Positions 1 through 64,000 of a stretch of DNA of 64,000 bases are shown piece after piece. Source of the stretch: Ideonella paludis. Its GTDB lineage: Bacteria; Pseudomonadota; Gammaproteobacteria; Burkholderiales; Burkholderiaceae_C. The stretch lies in NCBI RefSeq assembly GCF_018069865.1, contig NZ_JAGQDG010000001.1:124001-188000 (forward strand). The letters run 5' to 3'. The notes under the pieces are model-generated. The model saw nothing but the letters and a program-made list of their open reading frames with translations. It was not told the DNA's origin and did no database searches. How positions within the stretch are numbered: position 1 is the first letter of the stretch; each line of letters starts with the position of its first letter. Position numbers and translations under genes: made by a program.

Positions 1-2
1 GT

Positions 3-248
3 AATCAAGTGCTCGGCGAAGCCGACCGCCGAATCGCCAGCCTGGAAGCCGAAGTGGCCTTTCTCAAGCACATGGTGCTGAACCAGAACAATGAAGCCTT
101 GCCAGCACGTCTGGCCTTCATGAAGAGCGAAATCATTGCCATCTGTTCAGACATGTTGAGCCTGCAGAGAACGAATCTTGAGCGCGAATCTTCCGCCGCC
201 AAGACCGCGTCGCTGCCCGCCAGCAGCCTGCGCGCCACGAGTCGCTAA
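3..248 (+). CDS. C-terminal end of an unidentified protein (cut by window start)
   Basis: The frame is open from the first bases of the window and stops at 246-248, so only the last 81 or so residues are present. They are rich in Ala, Glu, Leu and Arg and read as an amphipathic helix or short coiled coil, then a Ser/Ala/Arg-rich tail. No catalytic motif is visible. The next gene starts 24 bases downstream on the same strand and is a glycosyltransferase, so this is probably the tail of another glycan-biosynthesis enzyme. That role is inferred from position only. Confidence 0.5.
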   Translation, partial: NQVLGEADRRIASLEAEVAFLKHMVLNQNNEALPARLAFMKSEIIAICSDMLSLQRTNLERESSAAKTASLPASSLRATSR

Positions 249-272
249 GCCCAAAGCCTGCAGCAGTTTCAC

Positions 273-1565
273 GTGCCAGACATCGCCCCCCCTATTCGAG
301 AAGGCGTCGCTCGGCGGCGTCTGTATGTCTTCTCGCCGCTGCCGCCTCAGCGCAACGGGCTTGCCGACTACATCGTGGAGTACCTGCCCCTGTTGGCGCG
401 CGACTTTCAAGTCTGCGTGGTCTCAGAAAGTGGGCATGCGGCCGAGACGCGCCGAGCCATGGAGCAAATGCCTCACGTTGAAGTCGTGAGCGAAGCGCAT
501 TTCTTGGCACGGCAACCCGACCGCCAGGCTCAGGTGCTCTACAACGTGGGCAACAACGGGGACTGCGCCTATATGCTGGACCATGTCCACCAGTTCCCGG
601 GCGCCGTCATCATCCATGACGTCTCCCTGTTTTATCTGCACCAAGTGGCCGCTCAGCAATCGCGCAGCAATGCCATCATGGGCGCTTGGTTAGCCGCGGA
701 TGACTATGCCGTCCCCACTGACTTTCTCCATGGTGATGGCAGCCTGGCCAAAACTCCTGGGCTGGTCTATCAAGAGTGCCTGATGGTGAAGCGCCTATGC
801 CAGTCAGCCCAAGGGGTGATGGTGCACACCGCCTATGCTGAGCGGCGCTTGCGTGGCGGTGCCACCGGTGTCGCGCTCGGGCACAGCCAAGGCCGGCCCT
901 TGCTGCGTATGCCGCATTTTGTGCTGCCCCCTCCACCACCGACGGACGCTGCGCAAGTGGCTGAGGTCTTGGCGCGATACGCCATCCAGCCCGAAGACTT
1001 CCTCATCTTGGTCCCAGGTTTTCTGAGCGGCAACAAGATGCTCTATGAGATCTTGATGGCCTTTCGAGAAGCCTCGGCGCAAGGTCACCCGGACATGAAG
1101 CTGCTCTTTGCTGGCGAAGAGCGCGAGCAAGAGTACCGCCTCTCAGAGCGGATCAATGCGCTCTGGCCCACGGGCATCCGCCCTCAGGTCACGGGCTATC
1201 TCAGCGCCCAAGACCTGGACATCTTGCTGGGCCGCGCCGATCTCTCCTTGGTGCTGCGCTTTCCGACCTATGGCGAGTCATCCGGCATCTTGCCCCGCGC
1301 CGCCATGGGCGGTGGCGACGTCATCACCGTCAACATCGGCGCCTATCCGGAGTTCGAGTCGGCCGCAGTTCAAACCATTCCTGTGGGAGCGGGTGCAGTC
1401 GCCGCACTGACCGATGGCCTGTTGCGCAGCCATGCCCAGCGTGGGCGAGGTGAAGCACGTCAGTCACGCCAAAACAAGGAAGCCACCCAAGCCAAGGCCT
1501 TGAGCCCACAGGCGCTGTATCCGCGCCTACGCCAATGGCTCGATGATGTGTGGGCCATGCAATGA
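273..1565 (+). CDS. GT4-like glycosyltransferase
   Basis: A 430-aa protein with the two-domain look of GT-B glycosyltransferases, which transfer a sugar from a nucleotide donor. The N-terminal part has the PPQRNG segment (residues 24-29) typical of GT4 enzymes that open with a G/N-rich acceptor loop, and an IIHD strand end at about 113-116. The C-terminal Rossmann-like half starts near residue 243 (FLILVPGF). It has a GESSG segment at 334-338 where GT4 enzymes hold the donor-binding acidic residue. The start is a GTG at 273; I see no better ATG. Its stop overlaps the ATG of the next gene (ATGA), so the genes are translationally coupled. Acceptor and sugar cannot be told from sequence. A cytoplasmic role in building a surface glycan is inferred from the neighbouring glycosyltransferase and sulfotransferases. 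Confidence 0.8.
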   Translation: MPDIAPPIREGVARRRLYVFSPLPPQRNGLADYIVEYLPLLARDFQVCVVSESGHAAETRRAMEQMPHVEVVSEAHFLARQPDRQAQVLYNVGNNGDCAYMLDHVHQFPGAVIIHDVSLFYLHQVAAQQSRSNAIMGAWLAADDYAVPTDFLHGDGSLAKTPGLVYQECLMVKRLCQSAQGVMVHTAYAERRLRGGATGVALGHSQGRPLLRMPHFVLPPPPPTDAAQVAEVLARYAIQPEDFLILVPGFLSGNKMLYEILMAFREASAQGHPDMKLLFAGEEREQEYRLSERINALWPTGIRPQVTGYLSAQDLDILLGRADLSLVLRFPTYGESSGILPRAAMGGGDVITVNIGAYPEFESAAVQTIPVGAGAVAALTDGLLRSHAQRGRGEARQSRQNKEATQAKALSPQALYPRLRQWLDDVWAMQ

Positions 1566-2539
1566 GTCACGCCGAAGCTTGGATCGACCTGCTGGCCACC
1601 GCCGCCAGCCCCTTGCTGCCACCAGGACCGGTGGTGGTCATGCACAAGGCCCATCGCATCTTCCCTCTGATCGAGTCCTGCCGACAAGTCGCCTGGGTAC
1701 AAGCTCAGTTGGGCCCGTTCCAGGACTTCGTGGCACATGGCGAGGCCAATCCGAGCTTGCGCCTGCGCTTGGATGCCCAGCGCCAAGCCGCCGAGTCTGT
1801 CGAGTTACTCGGTCAAGCCGCCTTGCGCATGGTGTGCATCCCACATCAGCCGCGCGACGCTGCCGACTTGTTGCGTGTGGTCGAGGCCTGCGCTGACCGC
1901 CCAGGGGCTTGGCTGGTCTATGGGGAGCCGAGCGCCGGCGGCTGGAGTACCTTTGACGCTTGGTTGCGCCAACATGCTCTGCATGAAGCCGCCGACTCCA
2001 GCCGGCTTAAAGTCTTGATGAGTGACGCCCTTTTGGCAGTCTGGCCCACAGGGTCAAGACAGTTTGGTCCGGCCTTGGCCGAGCACCTCTGCCGGCGCGT
2101 GCCCGCATCGGTGCACCTCAAGCTCGACCTGGAAACCGCCTCCGGCCTGCCGCGCTTGCGGCTGCGCGTGGACCCGCTACAGGTCATTGCCTGTGCCGGG
2201 GAGACACTGGTGCACCATGTCGTGACCGAACGTCGTGCCCTGATCAATGCGCGGGGCCTGGGCAGCCTGATGGTGCCTTGGGATGGTTGCGCCTCCGCCC
2301 GCTTGCTGCTGCGCAATGTCCGCGCACGGGTCGATGACTGTGAGATCTGCATCGCGGACCACGAACTGAGCCCGTCTGACCTTCAGTACACCGAGAAGGG
2401 TGCCATCTTGTCCCTGCGCCTGCCCATGCTGGCCGCAGGCCGAGACGCCCTGCTCCACCTCTCGCTGCCGCGTGCCGCCGTGCCGGGCGACGGTTTCTGT
2501 GACATCGGCGCAGCCGAATTCATTGCGGATCTGGCATGA
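1562..2539 (+). CDS. Unknown protein between two glycosyltransferases
   Basis: A 325-aa protein that I do not recognise. The ATG at 1562 overlaps the preceding stop as ATGA, and its own stop overlaps the next ATG in the same way, so it is the middle gene of a coupled trio. An in-frame GTG at 1550 is possible but less likely. There is no signal peptide or membrane segment. The first half looks alpha/beta, with hydrophobic strands followed by charged helices. The second half, after about residue 170, is rich in alternating hydrophobic residues (for example LPRLRLRVDP) and reads as a beta domain. It has no evident DxD or nucleotide-binding motif. A role in making or binding the same glycan is inferred from coupling only. 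Confidence 0.6.
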   Translation: MSHAEAWIDLLATAASPLLPPGPVVVMHKAHRIFPLIESCRQVAWVQAQLGPFQDFVAHGEANPSLRLRLDAQRQAAESVELLGQAALRMVCIPHQPRDAADLLRVVEACADRPGAWLVYGEPSAGGWSTFDAWLRQHALHEAADSSRLKVLMSDALLAVWPTGSRQFGPALAEHLCRRVPASVHLKLDLETASGLPRLRLRVDPLQVIACAGETLVHHVVTERRALINARGLGSLMVPWDGCASARLLLRNVRARVDDCEICIADHELSPSDLQYTEKGAILSLRLPMLAAGRDALLHLSLPRAAVPGDGFCDIGAAEFIADLA

Positions 2540-3672
2540 GCGCTCGTGTTCTCTTTGTCACCTTCAATCGCCTCAGCCCGGCAGACCAAGGCAATGCGCG
2601 CCGCGCCATGCAAATGGCACGCCTCTACAAAGCCTTGGGCCTCGAAGTCGACCTGCTCTATCACTGCGACGAAGGCTTCGACCCTGCGCTCTCGCACACG
2701 CTCTCGCAAATCTTCGGCACAGTTCGCGTCGTTCCGCCCAAGGTGTCCAAGCGCGTGTACAAGCCCGAGCATCTCTGCCACATCGCCGACTGGTACGACC
2801 CACAGCTCGACACAGCCTGCCGCGAGATGCATGCGCTCAGAGCCTACCAAGTGGTGCACGTCAACTACATCTGGTACACCCCCCTGTTCAAGCAGTTTGG
2901 ACCGGAGGTCGCCAAAGTCTTGGACACCCATGACATCTTCGGGGACCGCGCTCAAAAGTACCGGCAAGCCGGTCTAGAGCCCCACTGGTTCAGCACCACC
3001 ATCGGCCAAGAAGACAGTGCGATTCAACGTGCCGACGTGGCGCTGGCCATCCAAAAGGAAGAGGCCGCAGAGTTGGCCACCCGCGGGCATCGCAATATCT
3101 TGTCCTTGCCCTACATCGAGCCCTGCGTGCGGCCCTTCCAGGCCACCACCACGCAACGCCCCTTAACCTTTGGTTATCTGGGCAGCGGCAATGACTGGAA
3201 CGTCCGCAGCATGCAGGCCTTCACGGCCAAGCTGCGCCAAGTCGGCAGCCAATTCGCACACCCCATGGTGGTGGCTGGAGGCATTTGCAAGCACATCCCC
3301 GACATGCCGGGGCTCATCAAGCTGGGCTTTGTCAAAGAGCTGCATACCTTCTATGACGCCATCGACATTGCCATCAATCCGATGGTGGGCGGCACGGGGC
3401 TGAAGATCAAGACCGTCGAGCCGCTGAGCTACGGCAAGCCGGTGCTGACCACCCCCTCCGGCGCACAAGGCCTGAGCCACCTCTGGCAGCTGCCCATCGT
3501 TGCTGATCCGCAGGCCATGGTGGACTACTTGCTGCAGAACTTCCAGGCCCCGAATCCGGCCTTGGTACAGACCTTGATCTCCCAAGCCCAGGCTTCTCAA
3601 CAAGCCTTTGAAGGCGAATACCTGGGCCAAGTGGAGCGTTTCAAGCGCTGGCTCAACAGCCGCCTGCACTGA
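2536..3672 (+). CDS. GT4-like glycosyltransferase
   Basis: A 378-aa GT-B fold glycosyltransferase. The N-terminal domain (residues 1-200) begins with a strand and the SPADQGNARR loop (14-23), as in enzymes that bind the acceptor near a G/N-rich turn, and carries DTHD at 130-133. The C-terminal donor-binding domain has the strand TFGYLG (211-216), then NPMVGGTGLKIK (281-292), E295 and KPVLTTPSG (301-309). That is the usual GT4 layout of glycine-rich loop, conserved Glu and PVL turn. The ATG overlaps the previous stop by 4 bases. It is the last gene of the plus-strand trio; about 100 bases beyond it the convergent sulfotransferase operon ends. Confidence 0.85.
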   Translation: MSARVLFVTFNRLSPADQGNARRAMQMARLYKALGLEVDLLYHCDEGFDPALSHTLSQIFGTVRVVPPKVSKRVYKPEHLCHIADWYDPQLDTACREMHALRAYQVVHVNYIWYTPLFKQFGPEVAKVLDTHDIFGDRAQKYRQAGLEPHWFSTTIGQEDSAIQRADVALAIQKEEAAELATRGHRNILSLPYIEPCVRPFQATTTQRPLTFGYLGSGNDWNVRSMQAFTAKLRQVGSQFAHPMVVAGGICKHIPDMPGLIKLGFVKELHTFYDAIDIAINPMVGGTGLKIKTVEPLSYGKPVLTTPSGAQGLSHLWQLPIVADPQAMVDYLLQNFQAPNPALVQTLISQAQASQQAFEGEYLGQVERFKRWLNSRLH

Positions 3673-3775
3673 AGAAGAAGCGGCCGCCCCCAACACACGT
3701 TGATTGAGCGGCGGCGCTGCGCGCTGCCCATTGCCCACTGGCCGCCATGGGCCAGCAGCAGCGCGAATGGGTTTT

Positions 3776-4687
3776 TCAGGCCACCCACTTGCCCCGCTTG
3801 GGGCCTGGGCCTTTTTTACCTTCGGCCTTGGGGCCACCGCCCTTTTTGGCGCCGTTGGGTTTGCGCTTGATGAGCGGGCCGGCTGCGGCGTCCTCTTCAG
3901 GCGTGAGCGCTGGCTTGATGTCGAGCACTTTCAAGTGCGCCTGATCGCCGCGGTCGCGCAGACGTCGCTCGTCGTAGCTCGCGTTCGTGCTCATGTCCAG
4001 GCGCTCGTAGCCAAAGCGCTCGAAGTCGCTTTGATAGCGTTCATAGATAAGCCGCTCGGCCTCTGGGTCTTGGCGCAACAAGTCCCACAGGGCGTTGGGG
4101 TTCTCTGTACTGCGATTACGTGCCTGAACCTCGCTGCTTTCCTCCGAATGGGCCGCCTTCTTACCGGCCTTCACGGTGTGGCTCAGGATGTAGGCCACAT
4201 CAGCGTCAATCGCTTCGACCGAACCGACAAAGTCCAGCGCGCGTTGCGAGGGCAGGTCTGTCCAGAAGGTTTGAGGGCGCAAGATGCGGTCCATGCCGTC
4301 GCCCGCGAAATACTCAGAGCGCAAAAACTCACCGAACTCGGTCAGCGAACTGACGGCCGCCAGGGTCTTGAGGGTTTTGCGGTCCTGCTGCCGATGCAGG
4401 TAGTTGAAGATACTGAAGGCCCGGGTGTAGGGGTTACGCACAAAGGCAAAGGTGAAGTACTTGCCGAAGCGCTGCTCACCCATGACGGCTTCAATTTCTT
4501 GCGCCGTGGAGTGCTTCGCCAGGCCGTAGCGGCGCTTGAAAAAGGGCTGCACCGCTTCACCCAGGGGTGTGCCGCCCACTTCCAGATCGCGATAGGTGCT
4601 GAACTTGGTGAAGAGGCGCGAGATGGACGTCCCTGCCGCCTTGGGCACGTGCACGAACACAAAGCTGCCCGTGTGATTGATGATCAT
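3776..4687 (-). CDS. Sulfotransferase family protein (last of four)
   Basis: A 303-aa protein of the Sulfotransfer_2 type. Enzymes of this family move sulfate from PAPS to carbohydrate hydroxyls. The PAPS 5-prime-phosphosulfate loop is seen as FVHVPKAAGTSI (residues 11-22) and the 3-prime-phosphate site as FVRNPYTRAFS (82-92). KHSTAQE at 58-64 is shared with the paralogue at 5394-6206. The last 35 or so residues are a low-complexity Lys/Gly/Pro tail. Its ATG overlaps the preceding gene's stop by 4 bases, and it is the promoter-distal gene of the four-gene operon. A glycan acceptor is inferred from the convergent glycosyltransferase genes. Confidence 0.85.
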   Translation of the reverse strand: MIINHTGSFVFVHVPKAAGTSISRLFTKFSTYRDLEVGGTPLGEAVQPFFKRRYGLAKHSTAQEIEAVMGEQRFGKYFTFAFVRNPYTRAFSIFNYLHRQQDRKTLKTLAAVSSLTEFGEFLRSEYFAGDGMDRILRPQTFWTDLPSQRALDFVGSVEAIDADVAYILSHTVKAGKKAAHSEESSEVQARNRSTENPNALWDLLRQDPEAERLIYERYQSDFERFGYERLDMSTNASYDERRLRDRGDQAHLKVLDIKPALTPEEDAAAGPLIKRKPNGAKKGGGPKAEGKKGPGPKRGKWVA

Positions 4688-5340
4688 GCCGTCTTCTCCG
4701 AATCAAAACGATAGCCAAATCGGCTCAAGGTCTTGGCATAAAGACGAGACACCAGGTCCACGTCCTCGCCCTTGTAAAAAGCGGCGTAATCCAAGGTCTT
4801 AGGGCCGGGTTTGTCGGGGTCAGGGTAGAGCGCCAAGGGTTCGTGGACGCCAAGCCGCTGCAAAACCTCGTCAAAGCCGGCTTGCTGGGCCTCAAAGCGG
4901 ATCACCACATCCACTTGATCCGCATAGTTGAGCTGGGCCCGAGACTCGCGCTTCTCTTTGATCAGCGCCTCATGGGTCTGCCTCAGCCAAGCGGAAAAAC
5001 TGAGGCCTGCAGCCTTACCGTCGCTTGCCTCATCGGGTGTTTCGCCGGGGCGGCTTCCCCCTTGCTTGAGGTAGCGCGCGACCAGCAGGTCAAAGGGATT
5101 ACGGACCCCCGTGAACTTCAGCAGCGCCTTGAACTCGCTCTCGGAGAGCAGCTCTGCGGCGAGCACCATTTTGGGCGTCGTGTTTTGCCGGCGTGCCAAC
5201 ACTTTGCCCCGACGCACCACGTCTTCGGGCGGCAACAGCTCGCCATGCAAATGCTCCATGAGCGTCCGCGTGATGGCTTGCGAGCCCGTCAGGGGATTCA
5301 CGAAAAACAAATACTGCAGACGCTCGCAGACAACCGCCAT
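4684..5340 (-). CDS. Sulfotransferase-like protein with altered PAPS loop
   Basis: A 218-aa protein similar in layout to its neighbours. A strand leads to FVNPLTGSQAI (residues 13-23), in the place of the PAPS loop. GVRNPFDLLVARY (78-90) matches the 3-prime-phosphate site. The loop lysine found in the neighbours (PK, HK) is replaced by Leu (PL), so catalysis may be weakened or lost. An open frame extends upstream to 5562, but that stretch overlaps the preceding gene and is low complexity. I chose the ATG at 5340 because it begins just before the first conserved strand. The stop overlaps the next ATG by 4 bases. Confidence 0.7.
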   Translation of the reverse strand: MAVVCERLQYLFFVNPLTGSQAITRTLMEHLHGELLPPEDVVRRGKVLARRQNTTPKMVLAAELLSESEFKALLKFTGVRNPFDLLVARYLKQGGSRPGETPDEASDGKAAGLSFSAWLRQTHEALIKEKRESRAQLNYADQVDVVIRFEAQQAGFDEVLQRLGVHEPLALYPDPDKPGPKTLDYAAFYKGEDVDLVSRLYAKTLSRFGYRFDSEKTA

Positions 5341-5393
5341 CGCAACCTCATGAAAAAACCAGACCGCCTGCGCCGCGCACAGGCTGAGACGAA

Positions 5394-6206
5394 TCAAGCC
5401 GCCGCAGCGCCTGAGCTTTGAATCTTGCCCGCCGCCGACGCATTGGCCTTGCCACCTTGCGGCTTGCCGCCTGCCTTGGGGCCGGCCTGCACCACTTGAG
5501 GCGGCACGGTGTAGCCAAAGATCTTGAAGTCGCGCAGGTAATGCTTGCGGATCATCAGCCAAGCCTCAGGACTGAGCTCGTCCGCCACGAGCTCCGGGCT
5601 CTTGTTCTGCAGGCCCAAAGGTGCGGTGAACTTCAAGCGCTTTTGAACGCGTGCCCAGTCGTCGCCAATTTTTTCAACCTTGCCAATCATGTCGACCATG
5701 ACCACGCCTTCGGCGTCACAGAGGCTCTGCCATTGCGGCTTGGCACCGGCGTCTTGCCAGGTGCGGGGATTGCGCACGAAAGCGTCAAAGCTCTGGGCGC
5801 TGACCGCGGCTTGAACCGCCTTGAACTTATAAGGATGGCGTGCAGGGAACTCGCCCTTAGCGGCCAGCGCAGCCTGCTCCTCGGTTGTCAGCGGGTTGCG
5901 CTCGGCCAAGCCCTTGGCGTAGGCATACAAAGAGCGCAGGCGATCCACCGGCTGGCGCACAAACCCGAAAGTGAAGAAATTCTTCCACCGGGCCTCTCCC
6001 AACAAGTCCTTGGCTTCTTGCGCCGTGGAGTGCTTGCGCAGCTTGAGCACGTCGGCAAAAAAGGTCTTTTGCTTTTCCCCGTCTTCGGTGGAGCCAATCA
6101 CCAGATCATTGACGCCCAACTGAGTGGCCAGCGCCGTCTCAATGCTGGTGCCCGCGCATTTATGGACATGCACAAAGACAAATCGGAGGTTGGGAGAGAT
6201 GATCAT
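5394..6206 (-). CDS. Sulfotransferase family protein
   Basis: A 270-aa Sulfotransfer_2-type protein. The PAPS loop is FVHVHKCAGTSI (residues 11-22) and the 3-prime-phosphate site FVRQPVDRLRS (82-92). KHSTAQE occupies residues 58-64, as in the protein at 3776-4687, so the two are probably ancient tandem paralogues. The C-terminal 30 residues are an Ala/Gly/Lys low-complexity tail. The gene is second in the operon, 46 bases after the gene at 6253 and 53 bases before the next. It is probably cytosolic, using PAPS to sulfate a glycan precursor; the substrate is unknown. Confidence 0.8.
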   Translation of the reverse strand: MIISPNLRFVFVHVHKCAGTSIETALATQLGVNDLVIGSTEDGEKQKTFFADVLKLRKHSTAQEAKDLLGEARWKNFFTFGFVRQPVDRLRSLYAYAKGLAERNPLTTEEQAALAAKGEFPARHPYKFKAVQAAVSAQSFDAFVRNPRTWQDAGAKPQWQSLCDAEGVVMVDMIGKVEKIGDDWARVQKRLKFTAPLGLQNKSPELVADELSPEAWLMIRKHYLRDFKIFGYTVPPQVVQAGPKAGGKPQGGKANASAAGKIQSSGAAAA

Positions 6207-6252
6207 GGTCGAACGCTCGGGAAAAAGTGGGATGGGCTGGCGCTAGAAGTTA

Positions 6253-7134
6253 TCAGTCTGACCCAGCCAGCAAGCCAGGTCGATCCCACACAATGCGCAT
6301 CGCCTGAGTTTTTTCGAGGATCATGCGCTCGGTGTCAGCATCGACATAGGTATCGATGTCGGGCTCGCGCCGGGTGATGGGCTTGGAGAGCATTTCGTCA
6401 ACCTGGCGGCCCGGCACCTCTTTGGGCTTCAAAACCTCGGCCACAAAGGCCAAGCCCGCAAAGTCGCAGATGGCGCGCAAGGCCAGCTCGGGCGTGCTCG
6501 TCATCCAGTCGTAGGGGGCGACAAATACCTGCTGAGGCCAGCGCTGGCGCGCATCCAGAATGCTCTCGGTGATCTGCTCAAAGTGGCCGATCAGTTGCTC
6601 GGCGGTGCGGTCCAACCAGCCCCACTCATCCACACCCTTGCCCAAGGCCTTCTCGGCGGCCAAGCGCTTGCGGTAACTGGCCACGATGCTGACCGGGTCA
6701 CGGGTACACACCACGACGCGGGCCAGCGGAAACAGCTCCAGCATGCGGCCTAACTTGCGCACATGGGCCGGTGTCTTCTCAAGGGGCTGGCGACCGGGGT
6801 AAACATAGTGGGCGGCGAAGTAGAAGAATGCCCGGATCACATCAGCCTCAGACAGCTCGCCCTTCTCGCCACCAAGGCTGGCCACAAAACTGCGAAAGCG
6901 GCTGCATTGCGCCTCACCTTGCAGATAGGCCTGGGTCATTTGCGGCGCGGGGTCTTGCAAGGCCGAGCGTGGCTTCAAAAAGATGAAGGTCTCGTAGACG
7001 TCCTTGACGGCAAACAGTTCGGGATGCCGACTCAGAGAGACTTGCAGAATCGAAGTTCCTGAGCGCTCGAGCCCACAAATGAAAACCGGACGTGCAGTCG
7101 TCGACCAGCGGCGAATATCGTGCAACGTCGTCAT
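6253..7134 (-). CDS. Sulfotransferase family protein (first of four)
   Basis: A 293-aa protein of the Sulfotransfer_1/3 type, different from the three downstream. The PAPS loop is GLERSGTSIL (residues 21-30), followed by the conserved EKTP motif (120-123) and the 3-prime-phosphate motif RDPVSIVAS (146-154). The open frame reaches 7164, but the ATG at 7134 has a good AGGAGA ribosome-binding site a few bases upstream, so I start there. It is the promoter-proximal gene of the operon. The acceptor cannot be named. Confidence 0.85.
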   Translation of the reverse strand: MTTLHDIRRWSTTARPVFICGLERSGTSILQVSLSRHPELFAVKDVYETFIFLKPRSALQDPAPQMTQAYLQGEAQCSRFRSFVASLGGEKGELSEADVIRAFFYFAAHYVYPGRQPLEKTPAHVRKLGRMLELFPLARVVVCTRDPVSIVASYRKRLAAEKALGKGVDEWGWLDRTAEQLIGHFEQITESILDARQRWPQQVFVAPYDWMTSTPELALRAICDFAGLAFVAEVLKPKEVPGRQVDEMLSKPITRREPDIDTYVDADTERMILEKTQAMRIVWDRPGLLAGSD

Positions 7135-7513
7135 GGGGTCTCCTGAAAAAGCGAGTGAGTGCAAGCCCTGCGCCCTAAAGCTCCGCGGCGCCAGCAGGCT
7201 GGCGTGGGCAGCGCGACGCGCTCGCCTCGGGGAGGTCTAGCGGTGTCGGGCCATCGCATGCGCATGCCAAGGGCTTCAGCAAGTCAGCCCAAGGCCACCC
7301 AAGGCGACCAGGACCTCACGCTCAACGGGCAGCCCATCATGCTGGGGCAAGCGCGCCAGCCGTCGCGCGGCGGGCAGTGTCTTCTTCTTCAGCATGGAGC
7401 GGGGCGGTCAAGCGGGCGAGCGAAAGGGCCAGTATAAGTGGCGTCCGCGTTCGAGTGGCACCCGCAAGCCCCCTAAGACAGAGGCTGGGCCAAAGCCCGC
7501 AGTGCCAACAGCC
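7135..7513 (-). other. Intergenic region before the sulfotransferase operon
   Basis: About 380 bases between the end of the exonuclease gene and the start of the first sulfotransferase. Short open frames here have no recognisable protein character. The region must hold the promoter of the sulfotransferase operon, but I see no convincing -35/-10 pair, repeat or terminator apart from the AGGAGA ribosome-binding site next to 7134. Confidence 0.4.
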
Positions 7514-8185
7514 TCAGCGCAGCAAAGCCCGCAGTTTGACGAATGCAAGCGCGGCCATGATGGCGTCGTTCAGCGCGTCATGGGCCCGCCGGGTCGGCAA
7601 GTCCAGGTCGTGCATCAAGGTGGCCAAGCGCAGGTCGATGCTGGCACCGTGCTGCCAAGGGGGCAATTGGCGCTGCTTCCAGTCGTAATAGAGCGAGGAA
7701 ATCTCCACCTTGGGCTGGGGCAGGCGCACGCCCAGCATCGGAAAGATGGCACGGTTGATCAGTGCCACGTCAAACTCCAGGTAGTAGCCCACCAACGGCC
7801 GCGCGCCAATGAAGGCCAGTAACTGGCGCATGGCCTCGTCGGGCTCCAGACCATCTTGAACATCACGTTGACGCAGGCCGTGCACCTTGGTGGCCTCGGC
7901 CGAAATGGCCTTCGACGGTCGCACCAACAACTCCAAGCGATCACTGGTCATCACCCGGTTGCCCACGATGCGCACCGCCCCAATAGCGATGATTTCATCC
8001 CGGCTGGGGTTGAGGCCGGTGGTTTCACAGTCGACCGAAACCCACTCGTCGGGCGGTGGCTCGTCATAGAGGAAGCGCATGCGTTGGTCGCCCAAGTGGT
8101 AGAGCATCCACTCGCGCTGCAGGCGCTGCCAGGGGCGCTGCCACCAGGCAGGCGCTTGAGGCAGGGCCGTCGTCACCGTGCTCAT
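7514..8185 (-). CDS. DnaQ-like 3'-5' exonuclease (DEDDh)
   Basis: A 223-aa protein of the epsilon/RNase T exonuclease family, which removes nucleotides from 3-prime ends using two metal ions. The DEDDh residues are visible: D and E in VDCETTGL (51-58), D139 in YLEFDVALI, and H202 with D207 in RRAHDALNDA. It begins 13 bases after the stop of the cNMP/CBS/DUF294 gene, so the two form an operon; this pairing is common in Burkholderiales. It is shorter than, and separate from, the polymerase III epsilon subunit, and its substrate is unknown. Confidence 0.9.
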   Translation of the reverse strand: MSTVTTALPQAPAWWQRPWQRLQREWMLYHLGDQRMRFLYDEPPPDEWVSVDCETTGLNPSRDEIIAIGAVRIVGNRVMTSDRLELLVRPSKAISAEATKVHGLRQRDVQDGLEPDEAMRQLLAFIGARPLVGYYLEFDVALINRAIFPMLGVRLPQPKVEISSLYYDWKQRQLPPWQHGASIDLRLATLMHDLDLPTRRAHDALNDAIMAALAFVKLRALLR

Positions 8186-8198
8186 GGCTGACCTCGGC

Positions 8199-10034
8199 TC
8201 ACAGCATGTCCAGACGGAAGCGCTGGGACAAGAGGTTCTTGAAGCGCTTGACCACAGCCAATGCGTCCTTCAGCAAGTCGCGGTCCAAGCTGCTGAGTTG
8301 GTCCAGCGCGATGCCGCGATAGGCCTCTCCGCGCTCCAGAGCTTGCAGACCTGCATCGAGGCGCAGGCGCATGAAAAGATGCAGGCTGTCCACCATGGAG
8401 GTGGCCAAGTCGGGCGGCAGGCGGTGCTCTGCGGCCAAGGCATCGATGCGCGCCTCGGTGCCGGTGGCCGTCACGCGATGGGCCAAGGCCAAGCTGCGCA
8501 CACCATGCACCAAGGGGAAGAGCCCGGCCTTCTTGATGTCAAACAGTGCATCATCCTCGCCCAGCAGGCGCAGCCGGTTCCACCAGCCGTGGGCGTGGTC
8601 AAAGGAATGAATGGCGGCCGCGAAGCGCGCCATCAGCACATCGTTGTCCAAGACCAAGCGGAACACTTCGCCGCGCACGCGCTCAAGCAGGCCTGCGTCA
8701 CCGCAAACGGCATGGGCATCAAAGAAGATGGCCAAGGCCATCAGACCTTCGGCATCAGGCGTCATCAGCCAACGCCGCACCAGTTGCGCAAACTCGGACT
8801 CTTGCATGCGCCAGGTCGGGTTGTTGACCATGATGCGGCCTGGGCACTCCGGGTAGCCAAAGTCGGCCAGCGTGGCAGAGAAGCGCTCGCAAATCTCAGC
8901 CAGGTCTGCCGGCGCTTGGTAGCCGTCACGCAGCACCAGCGCATTGTCTTGGTCGGTCTTGAGCAACTGCTCGCCGCGGCCTTCACTGCCCATCACGAAC
9001 AAGCAAGAGTTGGCCACCAGCTCCGGCGGCGCAATCAAGTGCCAGGCCCGATCAAACAACTGCGCATTCAGCTCTTGCACCAAGCGGGCGATCAAGCGCA
9101 CCGGTGTGCCACCGCGGTGCAGCAGGGCGATCAAGCGCGTCAGCTGCCCCGCCGCAGGCTTGAGCTCCGCCAGGTCTTTGGCCTCCAAAATCTGGCGGGT
9201 GATGAGATAGGAGTGGTTGGACAGAAAGCTCAGCAAATCCAGCTGGTCGAGCGTGCCCAAAATGCGCTCACCGCCACTGGGCAGCAACTCAGAGACGACC
9301 ACTCGCCGCACTTGGTGGCGGATCATCATGGCTTGGGCATCAAAGAGATAGGCCTCAGGCCGCACGGTGACCAGCCTGAAGGTCGCCAACTCCCGAACCG
9401 GCAACTCATGCAGAGGACGCCCATGCAGAATGGCGCGCTGCAAACCGGTGGTCGTGAAAATACCCAGGCGCTCGGGCTCACTGCGGCGGTCGCGCACCAG
9501 CACACGATCCGTGCGCTCATCATTGAAGACCCGAGCCACCGCCACGATGTCGAGATCAGCATCGACTTCGGTGATGGGCCGAACGGCCGCCTCATGCACC
9601 CGGGCCATGGCCAGGGATTGCATCTCGTGCTGGCTGGAGCGTTTGGACAGGGCACTCAGCTTGTTGGAGAGATCCGCAAACAACAAGGCGCCAAAGGTGG
9701 CATTGCGGGAGATCAGCTCCGTCACCGCATCGCGGGTGAGCTGATAGGCCAGGACCTCTTCTTTGGCCACAAATCGGCTGCTGACCTTGCCGGCCACCAG
9801 AGAGCGCCCATCAAAGGTGTCGTCTTTGCCAAAGCTGGCCACGACCTCATCACCATCCAACTGATGCACCACACCCTTGATCACCACAAACAGATGCGTC
9901 GGCAGTACACCGGGCTCCAGAATGGTCTCACCCTCTTGGAAGTAAGCGATGTCCACACTGTCGCGCACGAGTTGGCGCTCGTCATTGGAGAGGCCATCAA
10001 AGGGCGAGGCCGAGAAATTGAAGGCGTTGGGCAC
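8199..10034 (-). CDS. cNMP-binding / CBS / DUF294 nucleotidyltransferase-like protein
   Basis: A 611-aa multidomain cytosolic regulator. Residues 10-120 resemble a cyclic-nucleotide-binding domain. About 160-280 form a CBS pair, which usually senses adenosine nucleotides. Around residue 350 the GSEGRGEQ and TDQDN motifs mark a DUF294 nucleotidyltransferase-like domain related to the GlnD/GlnE catalytic fold, and a helical C-terminal domain follows. Such proteins are thought to be signal-dependent nucleotidyltransferases, often linked to acetate or phosphate metabolism, but no substrate is established. It is upstream of, and co-transcribed with, the exonuclease gene. Confidence 0.88.
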   Translation of the reverse strand: MPNAFNFSASPFDGLSNDERQLVRDSVDIAYFQEGETILEPGVLPTHLFVVIKGVVHQLDGDEVVASFGKDDTFDGRSLVAGKVSSRFVAKEEVLAYQLTRDAVTELISRNATFGALLFADLSNKLSALSKRSSQHEMQSLAMARVHEAAVRPITEVDADLDIVAVARVFNDERTDRVLVRDRRSEPERLGIFTTTGLQRAILHGRPLHELPVRELATFRLVTVRPEAYLFDAQAMMIRHQVRRVVVSELLPSGGERILGTLDQLDLLSFLSNHSYLITRQILEAKDLAELKPAAGQLTRLIALLHRGGTPVRLIARLVQELNAQLFDRAWHLIAPPELVANSCLFVMGSEGRGEQLLKTDQDNALVLRDGYQAPADLAEICERFSATLADFGYPECPGRIMVNNPTWRMQESEFAQLVRRWLMTPDAEGLMALAIFFDAHAVCGDAGLLERVRGEVFRLVLDNDVLMARFAAAIHSFDHAHGWWNRLRLLGEDDALFDIKKAGLFPLVHGVRSLALAHRVTATGTEARIDALAAEHRLPPDLATSMVDSLHLFMRLRLDAGLQALERGEAYRGIALDQLSSLDRDLLKDALAVVKRFKNLLSQRFRLDML

Positions 10035-10167
10035 TGAGATGATCTAGGTAGTCGGAGCCGCTGGGGCCACAGGCCATTGTGAGGCGCAAACCCTGACGCC
10101 AGCCTGTTACCCCATTGCGCCAGATCAAGCGCTAGCATCGGGCACTCGCGCTGCAAAAGGCCACCCC

Positions 10168-11694
10168 ATGCCCCCAGAACTCCTTCCCACACGTCGAGCG
10201 TGTTTGACCCACAGCTTGACGGCCCTGGGCGCCTGTTTCATCCCCTGGGCGCGGGCTGCCGATGTGCCACGCTTCTCGCTGGGCGTGGCCAGCGGATTCC
10301 CTAGGCCCGATGGCATGGTGCTGTGGACTCAACTGTCGGGCCATGACCTGCCAGAGCGCGTTGAGGTGCGCTGGGAGATCGCCGCCGATGAGCAATTCAA
10401 GACCGTGCTGGCCAAAGGCCTTGAAGTGGCCGAAGCCGCCTGGGGCTGGAGCGTGCATGCCGAACTTAGCGGATTGCCACCCGACCGTTGGTTTTGGTAT
10501 CGCTTCCATGCCTTGGGCGGGCAGAGCATGGTGGGCCGCACCCGCACGGCGCCCGCGCCGGACGCTGGCACCACGTTGAAGTTCGCCACTGCAAGCTGCC
10601 AGCGCTACGACATGGGGCATTACGCCGCCTGGCGGCAGGTCGTCCTGGACGAACCTGACTTGGTGATGTTTCTGGGCGACTACATCTACGAGTACGGCTC
10701 GCGCCCCGATGCCCTGCGACGCCACTACGGAGGCTTGGTCAGCACCTTGGCACAGTACCGCCAGCGCTACCAGCAGTACAAGAGTGACCCCTTGCTGCAA
10801 GCCGCCCATGCAGCCTGCCCGTGGTTGTTCATCTGGGACGACCATGAGGTGGATAACGACTATGCCGGCCTGCAGGGTCAAAGCCTGCAGCCGCACTTTG
10901 GGCTGCAGCGCGCGGCGGCTTATCAGGCCTGCTGGGAGGCGTTGCCATTGCCCAAAGCCATGCGCCCCAGCGGCAGCGATGCGCGCATCTACGGCGCCTT
11001 GAATTGGGGACGCTTGGCCCGCATCCTCTTGCTGGACGACCGTCAGTACCGAGATCCCCAAGCCTGCCCCAAGCCTAGTCGCGGTGGCTCCAACACCGTC
11101 ACGCGCCAAAGCTGCCCTGAGTTGGCCGCGCCAGAGCGCAGCCTGCTGGGCCGCGAGCAAGAGCGCTGGCTGGCTCAGGCCTGGGACACCCAGCGCCCCT
11201 GGAACTTGCTGGCACAGCAAACCTTGATGGCCCCGTTCGCCTGGAGCGACCCGGCTGGTGCCGACGGCGGCCTGGTCTGGACCGACGGCTGGGACGGCTA
11301 CGCCCCCGCCCGCCAACGCCTGCTGGACACGGTGGCCGAGCGCAAGCTAGCAGGTGCCGTCGTGCTGGGCGGCGATGTTCACACCCACTATGTGACGGAG
11401 TTGCACCGCCACGCACACGACCCGCGCAGTCCGGTCGTGGCGACCGAGTTCTGCGGCACCTCCATCAGCAGCTTGTCTCTGCCACAGGCTCGTATTGAGG
11501 CCGCGGCCAAGCTCAACCCCCATGTGCATTACGCCCGAGGCGATGCGCGCGGCTATATCGGCTTCACCTTGAGTGAAAAGCGCTTGGAGGCTCGCTTGAT
11601 GGCGGTCGACGACGCCTTGCAAGTGGATAGCGCCGTGCGTATCGCTGCCCGCTACGTGGTCGAGGCTGGACGCCCCGCAGTCGTGAAGGATTGA
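10168..11694 (+). CDS. phoD: PhoD-type alkaline phosphatase
   Basis: A 508-aa exported phosphodiesterase/phosphatase of the PhoD family, which releases phosphate from mono- and diesters using Fe/Ca. The N-terminus (RRACLTHSLTALGACF, residues 9-24) has twin arginines and a hydrophobic stretch ending at ARA, consistent with Tat export. A PhoD N-terminal domain follows (SLGVASGFP, then the MVLWTQL strand). The metallophosphatase core has LGDYIYEYG, WDDHEVDNDY and GGDVHTHYV. It stands alone on the plus strand, divergent from the DUF294 operon. I see no clear Pho box in the 133-base spacer. Confidence 0.9.
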   Translation: MPPELLPTRRACLTHSLTALGACFIPWARAADVPRFSLGVASGFPRPDGMVLWTQLSGHDLPERVEVRWEIAADEQFKTVLAKGLEVAEAAWGWSVHAELSGLPPDRWFWYRFHALGGQSMVGRTRTAPAPDAGTTLKFATASCQRYDMGHYAAWRQVVLDEPDLVMFLGDYIYEYGSRPDALRRHYGGLVSTLAQYRQRYQQYKSDPLLQAAHAACPWLFIWDDHEVDNDYAGLQGQSLQPHFGLQRAAAYQACWEALPLPKAMRPSGSDARIYGALNWGRLARILLLDDRQYRDPQACPKPSRGGSNTVTRQSCPELAAPERSLLGREQERWLAQAWDTQRPWNLLAQQTLMAPFAWSDPAGADGGLVWTDGWDGYAPARQRLLDTVAERKLAGAVVLGGDVHTHYVTELHRHAHDPRSPVVATEFCGTSISSLSLPQARIEAAAKLNPHVHYARGDARGYIGFTLSEKRLEARLMAVDDALQVDSAVRIAARYVVEAGRPAVVKD

Positions 11695-11769
11695 GCGCAA
11701 CCCTTGCTCAAGGCGGGCGCAAGGTGGGTCGAAGTTGAGGAGACCAACACTTGCCGAGGACCCGCCTCT

Positions 11770-12597
11770 ATGCCCGCCATCGCTCCCTACATCGAACGCG
11801 CCACCGCCATGCCCGCCATGCCCGAAGTGGCGCACAAGCTGCTGCAGTCCTTCGACCGAGACGACCTCTCACTGCCCGAATTAGCCGCCCTGGTGGGCCA
11901 AGACCAAGCGCTGTCGGCCAAGGTCTTGCGATTGGCCAACTCCGCCCGCTACAGCCCAGCTCGCAGCGTCTCTTCGTTGCCAGATGCCGCTGCGGCTTTA
12001 GGCCTGCGTACGCTGCGAGACCTGACCTTGTCCGCCTGCATGGCCGGCGCCTTCCCGAACATCCCCGGCTTTGATCGCAAGGCTTTTTGGCGCGGCACCA
12101 TGGCCACTGCCGCCTATGCGCAACCTCTTGCTCGTTGGCTGGACGCTGACGAAGACACGGCCTATCTAGGGGGGCTGATGCTGCGCACCGGGCAATTGTT
12201 GATGATCTTGGTGGAGCCCCAGCGCATGGCCGAAGTCGCCTCCCACTGCACGGAGTTGGACAGCCGCATTGGCCAAGAGCAAGCCCGCATGGGCGTGAGC
12301 CATCCCTTGATCAGCGCCGAATTGGCCCGGCACTGGCGCTTTCCCACGGCCTTGATACAGGCCTTTAATGCGGCGGCAGACCCGTTGGAGGTCAAGCCTT
12401 TCTGCCGGTTGGGGGCGGCATTGCGCCTGGCCAGCGTGATTGCGGACGCCCGCGACGCCGGGGTATCCGCCACAGAAGGCCTCCTGCAAAGCCAAGCGGC
12501 CTTGGTGAACCTGCTGCAACTGGATCTGGCCTGGCTGGAAGCGCACTTGCCCGATCATCGCCTGGCGGTGGCCGACGCCGACGCCCTGATGCAGTAA
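11770..12597 (+). CDS. HDOD domain protein
   Basis: A 275-aa protein that is essentially one HDOD domain, an HD-hydrolase-like fold without the full metal site that serves in bacterial signalling. Typical features are the opening P-x-MPEVA motif (MPAMPEVAHKLL), then a helix with VGQDQALSAKVLRLANSARY, and later GGLMLRTGQLLM and HPLISAELARHWRFP. An open frame extends to 11704, but the ATG at 11770 is preceded by GAGGA and begins at the family's usual N-terminus. It lies alone between phoD and the AEC transporter. No output domain is attached, so its partner is unknown. Confidence 0.85.
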   Translation: MPAIAPYIERATAMPAMPEVAHKLLQSFDRDDLSLPELAALVGQDQALSAKVLRLANSARYSPARSVSSLPDAAAALGLRTLRDLTLSACMAGAFPNIPGFDRKAFWRGTMATAAYAQPLARWLDADEDTAYLGGLMLRTGQLLMILVEPQRMAEVASHCTELDSRIGQEQARMGVSHPLISAELARHWRFPTALIQAFNAAADPLEVKPFCRLGAALRLASVIADARDAGVSATEGLLQSQAALVNLLQLDLAWLEAHLPDHRLAVADADALMQ

Positions 12598-12646
12598 CAA
12601 GCCGCAGCAATGATGGACGGCCTGGGCTGCGATACTCGCAGCTCGC

Positions 12647-13840
12647 ATGCAGTCCATCCTCTTCACCACACTGCCGTTTTTTGCGCTGGTGCTCTGCGGC
12701 TATTTGGCCGCCCACCGCCGCATCGTGCCGGAGTCGGCCATCGGCGGGCTGAACGCCTTTGTGCTGTTCTTTGCCTTGCCGTGTCTGCTGTTCCGCTTTG
12801 GCATGAGCACGCCTGTGCTGGAGTTGCTGAACCCCAGCGTGCTCGCGGTCTACTTGACCGCCGCCGCTTTGGTCGTGTTCTTCACCATTGCCATGACACT
12901 GTCGCGGCGGGTGGGCATGAAGGACGCCGCGTTTGGCGCCTTGGTGGCCGCCTTCCCCAACACCGGCTTCATGGGTGTGCCCTTGCTGGTCGCCCTGCTC
13001 GGGCCGCAGGCTGCAGGCCCGGTGATCTGCACCATCTTGGCCGACATGATGATCACCAGCTCGGCCTGCCTGGCGCTGGCGCAGACTGGGCAACGCAGTG
13101 GACAAAGCCCGCTCAAGGCGCTGCTGCAATCCCTCAAGGCAGCAGTCTCCAACCCTTTACCTTGGTCCATTGCCGCTGGCGCCACTTTAGGGGTCTTGCA
13201 ATTGGAGGTGCCCAGCCCCGTGCTGTCGGTCGTCAACATGTTGGCTAACGCAGCGAGCCCCGTCGCCCTGTTCACCATCGGCGCCGTGCTTTGGCGCTCC
13301 GGTCAAGCCCAAGCTGCGGGAGCGGCGCCCGCCCAAGATCATCGCGAGCGCGCCATGGCCATGGCCAAACGCGCCGCCCGCGGAGAGTCGGTGCTGGTGG
13401 ACCCAGATGCCAGCACCATGCCCTCAGTTTGGCCGCTCTCTGATGTGGGTGGCGCAGCCCCCACCTCACCAGATTCACTCAGCCGCTTGCTGGGCGCGCC
13501 AAGGCGCCGAAAGCCCCAAGCACAAGCGTGGCGCGATGGGTGGACCCGCTTCAATGCCGGCAGCGTCATGACGATTGTGGCCATCAAACTGCTGCTGCAT
13601 CCCTTGCTCATCCTGATCTTGGGTGTGGCCGCACGCGGCTTGGGTGCGCCACTGAGCAACGCTCAACTTACGGTACTGACCTTGGCCGCTGCGCTTCCCA
13701 GCGCCAGCAACGTTTCATTGCTGGTGGAGCGCCATGGCGCAGACGCCGGCCGTATTGCGCGGATCATTTTGGGCTCGACCGTGTTGGCCGTTGGGAGCTT
13801 CACGCTGATGGCATGGGGGTTTGGTGTCAACCCGAGATAA
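12647..13840 (+). CDS. AEC family transporter with a long hydrophilic loop
   Basis: A 397-aa inner-membrane protein of the auxin efflux carrier (AEC) family, which includes bacterial malate/malonate-type carriers. There are about ten hydrophobic helices. The family's broken helix is visible at AAFPNTGFMGVPLL and the paired one at AAALPSASNVSLL. Usual length is about 310 aa. The excess lies in a hydrophilic insert at roughly residues 225-305, rich in Ala, Arg, Pro and Ser, between the two helical bundles. The stop lies 12 bases from that of the convergent priA. Substrate is unknown. Confidence 0.85.
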   Translation: MQSILFTTLPFFALVLCGYLAAHRRIVPESAIGGLNAFVLFFALPCLLFRFGMSTPVLELLNPSVLAVYLTAAALVVFFTIAMTLSRRVGMKDAAFGALVAAFPNTGFMGVPLLVALLGPQAAGPVICTILADMMITSSACLALAQTGQRSGQSPLKALLQSLKAAVSNPLPWSIAAGATLGVLQLEVPSPVLSVVNMLANAASPVALFTIGAVLWRSGQAQAAGAAPAQDHRERAMAMAKRAARGESVLVDPDASTMPSVWPLSDVGGAAPTSPDSLSRLLGAPRRRKPQAQAWRDGWTRFNAGSVMTIVAIKLLLHPLLILILGVAARGLGAPLSNAQLTVLTLAAALPSASNVSLLVERHGADAGRIARIILGSTVLAVGSFTLMAWGFGVNPR

Positions 13841-13852
13841 GGCACCTCGCCC

Positions 13853-16033
13853 TTAAATGCTGAGGGGATCCACATCCATCGCCCATCGCGCCAGCCCTTT
13901 GTGCTGGCCTCGCAGCGCCGGCAGTTGCGGCATCCATGCGGCCAGCAGCCGCTGCAGGCCGGGCCGTGTGCTGGCCTCGATGAGCATTTGACGCCGCTCT
14001 AGCCCGGCCACCTTGGCGACATGGGGCGGAACGGGGGCATAGAACGTGACCTGACCGTCAGCAGCCTGTTCTGTCAGCAAGGCTTGCGCCATGTCGCGCG
14101 CCTGGCGCAGAAATCCCTCGGCCACCGCAGCGTCTCGAGCCTCGCAGCGCAGCAACGCGAGGTGCGAGAACGGTGGCAGCGCTGCCATCTCGCGCTCTTG
14201 GAGTTGCGAGGCGGCAAAGCGCGCAAAGTCGTGCTGGCGCAGGGCAGTGAACAGAGGGTGAGTGGGGCTCCAGGTCTGAATCCACATCTCGCTGCTGGCC
14301 GCAGCGGCGGCGTCTCGGCCGGCGCGGCCTGCGGCCTGCATCAGTGTGGCGAAAAGGCGCTCTGGGGCTCGAAAGTCGGCGGTGAACAGCGCACTGTCAG
14401 GGTTCACGGCCGCCACCAAGGTCACACGGCGAAAATCGTGCCCCTTGGTGACCATCTGCGTGCCAATCAAGACATCCACGCTGCCGTCATGCACGGCCGC
14501 CAATTGCTGCTCGAGTGCTCCTTTGAGGCGGGTGGTGTCAGCATCAATGCGGGCCACCCGCACCGCCCCGCCGCCTGGCCGCTCTAGGCCTTGCAGCAAC
14601 TCGGCGACCTGCTCTTCGAGGCGCTCGGTACCTCGACCGACCGGCTGAATATCAAGGTTACCGCAGTCCGGGCAGGCCTTGGGCACACGCTCGGTGAAGC
14701 TGCAATGGTGGCAGCGCAGGGTGCGGTCGAGCTTGTGGAACACGCGCCAGGCGCTGCAGTGCGGGCAGCCACTCTTCCAGCCGCAGGCGGTGCAGCTCAG
14801 CACCGGCGCAAAGCCCCGTCGGTTCAGGAACAAGAGACTTTGCTCACCACGCTCAACCCGCGCCCGCACGGCGGTCAGCAGCGGCTCGCTCAGCGGTGCG
14901 GCGGGCTGACCTGGCGCCGGTTGGGGCTGCAGGTTCATGTCCACAATTCGGACTTTAGGCAACTCGCCCTGCCCTACCCGTTGCGCCATGGTCAGCAGCT
15001 TGTAGCGGCCGGTCTGTGCATGCTGCCAACTCTCCAAGGAGGGTGTCGCCGAGCCGAGCACCACGGGGACTTTTTCAAGCCAAGCCCGGTACACCGCCAG
15101 ATCGCGCGCGGAATAGCGCGCTCCATCTTGCTGTTTGTAGCTGGGGTCGTGCTCTTCATCGACGACGATCAAGCCGAGGCGCGGGAGGGGACAGAAGACC
15201 GCGAGACGGGTGCCCAGCACCAGGTCCGCATGTCCGAGGTGTGCGGTGAGCCAATTCGCCAAGCGCTGCGCGGGAGTCAGACCGCTGTGCAGTGAGACCA
15301 GGCGGCGCCCCGGAAATCGCTCAGCGAAGCGTGCCTCTAACTGTGGTGTTAAGTTGATCTCAGGCACCAGCACCAGGGCTTGGCGCCCCAGATCCAGCGC
15401 GTGTTGGGCGGCCCGCAGGTAGACCTCGGTCTTGCCGCTGCCCGTCACACCATGCAGCAGGTGGCAAGGCGGCTGGGCTTGTTCAAAGGCATCGGCCAGA
15501 GTCGCCAAGACCTGCGCTTGCTCGGGCTGCAGCGTTGGCAGCGGCGGGGGCGGCGCTGGCTCAGCGGGCCCGGGTCGACTGCTCTGCACTTTGGCGGACT
15601 TGCGACGCGGGGGGAGCGAGCCTTCGGGCTCTGGCATGGCCCAGCCAGACCGCTTGGCCAGCAGGCGCAGGCGCTTGTCCAAACCAGCGTTGTCAAGCTT
15701 TCGCAGCTCTGGGGGCAGCACCGAGAGCGCGACTTCGCCCACAGCCCGCTGGTAATAGCGGGCCGTGAAGTCCACCAGATCGCACCAGACAGGTGGCAGC
15801 GGGGGCAGGGCCTGCATCACTTCGGCGACAGGCTTGAGACTCGCCAAGGGTCGAGCCTCAGCGGCTTCTTGATCTGGCGCCCCCGCCCACACGATCCCGG
15901 GTATATTGCGCTGTCCTAAGGGCACTCTGACCAGGGTGCCGGCAGGCAAGTGGTGAGGGCAAGCGTAGTCAAGCGCACGGGCTAAACCGGCATATTGCGG
16001 GGTCTCTACGGCCACACGTAGCCGCTGCATCAT
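13853..16033 (-). CDS. priA: Primosomal protein N' (PriA helicase)
   Basis: A 726-aa superfamily 2 helicase that reloads the replisome at stalled forks. Seen are the N-terminal 3-prime-DNA-binding domain, Walker A HGVTGSGKTE near residue 200, the DEEH box, and a zinc region with eight cysteines (CTACGWKSGCPHC, then CHHC and CPDC). These are followed by helicase motifs GTQMVTKGHDF and AAGRAGR. The frame opens at a TTG at 16045. I prefer the ATG at 16033; an adjacent ATG at 16030 is also possible. It follows hemE on the same strand after a 380-base spacer, too long for tight coupling. Confidence 0.95.
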   Translation of the reverse strand: MMQRLRVAVETPQYAGLARALDYACPHHLPAGTLVRVPLGQRNIPGIVWAGAPDQEAAEARPLASLKPVAEVMQALPPLPPVWCDLVDFTARYYQRAVGEVALSVLPPELRKLDNAGLDKRLRLLAKRSGWAMPEPEGSLPPRRKSAKVQSSRPGPAEPAPPPPLPTLQPEQAQVLATLADAFEQAQPPCHLLHGVTGSGKTEVYLRAAQHALDLGRQALVLVPEINLTPQLEARFAERFPGRRLVSLHSGLTPAQRLANWLTAHLGHADLVLGTRLAVFCPLPRLGLIVVDEEHDPSYKQQDGARYSARDLAVYRAWLEKVPVVLGSATPSLESWQHAQTGRYKLLTMAQRVGQGELPKVRIVDMNLQPQPAPGQPAAPLSEPLLTAVRARVERGEQSLLFLNRRGFAPVLSCTACGWKSGCPHCSAWRVFHKLDRTLRCHHCSFTERVPKACPDCGNLDIQPVGRGTERLEEQVAELLQGLERPGGGAVRVARIDADTTRLKGALEQQLAAVHDGSVDVLIGTQMVTKGHDFRRVTLVAAVNPDSALFTADFRAPERLFATLMQAAGRAGRDAAAAASSEMWIQTWSPTHPLFTALRQHDFARFAASQLQEREMAALPPFSHLALLRCEARDAAVAEGFLRQARDMAQALLTEQAADGQVTFYAPVPPHVAKVAGLERRQMLIEASTRPGLQRLLAAWMPQLPALRGQHKGLARWAMDVDPLSI

Positions 16034-16425
16034 TTCGGTGCTCAAAGCCGGTCGCCTTGTTGGGGCTTCGTTGATTTCACCTGAGCGTTCTGCGCTAAGT
16101 TCATGATTGTGAAGCCCTTTCCCAGTTACCCACGTTTTCTGTGGATAACTTTGTGGGAAACCAGACTTGACCCGCGCTAAATCCTTGATCCACTGGCCTT
16201 CGCCTTAAGTTGCCCGGTTTTGCGGCAATCCCAAAATGTCTTTTACTATCAATGACTTAGTACGTGAAGTCTAGATTTTTTGGCAGCCTAAGGCACAGTG
16301 TGGCAAGTTAGTCGCTTCGTTCCCGGAAAAGTGGGGATAAGTCAAGACCTGAGCGCTCACTCACTGTGCAGCACTGGTGGCTTGGCATCCTGTCAGATCG
16401 ACCAAGCCCCGCCTGCCAGACGGCC
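16034..16425. other. priA-hemE spacer with DnaA-box-like sites and an AT-rich stretch
   Basis: A non-coding spacer of about 390 bases. It contains one perfect DnaA-box match (TGTGGATAA, 16140-16148, the complement of TTATCCACA). A weaker neighbour is TTACCCACG (16126-16134), and a one-mismatch copy is TGGGGATAA (16332-16340). Around 16235-16285 the sequence is clearly AT-richer than its surroundings. The region should also carry the priA promoter. The DnaA-box reading is a direct sequence match; function is inference. Confidence 0.45.
16140..16148 (-). promoter_or_regulatory. DnaA-box match
   Basis: TTATCCACA read on the minus strand, a perfect match to the consensus 9-mer bound by DnaA. A second, poorer match (TTACCCACG) lies 14 bases upstream in the opposite orientation. 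It may regulate priA or act as a DnaA reservoir. A single 9-mer can also arise by chance. Confidence 0.45.
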
Positions 16426-17511
16426 TCAAGCCCTCAGCTTTCGAGAGTGGGTGTGCACCGCTTCCACCAAGGCCGAGACATGCTCTGGCGGGGTGAATTG
16501 GCTGATGCCATGCCCCAGGTTGAAGACGTGGCCATCCCAGCTGCCATCGGCCTTCTGTGGACGACCAAAGCTGTCCAACACCTTGATGGCCTCACGCTGA
16601 ATGGCCTCCGGCGGGGCAAACAGCACGTTGGGGTCTAAGTTGCCTTGGAAGGCCACTTGGTGCCCCACAGCCGCTCGCGCCTGAGCCAGATTGACGGTCC
16701 AATCGAGGCCCACTACATCGGCGCCAATGCCCGCAATTTGCTGCAGCCAAGGCCCGCCACCTTTGGTGAACACAATCACGGGGATGCGTTGGCCGTCTTT
16801 CTCGCGCTGCAAACCTGCCACGACTTGTTGGGTGTAGGCCAGAGAGAACTCTTGGAAGGCCCCATCCGCCAGCACGCCGCCCCAACTGTCAAACACCATC
16901 ACGGCTTGGGCGCCGGCATCGATTTGGGCATTCAGATAGGCCGCCACCGACTGCGCATTGATGGCCAGCATTTTGTGCATCAGATCGGGCCGGCTGTAGA
17001 GCATGGACTTGACCAGGCGATAGTCATCCGAGCCCCCCCCTTCGACCATGTAGCAGGCCAGCGTCCACGGGCTGCCCGAGAAGCCAATCAGGGGAACCCT
17101 GCCATTCAGCGCCTTGCGGATCGAGGTGACCGCGTCAAAGACATAGCGCAGCTTGTTCATGTCGGGCACGCGCAGCGCGGCCACAGCGGCTTCATCCCGC
17201 ACCACGTGTGCAAACTTCGGCCCCTCACCCAACTGAAAGCTCAGGCCCAGCCCCATGGCATCCGGCACGGTCAAGATGTCGGAGAACAAGATGGCAGCAT
17301 CCAACGGATAGCGCTCTAAGGGCTGCAAGGTCACTTCCGTGGCGTAGTCGACATTGGTGGCCAGGCCCATGAAGCTGCCGGCCTTGGCCCGCGTGGCCCG
17401 ATACTCCGGCAGATAGCGGCCGGCTTGGCGCATCAGCCACAGCGGCGTATGGTCAGTCGGCTGGCGCAGGCAGGCGCGCAGAAAGGTGTCATTGGTGAGC
17501 GGTGCGAACAT
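16426..17511 (-). CDS. hemE: Uroporphyrinogen decarboxylase
   Basis: A 361-aa cytosolic enzyme that removes four carboxyl groups from uroporphyrinogen III to give coproporphyrinogen III in haem synthesis. The hallmark N-terminal motif [11 protein letters not shown] is present, as are [13 protein letters not shown] and [16 protein letters not shown], which hold the substrate-binding Asp and Gly residues, and near the C-terminus the GHGI histidine. Length matches the family. The frame extends to 17610, but the ATG at 17511 starts at the usual [13 protein letters not shown]-type N-terminus. It is divergent from lemA. Confidence 0.96.
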
Positions 17512-17651
17512 CTGGCGATTATCTCCGCTGGCTTGATCTTGCCCACTTGATGGCGGACAAGGCGCAAAGCGCTGATCAGCGCCCCTTGATTTTTGACTCA
17601 CGAGCCTCATTTATGGGGCGTCCTATCAATTGCTCAGACAAGGAGCCTCAC

Positions 17652-18269
17652 ATGACACTGTCTTCTCTCAAGCGTAGCGCCTTAGCCCTGACTGTGGCCG
17701 CGAGCGCTCTGAGCCTCAGCGGTTGTGGTTACAACGATTTTCAGCGGCTGGACGAGCAGGTGAAGAGCCAGTGGTCCGAAGTCTTGAACCAGTACCAGCG
17801 GCGTGCAGACTTGATTCCCAACATCGTGGCGACCGTCAAAGGTGAAGCCAACTTTGAGCAAGAAACGCTGACCAAGGTCATCGAGGCGCGCTCGAAAGCC
17901 ACATCGATTCAAGCCACACCGGAGCTCGTGAACAACCCTGAAGCCTTTCAGAAGTTTCAAGCTGCGCAGGGTGAGCTCACGGGTGCTTTGAGCCGCCTGA
18001 TGATGGTGTCAGAGAACTACCCCAACCTGAAGGCCAATCAAGGCTTTCAAGACTTGCGTGTGCAGTTGGAGGGGACAGAGAACCGCATCACCGTGGCCCG
18101 CGGCAAGTACATCAAGTCGGTTCAGGACTACAACGTTCTGGCCCGCAGCTTCCCAAGCAATCTGACGGCCATGGTGTTCAGCTACGAGGTCAAGCCCACC
18201 TTTACGGTGGAAAACGAGAAGGCAATTTCGGCGCCGCCGGCGGTGAGCTTCGACAAGCCCGCCAAGTGA
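17652..18269 (+). CDS. lemA: LemA family lipoprotein
   Basis: A 205-aa LemA-family protein. The signal peptide ends in a lipobox (LSGC, Cys near residue 25). A long helical bundle follows, with the conserved opening YNDFQRLDEQVKSQWSEV and the QRRADLIPN segment. LemA proteins are membrane-associated and often encoded with TPM/YgcG proteins, as here, but no biochemical role is firmly known. The ATG at 17652 has an AAGGAG ribosome-binding site; the longer frame from 17502 is not used. It is first in a three-gene operon, followed after 7 bases by a TPM-domain gene. Confidence 0.92.
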   Translation: MTLSSLKRSALALTVAASALSLSGCGYNDFQRLDEQVKSQWSEVLNQYQRRADLIPNIVATVKGEANFEQETLTKVIEARSKATSIQATPELVNNPEAFQKFQAAQGELTGALSRLMMVSENYPNLKANQGFQDLRVQLEGTENRITVARGKYIKSVQDYNVLARSFPSNLTAMVFSYEVKPTFTVENEKAISAPPAVSFDKPAK

Positions 18270-18276
18270 CCCGGTC

Positions 18277-19191
18277 ATGACGAGCTTGGCTTGGCGCAGT
18301 GCATGGAAAGGGGGCCGGCTTTGGCCCCTCTTGGCGCTGGCGTTGGCGCTCTTCGCCGTGCTGCAGGGCCGCGCGCGGGCGCAAGACCTGCAGCCCATTC
18401 CTGCGCTGAGCGCGCGGGTCATGGACCAGACAGGCACTTTGAGCGACGCGCAGCGGCAAGCCTTGGAGGCCAAGCTGGCACGCTTCGAGACTGAGTCGGG
18501 GCCACAGTTGGTCATTCTGATGGTGGCCTCCAGCCAGCCGGAAGATTTGGCCGCCTTTGCTTATCGGGTCGCGGACCACTGGAAGATTGGCCGCAAAGGT
18601 GTGGGCGACGGTGTGCTGATCGTGGTGGCCAAAGACGACCGCCGCATGCGCATTGAAGTGGCCAAGGATCTCGAGGGGGCCGTGCCGGACCTCGCTGCCC
18701 GACAGATCATTGACCAAGCGTTGCGGCCCGCGTTCAAGGCTGGCGATTACGCGGGCGGCCTGAACCAAGGGGTCGATCAATTGATGGCCCGGATTCGGGG
18801 TGAGCACCTGCCCGCCCCGGCAGCCCGGGGCGGCAAAGCCAAGCAGGCCAAGTGGGGCTGGCAAGAGGTGGCGATGCTGCTCTTCATCGGCGTCCCCGTG
18901 GCCGGCAGTGTGCTCAGCAGCATCTTAGGGCGCAAGCTTGGCGTGTTGGCCACCGGTGTCGGCACGGGCGCGTTGGCCGGGCTCATCACCACCAGTCTCT
19001 TTCTTGGCGTTGTCGCCGGCGTTTTGGCGCTGATCTTCGTGGGCGTATTGGGCGTGGGAGGTGGGCGGCGAGGCGGCGGCCCCGTGATCTGGGGCGGTGG
19101 TGGCGGCGGCGGAGGTTGGGGCGGGGGCGGCGGCTTTTCTTCCGGTGGCGGCGGAGAGTTTGGAGGCGGTGGCGCCTCGGGAGATTGGTGA
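18277..19191 (+). CDS. TPM domain protein (YgcG-like), glycine-rich tail
   Basis: A 304-aa membrane protein. A signal or anchor helix (about residues 15-35) is followed by a TPM domain, with the typical opening ARVMDQTGTLSDAQRQALEAKL and the core strand GPQLVILMVASSQPEDLAAFAYRVADHW. Two hydrophobic helices lie near residues 205-260, and the C-terminus is almost pure Gly/Ser/Trp. This is the usual YgcG arrangement of extracytoplasmic TPM domain, membrane helices and Gly tail. Function in the family is unclear; links to membrane stress and PSII assembly are known only for distant members. It lies between lemA and a second TPM gene. Confidence 0.88.
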   Translation: MTSLAWRSAWKGGRLWPLLALALALFAVLQGRARAQDLQPIPALSARVMDQTGTLSDAQRQALEAKLARFETESGPQLVILMVASSQPEDLAAFAYRVADHWKIGRKGVGDGVLIVVAKDDRRMRIEVAKDLEGAVPDLAARQIIDQALRPAFKAGDYAGGLNQGVDQLMARIRGEHLPAPAARGGKAKQAKWGWQEVAMLLFIGVPVAGSVLSSILGRKLGVLATGVGTGALAGLITTSLFLGVVAGVLALIFVGVLGVGGGRRGGGPVIWGGGGGGGGWGGGGGFSSGGGGEFGGGGASGDW

Positions 19192-19192
19192 G

Positions 19193-19708
19193 ATGGGCGC
19201 AACTGCTTTGAGCCGCTGGTGGCAGCACTTTTGGCTCGACACCGACGACGTGCCCAAGCTGCTGGGTGCGGGTACCTTGGCGCGCGTTGAAGCACAGGTG
19301 GCCGCCAGCGAAAAGCTGCACAGCGGCGAGATCAGGGTGTGCGTGGAAGCCAGCTTACCGATGGAGTTGCTGCGGCGCGGCCTGCGTTCGCGCGAGCGTG
19401 CGATCGAGCTCTTCAGCAGCCTGCGTGTGTGGGACACGGAAGCCAATAACGGCGTTTTGATCTACGTGCTCTTGGCCGACCATGCCATCGAAGTGCTAGC
19501 GGATCGAGGGCTCAGTGCGCGCGTGCCCCAAGCTCAGTGGGCGGCCTTGGTGGCGACGATGCGCGATGAGTTTCGCCAAGGGGCTTTTGAGGCCGGCCTC
19601 ACCCAGGCCGTCACCACCGTGGGCACCTTGCTGCAGGAGCACTTTCCGGTGGTGGATGAGGCCGCCGCCAACCCGAACGAGTTGCCCAACGCACCGTGGG
19701 TGCTTTAG
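19193..19708 (+). CDS. Second TPM domain protein
   Basis: A 171-aa TPM-domain protein without signal peptide or membrane helix, so probably cytosolic or peripheral. Recognisable segments are AQVAASEKLHSGEIRVCVEASLP, then a strand VLIYVLLADHAIEVLADRGLSARV and the closing GAFEAGLTQAVTTVGTLLQEHFP. It starts one base after the stop of the preceding gene, so it is translationally coupled. This lemA-TPM-TPM order is common in Betaproteobacteria. Its stop codon TAG lies inside the left inverted repeat of the MITE-like element, so the native C-terminus may have been altered. Confidence 0.85.
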   Translation: MGATALSRWWQHFWLDTDDVPKLLGAGTLARVEAQVAASEKLHSGEIRVCVEASLPMELLRRGLRSRERAIELFSSLRVWDTEANNGVLIYVLLADHAIEVLADRGLSARVPQAQWAALVATMRDEFRQGAFEAGLTQAVTTVGTLLQEHFPVVDEAAANPNELPNAPWVL

Positions 19709-19978
19709 GGTCTGTTGACCTATAAATCCTGCCCGCGCAGGAGTGTCCAAGGGCGCTGGAGTAGGCGCGATCCGCAGCCCGGGCTTGTGGTGTCCGGGCA
19801 AGGTGAGCAACGCCCGCCAGCACCCATGGACGCCCCGCCCTCAGGGTGAGTCCTACAGGCCACGCCTTTCGTTGTTGCGCCGCTTGCCCGCACAGCGGTG
19901 CGGGCGGCGCAGCGCGCCTAGACTGGCATGGCCCGTAGGGCTCACGCGGGTTGGATTTGTAGGTCAACAGGCCCTAAA
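19704..19978. mobile_element. MITE-like element with about 34-bp terminal inverted repeats
   Basis: The left end (19704-19737, beginning TTTAGGGTCTGTTGACCTA) and the right end (about 19944-19978, read as complement beginning TTTAGGGCCTGTTGACCTA) match at all but about four of 30 positions. Between them lie some 205 bases without a plausible gene. There is an internal strong hairpin around 19880-19913, GCGCCGC..GCCCGCAC / GTGCGGGC..GGCGC. Size, long inverted ends and lack of a transposase suggest a non-autonomous miniature transposable element. A TA target, as used by IS630/Tc1 elements, would fit the TA pairs at both ends, but the duplication cannot be proved from one copy. Confidence 0.6.
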
Positions 19979-20013
19979 AAACACAAACCCGCAGGCCTTG
20001 CGGCATGCGGGTT
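19974..20013 (-). terminator. Rho-independent terminator of the atp operon
   Basis: Read on the minus strand, an 8-bp perfect stem (AACCCGCA at 20006-20013 with TGCGGGTT at 19986-19993) is followed by a T-rich run, TGTGTTTTTT. It lies about 60 bases after the atpC stop. The T-run abuts the right end of the MITE-like element. Confidence 0.75.
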
Positions 20014-20071
20014 CAGAGGCGCCATGACGGTGCCGGGTGCGCCCAGATCTGACGATCCGGGCGAGTCTTGA

Positions 20072-20491
20072 TCAGCGTTGCTTGCGCAACTTCTGGATAG
20101 CAGCCAGCTGAGCAGCCATCGCAGCGAATTCGCCTTGCGCAGCGGCCAGGTCGATGTCGCTCTTGGCGTTCTTCATGGCCTCTTCCGCCAGCTTCTTGGC
20201 TTCGTTGGCCTTGGCTTCATCCAAGTCCTTGCCGCGAATGGCGGTGTCGGCCAACACGGTCACGTTGTTGGGTTGCACTTCAAGAATGCCACCCGCAACA
20301 AACACAAACTCTTCTTCGCCATTGTCGGCACGCTGAATGCGCACCGCGCCCGCCTTGATGCGGGTGATCAGCGGTGTGTGCTTGGGCAGAATGCCCAACT
20401 CACCGTTCTCACCCGGCAGCGCGACGAACTTGGCTTCACCGCTGAAGATGCTTTCTTCTGCGCTGACCACGTCGACATGAATGGTTGCCAT
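20072..20491 (-). CDS. atpC: ATP synthase epsilon subunit
   Basis: A 139-aa F1 epsilon subunit, part of the rotor stalk and an inhibitor of ATP hydrolysis. It has the N-terminal beta-sandwich ([36 protein letters not shown]) and a C-terminal helical hairpin rich in Ala/Lys/Glu. Length matches the family. It is last in the atp operon, separated from atpD by a 127-base structured spacer and followed by a terminator. Confidence 0.96.
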
Positions 20492-20533
20492 GATCGTTCT
20501 TTCTATGAGGGAAAAGGTGCAGGAAGCAAGCAG

Positions 20534-20608
20534 TCGGGTTTGAGGCTAGGCGGCCCCCACAGCCGTACTCCCTGTACGGCGAGGAGGCCAACGACGCATC
20601 AGACCCGA
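20534..20608 (-). repeat. Structured spacer between atpD and atpC
   Basis: Two nested inverted repeats lie in the 127-base atpD-atpC spacer. The outer stem pairs 20534-20543 (TCGGGTTTGA) with 20599-20608 (TCAGACCCGA), with one G-U pair. The inner hairpin is a perfect 7-bp stem, GCCGTAC (20562-20568) and GTACGGC (20574-20580), with a 5-base loop. No T-run follows, so it is more likely an RNA-processing or stability element than a terminator. Confidence 0.55.
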
Positions 20609-20618
20609 ATGCGCCGTC

Positions 20619-22088
<1,470 letters not shown>

Positions 22089-22973
22089 TCAACCACTGAT
22101 CGCGGCGGCGCCGCTGACGATCTCGGAGAGTTCCTTCGTGATCGCTGCCTGGCGGGTCTTGTTGTAGATGAGCTTGAGCTCACCAATCAGCGTGCCGGCG
22201 TTGTCGGTCGCAGCCTTCATGGCCACCATCCGAGCGGATTGCTCAGAGGCCATGTTCTCAGCCACCGCCTGGTAGATCAGCGCCTCGACATAACGAGTCA
22301 GCAACTCGTCAATGACCGTGGCCGCATCCGGCTCGTAGATGTAATCCCAGCCGTAGGCCTTCTTTTCGGCTTCCGACTGCTTCAGCGCGTCTGCCGACAG
22401 CGGCAACAACTGCTCCACCACCGGCTCTTGCTTCATGGTGTTGATGAACTTGGTGTAGCACAGGTACACCGAATCCACCTTGCCTGCCACGAAGGCGTCG
22501 AGCATGACCTTGAGGGGGCCGATCAGCGCTTCGAGTTGGGGCGCATCACCCAAGCCTGTGGCTTGCGAGATCACCTTGGCGCCAATGCGGTTCAAGAAGC
22601 CGTAGCCCTTGGACCCGATCGCCACAGCCTCGACCTTGCCGCCGGCTGTTTGCACGTCCTTCATCTTGTTCGTGACAGCACGCAAGATGTTGGTGTTCAA
22701 ACCACCGCACAAGCCCTTGTCCGTCGTGACCACCACAAAGCCGGTGACGCCCGACTTGCCGTCGGTGCGCATGTAGGCGCTGTGGTATTCCGGATTGGCT
22801 TGCGACAGATTGGCCGTGATGTTGCGGATCTTGTCGCTGTAGGGGCGGGCGTTGCGCATGCGCTCTTGCGCCTTACGCATCTTGGACGCGGCCACCATTT
22901 CCATGGCTTTGGTGATCTTCTTGGTGTTCTCCACCGATTTGATCTTGCCGCGGATTTCCTTTCCGACTGCCAT
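22089..22973 (-). CDS. atpG: ATP synthase gamma subunit
   Basis: A 294-aa central-stalk subunit that rotates inside the alpha3-beta3 ring. The N-terminal helix [20 protein letters not shown] and the C-terminal helix ([32 protein letters not shown]) are the two long coiled-coil arms. The central GLCGGLNTN segment is conserved. Length is as in other Proteobacteria. It lies 80 bases after atpA, within the operon. Confidence 0.97.
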
Positions 22974-23053
22974 TTGACTGTTCTCCTGTTGGGGGTGGGG
23001 CGATGTGTTTGCTTAGGAAAAAGCGCTCAGCCTCGTCCCACCGGTCAATGGCA

Positions 23054-24607
23054 TTAGGCGAAAGATTTCTTGAAAGCGGCGATGGCGCCGTTCAGTTCTT
23101 CTTCAGCAGCCTTGTCCATGGCCTTGTCCGCTTCCAGCTTGGCCAGCAGAGCAGCGTGGCTGGACTTCAGGAACTGGTGCAGGCCAGATTCGAACGCCAA
23201 GACCTTCTTGGTATCGATGCTGTCCATATAGCCCTTGTTCACGGCATACAGCGTGGCAGCCATCAGGCTGATGGACAGGGGCGAGTACTGAGCTTGCTTG
23301 AGCAACTCGGTCACGCGAGCACCACGGTCCAACTGCTTGCGAGTGGCTTCGTCCAGGTCAGACGCGAACTGGGCGAAAGCCGCCAATTCACGGTACTGGG
23401 CCAAGTCGGTACGGATACCACCGGACAGCGACTTGATCAGCTTGGTCTGGGCTGCACCACCGACGCGGGACACCGAGATACCGGCGTTGATCGCAGGGCG
23501 GATACCGGCGTTGAACAGGCTGGTTTCCAAGAAGATCTGACCGTCGGTGATCGAGATCACGTTGGTCGGCACGAAAGCGGACACGTCACCGGCTTGTGTC
23601 TCAATGACGGGCAGCGCGGTCAGCGAGCCAGTCTTGCCCTTGACTTCGCCCTTGGTGAAAGCTTCGACGTAGTCGGCGTTGACGCGAGCGGCACGCTCCA
23701 GCAGACGGCTGTGGAGATAGAACACGTCGCCAGGGAAGGCTTCACGGCCCGGAGGACGGCGCAGCAGCAGCGAGACTTGGCGGTAGGCCACAGCTTGCTT
23801 GGACAGATCGTCATAAACGATCAGGGCGTCTTGGCCGCGGTCGCGGAAGTATTCGCCCATCGTGCAGCCCGAGTAGGCCGACACGTACTGCATCGCAGCA
23901 GATTCAGAGGCCGACGCTGCCACGACGATGGTGTACTCCATCGCGCCAGCTTGTTCCAGAGCGCGCACCACGTTCTTGATCGACGAGGCCTTTTGGCCAA
24001 TCGCGACGTAAACGCAGGTCATGTTCTGACCCTTCTGGTTGATGATGGCGTCGATCGCGACAGCCGTCTTACCGGTTTGGCGGTCACCAATGATCAGCTC
24101 GCGCTGGCCACGGCCGACGGGCACCATGGAGTCAATCGACTTCAGGCCGGTTTGCACAGGCTGGTCCACCGACTTACGGGCGATCACGCCAGGAGCGACC
24201 TTTTCGATCACGTCGGTCATCTTGGCGTTGATCGGGCCCTTGCCGTCGATGGGCTGACCCAGCGCGTTGACCACGCGGCCAATCAGTTCGGGGCCGACCG
24301 GCACTTCCAGAATGCGGCCCGTGCACTTCACGGTGTCGCCTTCAGAGATGTGCTCGTATTCACCCAAGATCACGGCGCCGACAGAGTCGCGCTCGAGGTT
24401 CAGGGCCAAGCCGAAGGAGGGTTGACCGTCCTTACCAGCCGGGAATTCCAGCATTTCGCCCTGCATCGCGTCGGACAGGCCGTGCACGCGGACGATGCCG
24501 TCGGTCACCGAGACCACGGTGCCTTGGTTGCGGATGTCCGTCGAGGCGCCGAGGCCTTCAATACGGCTCTTGATGAGTTCCGAAATTTCTGCAGGATTGA
24601 GTTGCAT
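23054..24607 (-). CDS. atpA: ATP synthase alpha subunit
   Basis: A 517-aa non-catalytic nucleotide-binding F1 subunit that alternates with beta. Walker A is GDRQTGKTA near residue 170, the Walker B strand ends ALIVYDDLS, and the family signature appears as [13 protein letters not shown] (375 or so), containing the arginine finger. Length is standard. It lies 94 bases after atpH and before atpG. Confidence 0.98.
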
Positions 24608-24701
24608 TGCTTTCTCCGAAAGCGTGACGACCTTTTCAGACGGTCGTCAAATGGATGTGCCGCGTGGGTTGGATGAAGTTCAGATCGCGCAAACCCACCA
24701 C

Positions 24702-25235
24702 TCAGGTGGTGAGGGCCACTTTCATTTGCTCCAAGCGGGCCTTGATCGAGGTGTCCAGCACTTCGTCACCCACCACCACACGAATGCCGCCGATGAGAGA
24801 CTCATCAATGACAACCGTGGCATTGAGCTTGCGACCGAAGCGCTTCTCCAGGGTCGCGACCGTTTCAGCGAGTGTGCTTGCATCCAAGGCAAAGGCGCTG
24901 TAAATGGTGGCGTCGGAGATACCGGAGCTGGCGTTGACCAGCGCGCGGAATTGGGCGGCGATTTCAGGCAGCGCGACCAGACGACCGTTGTCGATGACGG
25001 CCTTCAGCAGATTGCTGATCTTGGGCGACATCGTGGCATTGACCACGCTGGCAACCAAATCGAACACTTGCTGGGCAGACACCTTAGGGCTGTCGGCGAA
25101 CTGGCGCAGTTGCGGATTGCCCGACACTTGGCCCACAGCTTCAAGCTGCGAAGCAAGCGCTTGGGCATTGTCGCCACCGACGGCCCGAAACAGGGCCTCG
25201 GCATAAGGGCGGGCGATGGTTGCAAGCTCAGCCAT
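24702..25235 (-). CDS. atpH: ATP synthase delta subunit
   Basis: A 177-aa peripheral-stalk subunit that joins the F1 head to the b subunits. The N-terminal helical bundle starts with the typical [12 protein letters not shown]. The C-terminal part has the conserved [22 protein letters not shown] segment. It follows atpF with a 2-base gap, so the two are coupled. Confidence 0.96.
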
Positions 25236-25237
25236 GA

Positions 25238-25708
25238 TCAGAGTTCCGTCTTCAGACGGTTCAACAAATCAGCGTGAACGCCAGCATTGACTTCGCGCTT
25301 CAAGATTTGCTCTGCGCCCTTGACGGCCAGCACAGCAACTTGTTCGCGCAGGGTCTCGCGGACCTTGACGGCTTCTTGCTCGGCTTCTGCCTTGGCAGCA
25401 GCCACAATCTTTGCGCCTTCTTCAGATGCGCGGGCTTTCGCCTCTTCCACCAGGCTTTGGGCCAGACGCTCTGCGTCAGCCAAACGCTTGGCGGCATCAT
25501 CCTTAGCGGACGACAACGCAGCGACGACCTTCTTATCGGCATCCGCCAACGCAGCCTTGGCTTTGTCAGCAGCCGAAAGGCCTTCGGCGATCTTTTTCGC
25601 ACGCTCATCGAGTGCGGTGGCGATCGGCGGCCACACATAGGTCATCGTGAACCAGACGAGGATCGCAAAGACGATCATCTGGACGATGAGGGTTCCGGTG
25701 ATGCTCAC
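25238..25708 (-). CDS. atpF: ATP synthase b subunit
   Basis: A 156-aa stator subunit with one N-terminal membrane helix (about residues 5-25, [20 protein letters not shown]). A long Ala/Glu/Lys-rich helix follows and dimerises as a coiled coil reaching up to F1. The start is a GTG at 25708; no ATG sits at the family's N-terminus. It follows atpE after an 81-base spacer with a strong hairpin. Confidence 0.96.
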
Positions 25709-25743
25709 TTGATGGCCTCAAACGGTGAGGGAATCTTCAGCAA

Positions 25744-25767
25744 GGTGTGCGCCGCAAAGCGCACACC
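25744..25767 (-). repeat. Hairpin between atpE and atpF
   Basis: A perfect 9-bp inverted repeat: GGTGTGCGC (25744-25752), a 6-base loop, and GCGCACACC (25759-25767). It lies 23 bases after the atpE stop on the transcribed strand. There is no following T-run. Such hairpins can protect upstream mRNA from 3-prime decay, which would fit the need for about ten c subunits per complex; that function is inferred. Confidence 0.65.
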
Positions 25768-25789
25768 AGCCTCTCTCGACAATGTCGAA

Positions 25790-26119
<330 letters not shown>

Positions 26120-26135
26120 TCAGTGCGATGCACTG

Positions 26136-26978
26136 TCAGTGAGCGTCATGCGCCTGGCCGATGTACACCAGCGTCAGCATCATGAACACAAAGGCCTGCA
26201 AGGTGATGATCAGGATGTGGAAGATCGCCCAAGCCGAGCCGGCAATGATTTGGCCAATGGCCAGACCAATGCCCGTCCCCAGGCCCACCGAGGCGAACGC
26301 GCCGCCCATCAGGGCGATCAGCAAGAAGATCAATTCGCCGGCATACATGTTGCCGAACAGTCGCATGCCGTGAGAGACGGTCTTGGCGACAAACTCAATC
26401 ATCTGCATCAAGAAATTCGGGATCCACAGCGCAGGGTGGGAGCCGAAGGGTGCAGAGAACAGCTCGTGAATCCAGCCGCCCAAGCCCTTGATCTTGACGT
26501 TATAGGCCAAGCACACCAGCAACACACCCGCAGACAAGCCCATGGTGATGGACAAGTCGGCCGTCGGCACGACGCGCTGGTAGTGGACGCCCATCAACTC
26601 GCCCAACACAGGCAGCAGATCAACCGGCAGCAAGTCCATGGCGTTCATCAGGAAGATCCAGACAAACACCACCAAGGCCAGAGGAGCCACCAACTTGCGG
26701 CTTTCGGCGTTGTGAACAATGCCCTTGGCTTGGCTGTCCACCATCTCAACCAAGATCTCCACCGCCGCCTGGAAGCGACCCGGGACGCCAGAGGTGGCCT
26801 TGCGAGCCGCCTTCCAAAGCAGGAAGCAGCCCAACAGACCCAACAATGTGGAATAGAACAGCGAGTCGTAGTTCAGCACCGTCAGATCGAACGGGCCAGA
26901 CGGCTTGTGGTTCTGCAAGTGCGTCAGGTGGTGGACGATGTACTCGCCCGCGGTCGGTGCTCGGCCTTCAGCTGCCAT
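26136..26978 (-). CDS. atpB: ATP synthase a subunit
   Basis: A 280-aa integral membrane subunit forming the two proton half-channels. The essential arginine lies in the conserved GMRLFGNMYAGEL segment. The C-terminal helix with IFHILIITLQAFVFMMLT is typical. The open frame continues to 27275, but that part overlaps atpI out of frame. The ATG at 26978 gives the normal length. It lies 23 bases after atpI. Confidence 0.97.
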   Translation of the reverse strand: MAAEGRAPTAGEYIVHHLTHLQNHKPSGPFDLTVLNYDSLFYSTLLGLLGCFLLWKAARKATSGVPGRFQAAVEILVEMVDSQAKGIVHNAESRKLVAPLALVVFVWIFLMNAMDLLPVDLLPVLGELMGVHYQRVVPTADLSITMGLSAGVLLVCLAYNVKIKGLGGWIHELFSAPFGSHPALWIPNFLMQMIEFVAKTVSHGMRLFGNMYAGELIFLLIALMGGAFASVGLGTGIGLAIGQIIAGSAWAIFHILIITLQAFVFMMLTLVYIGQAHDAH

Positions 26979-27001
26979 GATGTTTTCGCCTCGTCCAGTC
27001 T

Positions 27002-27502
27002 CTAAATCTTCGCTCGGCCTCGCCACAAGAGCGCGACCCAATAAACCTTGATGCACACGACCAGAGCCACCAGCAGCGCTGGCCAGCTCAAACCGGGTAC
27101 AAGCTTCGGGGCCAAGGCAAGCATGGCCACCGAAACGCCGATTTTCGCAAACTCCCACAACATGAAGCTGACGGCGGAAACGCCGGGCGCCAGGCTGCTG
27201 AGCCGACTGGTCATGCCGCGCGCCATCAAAGCGCCCGGCACCACCACAGTGGCAGCGCCATACAGCACCGACCACACAAACCCCTGTTCACGAGTGATGA
27301 GCGCCACCAGAGCAGCCATCACCCCACCCACCACAGCTTGCGCTGCGATGACCCGCCATGGTGAAACGGACGGGTTCTTGGCCGATAAAGCCTGTGCCTC
27401 TTGACGGGTCAGGGGCTTGATCGGCGCCTTTGCGCCCTCATCTTCCAAGTCAGCCCAAGGGTCCGGGCGCGGTCCAGATGATTCATCACGCCGCTGAGAC
27501 AT
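27002..27502 (-). CDS. atpI: ATP synthase assembly protein I
   Basis: A 166-aa membrane protein at the head of the atp operon. A charged N-terminal arm (residues 1-45) precedes four hydrophobic helices, the layout of AtpI. AtpI is a non-essential factor thought to aid c-ring assembly or magnesium supply. The N-terminal arm is longer than in Escherichia coli AtpI, as is common in Burkholderiales. Confidence 0.88.
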   Translation of the reverse strand: MSQRRDESSGPRPDPWADLEDEGAKAPIKPLTRQEAQALSAKNPSVSPWRVIAAQAVVGGVMAALVALITREQGFVWSVLYGAATVVVPGALMARGMTSRLSSLAPGVSAVSFMLWEFAKIGVSVAMLALAPKLVPGLSWPALLVALVVCIKVYWVALLWRGRAKI

Positions 27503-27540
27503 TGAGCAAATCCTTGGGCTAAGAGCAGCAAAGCCTCGGA

Positions 27541-27546
27541 ATTATA
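27541..27546 (-). promoter_or_regulatory. Likely -10 element of the atp operon promoter
   Basis: TATAAT on the minus strand, a perfect sigma-70 -10 hexamer 39 bases before the atpI start, implying a leader of about 33 bases. The GC-rich sequence where a -35 would lie has no good TTGACA match, so activity may depend on other features. Confidence 0.5.
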
Positions 27547-27662
27547 GGGGCAAACCCCGCGCTGCCGCCCCCGCTTGATCCCGAACCAGGCAGGGCTACT
27601 GTTGACAGAACAGCGCTGCCGTGGGTCTGTCGCTGCTGGCGCAGCCTTTCAGCGTCGGCGGG

Positions 27663-28568
27663 CTAACGCGCAAAGTTAACGGGTAAGCCGGGCACCTCTA
27701 CACGCAGTTGGAGCACCCGCCCCGCCCATGGCTGCGCGGCCAGCTCTGTCGCGGGGCGACCTTCTTGCGCTGTCGTGACATAGAGCGTGCGCAAGTCATG
27801 GCCACCAAAGGCCGGCATGGTGGCGCACCGCACAGGCAAGCGGACTTCACGCCGCACGTCCCCCGCTGGCGAGAGGCGCAGCAGACGCTGACCCTCAAAC
27901 ATTGCGGTCCAGTAACAACCCTCCACATCGACAGCAGCGCCGTCGGGCCGCCCGCCATAAGTGCTCAGATCCTGCCCCACTTGCTTAACGGGGAAGGCTG
28001 CAAACTCTCGCTCTTGGCTCAGTTGCCCTGTGCGCACATCCATCGCAAAAGTTCGCACGCGATGGCTCTTGGTGTCGCTCCAATACAGCGTCGCGCCATC
28101 CGGGCTCCAGGCCAGGCCATTGCTGACGGTCACGCCCCCCGCCACTTCGGTCAGGCGGCCCTCATCCCAGCAGTAGAGGTGCGCCAAAGCGGGATCACGA
28201 GGCTCATAGATCGTCCCGACCCAGAACCGCCCTTGCGGGTCTGCCTTGCCATCATTGAAACGCTCATGGGCGGGGTTGTAAGGCGCTGGCGCCAAGGGCG
28301 TGCGCTGACCCGTCTGCGGGTTGAAACGCCATAGGCCGTCCCGCATACCCAGCAGCAAATCACCGCCCAAGATGGGGGCACAACACGCGGGCTCGCAATC
28401 GAAGACCCAAGACGTGTGCCGTCCCGACGGGGGGTGAAAGCGGTTCAATCGCTTGCCCGGAATGTCGCACCAATACAACGCCGCCTCATCGGGATGCCAA
28501 AACGGGGACTCACCCAACAGCGAGGCCGGTGCGTCGATGGGTGACGCCTCGAACAGAACCTCAGTCAT
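27663..28568 (-). CDS. SMP-30/gluconolactonase family protein
   Basis: A 301-aa six-bladed beta-propeller of the SMP-30/LRE family, whose members hydrolyse sugar lactones with one divalent metal. The family signature residues are seen: the early LGESPFWHPDEAALYWCDI with a metal-binding Glu, GKADPQGRFWVGT, VSNGLAWSPDGATLYWSD (Asn and Asp ligands) and PDGAAVDVEGCYW. The frame extends to 28658, but the ATG at 28568 gives the normal N-terminus. It is divergent from the subtilase and has no sugar-pathway neighbours, so its substrate is uncertain. Confidence 0.88.
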   Translation of the reverse strand: MTEVLFEASPIDAPASLLGESPFWHPDEAALYWCDIPGKRLNRFHPPSGRHTSWVFDCEPACCAPILGGDLLLGMRDGLWRFNPQTGQRTPLAPAPYNPAHERFNDGKADPQGRFWVGTIYEPRDPALAHLYCWDEGRLTEVAGGVTVSNGLAWSPDGATLYWSDTKSHRVRTFAMDVRTGQLSQEREFAAFPVKQVGQDLSTYGGRPDGAAVDVEGCYWTAMFEGQRLLRLSPAGDVRREVRLPVRCATMPAFGGHDLRTLYVTTAQEGRPATELAAQPWAGRVLQLRVEVPGLPVNFAR

Positions 28569-28790
28569 CCAGCTCGCCCTTCTAAATCTAAGACCAGTGG
28601 CATCTATTGTGTCGCTTGCCCGCTTTTGATGGGTTTCCAGCGGGGTACAGACCTTCAAGGCGTCGTTTTAGCGGCCTCTAGAGCCGACGCAGACTGTCAA
28701 TTAATTGGCGCATGTCGACAGCGGGGCCGCTTAAGCCATGGATCGAGCGGGCGATAGAGGGCCCGAAACCTTTACCGGCGAAAGCGTCCT

Positions 28791-30626
28791 ATGCAGTTCT
28801 TGTCTCTCCCTCTTCTTCCCCACATTCGCCGAGTCGGCCTCATGGGCGCGCTGTCGCTCGCCAGCCTTTTGGCAGTGGCCGCGCCCAACAGCAGCATCCG
28901 CTTCCAGGTCAGCGAGCCCTTGGAGCCCGAGCTGCGCGCCACGGCCCCGGCGCGCCTGCTGGCCCCCATCTCCAGCGCCAGCACGGATCGCTTGGTGATC
29001 CGCTACCGCAATGCCAACACCCGCGCTCAGGCTTACTCGGCCGCCCAGATCAGCAGCGCCAGCCACGCCAGCCTGTTTCGCGCAGGGCTGCAAGCCGTGG
29101 CCGTGCATCACAACGGCAACGGCGCTCAAGTGCTGAAGCTGGACCGCAAGCGCTCGGTAGCCTCCCTGCAGGCCACCGCTGCCCAGTTGATGGCGGATGA
29201 CCCCAATATTCTGTACGCCGAGCCGGACTACATCGCCCAGCCTCAAGCCGTGCCCAGCGACCCCTACTTCGGCCTGCAGTGGCATTACCACGAGGTTTCC
29301 GGCGGCCTGCGCCTGCCAGCGGCGTGGGACCTGTCAATCGGCACGGGCATCAACGTGGCGGTGATCGACACCGGTGTACGCCCCCACGCTGACTTGGTGG
29401 CCAATCTGCTGCCGGGGGCGGACATGATCTCAACCGCCGCCGTTTCGTTGGACGGAGATGGCCGCGACATGGACGCCAGCGACGTGGGCGATGGCTGCAA
29501 CGGCCGCAACAGCAGCTGGCACGGCACCCATGTGGCCGGCACCATCGCCGCTGTGGCCAACAACGGCATTGGCGGCGTGGGCGTGGCCCCGGGCGCCAAG
29601 ATCGTGCCGATCCGCGCCCTGGGCTGTGGCGGCGGCTACAACTCTGACATCGCTGATGGCATCGCTTGGGCCGCCGGCGCCTCGGTGCCAGGCGTCAGCA
29701 ACAACCCCAACCCTGCGCGCGTGATCAACCTGTCGCTGGGCGGGATGAGCCCGTGCTCGGCCACCCTGCAAACTGCGATCGACACGGCTCGCAGCCGCGG
29801 AGCCGTGGTGATCGTCGCTGCCGGTAACTCCAATGCATCGGCCAACAACTTCTCTCCCGCCAATTGCCGCGGCGTGATCACCGTTGCAGCCACCACCCGC
29901 AAGGGCGGCAAGGCGTCTTACTCCAACACCGGCTCGGTGGTCGACGTGGCCGCACCGGGTGGCAGCATGAGCACAGGGGCCGCAGACGGCGTGCTGTCAA
30001 CACTGAACACCGGCGCCACCACCCCGGGCAACGACTCCTACCAGTACTATCAAGGCACATCGATGGCCACGCCTCATGTGGCCGGTGCTGCGGCCTTGCT
30101 GCTGGCGCGTCGACCCAGCCTGATGCCTTATGAAACCGAGACCTTGCTGCGCAGCATGGTGCGCGCCTTCCCTGCAGCCTGCGCCTCCTGCGGCACGGGG
30201 ATCGTGGATGCAGCCCTGCTCACCCAGAGGGCCTTCTTGAGCGCCAACACCAATGTGGTGAACGTGACCGAGGCTGAACCCAACAACACCCACGCCACCG
30301 CACAATCCATCACGGCGCCGGCCGTGCGCATCTTGGGCAATGTCGGGCCGCTCAAGGACGCCGATGTCTTCAAGGTCACGCTCCCCGTGGGCGCAGCCTT
30401 CTCGGCGCGCATCCTGCCGCTTCAAGATGCCAACCTCGACATCGAGATTCGCAATCTGACCGGCACTGTGTTGGCCACGGGCGGCAACCTCCCGGCTGGC
30501 CGCGTTGACAGCATGAGCTACACCAACAAGGGCAAGACCCCGCTGGACCTGTATGTGCGTGTCACCTGGAAGTCCGGCGGCACCGGCAACGTCAACGGTG
30601 TCTACTCCTTGGAGATGGCGCGCTAA
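28791..30626 (+). CDS. Secreted subtilisin-like serine peptidase (S8)
   Basis: A 611-aa exported protease. A signal peptide (about residues 1-30) and a propeptide of about 130 residues precede the catalytic domain. The triad is Asp193 (VAVIDTG), His244 (WHGTHVAGT) and Ser424 (GTSMATPHVAGAAALL). The C-terminal 115 residues form a PPC-type beta domain (EAEPNNTHATAQSI start, GPLKDADVFKVTLP), usually removed after secretion. Paired cysteines in the catalytic domain suggest disulfides outside the cytoplasm. The gene stands alone and is convergent with the LytTR regulator. Confidence 0.94.
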   Translation: MQFLSLPLLPHIRRVGLMGALSLASLLAVAAPNSSIRFQVSEPLEPELRATAPARLLAPISSASTDRLVIRYRNANTRAQAYSAAQISSASHASLFRAGLQAVAVHHNGNGAQVLKLDRKRSVASLQATAAQLMADDPNILYAEPDYIAQPQAVPSDPYFGLQWHYHEVSGGLRLPAAWDLSIGTGINVAVIDTGVRPHADLVANLLPGADMISTAAVSLDGDGRDMDASDVGDGCNGRNSSWHGTHVAGTIAAVANNGIGGVGVAPGAKIVPIRALGCGGGYNSDIADGIAWAAGASVPGVSNNPNPARVINLSLGGMSPCSATLQTAIDTARSRGAVVIVAAGNSNASANNFSPANCRGVITVAATTRKGGKASYSNTGSVVDVAAPGGSMSTGAADGVLSTLNTGATTPGNDSYQYYQGTSMATPHVAGAAALLLARRPSLMPYETETLLRSMVRAFPAACASCGTGIVDAALLTQRAFLSANTNVVNVTEAEPNNTHATAQSITAPAVRILGNVGPLKDADVFKVTLPVGAAFSARILPLQDANLDIEIRNLTGTVLATGGNLPAGRVDSMSYTNKGKTPLDLYVRVTWKSGGTGNVNGVYSLEMAR

Positions 30627-30661
30627 GCTGCCCCCCTTCGCAGCCCCTGTTGACTCCCCAC

Positions 30662-30681
30662 ACGGCGCTCTCGGGCGCCGT
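30662..30681. terminator. Hairpin between convergent genes
   Basis: A 7-bp perfect stem, ACGGCGC (30662-30668) and GCGCCGT (30675-30681), with a 6-base loop, midway between the convergent subtilase and LytTR genes. It lacks a T-run on either strand, so it is at best a weak bidirectional terminator. Confidence 0.4.
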
Positions 30682-30688
30682 TGTCGCG

Positions 30689-31528
30689 TCACATGCCCTT
30701 GAAGAGATGGGCGTAGCTGCGGCTGACTTCCAGCTTTTCCGTGTGGCCCTTGACGGCCACGATCTGGCGCCCACGATAGTCCCGCGTGACGCCGGCAATG
30801 GCAGGCACGGCCACCAAGGTTGAGCGATGGATCTGCCAAAAGCGCTCAGGGTCCACCTCATCCACCAACTCTTTGATGGGCTTGCGGATCAAGGCCTCGA
30901 CGGTCGCCGTCTGCACCCGGGTGTACTTTTCATCGCTGATGAAAAACAGCACCTCTTCGATGGGGATCATCTGAATGGCCGCGCCCACATTGGCCTGAAT
31001 CCACTTGAGATAAGTGCGCGGTTGGCCGCCTGTGTTGGCCGCCAAGCGGTGCAAGAGCTGCTGCAAAGGTGCCGGAGCATCTTCCGTTGAAGACTCCGGG
31101 TGCGCTCGCGCCTTCAGCCGCGCCTGCAAACGCTCCACCATCCGCTTGAGCCGCTCCACCTCGGCAGGCTTCAGGATGTAGTCGGTGGCCCCTTGCTCAA
31201 AAGCCTCGACGGCGTATTGGTCGTAGGCCGTGATGAACACGATCTCGGGCAGAACTTCATCGTCGCCCGTTTCCATCTGGGCAATCTCGCGCGCGGCCTG
31301 CACGCCTGTCATGCCGGGCATGCGGATGTCGAGGAACACCACATCGGGCCGATGTTCTTGCACCAGCTCCACCGCCTCTAGGCCGTTCTTGGCCTCGGCC
31401 ACGATGGTCAGGTCTGGCCAAACCTCGGCCAGCCGGGCTCGGAGTTGGTCGCGCATCAAGCGTTCGTCATCGGCCAAGACCGCACGGGGGGCCGACACGT
31501 TGGGAGCAGTAGATGTCATGGTTGTCAT
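30689..31528 (-). CDS. LytTR response regulator
   Basis: A 279-aa DNA-binding response regulator. The receiver domain has the acidic pair at 20-21 (ADDE), the phosphorylated Asp67 in VVFLDIRMPG, and a conserved Thr/Lys in FITAYDQYAVEAF..DYILKPAE. The C-terminal LytTR domain (about 175-275) carries EEVLFFISDEKYTRVQT and FWQIHRSTLVAV. It is third in an operon with a LytS-type kinase and a small membrane protein, so the kinase at 31992 is its likely partner. Targets are unknown. Confidence 0.92.
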   Translation of the reverse strand: MTTMTSTAPNVSAPRAVLADDERLMRDQLRARLAEVWPDLTIVAEAKNGLEAVELVQEHRPDVVFLDIRMPGMTGVQAAREIAQMETGDDEVLPEIVFITAYDQYAVEAFEQGATDYILKPAEVERLKRMVERLQARLKARAHPESSTEDAPAPLQQLLHRLAANTGGQPRTYLKWIQANVGAAIQMIPIEEVLFFISDEKYTRVQTATVEALIRKPIKELVDEVDPERFWQIHRSTLVAVPAIAGVTRDYRGRQIVAVKGHTEKLEVSRSYAHLFKGM

Positions 31529-31558
31529 GATAGTGGGGCCTGTGTAGTCGCCGGTCCG

Positions 31559-31963
31559 TCAGGCCCGTGTTGCCAAAACCTGTGGCGCTGCTGGGCGCAG
31601 TGCGCGCCACAGCGCCCACACGAGCAGCCACAGAGGCGACAACACCAGTGCCACAGCCAAGGCCGCTGCTGCAAAAAGCAAACCCAGCATCAGCACGACC
31701 AAGAGCAAGGGCACTGCCAAGCCCAACAGCAGGATCAAGGGCACCATCAGCACCACCAATACCAGCGCCAACGCCAGCCCTGCCACCCACCATCCAAATC
31801 CTTCGGCGCTGGGCGCCGGCCAACGGTAGACCTCGTCATCCATGACGATGGACACATCCGGCCAAGCGCCTGCAGCCAGCTCCAGCGCAAAGCCGCCAAG
31901 CACCACCGCAGCCAGCACGCCCACCAGCAAGGCGCACAGCAGAAAACGAACAATGAATCTCAT
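31559..31963 (-). CDS. Small inner-membrane protein in a two-component operon
   Basis: A 134-aa protein that I do not recognise. There is one hydrophobic helix at the N-terminus (residues 5-30), then a short acidic extracytoplasmic loop (PDVSIVMDDEVYRWPAPSAE). A very hydrophobic stretch from about 60 to 125 makes two or three helices of Leu, Val and Ala. It sits between the kinase and regulator genes with gaps of 28 and 30 bases, so it is co-transcribed. A sensory accessory role is possible, from position only. Confidence 0.7.
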   Translation of the reverse strand: MRFIVRFLLCALLVGVLAAVVLGGFALELAAGAWPDVSIVMDDEVYRWPAPSAEGFGWWVAGLALALVLVVLMVPLILLLGLAVPLLLVVLMLGLLFAAAALAVALVLSPLWLLVWALWRALRPAAPQVLATRA

Positions 31964-31991
31964 GATCTTCTCCTGTCAGTCGGCGACACGC

Positions 31992-33470
31992 TCAAGCCTC
32001 TGCGGCCAGTGTCTTGTAGGGCACGGTGAGGGTGACTTTGGTGCCGCAGGGCTGATTGGCGACCACGGTCACACTGGCTTGGTTGCCATAAAGCAGTTGC
32101 AAGCGCTCGCGGATATTGGCCAGGCCCACGCCTGTACCCGCAGTGGCAGCGTTGCCAAAGCCCACGCCCGTGTCAGCCACTGTGACGCTCAGCTTGCCGT
32201 GGATGATTTCGGCCGCGATGCGCAAGCTGCCGCCTTCTGCCTTGGGCTCCAAGCCGTGGCGGATGGCGTTTTCCACCAAGGTCTGAATCATCATCGCCGG
32301 GAACTCGGCAGACAACAAACCTTCTGGCACCTCGATGCTGGCCTCCAGCCGCTCTTCCATGCGGACCTTCAAGATCTCCACATAGGGCCGCACCACGGCC
32401 AGCTCACGGCCCAGGTCGCGCGAGCCGCCTTCATGGGTGTCACGCATCGTGGGCATGCTGGCGCGCAGCAGGGCGATCAGGTTCTTCTGCATCTGGCTGG
32501 CCCGCGGTGGGTCCGTCTCGATGAGAAAGTCGATCGAGGCCAAGGTGTTGAACAAGAAGTGGGGCTCGACCTGCGCTTGCATGGCAGCGACCCGGGCCTC
32601 CAAGACTTGGCGGCGCAGCGACTCGGCCTCCGCAGTCTCCGTGGCTTGGGCGGCCTTCACCTCGGCCTGCATGCGGCCTTTGTAGGTGATCTTCAGGATG
32701 ATGGACGCGACGATCCACAGAAAGGCCAGTTGGGGCAGGGCGTCGCCCAGACGCACTTCGCGGGTCGAGACCTGCCTGCCGCGCTCCACCGCGCGGGCCA
32801 AGTCCTCTTCCACTTCGCGCTCAGCTTCCAAGGCTTCAACCACATCCTGGCGCGCCTGATCAATCGCCTCACGCACGGCCTCGGCGTCAGCGCCCGGCGG
32901 CAAGGTGATCTTCACGCCCTTGTCGCCCGCCGTGATCTCCACCACCGGCTGATGATTGACCACCACCCCGAACTGGCCCTCTGAGGCTTTGGTTTGTGGG
33001 GCCGAGGCGGCTGAGGCGGCTGCGCCTGACGCTGCTGCGGCTTTCTCTCGCGACAGGATTCGGACACCGTTTTCGTCAATGGTGATGTCGACCCGCTCAC
33101 CACCAATCTTCAAACCAGGCCCTTTCTTGGCAGGTGCTGACGGCACCTCCGCAGGGGCGACCGGCGAGGCCTCTGAGGCCGGCAGCTCGGGTGGTTTGGG
33201 CGCCTCGGGGGCCTTGGGCGTCGGCTTCGGCTTGGGCGGCGTGGCCTGCGTGACGGGGTGTTCAATCGTTTCCGTGAAGCGCCAGCTGAACGGCGGCACC
33301 TCTTGAAGGATGGCCGCCAAGATCAAGAGCAGCACCGACAACACCGCGAACCGCCGCCACGTGATGCTCACCAGCCAATTGGCGTAAGCGTGGAAGCCTT
33401 GCACCGTGGCTCGGGCAAAGCGCTGCCAGCGGTTGCTGCTGTGCAGAGGGGGTTGGGAAGTCGTGTTCAT
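31992..33470 (-). CDS. LytS-type sensor histidine kinase with Pro/Ala-rich sensor region
   Basis: A 492-aa membrane kinase. Helix 1 (about 40-56) and helix 2 (about 245-262) flank an extracytoplasmic region of nearly 190 residues. That region starts with a Pro/Lys-rich spacer (75-115), then two beta-like segments (DITIDENGVRILS and VEITAGDKGVKITL) split by an Ala run, and a charged helix. The kinase part has the family's phosphoacceptor His304 in QVEPHFLFNTL, the N box TLVENAIRHGL, and G boxes DTGVGF and GTGVGLANIRERL. It is first in the three-gene operon. Signal is unknown; the sensor region matches no family I know. Confidence 0.9.
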   Translation of the reverse strand: MNTTSQPPLHSSNRWQRFARATVQGFHAYANWLVSITWRRFAVLSVLLLILAAILQEVPPFSWRFTETIEHPVTQATPPKPKPTPKAPEAPKPPELPASEASPVAPAEVPSAPAKKGPGLKIGGERVDITIDENGVRILSREKAAAASGAAASAASAPQTKASEGQFGVVVNHQPVVEITAGDKGVKITLPPGADAEAVREAIDQARQDVVEALEAEREVEEDLARAVERGRQVSTREVRLGDALPQLAFLWIVASIILKITYKGRMQAEVKAAQATETAEAESLRRQVLEARVAAMQAQVEPHFLFNTLASIDFLIETDPPRASQMQKNLIALLRASMPTMRDTHEGGSRDLGRELAVVRPYVEILKVRMEERLEASIEVPEGLLSAEFPAMMIQTLVENAIRHGLEPKAEGGSLRIAAEIIHGKLSVTVADTGVGFGNAATAGTGVGLANIRERLQLLYGNQASVTVVANQPCGTKVTLTVPYKTLAAEA

Positions 33471-33644
33471 GGGCGTTCACCAAGCTACTGGGTCGAGGTC
33501 ACTCGTCGCGGAGTCACCATGGAGCCACTGTACGGGCCCGCCGAGCCCACGTCAGCCCGCAAGCGACACGCTGCACGGAAGAGCGGACAGGCTGCACCTG
33601 CGACAGACAAGGCGCAGCGCGGCCAAGCCTGCAGGCCGCCCAGC

Positions 33645-34679
33645 TCAGCGACGCTCGACGACCAAGGGCACCAATTGCAAGGCTGCACGCACTTGAGCAG
33701 CAGCCTCTTGCGCCGCCTCCCGGCTGGGGTAAGGCCCGGCCTGCAGGCGGTGCAAGCGGCCATCGGCAAAGACGGTCAGCAAGGGTGCCAGCCAATCCAG
33801 CCCCGCGGAGACCTTTTGCTGAAAGCTGTAAGCGCCGTTAGCGCGGCCGAAGGCGCCCAATTGCAACCAGAAGCCCACCGCCGCCGTGGTGTAGGCACGG
33901 TCGGTGGTGGGTGACTTGCCAGGCAGTTCGGTGGCTTGTGGCGCCATCGCAGGCGGCACAGGCGTCGCGACGGCCTTGGCCACCGCAACAGGCGGCGCGC
34001 TGGGCGCAGGCACGGCCGGCGCAGCCGCCTGCACCGAGCCGCTCCCTTCAGCCATGGCGCGAATGTCGTCGTGGGTCAGACGCCGCACCTCCACCGGAGA
34101 CACTCCACCCAGCACTCCCAGCTTGCCCGCGGCGGCATAAGAAAGGTCGATCACCCGCCCCGCCACAAACGGCCCGCGGTCGTTGATGCGCACCACCACC
34201 TCACGCCCACTGGCCACATGGCGCACCAGCGCATAGCTGGGGATGGGCATGGTTTTGTGGGCGGCCGTCATGGCGTGCATGTTGTAGACCTCGCCACTGG
34301 CTGTGCGGCGACCGTGGAACTTGCGCCCGTACCAGGAGGCCAAGCCGGTTTCCACCAGGGGCTCATCCTTGGTCAGCGGCACATAGGCCTCACCCAGCAC
34401 CTCATACGGCTTGTTGGGCCCGCCCTGTCGAATGGGCTCGACCTTGGGCGCTGCATCGGCAATGGTGGCGGGGTCTGGACCGGGCAGTTCAGGCGGACCA
34501 TCGGCGCCCGGTGGCAGGGCCACCCGGGCTGGCTTGCTCGCCACGGGTGGCTTGTCCGCTTTGGCCGGAGCCGTGGGTGTGGAACTACACCCCGCCAGGG
34601 CCAACAGGCTTGCGACCAGGATCCCAGCCCAAAGCCCAGGACGTGCCTCACGCCGCCAAAAAGAATCGCCAACCACCAT
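33645..34679 (-). CDS. rlpA: RlpA-like septal ring lipoprotein
   Basis: A 344-aa lipoprotein with lipobox ALAGC (Cys31). After a Pro/Ala linker comes the double-psi beta-barrel with GLASWYGRKFHGRRTASGE and RINDRGPFVAGRVIDLSYAAA, including the conserved Asp. The C-terminal 80 residues form a SPOR domain that binds denuded septal peptidoglycan. RlpA is a lytic transglycosylase acting on glycan strands lacking stem peptides. The frame runs to 34865, but the ATG at 34679 places the signal peptide correctly. Confidence 0.92.
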   Translation of the reverse strand: MVVGDSFWRREARPGLWAGILVASLLALAGCSSTPTAPAKADKPPVASKPARVALPPGADGPPELPGPDPATIADAAPKVEPIRQGGPNKPYEVLGEAYVPLTKDEPLVETGLASWYGRKFHGRRTASGEVYNMHAMTAAHKTMPIPSYALVRHVASGREVVVRINDRGPFVAGRVIDLSYAAAGKLGVLGGVSPVEVRRLTHDDIRAMAEGSGSVQAAAPAVPAPSAPPVAVAKAVATPVPPAMAPQATELPGKSPTTDRAYTTAAVGFWLQLGAFGRANGAYSFQQKVSAGLDWLAPLLTVFADGRLHRLQAGPYPSREAAQEAAAQVRAALQLVPLVVERR

Positions 34680-34882
34680 GATGAGTGAGCCCCTAATGGG
34701 CCAAGAATGGAACCGTCCTGTCACCATAGCCGCTCCTTTCTGGCACTCGCCGTCGTCTTGCCGCGCGGGGGCGGAGCTTGCGGTGCGATGCGGCAAAACA
34801 TCGCAACACTGTGGGGTGCTCCCCTCAGTGCCGGCCCGGAGGACTCGTAGCCACCTCGGAGCCATGCTCGACGAAGGTGATG

Positions 34883-34958
34883 TGGCGCGCCCGGCTGGGA
34901 TCGAACCAGCGGCCCCTGGCTTCGGAGGCCAGTACTCTATCCACTGAGCTACGGGCGC
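34883..34958 (-). tRNA. tRNA-Arg (anticodon CCG)
   Basis: A 76-base cloverleaf with encoded CCA. Acceptor stem GCGCCCG pairs with CGGGCGC. The D arm contains AGCTCAGTGGATAGAG. The anticodon stem CTGGC/GCCAG holds loop CTCCGAA with anticodon CCG, which reads CGG arginine codons. The T arm has GGTTCGATCC. No other tRNA is nearby. Confidence 0.96.
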
Positions 34959-35040
34959 CTGTCATGGGAGTTGAAGCGTGCATTCTAGCAGCGCCAAAGC
35001 GGCGTAGGCCGCGGCACTCAAAGTACGGGCTGAGCACCGC

Positions 35041-35046
35041 TATAAT
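35041..35046 (+). promoter_or_regulatory. Likely -10 element of the cytochrome gene promoter
   Basis: TATAAT, a perfect -10 hexamer 114 bases before the cytochrome start codon. The sequence 17 bases upstream has no strong -35. The implied leader is about 105 bases long. Confidence 0.45.
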
Positions 35047-35159
35047 CGACCGGCTTTCTTGCCGCGCCCCCGCGCGACATCAAGCCCCTGAGTTGTGCTC
35101 AGGCCTCTTACTCAGCGCTGTAGGCGCTGAATCTCTTACAGCCAGCGACCGAGGATTCC

Positions 35160-35708
35160 ATGAGCGACGCTCACGACAACGCCCAGCACGATCTGCCGCA
35201 CGAAGGGCCCATCAAGACCCCCAAGCAACTGGTGTGGTCGGTCGTGGCCTCATTTGTGGTGCCCATCATCGGCATCATTCTTTTGGTGAACTTCGTCGCC
35301 AGCGGCAACAAGAGCGCCCCCGGCACCAAAGCTTTGAGCGAAGAAGCCGTGGCTCAACGCATTCAGCCCATCGGCGCCGTGACCTTGAAGGTGGGCGGTG
35401 ACAACGCCGTGCTCAAGACTGGCGAGCAAGTGTTCCAAGCCCAATGCTCGGCCTGCCACACCTCCGGCGCTGCTGGCGCACCTAAGGTGGGCGATGCCGC
35501 CGCTTGGGGCCCGCGCGTGAAAACGGGCTACGACGCGCTGCTGACCTCTGCGCTCAAGGGCAAGGGCGCGATGGGCGCCCAAGGCGGCGGCGACTTCTCG
35601 GATGTCGAGATCGGCCGTGCCGTGGTCTACATGGCCAACCAAGGTGGCGCCAAGTTCGACGAGCCCAAGGCACCGGCCGCCGCCTCTGCCGCCAGCGCCG
35701 CGCAGTAA
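35160..35708 (+). CDS. Membrane-anchored cytochrome c5
   Basis: A 182-aa c-type cytochrome. A charged cytoplasmic N-terminus precedes one membrane helix (about residues 24-46). The haem-binding CSACH is at 96-100, within QVFQAQCSACHTSGAAGAPKVGD, the cytochrome c5 pattern. The axial Met is probably the one in GKGAMGAQGG (near 138). It would carry electrons in the periplasm between respiratory complexes. An Ala-rich tail ends the protein. A strong terminator follows. Confidence 0.92.
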   Translation: MSDAHDNAQHDLPHEGPIKTPKQLVWSVVASFVVPIIGIILLVNFVASGNKSAPGTKALSEEAVAQRIQPIGAVTLKVGGDNAVLKTGEQVFQAQCSACHTSGAAGAPKVGDAAAWGPRVKTGYDALLTSALKGKGAMGAQGGGDFSDVEIGRAVVYMANQGGAKFDEPKAPAAASAASAAQ

Positions 35709-35746
35709 GCAGCGTTCTTCCAGCAGCCGCGCAGCGGCCCCACAAG

Positions 35747-35771
35747 AAACCACCTTCGGGTGGTTTTTTTG
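35747..35771 (+). terminator. Rho-independent terminator after the cytochrome gene
   Basis: A perfect stem, AAACCACC (35747-35754) and GGTGGTTT (35759-35766), closes on a stable TTCG tetraloop and is followed by more T residues. The opposite strand has A residues before the stem, so it may also serve the convergent operon ending at 35776. Confidence 0.9.
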
Positions 35772-35775
35772 TGCC

Positions 35776-36312
35776 TCAGCGGCGGGCGGCTTGCGGGCTC
35801 AGGATGTAGCCGAAGTGCTGCGGCATGTGGCCAAAGGGCATCTCATGCAACACCCAGCGGCCAGCCTCGATTTCCTCAGCGGCCAGGCCCGTGTCTTGGC
35901 TGTGCACCAGGCCCAATCCCAGCGTGGTCAGCGCGAACAGCCGCCCCTCCTCGTCCAGCCAGGCCTGCTGCACCGCAGCGGGCTGTCCTGTGTGGCTCTC
36001 GCAAGCCAAGGCGCCATCGTCGTGCCGGTGCAGGCGCCACACCCAGGGCGCCGCTTCGAGCTCCACATACACACGCTGCGGCCCGTTTTGAAAAAACCAG
36101 CAGCCTGCGGCATCGGCCTCGTAATTGCGGCCAATGAACTCGCGCAGCTTGTCGTGGACGATCTTGCTGCCCTTGACGGCCGGAAAAGGCCCGGCCGCCT
36201 GCGTGCGGTCGTCCCGCATATACCAATCACCGCGCGCATCCAGCGCCAGCCAACCCACGCAGTCCGGCACATGCGGCCATTTGGCCAAGGCGGCTTTGAC
36301 AATGTCGTCCAT
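35776..36312 (-). CDS. Conserved unknown protein
   Basis: A 178-aa soluble protein with the look of a family I recall as a DUF common in Betaproteobacteria (opening MDDIVKAALAKWPHVP.C.GWLALDARG.WYMRDD), but I cannot name the DUF with certainty. No catalytic motif stands out. Many Trp and His residues lie in the second half. It starts 9 bases after the stop of the YheT-like gene and is last in the purU operon. No function is known to me. Confidence 0.75.
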   Translation of the reverse strand: MDDIVKAALAKWPHVPDCVGWLALDARGDWYMRDDRTQAAGPFPAVKGSKIVHDKLREFIGRNYEADAAGCWFFQNGPQRVYVELEAAPWVWRLHRHDDGALACESHTGQPAAVQQAWLDEEGRLFALTTLGLGLVHSQDTGLAAEEIEAGRWVLHEMPFGHMPQHFGYILSPQAARR

Positions 36313-36321
36313 GAGCGCAGC

Positions 36322-37293
36322 TTAGTGGGGTTGAGCCAGCCAGTCCAATACGGCGCCGGGCATGGTCACGACCTGGCTGGGCCAGCGCCCTGACGGAAAG
36401 CCCACATGGCCACCGGCCTCGGGCTGCCACAAGCGCACAAACTCCCCCACCTCGCCCACGCGGGGCAAGCACTCGGCCGGCACAAAAGGGTCGTTGCGAG
36501 CATTCAGCACCAGCGCCGGAATGCGCAAGCGCGCCAAATGCGGTTTGGCGGACGCCCGATCCCAATAGTCCTCGGTGTCTTTGAAGCCGTGCAGCGGTGC
36601 GGTGAAGAGGTTGTCGAACTCGTACAGGTCACGCGCCGCCAGCAATCTGTCGCGGTCAAACAAGCCGGGGTGTTGTTGCAATTTGGCGAGTGCCTTGGGC
36701 TTCATGGAGCGCAGGAACATGCGCGTGTAGACCTGTCGGCTGAAGCCTCGTGAGATGGCATGGCCGCAAGCGGCCAAGTCGATGGGTGAACAGATGGCGG
36801 CGACCGCACTGGCGGTCTGTGCAGCCGCCTCACCGGCTTCTTGGGCCCAGCGCAGCAAGGCATTGCCGCCCAGCGAGACCCCAGCCACCCGCAGCGGGTG
36901 CACCGAGCGCGCCCGCAAGCACGACAAGATCCAGCCAATCTCTTCAAAGTCGCCGGAGTGATACGCCCGAGGCGCCAGATTCAACTCGCCCGAACAACCT
37001 CTGAAATGAGGAACCGCAAAATTCCAACCGCGCTGCTGTGCACAGACCGCAAAGGCCTGCGCATAGGCGCTCTGCGAGGAGCCTTCCAAACCGTGGAACA
37101 ACACCACCCACGGCGCAGCACGCTCACCAAAGCGAAAGTCCACATCGATGAAGTCGCCATCCGGCGTGGCCCAGCGCTCGCGCTGAAAGGCCAGAGGCTC
37201 CACCACACCGCGCCGCGCCCACAGCGCAGCCCAGATGGTTTGCGCATGGCCGCCCGGCAGCCACCAAGGGGCTTGGTAGTGCTGCAAGGGCAC
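36322..37293 (-). CDS. YheT-like alpha/beta hydrolase
   Basis: A 323-aa alpha/beta hydrolase of the YheT/ABHD1-3 group. It opens with the group's PWWLPGGHAQTIWAAL motif. It has the oxyanion turn FHGLEGSS (66-73), the nucleophile Ser140 in AGVSLGGNALL, an Asp in LNARNDPFVP and the catalytic His in GGHVGFP. Members act on esters or lipids, but bacterial substrates are unproven. The start is a GTG at 37293, two bases after the stop of the previous gene, implying tight coupling. Confidence 0.9.
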   Translation of the reverse strand: MPLQHYQAPWWLPGGHAQTIWAALWARRGVVEPLAFQRERWATPDGDFIDVDFRFGERAAPWVVLFHGLEGSSQSAYAQAFAVCAQQRGWNFAVPHFRGCSGELNLAPRAYHSGDFEEIGWILSCLRARSVHPLRVAGVSLGGNALLRWAQEAGEAAAQTASAVAAICSPIDLAACGHAISRGFSRQVYTRMFLRSMKPKALAKLQQHPGLFDRDRLLAARDLYEFDNLFTAPLHGFKDTEDYWDRASAKPHLARLRIPALVLNARNDPFVPAECLPRVGEVGEFVRLWQPEAGGHVGFPSGRWPSQVVTMPGAVLDWLAQPH

Positions 37294-37295
37294 GT

Positions 37296-37745
37296 TCAGT
37301 GCAGCACCGACGGTGCCTCAACCACCTCGGGCGGGGCATGCGGTGTGCCGGGGCTGGCGTGGTGCACAGCCAAGCGCCAGCCTTGGGTGGTCTTGAAGTA
37401 GACATTGGTGGCCATCACCCAGCCGACCTTGGGCCCTTCTGCCGTCAGCAGATCGACCCGCTCCATCACGCTGTGCACCGAGCTGCTGAGGGACTGCACT
37501 CGCCGCACGTTCTCGGCGTGCACCTGGATCGCGCCATTGGCAAACACCGCCTCGAATGCCGCGCGGATGGCTACATGGCCCACCATGCGCGGGCCACCGG
37601 GGTGGATGCAGACGATGTCGTCCTCTTCCGTCCACAGCGCCATCAACTTGTCGATATCGGCCTCGCGCAACGCTTCATAGAACTGCGCCTCGACATCGTC
37701 GGGCGAGGCCATCAGGGCAGCGGTTTGGGCTTTGTGGCGTGGCAT
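37296..37745 (-). CDS. SnoaL/NTF2-like protein
   Basis: A 149-aa protein with the NTF2-like fold of the SnoaL/DUF4440 group. Its N-terminal helix (VEAQFYEALREADIDKLMALW) leads to the conserved EDDIVCIHPGGPRMVG strand pair. Later strands include VGWVMATNVYFKTTQGWRLAVHHAS, with the family's H-x-S ending. Such small cone-shaped domains bind ligands or act as simple enzymes; no substrate is evident. An alternative ATG at 37712 is possible. It lies 21 bases after purU. Confidence 0.82.
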   Translation of the reverse strand: MPRHKAQTAALMASPDDVEAQFYEALREADIDKLMALWTEEDDIVCIHPGGPRMVGHVAIRAAFEAVFANGAIQVHAENVRRVQSLSSSVHSVMERVDLLTAEGPKVGWVMATNVYFKTTQGWRLAVHHASPGTPHAPPEVVEAPSVLH

Positions 37746-37766
37746 GGTGGTCGTGGTGGAGTGGGG

Positions 37767-38663
37767 TCAGCGGAAGACCACCGTGCGGTGGCCATTGAGC
37801 AAGACACGGCGCTCCACATGCCAGCGCACGGCACGGGCCAGCACCACGCATTCCACGTCGCGGCCCACGGCGGTCAGGTCGTCCGCCGAGAGCGAATGCT
37901 CCACCCGCGCCACATCCTGCTCGATGATGGGGCCCTCGTCCAAGTCCGGCGTCACGTAGTGGGCGGTGGCACCGATCAGCTTCACCCCACGCGCATGGGC
38001 TTGGTAGTAAGGCTTGGCGCCCTTGAAGCTGGGCAAGAAGCTGTGGTGGATGTTGATGGCGCGCCCGGCCAAATGCTGGCAGAACTCGGGCGAGAGGATT
38101 TGCATATAGCGGGCCAACACCACGAGGTCCACGTCGTGCTCGTCGATCAAGCGCTCAACCTGTTGCTCCTGGGCGCGCTTGGTGGCGGCGTCCGAGCCCG
38201 TCGGCAGCGGCAGGTGGTGAAAGGCAATGCCATAGCTGGCAGCCAGGTCCGCAAAAGTGGTGTGGTTGGAGACGATGGCCGGAATGTCCACCGGCAGCTG
38301 GCCGCTCTTCCAGCGGAACAGCAGATCATTCAGGCAATGGCCGTGCTGACTCACCATCAACAAGACCTTGGGTCGGTCACTCACGGCATGGAACTTCACC
38401 GCCATGCTGAATTGCGTGCGCACATGGCCGAACAACTGCGCCAAGGTGCGGGCATCAGCCAGATGGGCCGGCGCCTCAAAGTGCACGCGCATGAAGAACA
38501 AGCCCGTGGAGCCCTCGCCTTGCACGTCGCCAAACTGCTGTGAGTCGATGATGTTGCAACCTGCTTGATAGAGCAGGCCAGAGACGCTGTGAACAATGCC
38601 CTTGGTATCGGGGCAGGACAGGGTGAGGATGAATTCGAGCGCGCGCGCGGGGGATTGAGGCAT
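37767..38663 (-). CDS. purU: Formyltetrahydrofolate deformylase
   Basis: A 298-aa cytosolic enzyme that hydrolyses 10-formyl-THF to formate and THF, balancing one-carbon pools. The N-terminal ACT domain (LTLSCPDTKGIVHSVSGLLYQAGCNI) is followed by the formyltransferase fold. The catalytic Asn/His/Asp triad lies in NIHHSFLPSFKGA and GATAHYVTPDLDEGPII. The longer frame to 38729 is not used; the ATG at 38663 gives the standard start. It heads a four-gene operon and is divergent from the ppx gene. Confidence 0.95.
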   Translation of the reverse strand: MPQSPARALEFILTLSCPDTKGIVHSVSGLLYQAGCNIIDSQQFGDVQGEGSTGLFFMRVHFEAPAHLADARTLAQLFGHVRTQFSMAVKFHAVSDRPKVLLMVSQHGHCLNDLLFRWKSGQLPVDIPAIVSNHTTFADLAASYGIAFHHLPLPTGSDAATKRAQEQQVERLIDEHDVDLVVLARYMQILSPEFCQHLAGRAINIHHSFLPSFKGAKPYYQAHARGVKLIGATAHYVTPDLDEGPIIEQDVARVEHSLSADDLTAVGRDVECVVLARAVRWHVERRVLLNGHRTVVFR

Positions 38664-38782
38664 GGTGGCCGCATTGTACGAAGGCCGCCTTGCGTGACCA
38701 TTGCGCGACAAGGCCTGGCCTCGGTGCACACCGGGCAGACCGGTGTAGCAGCTCCCTCATGAAGCAGCGGCACAATCGCGCC

Positions 38783-40291
38783 ATGCCTTACCACAGCGCC
38801 TCCCTTTTCAGCCGCGATGCCCTGGCCGCCATCGACATGGGTTCCAACAGCTTTCGGCTGGAGATCGGTACCGTGCGCGATGGCCGCTACAAGCGCCTGC
38901 AGTACATCAAAGAAACCGTGCGCCTGGGCGCCGGCCTGGACGCCCAAGGCCACTTGACCGAAGCCGCCATGCAGCGCGGCTTGGCCTGCCTGCAGCAGTT
39001 TGCTCAAGCCCTGCAAGGCATGCCGGCCGCCCGCGTGCGCGCCGTGGCCACCCAAACCCTGCGCGAGGCGCGCAACCGCAACGCCTTTTTGGCCCGCGCC
39101 CAAGAGGCGCTGGGCTACTCCATTGAAGTGATTTCTGGGCGCGAAGAGGCTCGGCTCATTTATGCGGGTGTGGCCTTCTTGCAGCCGTCCAACCGGCGCC
39201 GCTTGGTGGTGGACATTGGCGGGCGCTCGACCGAGATGATCTTAGGCGCCGGGCGCACGCCCAGCACCGCCGAGTCCTTCGGCATTGGCAGCGTCAGTCT
39301 GTCCATGCGCTATTTTGCGGAGGGGCGCTTCACCCCTGAAGCCTTTCGCGCCGCCCAGATTGCAGCGGGGGCCGAGCTTGAAGAAGCCCTCGCCCCTTTC
39401 AACCCCCGCCGCTGGGATGAAGCCCTGGGCTCCTCCGGCACGGCGGGTGCCGTCTCCGAAGTGCTGGAAGCCTGCGGCGTGACGGATGGCTGCATCACCC
39501 CAGAGAGCCTGCGCTGGCTGATCGAGCGCTGCCTGGAGGCCGGCCATGTCGATGCGCTGGACCTGCCAGGCCTCAAGCCCGACCGGCGCGCCGTGATTGG
39601 CGGGGGCCTGTGCATCCTCTACACCCTGGCCACCCACTTCGGCATTGCCGCCATGCAGCCCGCCAAGGGCGCCCTGCGCCAGGGGGTGATCATCGACCTG
39701 CATGAGCGCCTGCGTGCGCTGCGCCAACCCGAGGCCGAAGACTTGCGCGACACCGCCGTGGCGGGCCTGTTGGAGCGCTTTGGCGCGGATGCGGCGCAAG
39801 CCCAACGCGTGCGCAAGGTGGCACTCGCGCTGTTCGATCAAGCCTGCCCCAAGGCCGACCCCGAGCGCCGGCACGAGCTGCGCTGGGCCGCGGATCTGCA
39901 TGAGATCGGCATGACCGTCTCGCACCACGACCACCACCGCCACAGCGCCTACATCGTCGCCCATGCCGACATTGCCGGCTTCTCGCAAAGCCAGCAGCAG
40001 CAACTCAGCCAGCTCATCCTGGGCCAGCGCGGCGGCTTGCGCAAACTAGGCGCCGTCGTGGAAGACCCCTTGCGCGCCTTGCAGGTGATGTGTTTGCGGT
40101 TGGCCGTGATCAAGTGCCACGCGCGCGGCGAGGTCACCGAGAAAGCCCTGCGGCTGCAGGCTCGCAGCGGCGTCGCCGACCTGAGCTACAGCACAGCATG
40201 GGCTGACAGCCACCCCCGCACGGTCCACCTTCTGCATGAGGAAGCCGCCGCGTGGGCCCGTGAGCGAGTGCTGCAACTGACCTTGCCTTGA
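38783..40291 (+). CDS. ppx: Ppx/GppA exopolyphosphatase
   Basis: A 502-aa enzyme of the ASKHA fold that removes phosphate from polyphosphate or pppGpp. Phosphate-1 loop AAIDMGSNSFRLEIG (15-29) and phosphate-2 loop VVDIGGRSTEMIL are present. The C-terminal half is an HD-like helical domain (AADLHEIGMTVSHHDHHRHS), as in long-form Ppx. The ATG at 38783 is chosen; an in-frame ATG at 38759 would add eight residues. Its stop is 10 bases from the convergent amylase gene. Confidence 0.92.
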   Translation: MPYHSASLFSRDALAAIDMGSNSFRLEIGTVRDGRYKRLQYIKETVRLGAGLDAQGHLTEAAMQRGLACLQQFAQALQGMPAARVRAVATQTLREARNRNAFLARAQEALGYSIEVISGREEARLIYAGVAFLQPSNRRRLVVDIGGRSTEMILGAGRTPSTAESFGIGSVSLSMRYFAEGRFTPEAFRAAQIAAGAELEEALAPFNPRRWDEALGSSGTAGAVSEVLEACGVTDGCITPESLRWLIERCLEAGHVDALDLPGLKPDRRAVIGGGLCILYTLATHFGIAAMQPAKGALRQGVIIDLHERLRALRQPEAEDLRDTAVAGLLERFGADAAQAQRVRKVALALFDQACPKADPERRHELRWAADLHEIGMTVSHHDHHRHSAYIVAHADIAGFSQSQQQQLSQLILGQRGGLRKLGAVVEDPLRALQVMCLRLAVIKCHARGEVTEKALRLQARSGVADLSYSTAWADSHPRTVHLLHEEAAAWARERVLQLTLP

Positions 40292-40301
40292 GGCCGCCAC
40301 C

Positions 40302-43004
40302 TCACGGCAAAGTCAACGGCCCTACTTGATCCATCCACAGCGGGCCTTGGGCATCGCCGCCGCCATCGCCAAAGCTGTGGCTGCGCGGCTGGCTGAACAG
40401 CGCGCGGTAGCCGCCATCCCAATCCCAGGTATTGATCCAGACGCGAGCACCCTTCAGCGACGCGCGCTGCCCCAGCGCCGAAGCTGGCAACGTCAAGTGG
40501 ATCGTGTGCGTGGCCGCATCCACGCGCAGCGCGGCAGCCGGTGCGATGGCTCGGCCCTCGGAGGTGGCGCTGGCGCCCTCGTGCGAGAACAAGGCATTCG
40601 ACCACCCGCCCACCCGCAGGCGCCGGTGCCAGCGCATGCCCTCGGGCAGCGTGCCGCGCTGCAGCGGCATGACGGTGGCGCCGCCCGGCTCATCAGGCAG
40701 CTCGATGAAGGCCGTCAGCATCACATGGTCAAAGCCCAGCGCGGGGCTCCATGAGCGGGTGATTTCGTTCATCTGAATGCTCAGGCGCAAGGCGCCGCTC
40801 GCCACCTCGGCACGCACCTGGCGGATGTCGGCTTGGGCATGCGGCCCCCAGCTCGGGTCGGTGGGGTAGACATAGCGGCCCGTAGGCCCTCGGTCGTCGC
40901 CCTTCGGGTCCTCCACATCCAAAGCGGTTTGCCAGGGCAGCTTCACGTTGAACATCAGGGGAGGCGACAGCTGCTGGCGCCCTGGGTGCCAGAGCACCGC
41001 CCGGTGCGCAATGGCCGGGTCAATCATGGCCGAGGTGTCCACCCGCGCTTGCCAGCGGCCATCGGGCTGCGGGCTCACGCTTTGAGCCTGCGAGAGATCG
41101 CCATCCACCACCCACAGCCAGCCCGACTCTGGGCTGGCACCTTGGCCCTGCACCTCAAAGGCGCCGCTGACCGTGCGCACGGCCTCTTGCCCGTCGATGC
41201 GCGGACCCGCGCTGGGCGCCACGGCCGCAGCTCCTGCCGCGCCCCCCGGCACCAAGCGCCACACCAAGCCGCTATGGGGCGGCAGGGTCAAGTGCGCTTG
41301 GCCTTGGGCATTCACCGTGAAGGAGGCGGGCATGCCGTCCAAGCCGTACAGCGCCTCCAGCCGCTGGCCCGCCGGCAGGCCGAGCGCCAGGCTATCGACC
41401 AAGACCGGATACGGCGCGGTGTTGAAGGCCACCACTGCGACATCCGCCCCGTGCACCATCTTGTAGACCAAAGCCCCCGGCCCATTCGCTTGCTGCGTCA
41501 GCACCGTGGGCACACCGCGCCGCAACACGCTGTGCGCCTTGCGCAAGGCGGTGAGCCCCGCAATGCGCTGGTAGAGCGGGTGTGCGGTGTCGAACTGGTC
41601 TTTGCCGTCGGGCCGGGCCGCCGCAAACATGGGCGTGCGCGGCTGAGCAAAACCTTGCTCGGTGCCGTAATAGAGCACCGGGATGCCCGGCAGCGTCATC
41701 AGTGCCAGCAGGTGTTGCTCCAGCCCGCGCACTGAGGTGCCGGCCAAGGCGCGATCGACATCATGGTTGTCCACAAAGCTGGGCATCCAGTGCAGGCGAG
41801 GATGCATCTTGACCATGCGGGTGATGCGGTCCCCCAGCACGGCCGTGGGCGCACCACGCCCAAAAACCTCGGAGCCGCTGCCATAGAGCGGGAAGTTCAG
41901 CATGCCCGGCAGCAGCGCCTCGCCCTTGGGGCCGCTCATGTAGCGCTCGATGCGCTGGGCCTCGCTGTCTTGATAGGGCTTATCGATGGCAAAGCCTTCG
42001 CCAAACAAAAAGAAGTCGCGCCGGCCGGTTTGGCGCGCCACCTGCATCAAGCCCGGTGCCTTGGGGTCTTTGGCGTACAGCAAATCGGCAAAGTAGTCAG
42101 GCGGCACGTAGAACGCCGTGTCCACCCGATAGGCATCCACCCCCACCTCCTTGATCCAATGCGCATAGCTTTGGCGCAGGACACGGCGCACCACCGGGTT
42201 CTCGGTGTTCAAGTCGTCCAAGCCCGCCATCTGATAGTTCAGCAACTGATGCGGGTCTTGGTAGTTGGTGACATCCGTGGTCCAGTGATAGATGCCCGCC
42301 GCACGGTGCTCGGCACGGCGCACATCATTCATGTCGAAAGGCTTCTGCGTCGGCGCGGAGGTGGGGCGCGAGCCCGGGTGCGGCACCCAATGCTGCGCCT
42401 CTTGCCCCGCTGGGGCTCCTGGCTTGATGTAGAAGTAATTGCCGGTGTGGTTGACCACGATGTCTTGCACCAAGTACATGCCACGGCGGTGCAGCGCATC
42501 ACTCAGCAAGCGATAGTCCTGCAGCGTGCCCACATGCGGGTCCACTTTGGTGAAGTCTTGCGCCCAGTAGCCGTGATAGCTGCTGTAGTGCCCATCCCAC
42601 CACTGGTTGAGCACCGGCGGCGTGATCCACAAAGCCGTCGCACCCAGGCCCTGCACATAGCCAAGGCGCTGGCGCAAGCCCTGCAAGTCGCCGCCCTGGT
42701 AGTAGGCCAAGCGGCCCGGCTTGTACACCCCCGCGCCTTGGTCGTTATTGCCGGGGTTGCCATCGGCAAATCGGTCGGTCAGCGCAAAGTAAATGATCTG
42801 GTCGCGCCAATCAGGCGAGGGCACATGCAGGCGCAGGTTCTGTGCGGGCTGAGCCGACAGCACCGCAGGCCCTGCCAACAGCAGCGTCAAGCACGCGCGC
42901 CAGCGACGCAGCACGGGCCACACCACCCGATCCGCACGCTCCCCTCGCCCCGGATACGGCCTGTCGCCGTGAGCCCGTCCGCCCTGCCCAAACTTGGATG
43001 CCAT
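40302..43004 (-). CDS. Secreted GH13 alpha-amylase family enzyme
   Basis: A 900-aa exported glycoside hydrolase. An Arg-rich N-terminus and hydrophobic core ending near ALSAQ form a signal peptide. The GH13 regions are VQDIVVNHT (I), VDAYRVDTAF with the nucleophile Asp (II), FLFGEGFAI with acid/base Glu (III) and FVDNHDVDRAL (IV). After a beta domain, the last 200 residues resemble the glucodextranase C-terminal module (DPKGDDRGPTGRYVYPTD, VWINTWDWDGGYR). The ATG at 43004 has an AGGAG site. It probably cuts starch or pullulan-type glucans outside the inner membrane. An operator-like site lies 76 bases upstream. Confidence 0.92.
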   Translation of the reverse strand: MASKFGQGGRAHGDRPYPGRGERADRVVWPVLRRWRACLTLLLAGPAVLSAQPAQNLRLHVPSPDWRDQIIYFALTDRFADGNPGNNDQGAGVYKPGRLAYYQGGDLQGLRQRLGYVQGLGATALWITPPVLNQWWDGHYSSYHGYWAQDFTKVDPHVGTLQDYRLLSDALHRRGMYLVQDIVVNHTGNYFYIKPGAPAGQEAQHWVPHPGSRPTSAPTQKPFDMNDVRRAEHRAAGIYHWTTDVTNYQDPHQLLNYQMAGLDDLNTENPVVRRVLRQSYAHWIKEVGVDAYRVDTAFYVPPDYFADLLYAKDPKAPGLMQVARQTGRRDFFLFGEGFAIDKPYQDSEAQRIERYMSGPKGEALLPGMLNFPLYGSGSEVFGRGAPTAVLGDRITRMVKMHPRLHWMPSFVDNHDVDRALAGTSVRGLEQHLLALMTLPGIPVLYYGTEQGFAQPRTPMFAAARPDGKDQFDTAHPLYQRIAGLTALRKAHSVLRRGVPTVLTQQANGPGALVYKMVHGADVAVVAFNTAPYPVLVDSLALGLPAGQRLEALYGLDGMPASFTVNAQGQAHLTLPPHSGLVWRLVPGGAAGAAAVAPSAGPRIDGQEAVRTVSGAFEVQGQGASPESGWLWVVDGDLSQAQSVSPQPDGRWQARVDTSAMIDPAIAHRAVLWHPGRQQLSPPLMFNVKLPWQTALDVEDPKGDDRGPTGRYVYPTDPSWGPHAQADIRQVRAEVASGALRLSIQMNEITRSWSPALGFDHVMLTAFIELPDEPGGATVMPLQRGTLPEGMRWHRRLRVGGWSNALFSHEGASATSEGRAIAPAAALRVDAATHTIHLTLPASALGQRASLKGARVWINTWDWDGGYRALFSQPRSHSFGDGGGDAQGPLWMDQVGPLTLP

Positions 43005-43347
43005 GCCGTCTCCTGTTCTTGAAGGCTGCCATCTTAGTGAACAGTCGCCTCCAGCCGTAAGCCAACCCCTCCTTGGAGATGTACTTTGACTACATTCACC
43101 TTCATCCTGAAGACCAAAATTGCGGCATTGGCGCCACACCAACCCTAGTGCTTTCCCTAGTTAACGGGGAGAAGATTCGTGTAACCCCTAGGAAACAAGC
43201 ACGGAGGCGTCGTGAATTAGGGTTTGCGTCCGCTTCATGTAAATCTAGTTTTGGTACACACTGACCATCGATCCCAGGTCCCCGTGTCGGCTCATGGCCC
43301 TTGGCCGCCACGTTTTATCTCGTTGTTTTCAGCCCCAGGAGGTTTGA
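43005..43347. promoter_or_regulatory. Divergent regulatory region of the maltodextrin locus
   Basis: A non-coding stretch of 343 bases between the amylase (minus) and the TonB-dependent receptor (plus). It holds the operator-like site at 43080-43094. Several copies of a CCCTAG core lie around 43145-43195, one pair being inverted (AACCCTAG near 43142, TTAGGGTT near 43217). An AGGAGG ribosome-binding site stands just before 43348. The AT content is higher than in flanking genes. I see no reliable -35/-10 pair. Confidence 0.55.
43080..43094 (-). promoter_or_regulatory. Operator-like site, copy 1 (amylase/receptor)
   Basis: Read on the minus strand it is TGTAGTCAAAGTACA, an imperfect palindrome. 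It is identical at 13 of 15 positions to the site before malE, and the three flanking bases GAA are shared too. Size and symmetry suit a LacI-type repressor. The protein itself is not in the window. Confidence 0.65.
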
Positions 43348-46191
43348 ATGACCCGCTCTCGCCAAACGCGCAGCCCGCTTGAAGCCGGCCGCCACTCACC
43401 GGCCCTGACCCCCATCGCCGCCGCCTGCTCGGTGCTGATCCTGATCAGCGGCCAGGCCTATGCCCAAGCCGCCGCCTCGACCGAAACCCAGACCGTGACG
43501 GTCAAGGGCATTCGCAAGGGCATTGAGGACGCGATCAACGTCAAGAAGAACTCTGACCAGATCGTCGAAGCCATTTCTGCAGAAGACATCGGCAAGCTGC
43601 CTGATGCATCTGTCGCTGAATCGATTTCCCGCCTCCCTGGCGTGACCGCGCAACGCAGCGCCGTGACCGGCAAATCGCAACAAGTCAGCGTTCGCGGGAT
43701 GTCCCCTGATTTCAACGGCGGCTTGCTCAACGGCCGTGAACAAGCCTCTACAGCAGGCAGCCGTGGTGTGGAATTCGACCAATACCCGTCCGAGCTGTTG
43801 GGCGGCGTGGTGATCTACAAGACCCCAGACGCCAGCTTGGCGGGCCTGGGCTTGTCATCCACCATCGACCTTCAAACCGTCCGCCCTCTGGCCTTCGGTC
43901 AGCGCAATGTGGTGGTGAACTACCGCAAAGAGCATGCCACCAAGGCGGTGAATGAGCCCGGCTTCACCACAGGTGATGGTGACCGCTTCGCCCTGTCGTA
44001 CATCGACCAGTTTGCTGATCGCACCATCGGCGTGGCCCTGGGTCTGACGCAAGCCAAGACCCGTGGCGGCGCACGCGCCAACTTCAACAGCTGGGGCGGC
44101 TGGGCAGCTGACGTGGATTACAACGGCGGCAAAGTGAAGACCCCTGGCGGTTTCACCACCGACATTGAGACGACCGACTCCGAGCGTACCGGTGTGATGG
44201 GCGTGTTCCAGTACAAGCCCAACAAAGAGTTTGAGTCGATCTTGGACCTGTTCTACTCCAAGGGCGATTTCTCCGTGAAGAAGCGGGGCCTGGAAGGCCC
44301 ATTGGGCGGATTGTCTGCTGGTGCAAACGACGTTGGCGGCAAGCTGATCAACGCCACTGTGTCTAACGGCATCGCTACTTCCGGCACGTTTGAAAACTGG
44401 AAGGGTGTGATCCGTAACCACAATGAAGACTACACCGACACCCTGAAGTCGATTGGCTGGGCCAACACCTTGAAGACAGGTGGCTGGACCTTGAAGAGCG
44501 ACCTGTCCTATTCCCAAGTCGTGAAGGACTCCGTTCGCTTTGAAACCACGGCTGGTTTGGCAGGCAACACCTACAACGCCGCCGACACCATTTCCTTCAG
44601 CGGCTTCAATGGCACCAACTTCACGGACGTGAAGTACACCAGCGGCTTGAACTACGCCGACCCTGCCCTGATCAAGCTGACTGACGTTCAAGGTTGGGCA
44701 GGTGGCTCTGCCGCCCAAGCCGGCTACTACGCCAACCCCAAGACCACCGACGACATCACCGCATTGCGCCTGTCGGGCAAGCGTGACCTGAGCTGGGGTC
44801 CTCTGACAGCCGTCGATGTGGGCGTCAACCTTCAAAAGCGCACCAAGGAGCGCGTCACGAATGAGGGCGCATTGCTTGTGAATGGCACTGTTGACGCCAA
44901 TGGCAACTACATCAACCGCTTGGCCGCGGTTGACATGCCCGGTGCAAGCGTGGGTGTTGGCGGCCTGACGGGCATTCCGACCTTGAACTTCAACCCGGTG
45001 GGGACCTTGGGTTCGGTCTACCGCCTGAATCCTTGGACTGACTCGGACATCGTTGGCAAGAGCTGGGGTGTTGAGGAGAAGGTCAACACCTTGATGATCA
45101 AGGGCGACCTAGACTCCACTGTGGCTGGTTTGCCGATTCGCGGCAATGTCGGCCTGCAGATGATCAGCACCAAGCAGACCGGTTTGGGTTATTTGGTGGA
45201 CAAGAACACCTGCAATACTGGCAATCACACCTGCGGCTACACCGCCATCTCTGGCGGTGCAAGCTACAACGACTTCCTGCCTAGCCTCAACCTGACCGCC
45301 GACCTGGGCGGGGATAAAGTGTTGCGCCTTGGGTTGGGTCGAGTGCTGGCACGCGCGAACATGGAAGACATGAAGGCCGGCCTGGACTTCGGCGTGAAGA
45401 ACGATGCACCAGCGCTGGATGGAAGCGGCGGTACAGTGGCGCTGCTGAACGGCTCGGCAGGGAACCCACAACTCAAGCCTTTCCGCGCCAACGCCATCGA
45501 CCTGTCCTTTGAGAAGTACTTTGGCAAGAAGGGCTACGTCAGCGTTGCAGGCTTCCATAAGGAACTGTCCAGCTACATCTTGAGGGTTGCCAAGCCGTTC
45601 GACTACGCGCCCTTCGTTACACCGAACACGGTCGTCCCCCCTTCCGGCACAGTGGGCTGGCTGACTCAGCCGATCAACGGCAGCGGCGGCTCCATCAGCG
45701 GTGTGGAATTGGCCGTCAACGTGCCGTTCTCTCTGCTGACCCCAGCGCTCAATGGCTTCGGTGTTCAGGTGAACTACTCCAACACGTCCAGCTCGCTCAA
45801 GTTGGCTTCGGCCGGCTTCTCGACCCAGAACGTGAGCTCGCCCACCATCCCGCTGCCTGGCCTGTCCAAGGAAGTGACCAATCTGCGCCTGTACTACGAG
45901 AACCATGGTTGGCAGATCGCCGTTGCCGGGCGTAATCGCTCTGCATACTTGGGCTCCATCTCGGACTACCAAGACCAGCAGAAGTACACCTTCATCAAGG
46001 GCGAGACCGTGGTGGACCTGCAGGCCAACTACGAGTTCGAATCGGGTCCGCTGAAAGGCTTGTCGATCTTGGCTCAGGCTAACAACTTGACCAACGAAGA
46101 GTTCGCTCAGTACGACGTCACCTCGGGTGCCACGACAGAGCGTAAGGTCTTCGGCAAGTCCTATCTGTTCGGCGTGAACTACAAGTTCTGA
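43348..46191 (+). CDS. TonB-dependent receptor, probably for maltodextrins
   Basis: A 947-aa outer-membrane receptor. After a signal peptide (about 1-41, ending QAYAQA) comes the plug domain with the typical ISAEDIGKLPDASVAESISRLPGVTAQR (about 77-104) and SVRGMSPDFN. A long beta-barrel follows, ending in the aromatic FGVNYKF. The layout fits large carbohydrate receptors such as the maltodextrin receptor MalA of Caulobacter. Maltodextrin as substrate is inferred from the flanking GH13 and malEFG genes. AGGAGG precedes the ATG. A terminator-like hairpin follows. Confidence 0.92.
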   Translation: MTRSRQTRSPLEAGRHSPALTPIAAACSVLILISGQAYAQAAASTETQTVTVKGIRKGIEDAINVKKNSDQIVEAISAEDIGKLPDASVAESISRLPGVTAQRSAVTGKSQQVSVRGMSPDFNGGLLNGREQASTAGSRGVEFDQYPSELLGGVVIYKTPDASLAGLGLSSTIDLQTVRPLAFGQRNVVVNYRKEHATKAVNEPGFTTGDGDRFALSYIDQFADRTIGVALGLTQAKTRGGARANFNSWGGWAADVDYNGGKVKTPGGFTTDIETTDSERTGVMGVFQYKPNKEFESILDLFYSKGDFSVKKRGLEGPLGGLSAGANDVGGKLINATVSNGIATSGTFENWKGVIRNHNEDYTDTLKSIGWANTLKTGGWTLKSDLSYSQVVKDSVRFETTAGLAGNTYNAADTISFSGFNGTNFTDVKYTSGLNYADPALIKLTDVQGWAGGSAAQAGYYANPKTTDDITALRLSGKRDLSWGPLTAVDVGVNLQKRTKERVTNEGALLVNGTVDANGNYINRLAAVDMPGASVGVGGLTGIPTLNFNPVGTLGSVYRLNPWTDSDIVGKSWGVEEKVNTLMIKGDLDSTVAGLPIRGNVGLQMISTKQTGLGYLVDKNTCNTGNHTCGYTAISGGASYNDFLPSLNLTADLGGDKVLRLGLGRVLARANMEDMKAGLDFGVKNDAPALDGSGGTVALLNGSAGNPQLKPFRANAIDLSFEKYFGKKGYVSVAGFHKELSSYILRVAKPFDYAPFVTPNTVVPPSGTVGWLTQPINGSGGSISGVELAVNVPFSLLTPALNGFGVQVNYSNTSSSLKLASAGFSTQNVSSPTIPLPGLSKEVTNLRLYYENHGWQIAVAGRNRSAYLGSISDYQDQQKYTFIKGETVVDLQANYEFESGPLKGLSILAQANNLTNEEFAQYDVTSGATTERKVFGKSYLFGVNYKF

Positions 46192-46249
46192 TCGACATCA
46201 GGAACACAGGTGTTGATGCCCTAGCGCATAGACACCTCGTATATCCTCG

Positions 46250-46275
46250 CGGGGAGCCTGATGGCTCCCCGTTTT
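46250..46275 (+). terminator. Terminator-like hairpin after the receptor gene
   Basis: A perfect 9-bp stem, CGGGGAGCC (46250-46258) and GGCTCCCCG (46263-46271), with loop TGAT and then TTTT. It lies between the receptor and the halogenase gene, so it may lower expression of the downstream genes relative to the receptor. Confidence 0.75.
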
Positions 46276-46300
46276 CATTGCTTTTGCAAAGGTGTTCGCG

Positions 46301-47821
46301 ATGCAGCCCGCTTTGATCAAGACCATCGTAATCGTCGGTGGAGGAACCTCCGGTTGGATGACCGCCACGGCGCTGGCCACCATCCTGAAGGGGCGCTATC
46401 AAATCAAGCTGGTGGAGTCGGATGACATCGGCATCATCGGGGTCGGCGAAGCCACCATCCCGATGATTCAGTTGTTCAACAAGATCATTGGCATTGACGA
46501 GAACGACTTCGTGCGCGCCACTCAAGGCACATTCAAACTCGGCATCGAGTTTGTGAATTGGGGCCAGCTGGGTGACCGCTATATGCATGGCTTTGGCAAG
46601 ATAGGCCAAGACCTTTGGACCACGCGCTTTGACCAGTACTGGCGCAAGATGCGCGCCCTGGGTCGTGCCCAGCCCTTGGAGCAATACTCGATCACGCGCA
46701 TGGCGGCCAAGGCCAACAAGTTCATGCCCGCGACGGATGAGGTTGCTAACTCGCCCCTCAACCACATTGCCCACGCTTACCACTTTGATGCCAACCTCTA
46801 TGCCCGCTACTTGCGCGGCATCGCTGAGCAGCGCGGCGTGCAGCGCATTGAAGGCAAGATTGTTCATGTCAGCCAACGTGAGCCTGATGGCCATGTGGAT
46901 GCCGTGCAGTTGGAGAGTGGCGCGCGGGTAGAGGGTGACTTCTTCATCGATTGCTCAGGCTTCCGCGGCTTGCTGATCGAAGAAACACTGAAGACCGGCT
47001 ATGAGCCCTGGACGCACTGGCTGCCGTGTGACCGCGCCCTGGCGGTGCCATGCTCGTCTGCGCCGCGCTTACTGCCCTACACCCGTGCAACGGCGCACAA
47101 GGCCGGCTGGCAGTGGCGCATCCCCCTGCAACACCGCATCGGCAATGGTCATGTGTATTGCAGTCAGTTCATCAGCGATGACGAAGCGGCGGCCACCTTG
47201 CTCAGCAACCTGGACGGCAAGCCGCTGGCTGACCCGCGCCCTATCCGCTTCACCACCGGTATGCGCAAGCAAGGCTGGAACAAGAATGTGGTGGCCATCG
47301 GCTTATCAAGCGGCTTCTTGGAGCCGCTGGAGTCCACCAGCATCCACTTGATCCAGTCAGCCATTCAGCGCTTGATTAACTTCTTCCCAGATCAAGGCTT
47401 CAATCCGGTCGACATCAAGGAATACAACCGCCAGAGTCGTTTCGAGATCGAGCGCATCCGCGACTTCGTCATCCTGCACTACAAGGTGAATCAGCGCAGT
47501 GATGCCGAGTTTTGGAAAGCCTGTGCAGCCATGTCCGTGCCCGACACCTTGGCACACAAGATCGAGCTGTACCGCGCCCGCGGTCGGGTCCTGCGCATCG
47601 ACGATGAGCTCTTCACCGAAGACGGTTGGCTGCAGGTACTCGAAGGGCAAAACCAGCCGGTGGAAGCCTACAACCCCTTGGCGGATCTACAACCGACCGA
47701 CGACACCGCCGCTTACCTCGAAAGTGTGCGCACCGTCATTGCCAAGTGCGTGAACGTGATGCCAGACCATGAGGCGTATATCGCCAAACACTGCGCCGCA
47801 GCTAAGGTCAACATGGCTTGA
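46301..47821 (+). CDS. Tryptophan-halogenase-like flavoprotein
   Basis: A 506-aa protein of the flavin-dependent tryptophan halogenase family, whose proven members chlorinate tryptophan using FADH2, oxygen and chloride. The FAD motif GGGTSGW (13-19), the catalytic-type Lys79 (TQGTFKLGIEF), the signature WQWRIP (270-275) and Glu344 in FLEPLESTS are all present, at nearly the positions known for PrnA. Homologues sit beside sugar TonB receptors in Xanthomonas and Caulobacter relatives, where their substrate is not established. An in-frame GTG at 46292 is an alternative start. It comes 40 bases before the S9 peptidase. Confidence 0.88.
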   Translation: MQPALIKTIVIVGGGTSGWMTATALATILKGRYQIKLVESDDIGIIGVGEATIPMIQLFNKIIGIDENDFVRATQGTFKLGIEFVNWGQLGDRYMHGFGKIGQDLWTTRFDQYWRKMRALGRAQPLEQYSITRMAAKANKFMPATDEVANSPLNHIAHAYHFDANLYARYLRGIAEQRGVQRIEGKIVHVSQREPDGHVDAVQLESGARVEGDFFIDCSGFRGLLIEETLKTGYEPWTHWLPCDRALAVPCSSAPRLLPYTRATAHKAGWQWRIPLQHRIGNGHVYCSQFISDDEAAATLLSNLDGKPLADPRPIRFTTGMRKQGWNKNVVAIGLSSGFLEPLESTSIHLIQSAIQRLINFFPDQGFNPVDIKEYNRQSRFEIERIRDFVILHYKVNQRSDAEFWKACAAMSVPDTLAHKIELYRARGRVLRIDDELFTEDGWLQVLEGQNQPVEAYNPLADLQPTDDTAAYLESVRTVIAKCVNVMPDHEAYIAKHCAAAKVNMA

Positions 47822-47860
47822 GCGCTTGCGCAACGCAAAGAGAGAGCAAGGAACTCACTA

Positions 47861-49852
47861 ATGCTGACATCGTATCGCCTAGCTTGGAGCATGGTGGTGG
47901 CACTCGGGCTCTGTAGCCCTGCGCTGGCACAGACAGAAGCCTCCACAACGCCGCCCCCCAGCCTCAAGTCCCTGTTTCAGGAGCCCGTTTTTTCCGGCGC
48001 CACCTTGTCACCCAAGGGAGACAAAGTGGCTTTCAAGGTCCGCATCAAAGACCAACGAGCCCGGCTCGTTGTCCTGGATCTCAGCACCCAGCAATCCACG
48101 GTCGTCGCCAGCTTCAACGATGCCTCGGTGGGGCACGTGAATTGGGTGAACAACAACCGCCTGGTGTTTGACTTGGCGGTTTGGCTGCTGCCCGCCAACG
48201 AGCGGGACTTCAATGCCGGTCTCTTTGCCGTCAATGCAGACGGCAGCAATTTCAAAGAGTTGGTGGAGTCAGTCTCTTACTTTGCCAAGCGCCCTGATGC
48301 GCGTGAAATGCTGCCGCAAGGCACCCGCTTCCTGCGCAGCTCAGCCAAGGCTGACAGTGACGACGTCTGGGTGACTTTGGTCGAAGCATGGGATAAGAAG
48401 GTGGGCGCCGATTACCGACGAATCAAGCGCCTTAACACGGTGACCGGGCGATGGGTCGATGTGGACTCACCCCCGCATGCCTCACATTGGGTGTTTGACG
48501 ATCAAGACGAGTTACGCGCGGTCAGCACCGACCGCCGGCAACGCTTAACCATGGAATACCGCGATGTTGGCGGCCCCTGGAGGGTGCTCAGCGATCAAGC
48601 TTCCTTGGAAGGGGACATCGTACCGCTCGCGATCGATAGCCAAGATCAACTCTATGTCAGTAGTCGCCAGAAGGGCGGGTTTGCGGGGGTCTACCGTTGG
48701 GACTTCAAAACTCAGCGGCCCGCACCGACGCCTGTCGCCCATGTGGAGGGTTTCGACATCTTCCCGACCTTTTTGAAGCGACAACAGCAACTCGTGGGCC
48801 TGCGCTTTACGGCAGACGCATCAGTCACGCTCTGGCTGCAAAAAGACGCCCAAGCGCTCCAGGACGCGCTGGACAAAGCGCTGCCTGCAGCCGTCAATGA
48901 ATTGAGCTTTGCACGCCAAGGCGACAGCCCCCATGTCCTGGTCCGCAGCTTCTCCGACCGCAACCCCGGGGTCAGCTACGTCTTCAACCGCGACACCAAG
49001 AAGTTCACCAAACTTGGCGAAGCCAGGCCTGACCTCAAGGGCAGGCTGATGGGTGAGATGGACTTGGTCCGGATCAAAGCCCGGGATGGCCGTGAGGTCC
49101 CGACCTACCTGACCCTGCCGCCCGGCGCCAGCAAGAAGGGTCTGCCACTGGTGGTAATGGTGCATGGCGGCCCATGGTCGCGTGGCGGCGACTGGCGCTG
49201 GAACGAAGAGGTTCAACTGCTGGCCACTCGCGGCTATGCCGTTCTGCAGCCAGAGTTCAGAGGCAGTACAGGCTTTGGGTCCGACCACTTCAAGGCAGGC
49301 TGGAAGCAGTGGGGATTGGCGATGCAGGACGATGTCACCGACGCCACCCGTTGGGCCATTGCGCAAGGCATTGCCGACCCGCAACGCATCTGCATCATCG
49401 GCGCGAGCTACGGCGGCTATGCCACCATGATGGGCCTGATCAAGGAGCCTGAACTCTACCGTTGTGGCGTCAACTGGGTGGGTGTGTCAGACCCACAACT
49501 GCTTTACTCGGTCAGTTGGAGTGACATGACCGATGCCATCAAAGAGTACGGATTGCCGCAATTGCTGGGCGACCCCGTCAAAGATGCCGACCTTCTCAAA
49601 GCCGCCTCTCCACTGCACCAGGCCTCTCGCCTGAAAGCACCATTGTTGATGGTCTATGGCGCCAAAGATGAACGTGTCCCCTTGATCCACGGCGAAAAGA
49701 TGCGCGACGCCCTCAAACCCCACAACTCGAATGTCGAGTGGGTGGTGTTTCCGGATGCTGGGCACGGCTGGGCCGACGAGGAAACTCAGATCAACTTTTG
49801 GAGCCGAGTTGAGAAGTTCTTGGCGAGGCACCTGGCTGCCCCTCAGAAGTAA
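47861..49852 (+). CDS. Exported S9 family peptidase
   Basis: A 663-aa prolyl-oligopeptidase-type peptidase. A signal peptide (MLTSYRLAWSMVVALGLCSPALAQ region, residues 1-24) is followed by a beta-propeller (about 40-400) and the catalytic alpha/beta domain. The triad is Ser516 (GASYGGY), Asp603 (AKDERVP) and His635 (DAGHGW). Such enzymes cut oligopeptides. Its presence in a sugar locus recalls receptor loci that also carry peptidases, but its role here is unknown. GGAA precedes the ATG. It is the last gene before the malE operator. Confidence 0.9.
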   Translation: MLTSYRLAWSMVVALGLCSPALAQTEASTTPPPSLKSLFQEPVFSGATLSPKGDKVAFKVRIKDQRARLVVLDLSTQQSTVVASFNDASVGHVNWVNNNRLVFDLAVWLLPANERDFNAGLFAVNADGSNFKELVESVSYFAKRPDAREMLPQGTRFLRSSAKADSDDVWVTLVEAWDKKVGADYRRIKRLNTVTGRWVDVDSPPHASHWVFDDQDELRAVSTDRRQRLTMEYRDVGGPWRVLSDQASLEGDIVPLAIDSQDQLYVSSRQKGGFAGVYRWDFKTQRPAPTPVAHVEGFDIFPTFLKRQQQLVGLRFTADASVTLWLQKDAQALQDALDKALPAAVNELSFARQGDSPHVLVRSFSDRNPGVSYVFNRDTKKFTKLGEARPDLKGRLMGEMDLVRIKARDGREVPTYLTLPPGASKKGLPLVVMVHGGPWSRGGDWRWNEEVQLLATRGYAVLQPEFRGSTGFGSDHFKAGWKQWGLAMQDDVTDATRWAIAQGIADPQRICIIGASYGGYATMMGLIKEPELYRCGVNWVGVSDPQLLYSVSWSDMTDAIKEYGLPQLLGDPVKDADLLKAASPLHQASRLKAPLLMVYGAKDERVPLIHGEKMRDALKPHNSNVEWVVFPDAGHGWADEETQINFWSRVEKFLARHLAAPQK

Positions 49853-49932
49853 TTCAACTACACAAATCACAACGCCCGCCCGTCGCTCATGCGTGGAATC
49901 CATGAGGCACCACATTGCAATCGATGTCAGAA

Positions 49933-49947
49933 TGTAGTCAAACTACT
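49933..49947 (+). promoter_or_regulatory. Operator-like site, copy 2 (malE)
   Basis: TGTAGTCAAACTACT, with the perfect inner palindrome GTAGT-CAA-ACTAC. It ends only 10 bases before the malE start codon, where a ribosome-binding site would normally be. It matches the site at 43080-43094 at 13 of 15 positions. Binding here would block transcription start or elongation directly. Confidence 0.7.
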
Positions 49948-49957
49948 TTCATGACTC

Positions 49958-51166
49958 ATGGATTCACATCGCCGCCAGCTCTCTGCCAGCGCCCTCGCCT
50001 GGGGTTTGGGGCTTGGCGCGCTGCCCGGCTTGGCGAGGGCGGGGCAGCGCCGTGAGCCACTGATTGTTTGGTTCACAGTCGAAGGCGCCAAGGGCATGCG
50101 GCGGGTAGCCGAGGCCTTTACCCGCGACACCGGTGTGCCGGTGGTGGTGGAAACGCCAGACCCGCAAGACGGCCCGTCCAAGTTCCAACAGGCCTCGTCG
50201 GCCGGTAAGGGGCCGGACATCTACATCTATGCGCACGACCGAGTGGGCGAGTGGGTGGCGGGCGGCCTGCTGCATGAGGTCCACCCCTCGCGCCGCCTGC
50301 GCCAAGACATCGCCGCGCTGGGCTGGCAGGGCTTCACCTGGCGTGGCCGCCAATGGGGTTATCCCATCGCGCTGGAGGCCATCACGCTGATCTACAACAA
50401 GGCCTTGGTGAGCCGCCCACCGGCCAGCTTTGACGAGATCATTGCGCTGGACGATCAACTGGCCCGGCAGGGCAAGCGCGCCATTCTTTGGGACTACACC
50501 AACAACTACTTCACCTGGCCGCTGCTGGCCGCCAATGGCGGCTACCCCTTCAAGGCGCGCGCAGACGGCAGTTATGACGTGCGCGATGTGGGCATAGACC
50601 ACCCGGGCGCGGTGCAAGGCGCCGAGTTGCTGGCCCGGCTGATCCGCGAAGGCCGCATGCCGGCCGGGGCCACTTATCCCGACATGGAAGCCGCGATGGC
50701 CCAAGGCCGGGTGGCGATGATGCTCAACGGCCCCTGGTCGTGGGTGAACCTGCAGCGTGCGGGCATTGACTTTGGCGTGGCCCGGCTGCCGCGCGTGGGC
50801 CAAAAGCCGGCGGTGCCCTTTGTGGGCGTGAAGGGCATGATGATCAACCGCGCCACCCGCCAACGCGAGCTGGCCGTGGCCTTCATCGAAGACTATCTGC
50901 TCACTGTTGAAGGCCTGCGCCACCTGAACGACGCGGAGCCCTTGGGTGCCCCCGCAAGCCAAGCCCTCTATGCCCAACTGGCGCAAGACCCCAAGATCGC
51001 CGGCATCATGGACTCGGCCTTGCAAGGCGTGCCCACGCCGGCCGTGCCCGAGATGGGCCGCTTCTGGTCGTCCATGAAGACCTCGTTGCTGAATTTGACC
51101 GAAGGCCGCCAGAACGCGGCCGACGCAATGCGCTCGGCCGCCCGCCGAGTGAGGGACGCCGGATGA
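49958..51166 (+). CDS. malE: Maltose/maltodextrin ABC transporter, binding protein
   Basis: A 402-aa periplasmic solute-binding protein of the MalE class. The N-terminus has twin arginines (HRRQLSASALAWGLG, about 4-18) before a hydrophobic segment ending ARA, which suggests Tat export. The mature part opens EPLIVWFTVEGAKGMRRVAEAF, then has KGPDIYIYAHDRVGEW and GRVAMMLNGPWSWVN, all close to MalE. It captures maltodextrins for MalFG. No Shine-Dalgarno is visible because the operator occupies that space. Its stop overlaps the malF ATG. Confidence 0.93.
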   Translation: MDSHRRQLSASALAWGLGLGALPGLARAGQRREPLIVWFTVEGAKGMRRVAEAFTRDTGVPVVVETPDPQDGPSKFQQASSAGKGPDIYIYAHDRVGEWVAGGLLHEVHPSRRLRQDIAALGWQGFTWRGRQWGYPIALEAITLIYNKALVSRPPASFDEIIALDDQLARQGKRAILWDYTNNYFTWPLLAANGGYPFKARADGSYDVRDVGIDHPGAVQGAELLARLIREGRMPAGATYPDMEAAMAQGRVAMMLNGPWSWVNLQRAGIDFGVARLPRVGQKPAVPFVGVKGMMINRATRQRELAVAFIEDYLLTVEGLRHLNDAEPLGAPASQALYAQLAQDPKIAGIMDSALQGVPTPAVPEMGRFWSSMKTSLLNLTEGRQNAADAMRSAARRVRDAG

Positions 51167-52689
51167 ACACGCTGATGAAGCAGGCCTGGTGGCGCGCCGC
51201 GCTGGGTGCGCTCTCGGCCCTGGTGCTGCTATGGGGCGTGATGCAGGTCTATGCCTCGGGCCAGACCTTGCTGGCCGTGGTCTTGCTGGCCTGCTCAGCC
51301 CTGGCGCTGTGGACCTACACCTCGCCCCGCACCGGCGCGCTGCGCTATGTGCTGCCCGGCATTGCGACGGCGCTGCTGTTTGTGATCTTCCCCATGGTCT
51401 ACACCCTGAGCCTGGGCTTCACCAACTACAGCATGCGCAATCTGCTGGACTTTGAACGCGCCCGCGAGGTCTTGCTGGAAGAGCGCCTGGTGCTGCAGGG
51501 CACCGAGCGCAGCTTCAGCCTGCACCCGGTGGGCGCTCAAGTGCAGATCCGCCTGGCCGCCACCGGCACAGAGCCCGCGCTGGAAAGCCCGCCCCTCACG
51601 CTGAGCGCAGCCAGCCCGCAGCGCGTGGCGATGCGCCCCACAGCCAGCAGCGCGCCCACCCCAGCGCTGCCGCTGAGCGAGGTGGTGGGGCACCTCGACG
51701 CGCTGCGCCCCCTCACGCTGACCACCCCCTCGAACCAAACGTTAAGCCTGATCAAGCTGCGCGAGTTTGCCCAAACCCAATCGCTCTACCAGGCCGAGCC
51801 CGACGGGGCCTTGAAAGACGCCCTCACCGGCACCCGCTACGCGCCTAACCCCGACACAGGCTTCTTCACCAGCGCAGAGGGCGAGCGCCTGCAGCCCGGC
51901 TACCGCGTGAATGTGGGCTGGGCCCACTATGCGCGCTTGGTGCAAGACGAGCGCTTTCGGGAGCCCTTCTTCAGCGTGTTTGTGTGGACGGTGGTGTTCT
52001 CGGGCCTGACCGTGGTGTTTGCCACCGCGCTGGGCTTGTTTTTGGCGGTGCTGCTGAACTGGGAGCCGCTGGAGGCCAAAGGCCTCTACCGCGTGGTGCT
52101 GTTCTTGCCTTATGCGGTGCCGGGCTTCATCTCTATCTTGATCTTCAAGGGCCTGTTCAACCAAAACCTGGGCGAGATCAACCTCATCCTCAACGCCTTG
52201 TTTGGCATCAAGCCCGCCTGGTTCTCCGACCCGCTGCTGGCCAAGACCATGCTGCTCATCGTCAATGTGTGGCTGGGCTTCCCCTACATGATGGTGCTGT
52301 GCACCGGGCTCATCAAGGCCATTCCGTCTGACTTGTATGAGGCTTCTGCCGTGGCCGGTGCCGGGCCGTGGATGAACTTCCACCGCATCACCCTGCCCTT
52401 GATCTTGAAGCCACTGACGCCGCTGCTCATCAGCGCCTTTGCCTTCAACTTCAACAACTTTGTGCTGATCAGCCTGCTCACCAATGGCCGGCCCGACCAG
52501 CTCGACGCCACCACCCCGGCCGGCACCACCGACATCCTGGTCAGCTACACCTGGCGCATCGCCTTCCAAGACTCGGGCCAACAGTTCGGCCTGGCCTCGG
52601 CCATCTCCACCGTCATCTTCTTGCTGGTGGCAGCCGTGACCCTGGTTCAGATGAAGTTCACCAAGATCAACGACGCGCCCGCGCGCTGA
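51163..52689 (+). CDS. malF: Maltodextrin ABC transporter permease
   Basis: A 508-aa inner-membrane permease. Three or so N-terminal helices (about 10-90) are followed by a large periplasmic loop of some 160 residues, the hallmark of MalF, then five more helices. The cytoplasmic EAA loop, [21 protein letters not shown] near residue 400, is the docking site for a MalK-type ATPase. It overlaps malE by 4 bases, so it is translationally coupled. No ATPase gene accompanies it. Confidence 0.95.
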
Positions 52690-52705
52690 AGAGAACGCAC
52701 ACGCC

Positions 52706-53596
52706 ATGGCCATCGTTCAAGCCCCTTCGCAGCGCTGGCGCAAGCTGGCCGCCCACCTGTTCTTGCTCAGCCTGTGCGCGGTGGTGGTGTTTCCGTTTTT
52801 GGTGGTGGTGTCGGTGTCGCTGCGGCCCGGCAACTTTGCCAGTGGCTCGCTGATCCCCGACAGCATCAGCCTGGAGCACTGGCGTTATGTGTTGGGCTTC
52901 TCGTTCATGGGGCCTGACGGCCGCATGGTGGAGCCTGATCTGCCGGTGCTGCGCTGGCTGTGGAACTCGGTGAAGGTGGCGCTGTTCTCGGGTGCGGTGA
53001 CGCTGCTGCTCTCCACCACCGCCGCCTATGCGCTGGCGCGCATGACCTTCACCGGCCGGCGCCAGTTGCTCACGGGCTTGATGCTGATGCAGATGTTCCC
53101 GGCCGTGCTGGCCTTGGTGGCCATCTATGCCATTTTTGACCGGCTGGGCCAGGCCTTTCCGGCCCTTGGTTTGAACACCCATGCCTCTTTGGTGCTGGCC
53201 TACTCGGGCGGCATTGCCATGCATGTCTGGACGATCAAAGGCTACTTCGACACCATCCCGGCCGAGATGGAAGAGGCCGCGCGGGTGGACGGCGCCACCG
53301 TTTGGCAAACCTTTTGGCGCGTGCTGCTGCCCATGGCCCTGCCCATCTTGGCGGTCGTCTTTTTGCTGGCCTTCATCGGCGCCATCATCGAGTACCCCGT
53401 GGCCTCGGTGCTGCTGAGCCAGCAAGACCAACTCACCTTGGCTGTAGGCGCCAAGCTCTTTGTGCAAGAGCACAACTTCCGCTGGGGCGACTTTGCTGCG
53501 GCCGCCCTGCTCTCGGGCCTGCCCATCACGGTGATGTTCTTGCTGGCCCAGCGCTGGATGATCTCTGGCCTGGCGGCCGGCGGCGTCAAAGGCTGA
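52706..53596 (+). CDS. malG: Maltodextrin ABC transporter permease
   Basis: A 296-aa inner-membrane permease with six helices. Its EAA loop is [22 protein letters not shown]. It ends in GLAAGGVKG, the C-terminal tail that in MalG reaches the ATPase interface. It starts 16 bases after malF and pairs with it to form the channel. Confidence 0.95.
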
Positions 53597-53612
53597 AGTC
53601 AAAGGCTGAGCC

Positions 53613-54947
53613 ATGCAACGCCGCACCTTCAACACCCTGCTGGCCGCCTCGGCCGCCAGCCCTTACTTGCTTCACCCCATGACTGCTTCTGCCGCCCCCA
53701 CTGCCGACATGCCCCACTTGCCCTGGACCCGCCAGGCCAATATCTACGAAGTCAACATCCGGCAATACACACCCGAAGGCACGCTGGGGGCCTTCCAGGC
53801 GCACCTGCCCCGCTTGCAGAAGATGGGCGTGGACATTCTCTGGCTGATGCCCATTCAGCCCATCGGCCGCCAAGAGCGCAAAGGCAGCTTGGGCAGCTAT
53901 TACTCGATTGCCGACTACACCGCCGTCAACCCAGAGTTCGGTGGCCTCGCCGATGTGAAAGCCCTGGTGCAAGACGCCCATGCTCGCGGCATGAAGGTGA
54001 TCTTGGATTGGGTGGCCAACCACACCGCCTGGGACCACCCGTGGACGAGCCAGCACAAAGATTGGTACAAGCTCAATGCACAGGGCGAGATCTTTCCCGT
54101 CACCTTCAATGAAGGCACACCGCAAGTCGAGTACTGGAGCGATGTGGTGGCCCTTAACTACGACAGCGCCGCGCTGCGCGAGGCCATGATTGGCGAGATG
54201 GCCTTCTGGGTGCGCGAGTGCGACCTGGACGGTTTTCGCTGCGACGTGGCGGGCCTGGTGCCCACCGCGTTTTGGAACGAGGCCCGGCGCCGCTTGGACG
54301 CCATCAAGCCGATGTTCATGCTGGCCGAATGGAGCGAGCCCGAACTGCACGAGCAGGCCTTTGACATGAGCTATGGCTGGGACTTGCAAGACGTGTTCAA
54401 AGCCATCGGCAGCGGCAAAGCAGGCGCCGACGCGCTGCGCGCCTGGGTGCGCCAGCCCACGGCCAAACCCTTTCCGGCCCATGCCTACCGCATGCGCTTT
54501 ACCAGCAACCACGACATCAATTCCTGGCACGGCACCGACGCCGAGCTGTATGGCCCGGCTTATGGCGCTTTTGCGGTGCTCAGCTTCACCTTGCCCGGCA
54601 TGCCCTTGATCTACGGCGGCCAAGAAGGCCAGCTCGACCGCCGCCTGGCCTTCTTTGAGAAAGACACCATCACCTGGGCCGGCTTCCCCCGTCAGGCCTT
54701 TTACAGCGAGCTGATCGCCCTCAAAAAGGCGCATCCGGCCCTGGCCAATGGCCAGTACGGCGCGCCCGTTTCGCTGCTGGATGCCGGCAACCCGCAGGTA
54801 TTTGCCTTCAAACGCCAGCAAAACGCCGATTGGGTGCAGGTGGTGGTCAATGTCTCGGCCACCCCGCAGCGCTACCACCTGCAGGGCCAAGAGGCAGAGA
54901 TCGGCCCCTGGCAGTGGGCCATCACCGCCGCCCCCGCAGCAGCCTGA
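53613..54947 (+). CDS. Exported GH13 alpha-glucan hydrolase
   Basis: A 444-aa GH13 enzyme. The N-terminus QRRTFNTLLAASAASPYLL has twin arginines and a hydrophobic stretch, suggesting Tat export to the periplasm. Conserved regions are KVILDWVANHT (I), DGFRCDVAGL with nucleophile Asp (II), MLAEWSEPE with acid/base Glu (III) and TSNHDINSW (IV). It is shorter than the 900-aa enzyme and has no extra binding module. It starts 16 bases after malG and probably trims imported dextrins before ABC uptake. Confidence 0.92.
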   Translation: MQRRTFNTLLAASAASPYLLHPMTASAAPTADMPHLPWTRQANIYEVNIRQYTPEGTLGAFQAHLPRLQKMGVDILWLMPIQPIGRQERKGSLGSYYSIADYTAVNPEFGGLADVKALVQDAHARGMKVILDWVANHTAWDHPWTSQHKDWYKLNAQGEIFPVTFNEGTPQVEYWSDVVALNYDSAALREAMIGEMAFWVRECDLDGFRCDVAGLVPTAFWNEARRRLDAIKPMFMLAEWSEPELHEQAFDMSYGWDLQDVFKAIGSGKAGADALRAWVRQPTAKPFPAHAYRMRFTSNHDINSWHGTDAELYGPAYGAFAVLSFTLPGMPLIYGGQEGQLDRRLAFFEKDTITWAGFPRQAFYSELIALKKAHPALANGQYGAPVSLLDAGNPQVFAFKRQQNADWVQVVVNVSATPQRYHLQGQEAEIGPWQWAITAAPAAA

Positions 54948-55047
54948 GCCCGGCGGGCCGGCGGAGCCTGAAAGTCGTCTGCCCAAGGGCGGCGGGAAAC
55001 AGGCTTGCGACGGGGGATAATCGAGAGGTCTCTCTAATCTGAAGATC

Positions 55048-55626
55048 ATGTCTGAGTCCACTTCGCCTGTAGCCGCCGCGGCCCCCGTGGCCCTCTCTCC
55101 CACTCTGCGTGAGCAGCAACGCCATGCGTTCTCTCGCGAGGAACTGCTGGCCTGCGGCCGGGGCGAGTTGTTCGGCCCGGGCAATGCCCGCCTGCCCCTG
55201 CCCAATATGTTGATGATGGACCGCATCGTCCGCATCGACGACACCGGCGGCGACCATGGCAAGGGCTATATCGAGGCCGAGCTGGACATCCACCCCGACC
55301 TCTGGTTCTTTGGATGCCATTTTGAAGGCGACCCCGTCATGCCGGGCTGCCTGGGGCTGGATGCCTTGTGGCAGTTGGTTGGCTTTTGGCTGGGCTGGCG
55401 CGGCAACCCTGGCCGCGGCCGGGCGCTGGGTGCGGGCGAGGTCAAGTTCTTTGGCCAGGTGCTGCCCACCGTCAAGACCGTGACCTACAAGCTGCACCTC
55501 AAGCGTGTGGTCGAGCGCAAGCTCGTCATGGGCATTGCCGACGGCCACATGTATGCCGACGGCCGCGAGATCTACACCGCCACCGACCTCAAGGTGGGCT
55601 TGTTCACTTCGACGGATAACTTCTGA
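55048..55626 (+). CDS. fabA: 3-hydroxydecanoyl-ACP dehydratase/isomerase
   Basis: A 192-aa hot-dog-fold enzyme that dehydrates 3-hydroxydecanoyl-ACP and isomerises it to cis-3-decenoyl-ACP, the entry to unsaturated fatty acids. Catalytic His91 ([12 protein letters not shown]) and Asp105 (CLGLDALWQ) have the family's 14-residue spacing. The N-terminus is about 20 residues longer than in Escherichia coli. Its TGA shares one base with the fabB ATG (TGATG), so both are translated together. Confidence 0.96.
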
Positions 55627-56840
55627 TGCGTCGCGTTGTCGTCACCGGCTACGGCATTGTTTCCAGCATTGGCAACAACGCCGACGAAGTCACCACCAGC
55701 CTGCGCGAAGGGCGCTCGGGCATTCAGTTCAACCCCGCCTATGCCGAGAAAGGCATGCGCAGCCAGGTCAGCGGCCGCCCTAACCTCAAACTTGAGGAGG
55801 TGATCGACCGCCGCCAGTACCGCTTCATGGGCGATGCCGCCGGCTACGCCTACTTGGCCATGCAGCAAGCCATTGCGCACAGTGGCCTGACACCCGAGCA
55901 AGTCTCCAACCCGCGCACCGGCTTGGTGGCGGGCTCAGGCGGCGCCTCCAGCGCCAACCAAGTGTGGGCCGCAGACACCCTGCGCGACAAAGGCATCAAG
56001 CGCGTGGGCCCCTTCATGGTCACCAAGACCATGGGCTCCACCGTCTCGGCCTGCTTGGCCACGCCCTTTGCCATCAAGGGCGTCAACTACAGCATCACCT
56101 CGGCTTGCGCCACCAGCGCGCATTGCATCGGCCATGCCGCACAGCTCATTGCCTGGGGCATGCAAGACGTGATGTTCGCCGGCGGCGGCGAGGAAGAAAG
56201 CTGGGAGCTTTCGCTGCTGTTTGACGGCATGGGCGCCATGTCCAGCAAGTACAACGACAGCCCGGCCACCGCCTCCCGCGCCTTTGATGCCACCCGCGAC
56301 GGCTTTGTCATCGCCGGCGGCGGCGGCATGCTGGCCCTGGAAAGCCTGGAGCACGCCCAAGCCCGCGGCGCCACCATCCTGGCCGAGCTGGTGGGCTTTG
56401 GTGCCACCTCGGATGGCTACGACATGGTGGCCCCCAGCGGCGAAGGTGCCGCCCGCTGCATGCAGCAGGCCCTCTCCACCGTGAAGACCCCCGTGGACTA
56501 CATCAACGCCCACGGCACCTCCACGCCCGTGGGCGACCTGGCCGAGCTGGGTGCGGCCAAAACCGTGTTTGGCGACAAAGTGCCGCGCATCAGCTCCACC
56601 AAGTCCTTGACCGGCCACTCCCTGGGTGCCGCCGGCGTGCAAGAGGCCATCTACAGCCTGCTGATGATGCACAACAACTTCGCTGCCGCCTCGGCCCACA
56701 TCGAGCAGTTGGACCCAGCGGCCGAAGGCCTGCCCATCCTGCGCGAGCGCTATGACGGCCCGCTGGACACGGTGATGTCCAACAGCTTTGGCTTTGGCGG
56801 CACCAACGCGACGCTGGTGTTCAGCAAATTCAAGGGGTGA
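55626..56840 (+). CDS. fabB: 3-oxoacyl-ACP synthase I
   Basis: A 404-aa condensing enzyme that elongates unsaturated acyl chains with malonyl-ACP. The Cys-His-His triad is seen as Cys161 ([11 protein letters not shown]), His in [11 protein letters not shown] (near 296) and His in TGHSLGAAG (near 331). Gly-rich [10 protein letters not shown] closes the protein. It follows fabA with a one-base overlap and is followed by a strong terminator, giving a compact two-gene operon. Confidence 0.96.
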
Positions 56841-56873
56841 TGGAGGCGCAAGGCCTCTCGTTGAGCCTGGAGA

Positions 56874-56901
56874 AGCCGCCTGAGGGCGGCTACTTTTTTT
56901 T
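56874..56901 (+). terminator. Rho-independent terminator after fabB
   Basis: A perfect 7-bp stem, AGCCGCC (56874-56880) and GGCGGCT (56885-56891), with loop TGAG, followed by AC and eight T residues. Confidence 0.92.
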
Positions 56902-56917
56902 GGGCGTGCGAGCCAAC

Positions 56918-57868
56918 CTAGCTTGTAGCGATGTCCAGCAGCAGGCTCTCATCCAACAGGCGTTGAACGGTGTCTGCCTGCAAGCGGTCCCGCCGCCGCT
57001 TGGCAGGGGGCCGGTCTGCGAGCTCTGATAACCAGCGTTTAAACGCCACAAAAATGCTGGGCTTCACGGTGCTCATCAGGGCCATGCGGCCCGTGACGGA
57101 AACCACCGGCACCTCATAGCGCGGAGCTTGCAAGAATTGCTCGGCCTGCTTGGCCTGAACAGGCCACAGATCGTCTTCATCACTTGAGAAGCGCACCGGG
57201 TGGGGGTCGTCTGCTTGTGCCATCCGCCGCAAAAAGTCGACCGCAAAGCCTCGGTTGTTGATCGCTGATTCCAACTGCCCCTCCATGCGCCTGAAGCTGG
57301 GGTCAACGCGCTGAAGCACCCCCAATACGGAAGTATCGAGTTGGCCCATCGTGCTGAAGAACTGCACTCGCTTGCGCACATCCCAGAGCAAGTCCACGTC
57401 TTGGGTGGCCAGTGCCGCCGCCTGAAATCGCACGGATGCTGCGGCCTCATAGGCGTACATGGCGTGTGTGCCCACCACGGTGAAATAAGGCGCCAAGCCT
57501 GAGCGCTCCAGTTCGTTCATCAGGTCTACCACCAGGGTCGGAACCCGCCCAACCTTCAGGGCCTTATTCATGCGCTCGGCCTCGCGCAGCGCTTGTGCCA
57601 ATGCAGTGAGTCTCTCTTGGGCCTGCTGCTTACCCTGAGTGAACGCGGCCCACTGGGCCTCCGTAGTTGGGTCACGCCGCCCCAGACGTTGCTGACGGTT
57701 GTCTGAGCGCGTGCGCACCAAGTACTCGTAGTCACCCTCGCGCTTGAAGTACATGCCGCCTGAAAAGCGGCTCGCGTCCCTCTGCGCAACACGCCATTCC
57801 TGAAAGATGGCCGTGGCGTCAATGGCCTGGCGAGCGGCGTTGTCGGACAGGGGGAGGTAAAGCATCAC
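56918..57868 (-). CDS. GSU2403-type nucleotidyltransferase-fold protein
   Basis: A 316-aa protein resembling the GSU2403 family, which has a nucleotidyltransferase fold. The key segment is FTVVGTHAMYAYEAAA, followed by ALATQDVDLLWD, with the GS/T-like turn replaced by GT and the metal-binding acidic pair in DVD. A charged helix at 90-105 precedes it. The start is a GTG at 57868 or the next codon ATG at 57865. The inverted repeat at 57865-57902 covers both. Some members of this fold are toxins or toxin-linked; that is only a possibility here, as no partner gene is adjacent. Confidence 0.75.
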   Translation of the reverse strand: MMLYLPLSDNAARQAIDATAIFQEWRVAQRDASRFSGGMYFKREGDYEYLVRTRSDNRQQRLGRRDPTTEAQWAAFTQGKQQAQERLTALAQALREAERMNKALKVGRVPTLVVDLMNELERSGLAPYFTVVGTHAMYAYEAAASVRFQAAALATQDVDLLWDVRKRVQFFSTMGQLDTSVLGVLQRVDPSFRRMEGQLESAINNRGFAVDFLRRMAQADDPHPVRFSSDEDDLWPVQAKQAEQFLQAPRYEVPVVSVTGRMALMSTVKPSIFVAFKRWLSELADRPPAKRRRDRLQADTVQRLLDESLLLDIATS

Positions 57869-57902
57869 CGTACGAAAATTGTTTTTGCACTTTATACGGT
57901 GA
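57865..57902 (-). promoter_or_regulatory. Inverted repeat covering promoter and start of the GSU2403-type gene
   Basis: Arms TCACCGTA (57865-57872) and TACGGTGA (57895-57902) are perfect complements with a 22-base AT-rich spacer. On the minus strand a TATAAA lies in the upstream arm, and the start codon lies in the other. The layout suggests an operator or an RNA hairpin that hides the start. Confidence 0.5.
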
Positions 57903-57928
57903 ATCTTTTTAAATCAATGACTTATTTG

Positions 57929-59113
57929 TCAATTCACAGGCAAGCGGACATACCCCGTCCGCTCCACCAGCGTTTGCCCCTGCTCAGAGCGAATCCAATC
58001 AATGAAGCGCTGGGCCTCGCCTTGCGGGGGGCCCAGCGTGGCCGCGTAGAACTCTGTGGCGTAGGGGTAGCTGCCATCGCCGATGCTGGCGGGTGTGGGT
58101 GCGATGCCATCCACCGCCAGCAGACGAATGCCACCGGGCTGCAGCATGCGGGTGACAAACACGCGGAAGGAATAGCCGATGGCGCCGGGGTAGTTGGTGT
58201 AGTCGCGGGTTTGCTGCACCACCCCGCCCATGCCTTGCACCACATGGTGAGTCAATGCGGGCATCAGGGGCGTCTCACCCATGATCTTTTGCAACATGGA
58301 CTGGCTGCCACTTCCCTCTGGCCTCTGAAAGGCGATGATCGGCCCCGCGCGCCCGCCCACTTCAGACCAGTCCCTGATCTTGCCTGTATAGATGTCGCGG
58401 ATCTGGGCGCTGCTCAACTGCCGCACCGGGTTGTCGGCCGCCACATAAAACACAAAGGCTTCACGCCCGATGGGGGTGAGGTGCAAGTCCAGCCCGGCAG
58501 CCTGGGCACTGGCGCGCTGCGCTTTGCTGGGGCCGGCCACAAAAGCGATGTCGGCTTCACGCTTGAACAAGCGCTCATACGCCACCGATGTCTTGTTGAC
58601 CTGAACCCGCTCATCCAACACCTCAGGCGCCGCCCCCGGCCACACCGCCGCAGTGAAGGCGGCATACAGCGGATACAGCGCCGTGGCACCGTCCATGCGC
58701 GGCAAATGCTCGGCACCCAACTGCAGAGCGGCTGGGCTGTCCAGCCGAGCCAAGCGTGGGTTGTTGGGACGGGGCTGGTAGGTGTGCATTTCCGGCTCAG
58801 CCGCGCTGATGCGCAGGTAGGCCGCCTCTTGCCGCGCTTGCCATTCGCTCCAGCCCGCCAAGCCCATCGCAGCCAGGGCCACCGCCGCCGCCGCGCCCGC
58901 CGTCCAGGCGCGCCAGCGCTGCATGAAGAACGCCACCGTGAACAGGCCGGCGGCCGCCCCGACCAAGGGATAGACCCAGGCGCCTGGCATGACAGCCCCA
59001 CCAGAAAAGGCGAAACCGAGCAAACACACGAACCAGAGCATGAACAGCCCCGCCAGCCACATCGCGCCGGCCAGCACGCGCACCCAAAGCGGTTGTTGAC
59101 TCAAGCCCCACAT
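57929..59113 (-). CDS. Membrane-anchored PstS-like phosphate-binding protein
   Basis: A 394-aa protein. The first 90 residues make three membrane helices (about 12-34, 42-64, 67-87). The rest is a periplasmic-binding-protein domain of the PstS type, with LSSAQIRDIYTGKIRDWSEVGG, the ligand-contact RPEGSGSQSML segment and YPGAIGYSF. Ordinary PstS has a cleaved signal peptide and sits with pstCAB; neither applies here. It may sense phosphate or another oxyanion at the membrane rather than feed a transporter. That is inference. Confidence 0.8.
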   Translation of the reverse strand: MWGLSQQPLWVRVLAGAMWLAGLFMLWFVCLLGFAFSGGAVMPGAWVYPLVGAAAGLFTVAFFMQRWRAWTAGAAAAVALAAMGLAGWSEWQARQEAAYLRISAAEPEMHTYQPRPNNPRLARLDSPAALQLGAEHLPRMDGATALYPLYAAFTAAVWPGAAPEVLDERVQVNKTSVAYERLFKREADIAFVAGPSKAQRASAQAAGLDLHLTPIGREAFVFYVAADNPVRQLSSAQIRDIYTGKIRDWSEVGGRAGPIIAFQRPEGSGSQSMLQKIMGETPLMPALTHHVVQGMGGVVQQTRDYTNYPGAIGYSFRVFVTRMLQPGGIRLLAVDGIAPTPASIGDGSYPYATEFYAATLGPPQGEAQRFIDWIRSEQGQTLVERTGYVRLPVN

Positions 59114-59171
59114 GCTGTCGCTCCTAAACGCTTCTCAACACGGTCAAACAACTGGCCCACCCAAACCGCGC

Positions 59172-59591
59172 TTATGCTGCATTCATCACGCGCTTGAGAA
59201 GATACAGCGCCACTGCAGAGACGACCGTAGACAAGCCCGCCACGATCATGGCCGGAAGCAGTGGAATCCGCAGACCGATCTTGAACCCCAGCGAGTAGCA
59301 CAGCATCAGAGCAGCCAGCACAGACAAGGCAGAAAGGCCGAGGAAACTGCTCACGCCGGTGCCCTTGACAAAACTGAGCAAGGTAAACAGCGCCACGCCC
59401 AGCAGCGCGAAGGCAATGCTGACCGCTTTGGCAGCCTCGCCGGTGGTGACCTCCACATCCACCACCAGCTTGGTAATCATCCTCACAATGGTGGTGATCA
59501 CGATAAAGCCCATGAGCAAGACCAAACTGGCCTGCAGGGGCAAAACGAGCGCAGCGAAAAACAATGCGCCCACAATGACAAGGTATTGCAT
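59172..59591 (-). CDS. Small membrane protein, unknown
   Basis: A 139-aa protein with about four hydrophobic helices and little soluble sequence. A short acidic segment (VDVEVTTGEAAKA) lies after the second helix. GGAGG stands a few bases before the ATG at 59591, which supports the start. I recognise no family. It lies 58 bases upstream of the PstS-like gene on the same strand, so the two may be co-transcribed. Confidence 0.65.
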   Translation of the reverse strand: MQYLVIVGALFFAALVLPLQASLVLLMGFIVITTIVRMITKLVVDVEVTTGEAAKAVSIAFALLGVALFTLLSFVKGTGVSSFLGLSALSVLAALMLCYSLGFKIGLRIPLLPAMIVAGLSTVVSAVALYLLKRVMNAA

Positions 59592-59765
59592 CGGTGTCCT
59601 CCCGGTCTATTTGCTTTGAGCGGCAAGCATAACGCGGAGTCAAGGCGCGCAAGCTGTACCGAGGCCAAGCCATCCCTATGGTGTCAGCGCCCTGCACTTG
59701 CACTGCCCGTAGCGGCTATCGAGTGGCCAATGGCAAGCTCTGCTGCTTGCCTCGGCATCAGCAGA

Positions 59766-60236
59766 TCATGAGTTTCGAGCGTTGGCGATGGTCAAACCCT
59801 CGTGCGCGATCTCTATCGATTCGATCGCCACTTCGCTGCCCTCGGATTTCAGATCGGTGCCGGTCACCTTGGTCGGCCAAGCATTGGTCAAGGTCCAGAC
59901 CATGGTGGGCTTGCCCTCTTCGTCAAGCAGGCTGATGGTCACCGGCACCCGCTTGATGGGGTTCATCTTGATCTGATTAAACCAGTCCCAGAACTTGTTG
60001 TCTGACGTGATGAAGACGCCCCGCTTCATCGTGACGTTGCCGACCCTTTTCAAGCCCGGCATCTTGATCGCCGAGAACACCGGGCTGTCGCCGTGGCGGT
60101 ACTCGATGGACTGCACATCGACATCCAGGCCGGAGACTTCAGCGAAGGACATCACTGCCGAATCCCACTTCACTTGGAAGTGGAATTTGGGCAGTGGCCA
60201 GACGTTGGGGGGTTGTTCAGCGCCGTCATCGACCAT
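59766..60236 (-). CDS. Orphan T4 gp19-like tail tube protein
   Basis: A 156-aa protein of the phage T4 gp19/contractile-injection tube family. Members stack as hexameric rings inside phage tails, tailocins or extracellular injection systems. Diagnostic segments are FHFQVKWDSAVMSFAEVSGLDV, VQSIEYRHGDSPVF, KRGVF..DNKFWDWFNQIK and the closing VAIESIEIAHEGL. An upstream frame to 60311 is open, but GGAGAGA before the ATG at 60236 supports this start. No sheath, baseplate, spike or ATPase gene is near. Confidence 0.85.
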   Translation of the reverse strand: MVDDGAEQPPNVWPLPKFHFQVKWDSAVMSFAEVSGLDVDVQSIEYRHGDSPVFSAIKMPGLKRVGNVTMKRGVFITSDNKFWDWFNQIKMNPIKRVPVTISLLDEEGKPTMVWTLTNAWPTKVTGTDLKSEGSEVAIESIEIAHEGLTIANARNS

Positions 60237-60323
60237 AGCATCTCTCCGTGATTGAAGCTGGGAGAGTTGGAGGGCTGACCGCGCTAGCGCTGTTACATCG
60301 ACTTGTCGCACCGCTTGGTTGCG

Positions 60324-60695
60324 CTACTTGGGCTTGCGACGATAAAGGAAGCCAAACCTCGCAATGTCCGCGTGCGCCACGGCCAAGGCGGATGTCTCTG
60401 CTACACCATTCGCAACTGCGGCCTTCCGAACATCATCCGGGCTCGTGAGCCCATGCTTAATTCCGGATTTCGCTAGCAAGTCGATGATGTGTTCGTCGTT
60501 GTCGTTGTCATTAAGCCATCCGACTGCGACTCGTACTCCGTCCTCTGGACTGCCGATGGTCTCTACAGCGAAGCCCATCAACTGCGAGGCCCCGTCGACG
60601 CTATTCGGAAACGAACGCTCTTGCCAGCCGGCGTCAGTCTCGACCGCGACGGAGAGCTGAGAACTGAGAACTAGGATTGCGATGATCTTCAGCAT
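60324..60695 (-). CDS. Small secreted protein, unknown
   Basis: A 123-aa protein starting MLKIIAILVLSSQLSVAVE, a clear signal peptide, at the ATG 60695. The mature part has about 100 residues, including an acidic DNDNDEH run and a Lys/Arg-rich end (YRRKPK). No family is recognised. The surrounding DNA is visibly lower in GC than the window average, which suggests acquisition. The gene lies 87 bases upstream of the tail-tube gene on the same strand. Confidence 0.55.
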   Translation of the reverse strand: MLKIIAILVLSSQLSVAVETDAGWQERSFPNSVDGASQLMGFAVETIGSPEDGVRVAVGWLNDNDNDEHIIDLLAKSGIKHGLTSPDDVRKAAVANGVAETSALAVAHADIARFGFLYRRKPK

Positions 60696-61058
60696 GCGGA
60701 ATGCGGCACCGTACGAGCCATCAAGCTTAAATAGACCGACATGAAAGCCAGCAAAATTCCCAAAAGCATGATCGGGCGCCAACGTCGGCTACCAATCACT
60801 TTCAGGCCACGCCGAGTTTATGAAGCCGCAATCTCGAATACCAATTGCGATGCAAAGGATACATGCATGGCACGTTTCATATTTTCATTGACCTGTTCGA
60901 TGCTGGCCACTATTCCAGGCCAGAGCGGTCTTGAGCGAGTTGCTGGCTTCGATGAGAGCAAAGTCATCATAGCCAGATCACATGAGACGTGAAAGTTACC
61001 CTCAAGCATCCATCCGACATCTCTCCTCAATCTCCAAGCCCCTTTGAGCCGCTCGTCG
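60696..61058. other. Low-GC stretch without a confident gene
   Basis: About 360 bases of lower GC. On the minus strand, 60689-60799 is a 36-codon frame (GTG start) that would encode one membrane helix (about residues 11-27) and ends inside the start of the secreted-protein gene. Another 70-codon frame (60818-61030) lacks family features. Neither can be called a gene from sequence alone. The region may be a remnant or a promoter region. Confidence 0.35.
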
Positions 61059-62423
61059 TCAATGTGCCCCCCTGCGCCTCACCCCCCTCGCCCCCTTCAC
61101 CCACGCCAAGCTCCGCCACCTTCGCCACATCAGCAAGCCCCGCAGCCACTCATCCGCCGCGTAAGCCAGCCACACACCGACCAGGCCCCAGCCTAAGCCC
61201 AGGCCCAGCAGCCAGGAGCCGCCGGCCAGCACGATGAGCATGACGCCGGAGCCGACCATCACGGGGTAGCGGGCGTCGCCGGTGGCGCGCAGGGCGTTGA
61301 TGACGACGAGGTTGAAGGTGCGGCCGGGCTCGACGAGGACGTGGCACCACATCAGGGTCAGGCCGAGCTGGATCAGCGCGGTATCTTGGGTGAACCAGTG
61401 CAGCCACCACGTGCCGGTGGCGGCCATGGCGGCGGCGAGCAGGGTGCTGAAGACGAGGCCCAGGCCCAAGGCGCGGCGCAGCAGGTGGTCGGCCTGGCGC
61501 AGGCGGCCGGCACCCACCAAGTGGCCCACCACCACTTCGGCGGCCAGGCCCGCGGCCATGCCGCCCAGCATGGCCAGGGTGCCGAGTTGGAACACAAAGC
61601 CGTGCACAGCCATGGCGCCGGTGCCGAGTTGGCCCACCACGGCCATGCTGGCCAAAAAGGCCAGGCGGTAGGCGATGTTCTCTGCCGCTGCCGGGGCGCC
61701 GATGCGCAGTACGTCGCGCAGCGGCTCGCGGGGCAAGCGCCACAGGTCTGAGGCGCGCAGGTGCAGGCCCACGCCGCGCCAGAGCCCCCAAAGCGCCAGC
61801 AGCGCAGCGATGCGGCTGACGGCAAAGGCGGCGGCAAAGCCCACCAGGCCAAATTGCTCGGCCGGCATCCACCACAGGGACAAGCCAAGTTGCAGGGCCA
61901 GCATCAACAGCACCACGCCCAGGGTGCGGCGGGCCGCCAAGTGGGCACGCAGCACGGCCACGCCGCAGGCCACCCAGGCGTCCAGCAGCAGGGCGGGGGC
62001 CAGGGCTTGCAGCAGGGGTGTGGTGTGCTGGGCCACCTCGGGCGGGCTGTTCAGCCACAGCGGCCAGTGGGCCGCGCCCACCCAGGCCAGCACGGCGGCG
62101 GCGCCGCCCAGCACGGTGGCTGCGCCCATGGAGGCGCGGGCCACCTCGGCCGCTTGGTCGGCCCGCGCTGCGCCCAGGCGCTGGGCCACCACCACGCCCA
62201 CGCCCGCACCCACGATGCGGAAGAGCAGGAAGAGCAAGGCCACCACCTGCATGCCCAGAGAAAACGCACCCGCTGCGGCCGGCCCGAGGCGCGCGGCCCA
62301 GACCGTGCCCAGCAGGCCCACGCCCAGGCCCAAGAGCAGCTCAGTGAATAGCGGCCACGCGATGGGCCAAAGGCGCGGTGGTGCAGAGGCTGGCGGGGGC
62401 AGCGGCTGCTGAGGCCTCGTCAA
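61059..62423 (-). CDS. MATE family efflux transporter
   Basis: A 454-aa inner-membrane protein with about 12 helices in two homologous halves, the MATE exporter layout. These export drugs or metabolites against sodium or proton flow. Conserved features include the opening PLFTELLLGLGVGLLGTVWAARLG and, in the second half, AAAENIAYRLAFLASMAVVGQLG. The open frame extends to 62864 but overlaps the preceding gene. I take the TTG at 62423, whose TTGA overlaps that gene's stop, as start. A later start cannot be excluded. Confidence 0.85.
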   Translation of the reverse strand: MTRPQQPLPPPASAPPRLWPIAWPLFTELLLGLGVGLLGTVWAARLGPAAAGAFSLGMQVVALLFLLFRIVGAGVGVVVAQRLGAARADQAAEVARASMGAATVLGGAAAVLAWVGAAHWPLWLNSPPEVAQHTTPLLQALAPALLLDAWVACGVAVLRAHLAARRTLGVVLLMLALQLGLSLWWMPAEQFGLVGFAAAFAVSRIAALLALWGLWRGVGLHLRASDLWRLPREPLRDVLRIGAPAAAENIAYRLAFLASMAVVGQLGTGAMAVHGFVFQLGTLAMLGGMAAGLAAEVVVGHLVGAGRLRQADHLLRRALGLGLVFSTLLAAAMAATGTWWLHWFTQDTALIQLGLTLMWCHVLVEPGRTFNLVVINALRATGDARYPVMVGSGVMLIVLAGGSWLLGLGLGWGLVGVWLAYAADEWLRGLLMWRRWRSLAWVKGARGVRRRGAH

Positions 62424-63568
62424 GATCTGTCCACCCGGCAGCCCGAGGCTTCTTGCACCCATTGCGCCAGTTGGCTGCGCAGGGCTTGGCGGCGGGGCTC
62501 GTCGGCCAACGCGGGCACATCCGGGCTCAGCAGCTCGGCATGTTGGCCGCTGGCCTCGCGCAGCCAATCCAAACGGGCCAAGGTGGTGGCCGTGCAACTG
62601 CGTCCACTCAAGTCGTCCTGTACGTCGTGCCAATGCGCATGCCAGCTCTGGCGCACATAGAAGGCACGGGCCGCAGCGTCGTCGCGCGTGGCGGCGGCGC
62701 GCTGGGCTGCCAGTTGCTGCCAGGCGGCCATCACCGCGGCCTGGCCGCCCTTGGCCACCAGGGCCATGGCGGCATGGGCGTAGGCCTGGGCCACGGCCGC
62801 ATTGAAGAGGCGGGCGGCCTCCACCGCAGCGGCCAAGCCCCGGCGTTGTTCCAAATCCAGCCAAGCGCCGGAGAGCCAGCGGGTCTCGATGCGCTCGGCC
62901 ACGTGGTGCAGCGGCAGCGCGTTGCCCGCATGCACCCCATCGCCCGCACTGTTGAAGCCCAAACGGGGGTCAAAGCGGTAGCAATAGCCCAGGTCGAAGC
63001 GCCAGACTTGCTGGCCATCGTCCAGCAGGTTGCCGGGGCTGGGGTCCCAGTCAAAAAAGCCGTTCACGGCCAGGGCGCAGCCGCTGGTTAAGACCTGCGT
63101 CAGAACCCGAGGGTCGGTGGCGGTGGGGGCTTGGGCGCGGGCGATCCAGGGCGACACCAAGAGCCCGTGGCGCAGCGAGCCCCACACCGGCAGGTGCACG
63201 CCCGTCAGGCGCGCGCCCTGGGCCTGCAGCGCCCGCAGCTCGCCGTGGCGCAGCAGCTCATTCACAAAGGCCGTCTCTCCGTCGGCATTGCGCACGCGCG
63301 ATTGCGGCCGCGCCTGCTTGATGGCCCAGCGCCGGCCTTGCTCGTCTTGCCAACAGCGCACCACGGCCGTCAGGCCGCCATCACACACCTGTTTGACGCC
63401 GGGGCTGTCGTCTTGCAGGGCGGCCAGTTGGGCCACCGGCGCGGGCAAGGCGCGGGCGTCGCCCAAGAGCAGGTTTTCACCGGCTTGGGCGCGGGCCTGC
63501 CAGGCGCGGGCCTCGGCCAGACGCTGGGCGTCTAAGCCGGGGGAGACAAAAGACTCGGGCGCGTTCAC
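62420..63568 (-). CDS. Kinase-fold (APH-like) protein downstream of a GH13 enzyme
   Basis: A 382-aa protein with features of the eukaryotic-like/aminoglycoside phosphotransferase fold. A Lys84 lies in RRWAIKQARP, a catalytic-loop-like DWDPSPGNLL covers 173-182 (Asp and Asn180), and FDLG at 191-194 stands in place of the DFG metal loop. The usual HxD histidine is replaced by F-D/D-W. A small-molecule or sugar phosphotransferase is plausible. It is coupled by a 4-base overlap to the GH13 gene upstream and by TTGA to the MATE gene downstream. Confidence 0.65.
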   Translation of the reverse strand: MNAPESFVSPGLDAQRLAEARAWQARAQAGENLLLGDARALPAPVAQLAALQDDSPGVKQVCDGGLTAVVRCWQDEQGRRWAIKQARPQSRVRNADGETAFVNELLRHGELRALQAQGARLTGVHLPVWGSLRHGLLVSPWIARAQAPTATDPRVLTQVLTSGCALAVNGFFDWDPSPGNLLDDGQQVWRFDLGYCYRFDPRLGFNSAGDGVHAGNALPLHHVAERIETRWLSGAWLDLEQRRGLAAAVEAARLFNAAVAQAYAHAAMALVAKGGQAAVMAAWQQLAAQRAAATRDDAAARAFYVRQSWHAHWHDVQDDLSGRSCTATTLARLDWLREASGQHAELLSPDVPALADEPRRQALRSQLAQWVQEASGCRVDRS

Positions 63569-64000
63569 TGGACCCGCTTATACGTGCTGTAGCCGGTGAT
63601 GGGGGCCACATCGGGTTGCAGCACGCGCACGCCGCCGGGCGGCAGGCTCACCTCCAGCAAGGCGGCCAGCGGGTTGGGCGTGGCGCTGCCGGGGGCCAGC
63701 AGGTCGCGCAAGGGGGCGTTGCTCATGACCTTGGAGTTGGGCAGCAGCAGCACCTCGGTGACGGGCTCGCTGCTGGGGTTGGCGATGACGAAGACCGACT
63801 CGCCGATGCGGTCGGTGTGGCGCTCAAAGGCCAGCAGGCGGGTGGATTCAATCAGCCGGAAGTCCCCCACGCGCAGCGCGCGCTGGGCCTTGCGCAGGGC
63901 GATGAGCTGGCGCGTCCATTGCAGGTCGGGCTGGTCCTCGCGCACCAGGTCCCAGCGCATAGGGGCGCGCATGCCGGGGTCGTCGCCCCCGGTCATGCCC
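63565..64000 (-). CDS. C-terminal part of a GH13 alpha-amylase family enzyme (cut by window end)
   Basis: The gene enters from beyond the window. About 143 residues are present. They start just after the catalytic barrel, at MRWDLVREDQPDLQWTRQLIALRKAQRALRVGDF, a segment typical of GH13 enzymes where region IV is followed by the last helix. The C-terminal all-beta domain follows (LLAFERHTD, VFVIANPSSEPV). Similar C-termini occur in amylases, neopullulanases and trehalose-forming enzymes, so the exact activity is open. It overlaps the kinase-fold gene by 4 bases. Confidence 0.8.
   Translation of the reverse strand, partial: GMTGGDDPGMRAPMRWDLVREDQPDLQWTRQLIALRKAQRALRVGDFRLIESTRLLAFERHTDRIGESVFVIANPSSEPVTEVLLLPNSKVMSNAPLRDLLAPGSATPNPLAALLEVSLPPGGVRVLQPDVAPITGYSTYKRVQ

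Follow-up and report, generated by a model that had tools for sequence, protein, structure and literature searches.

A gene trio with two glycosyltransferases and a neighbouring sulfotransferase operon as the probable distal part of a kps-type capsule locus with a sulfated product

What product would a betaproteobacterium make with four sulfotransferase-like (ST) genes in a row, facing a group of glycosyltransferase genes? Sulfation of a polymer by several different enzymes is a chemistry more familiar in animal tissues, seaweeds and marine microbes. In the window, by which we mean the whole stretch of 64,000 nucleotides analysed, three overlapping plus-strand genes (two GT4-like genes around U_w2) meet a minus-strand ST run, an arrangement that an earlier note had described and with which the open reading frames and Pfam assignments agree (Table 1). 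The note had proposed a sulfated surface glycan, and the exporter, the PAPS cassette and the synteny described below support this proposal, the sulfate itself being what they would lead one to expect. We put at roughly 80% the probability that the trio and the ST operon form the far end of a capsule locus that depends on an ABC transporter (kps, group 2/3 type) and makes a sulfated product; the capsule is probably sulfated at several positions. The genes, their families and motifs, their order and their co-occurrence across genomes are direct observations.

Table 1. Features at the left end of the window, with window coordinates
Feature	Position	Strand	Remarks
U307, 3′ end of a 307-aa protein	1..248	+	No Pfam match; whole gene C11:123325-124248
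GT_w1, GT4-like glycosyltransferase	273..1565	+	Glycos_transf_1, 28.9 bits
U_w2	1562..2539	+	ORF opens at 1550; no Pfam family reaches its cut-off
GT_w3, GT4-like glycosyltransferase	2536..3672	+	Glyco_trans_1_4, 35.9 bits; synteny
ST_w4, sulfotransferase (Sulfotransfer_2)	3776..4687	-	70.3 bits; PSB K16, PB R84 with S92
ST_w5, diverged sulfotransferase-fold protein	4684..5340	-	L in place of the PSB lysine, A in place of the PB serine; PB arginine R80 retained
ST_w6, sulfotransferase (Sulfotransfer_2)	5394..6206	-	66.9 bits; PSB K16, PB R84
ST_w7, sulfotransferase (Sulfotransfer_3)	6253..7134	-	96.0 bits (ORF 6253-7164); PSB R24, PB R145

Neighbouring genes of the trio overlap by a few bases, and the minus-strand genes, of which ST_w7 is the first, follow one another with gaps of 46 and 53 bp and then a 4-bp overlap, a spacing like that of an operon. 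Promoter and terminator scans gave results near chance level. U248, U307 and the trio also lie inside the kps locus of 7 further genomes in the genus, with U307 directly before the trio and GT_w1 at the same place. Chance clustering of unrelated frames is ruled out by the Pfam scores, of which we counted only those over cut-off for the window genes, together with the operon spacing and the synteny in relatives.

The earlier note had counted four PAPS-type STs and had named structure predictions without a PAPS pocket in most of them as grounds against its reading. Judged by motif, three of the four (ST_w4, ST_w6 and ST_w7) are complete; a structure was predicted for ST_w5 alone. The Sulfotransfer_3 assignment of ST_w7 is based on a PF13469 score over cut-off and on an RSGT-type PSB, which we take to be the motif of that family. 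Both ST_w4 and ST_w6 score over the PF03567 cut-off and carry the PSB lysine and the PB motif PxxRxxS, the combination by which the available text of PMC11625862 defines the ST motifs. Across the locus, the PSB and PB motifs are complete in six of the seven ST-like genes.

The fourth protein of the set, ST_w5, is homologous but diverged and lacks the catalytic lysine. It falls outside Sulfotransfer_2, as its ORF (4684-5562) has no Pfam match and neither the 5′-PSB lysine nor the PB serine is present. The same review text cautions that bacterial STs may be without consensus PSB motifs (PMC11625862). Profile comparison by hhalign finds the ST_w5 family homologous to its two Sulfotransfer_2 neighbours (probability 96.1%, E 3.3e-9, against 0.06% for an unrelated control); the corresponding comparison of ST_C299 with the w4/w6 profile reached a probability of only 33.8%, over the motif region. 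With the ST_w5 model, all 50 Foldseek matches listed of 264 are sulfotransferases or fold relatives, without any of these 50 reaching significance (best E 0.023; TM 0.16–0.43 by query). Two relatives, G160 and G162, have two copies each of ST_w5-type genes, and all four reach the PF03567 cut-off. From its sequence ST_w5 is possibly inactive; it has either an unusual PSB loop or a role as a pseudo-enzyme partner.

The trio and the ST operon form the end of a much larger locus. To the left, where the earlier note had suggested a search for polymer export genes, an exporter of the ABC type (KpsM/KpsT/KpsE/KpsD-like, in the order kpsM-T-E-D) lies 16–20 kb from the window at C11:103835-108110, in the orientation of the trio. 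Beyond it come genes for large glycosyltransferases and a further three ST-like genes (ST_A, ST_B and ST_C). The four-gene operon is present as originally described but belongs to a capsule locus in which seven ST-like genes, five of them over a Pfam cut-off, extend from directly after kpsMTED through the operon in the window. The assignment of KpsM and KpsT rests on an ABC-2 permease match (PF01061, 38.0 bits) and an ABC ATPase match (PF00005, 58.6 bits), and the KpsD/Wza-type export protein has a Poly_export domain over cut-off, with SLBB. We counted as the co-polymerase a KpsE-like protein that matches TIGR01010 with E 1.6e-88 and 297 bits, below the cut-off of 437.5; matches to this model fall below its curated cut-off in all 16 genomes of the genus. 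The Kdo transferases KpsC and KpsS (PF05159, 311 and 261 bits; KpsS also matches NF050054, below the cut-off of that model) are encoded away from kpsMTED, at C11:241.1-244.6 kb. The genes of the locus that were scanned with Pfam include no Wzx or Wzy.

A search for PAPS synthesis, likewise suggested in the note, led to a single cassette composed of a DASS-type permease, cysNC, cysD, cysQ, kpsC and kpsS. It shares the contig with kpsE but lies 131 kb away, a distance that counts against the capsule reading. The cassette joins cysNC, cysD and cysQ with kpsC and kpsS and therefore places PAPS supply beside capsule priming. Its permease is DASS/Na_sulph_symp-like, a putative sulfate transporter by sequence. 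Of the 15 APS-kinase loci in the genus, 13 have kpsC next to cysQ, and the PAPS genes lie about 39 kb from kpsE in G153 and G154. Since a PF01507 search finds CysD as a single copy, the cassette is probably shared and also serves cysteine synthesis. The only CysH found is encoded elsewhere, flanked by genes that look by eye like those for sulfite reductase and siroheme synthesis; it has CC...CxxC cysteines, which we take to mark the APS reductase type. Together with the absence of an APS kinase match with E below 1e-40 from 118 of 150 family genomes, this CysH rules out plain sulfate assimilation as the whole answer for the PAPS genes.

We infer the sulfation of the polymer, the order of steps, the positions and residues sulfated and the activity of each ST from this gene content. 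Glycosyltransferases of the locus, including GT_w1 and GT_w3, would build the chain in the cytoplasm, probably starting from a Kdo-primed lipid made by KpsC and KpsS. Several STs, each specific for a position or a residue (w4, w6 and w7, and A, B and C upstream), would act on the chain with PAPS formed by CysD and CysNC, and CysQ would clear the resulting PAP. The chain, sulfated in the cytoplasm, would then be exported by KpsMTED.

A precedent is the capsular polysaccharide locus of Cobetia marina KMM 1449, whose capsule has been demonstrated to be sulfated and which, in the available text of PMC11766843, likewise combines kpsETMD, kpsSC, bifunctional cysN/C, cysD, cysQ, a sulfate permease, glycosyltransferases and STs. 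The linkage of cysNC, cysD, cysQ and permease to kpsC and kpsS is the same here. In C. marina, however, kpsETMD and kpsSC flank the PAPS genes, whereas here the latter share a contig with the kpsMTED operon without standing beside it; ST genes there are tied to rhamnose sulfation at position 2, whereas our locus has seven ST-like genes and the trio; and C. marina is a marine gammaproteobacterium (PMC11766843). As described in the accessible part of PMC11641403, Vibrio sp. KMM 8419, also with a capsule demonstrated to be sulfated, resembles our locus in kpsDME/kpsT ABC export, STs in the cluster and second copies of cysC/N/D, but it has three STs, of which one belongs to the O-antigen part, and lacks kpsC. 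The synechan xss cluster of Synechocystis 6803 also holds STs within a polysaccharide cluster for a polymer demonstrated to be sulfated, but it is of the Wzx/Wzy type with two STs, according to the portion of PMC8205485 available.

Among 150 family genomes, the one studied here counted, Sulfotransfer_2 occurs in 5 and Sulfotransfer_3 in 27; such genes, a run of four of which the earlier note had called rare, are thus uncommon in the family but usual in the genus, in which 12 and 15 of 16 genomes have them. APS kinase is present in 26 of 28 family genomes with STs versus 6 of 122 without (Fisher 3e-21, shared ancestry ignored). When gene order is compared with that of relatives, as the note had advised, the gene content around the exporter is conserved. 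From ST_B to ST_w7 the gene order is retained in the nearest relative, where the window genes show 73–92% identity. The nearest named relative found is Ideonella sp. MAG2 (Burkholderiales).

We consider it rather unlikely that the minus-strand STs act on some other product (LPS O-antigen, a lipid, a secreted small molecule or a protein) and merely adjoin the capsule genes. They do run on the strand opposite to the trio here, but homologs of all four lie in the kps locus of G159, G160 and G162, at most about 12 kb from the trio, and in G160 and G162 the homologs of w4, w5 and w7 are co-directional with it, that of w6 being opposite. An ACP, a ketoacyl synthase and an alpha/beta hydrolase, also encoded in the capsule locus, could hint at an acylated or lipid product. 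Of the 117 ST matches in the genus, 70 are not within 40 kb of kpsE; the 47 that are, however, stand against about 2.5 expected, at least one such match occurs in 13 of 15 kpsE genomes, and the PAPS cassette is attached to kpsC. Two genomes are exceptions to the capsule reading. G076 has kps genes and the PAPS cassette, and neither of its two ST matches is within 40 kb of kpsE. G158, a 90%-complete genome in 630 contigs, has the cassette and three Sulfotransfer_3 matches; because it shows no PF05159 match and a weak KpsE match, its STs act elsewhere or the incomplete genome is missing the genes.

Still less probable is a capsule locus that has decayed or been recently exchanged, with several STs as non-functional remnants. 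The missing lysine of ST_w5 would fit such a history, as would the segment from GT_1425 to GT90, with 45–48% G+C versus 63% in the window, the failure to find ST_A and GT90 in G159, and an ST content that varies among species. Yet the reading frames are open, w4–w7 retain 80–92% identity in the nearest relative, most STs of the locus are complete in their motifs, and the ST_w5-type genes are duplicated in G160 and G162.

Beyond the capsule locus with a sulfated product that we favour, a broader reading is possible, though we hold it tentatively: a genus with exchangeable capsule loci of up to at least ten STs might carry out species-specific, multi-site capsule sulfation with a number of enzymes comparable to that of animal glycosaminoglycan sulfation, the lysine-less ST_w5 family being a partner or a non-canonical sulfotransferase. 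One species of the genus does have at least ten STs in one locus. In 2021 the synechan authors knew of no ST genes in other bacterial extracellular polysaccharide clusters and described sulfated polysaccharides as so far unreported for other bacteria, by the available text of PMC8205485, and a 2026 paper, in the part available, still calls the producers of sulfated bacterial polysaccharides restricted. In the literature examined, represented by partial texts, these polymers come from cyanobacteria and marine bacteria, and searches of the open-licence literature yielded no description of a sulfated capsule from this bacterial group. If a genus of betaproteobacteria has its PAPS supply fixed next to capsule priming, and one of its species at least ten STs within a single locus, it would be a source of carbohydrate sulfotransferases that are new and could be applied to the synthesis of heparin- and chondroitin-like products, and sulfation patterning would become testable in a bacterium through single-ST deletions.

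For U_w2, the middle gene of the trio, the searches yielded no functional assignment. Alignments of U_w2 and of the STs, searched against PDB sequences, gave nothing relevant, with chance-level matches only (up to E 1), and no obvious SAM motif was found in U_w2 by eye. Its predicted structure (pLDDT 90.1) suggests a methyltransferase-like Rossmann domain joined to a beta-sandwich, and in Foldseek the model partially matches methyltransferase folds (1eiz, E 2.9e-4, TM 0.31 by query), alongside unrelated folds.

The genes that the earlier note had described, a plus-strand trio meeting a minus-strand run of sulfotransferase (ST) genes, were confirmed by ORF positions and Pfam matches. The trio forms the end of a long, mostly plus-strand gene run that begins left of the window, which spans C11:124001-188000 in this genome of 4.80 Mb and 22 contigs. 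The locus holds seven ST-like genes, counting the four of the window; five pass the Pfam cut-off, and six carry complete PAPS-binding motifs (PSB and PB); at the PSB position four of the six have K, and the two Sulfotransfer_3 proteins have R. The alpha/beta hydrolase, acyl carrier protein and ketoacyl synthase encoded between two of the STs possibly serve to modify the glycan, or its lipid, with acyl groups. Homologs of all three are found in G159, of the hydrolase in G160 and of the ketoacyl synthase in G163. The model of U_w2, the middle protein of the trio (pLDDT 90), combines a Rossmann methyltransferase-like domain with a beta-sandwich and has no obvious SAM motif.

Genes of the capsule locus and its PAPS supply (C11, contig; L008, extracted region; window, window coordinates)
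Feature	Coordinates	Strand	Remarks
ABC-2 permease	C11:103835-104623		
ABC ATPase	C11:104634-105308		
KpsE-like	C11:105305-106399		
Poly_export/SLBB protein	C11:106371-108110		
GT_889	C11:108150-110819		GT2+GT4 protein, 889 aa
GT_1425	C11:110823-115100		1,425 aa; Galactosyl_T/Fringe and GT2 domains
ST_A	C11:115104-116810		Sulfotransfer_2, 568 aa
GT90-like gene	C11:116812-118014	-	
ST_B	C11:118098-118907		Sulfotransfer_3
Alpha/beta hydrolase, acyl carrier protein, ketoacyl synthase (in this order)	L008:14968-17471		between ST_B and ST_C
ST_C	C11:121505-122404		299 aa; no Pfam match; K/R/S motifs complete
U248, U307			no assigned function; after ST_C
GT_w1	window:273-1565	+	overlaps U_w2
U_w2	window:1562-2539	+	overlaps GT_w1 and GT_w3
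GT_w3	window:2536-3672	+	overlaps U_w2
ST_w7, ST_w6, ST_w5, ST_w4 (in this order)	window:7134 down to 3776	-	gaps of 46 bp and 53 bp, then a 4-bp overlap
CysNC fusion	C11:236.3-238.2 kb		NF004035, 1,077 bits; the genome's one APS kinase

The claim that the window run encodes four PAPS-type enzymes holds by motif for three of them, the fourth, ST_w5, lacking the PSB lysine. ST_w5 has no Pfam match, and its family is homologous to ST_w4/ST_w6 by hhalign (96.1%, E 3.3e-9; 0.06% for U_w2 as a control). Among the best 50 of 264 Foldseek matches to its AlphaFold2 model (pLDDT 80.7), we found sulfotransferases and fold relatives only, none of them significant (best E 0.023). The PSB lysine, which a review of these motifs describes as highly conserved and catalytic (PMC11625862), is replaced by L or Q in all six aligned family members. 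The PB motif, PxxRxxS in the same review, keeps its serine in all four copies from G160 and G162 and has A instead in our genome and in G159. By this motif comparison, ST_w5 may be inactive or unusual, the other three being canonical; the same review cautions that consensus motifs may not be visible in bacterial polysaccharide STs.

The CysNC gene is adjoined by genes for CysD and a putative sulfate permease of DASS/Na-sulfate-symporter type, from which those for CysQ, a KpsC-like protein (PF05159, 311 bits) and KpsS (PF05159, 261 bits) diverge. PF01507 matches in the genome comprise one CysD and one CysH, the latter on another contig with a cysteine pair at 140-141 and further cysteines at 222 and 225, a pattern that we take to be of the APS-reductase type, so that cysteine would be made without PAPS. 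Given only one CysD in this search, outside which a Sat-type ATP sulfurylase would fall, the cassette probably serves both cysteine synthesis and sulfation. We propose that the glycosyltransferases would assemble the chain in the cytoplasm, probably on a Kdo primer from KpsC/KpsS, that several STs would sulfate it there with PAPS made by CysD/CysNC, and that KpsMTED would export the sulfated chain while CysQ removes PAP. We infer these reactions from the named families, the genes and their linkage being observed. The number of distinct STs suggests that more than one position is sulfated.

Across 150 family genomes, evenly drawn from a larger group and including ours and one more of its genus, Sulfotransfer_2 occurs in five, Sulfotransfer_3 in 27 and either in 28. 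APS kinase was called in 32 at E < 1e-40 (112 have a match at E 0.001), weaker matches being set aside as other P-loop proteins. It is present in 26 of the 28 ST genomes, the exceptions being G104 (76% complete) and G134, vs six of the 122 without an ST (Fisher P 3e-21, shared ancestry ignored). In G038, G052 and G010, a distance of 4-12 kb separates the Sulfotransfer_2 gene from APS kinase; G059 has them on separate contigs.

Within the genus (16 genomes), Sulfotransfer_3 is found in 15, Sulfotransfer_2 in 12, PF05159 in 14, APS kinase in all except G152 (1,220 contigs) and a strong KpsE match, always under the curated cut-off, in 15. We counted 117 ST matches at E 0.001 in genomes with strong kpsE, including a few under the Pfam cut-off and excluding two second-fragment rows and three G158 matches. 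Of these, 47 fall within 40 kb of kpsE vs about 2.5 expected, matches in one locus not being independent, and 13 of the 15 genomes with strong kpsE have at least one. In 13 of 15 APS-kinase loci kpsC adjoins cysQ; in G161 the contig ends, and G158 has no kpsC. Against a link to capsule, however, the other 70 ST matches lie outside the 40 kb around kpsE, none of the STs falls in that range in G076, which carries both kps and the cassette, and G161 (80% complete) yields zero ST matches although kpsE and the cassette are present. G158 also speaks against it, with STs and the cassette but neither a PF05159 match nor strong KpsE; its cassette region (L133, G158:C479:7001-27000) lacks kpsC/kpsS, and the genome has three Sulfotransfer_3 matches, making it a natural exception to the capsule link.

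We compared gene order in 14 of 18 strong kpsE regions from other genomes (13 genomes), eight of them covered over about 20 kb only, where absences are not firm. The order U248-U307-GT_w1-U_w2-GT_w3 is kept in seven genomes (G159, G160, G162, G153, G154, G163 and G157); G152 retains only GT_w3 of the trio, and GT_889 follows kpsD in some genomes and precedes kpsM in others. All four window STs have homologs in G159, G160 and G162. In both G160 and G162, the ST_w4, ST_w5 and ST_w7 homologs share the direction of the trio and the ST_w6 homolog is opposite to it. ST_w6 is kept in G153 and G154, and ST_w7 in G163. The single locus of G162 has at least ten STs: eight of ten proteins tested against Pfam are STs over the cut-off, and two ST_w5-like genes exceed that of PF03567. 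A scan of named genomes found ten loci, one of them close, in Ideonella sp. MAG2 (PTEU01000002.1), with ST_B to ST_w7 in the same order and window proteins 73-92% identical.

GT_1425, ST_A and the GT90-like gene (C11:110823-118014, L008:6823-14014) have a G+C content of 45-48% vs 63% in the window and likely form an acquired capsule-type segment. In G159, ST_B directly follows GT_1425, with no ST_A or GT90 between. This low G+C, together with ST sets that differ, suggests that capsule types are exchanged.

Four reports describe comparable systems. The closest is Cobetia marina KMM 1449, in which a single region holds kpsETMD, kpsSC, cysN/C, cysD, cysQ and a permease and the capsule was shown to be sulfated (PMC11766843). 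Vibrio sp. KMM 8419 has three STs with kps export (PMC11641403), synechan relies on Wzx/Wzy export and two STs (PMC8205485), and Pontiella sulfatireligans has three putative GAG-type STs, one within a cluster (PMC7356697). The present locus is of the same kind, with a predicted sulfated product, but differs in host group, ST number, the trio with its central protein of no assigned function, and the diverged ST_w5. We found no report of a sulfated capsule for this group in the open-licence literature, a search that may miss subscription papers.

STs also occur elsewhere. Another contig of our genome (C16, L021:4836-7597) encodes a Sulfotransfer_2 protein and, slightly beyond, a 330-aa protein without a Pfam match whose start, LNKTGTSSLQDF, is sulfotransferase-like by eye. 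In another genus, G052:C4:80001-115000 (L031/L032) has several ST genes in what appears by eye to be an exosortase-type EPS locus, about 12 kb from an APS kinase that CysD adjoins. Lastly, G010:C1:403001-423000 (L033) brings together rmlC, a KpsT/Wzt-like ATPase, a Sulfotransfer_2 match and a cysNC-cysD / cysQ cassette, PAPS genes that by their position are tied to a different putative glycan export locus.
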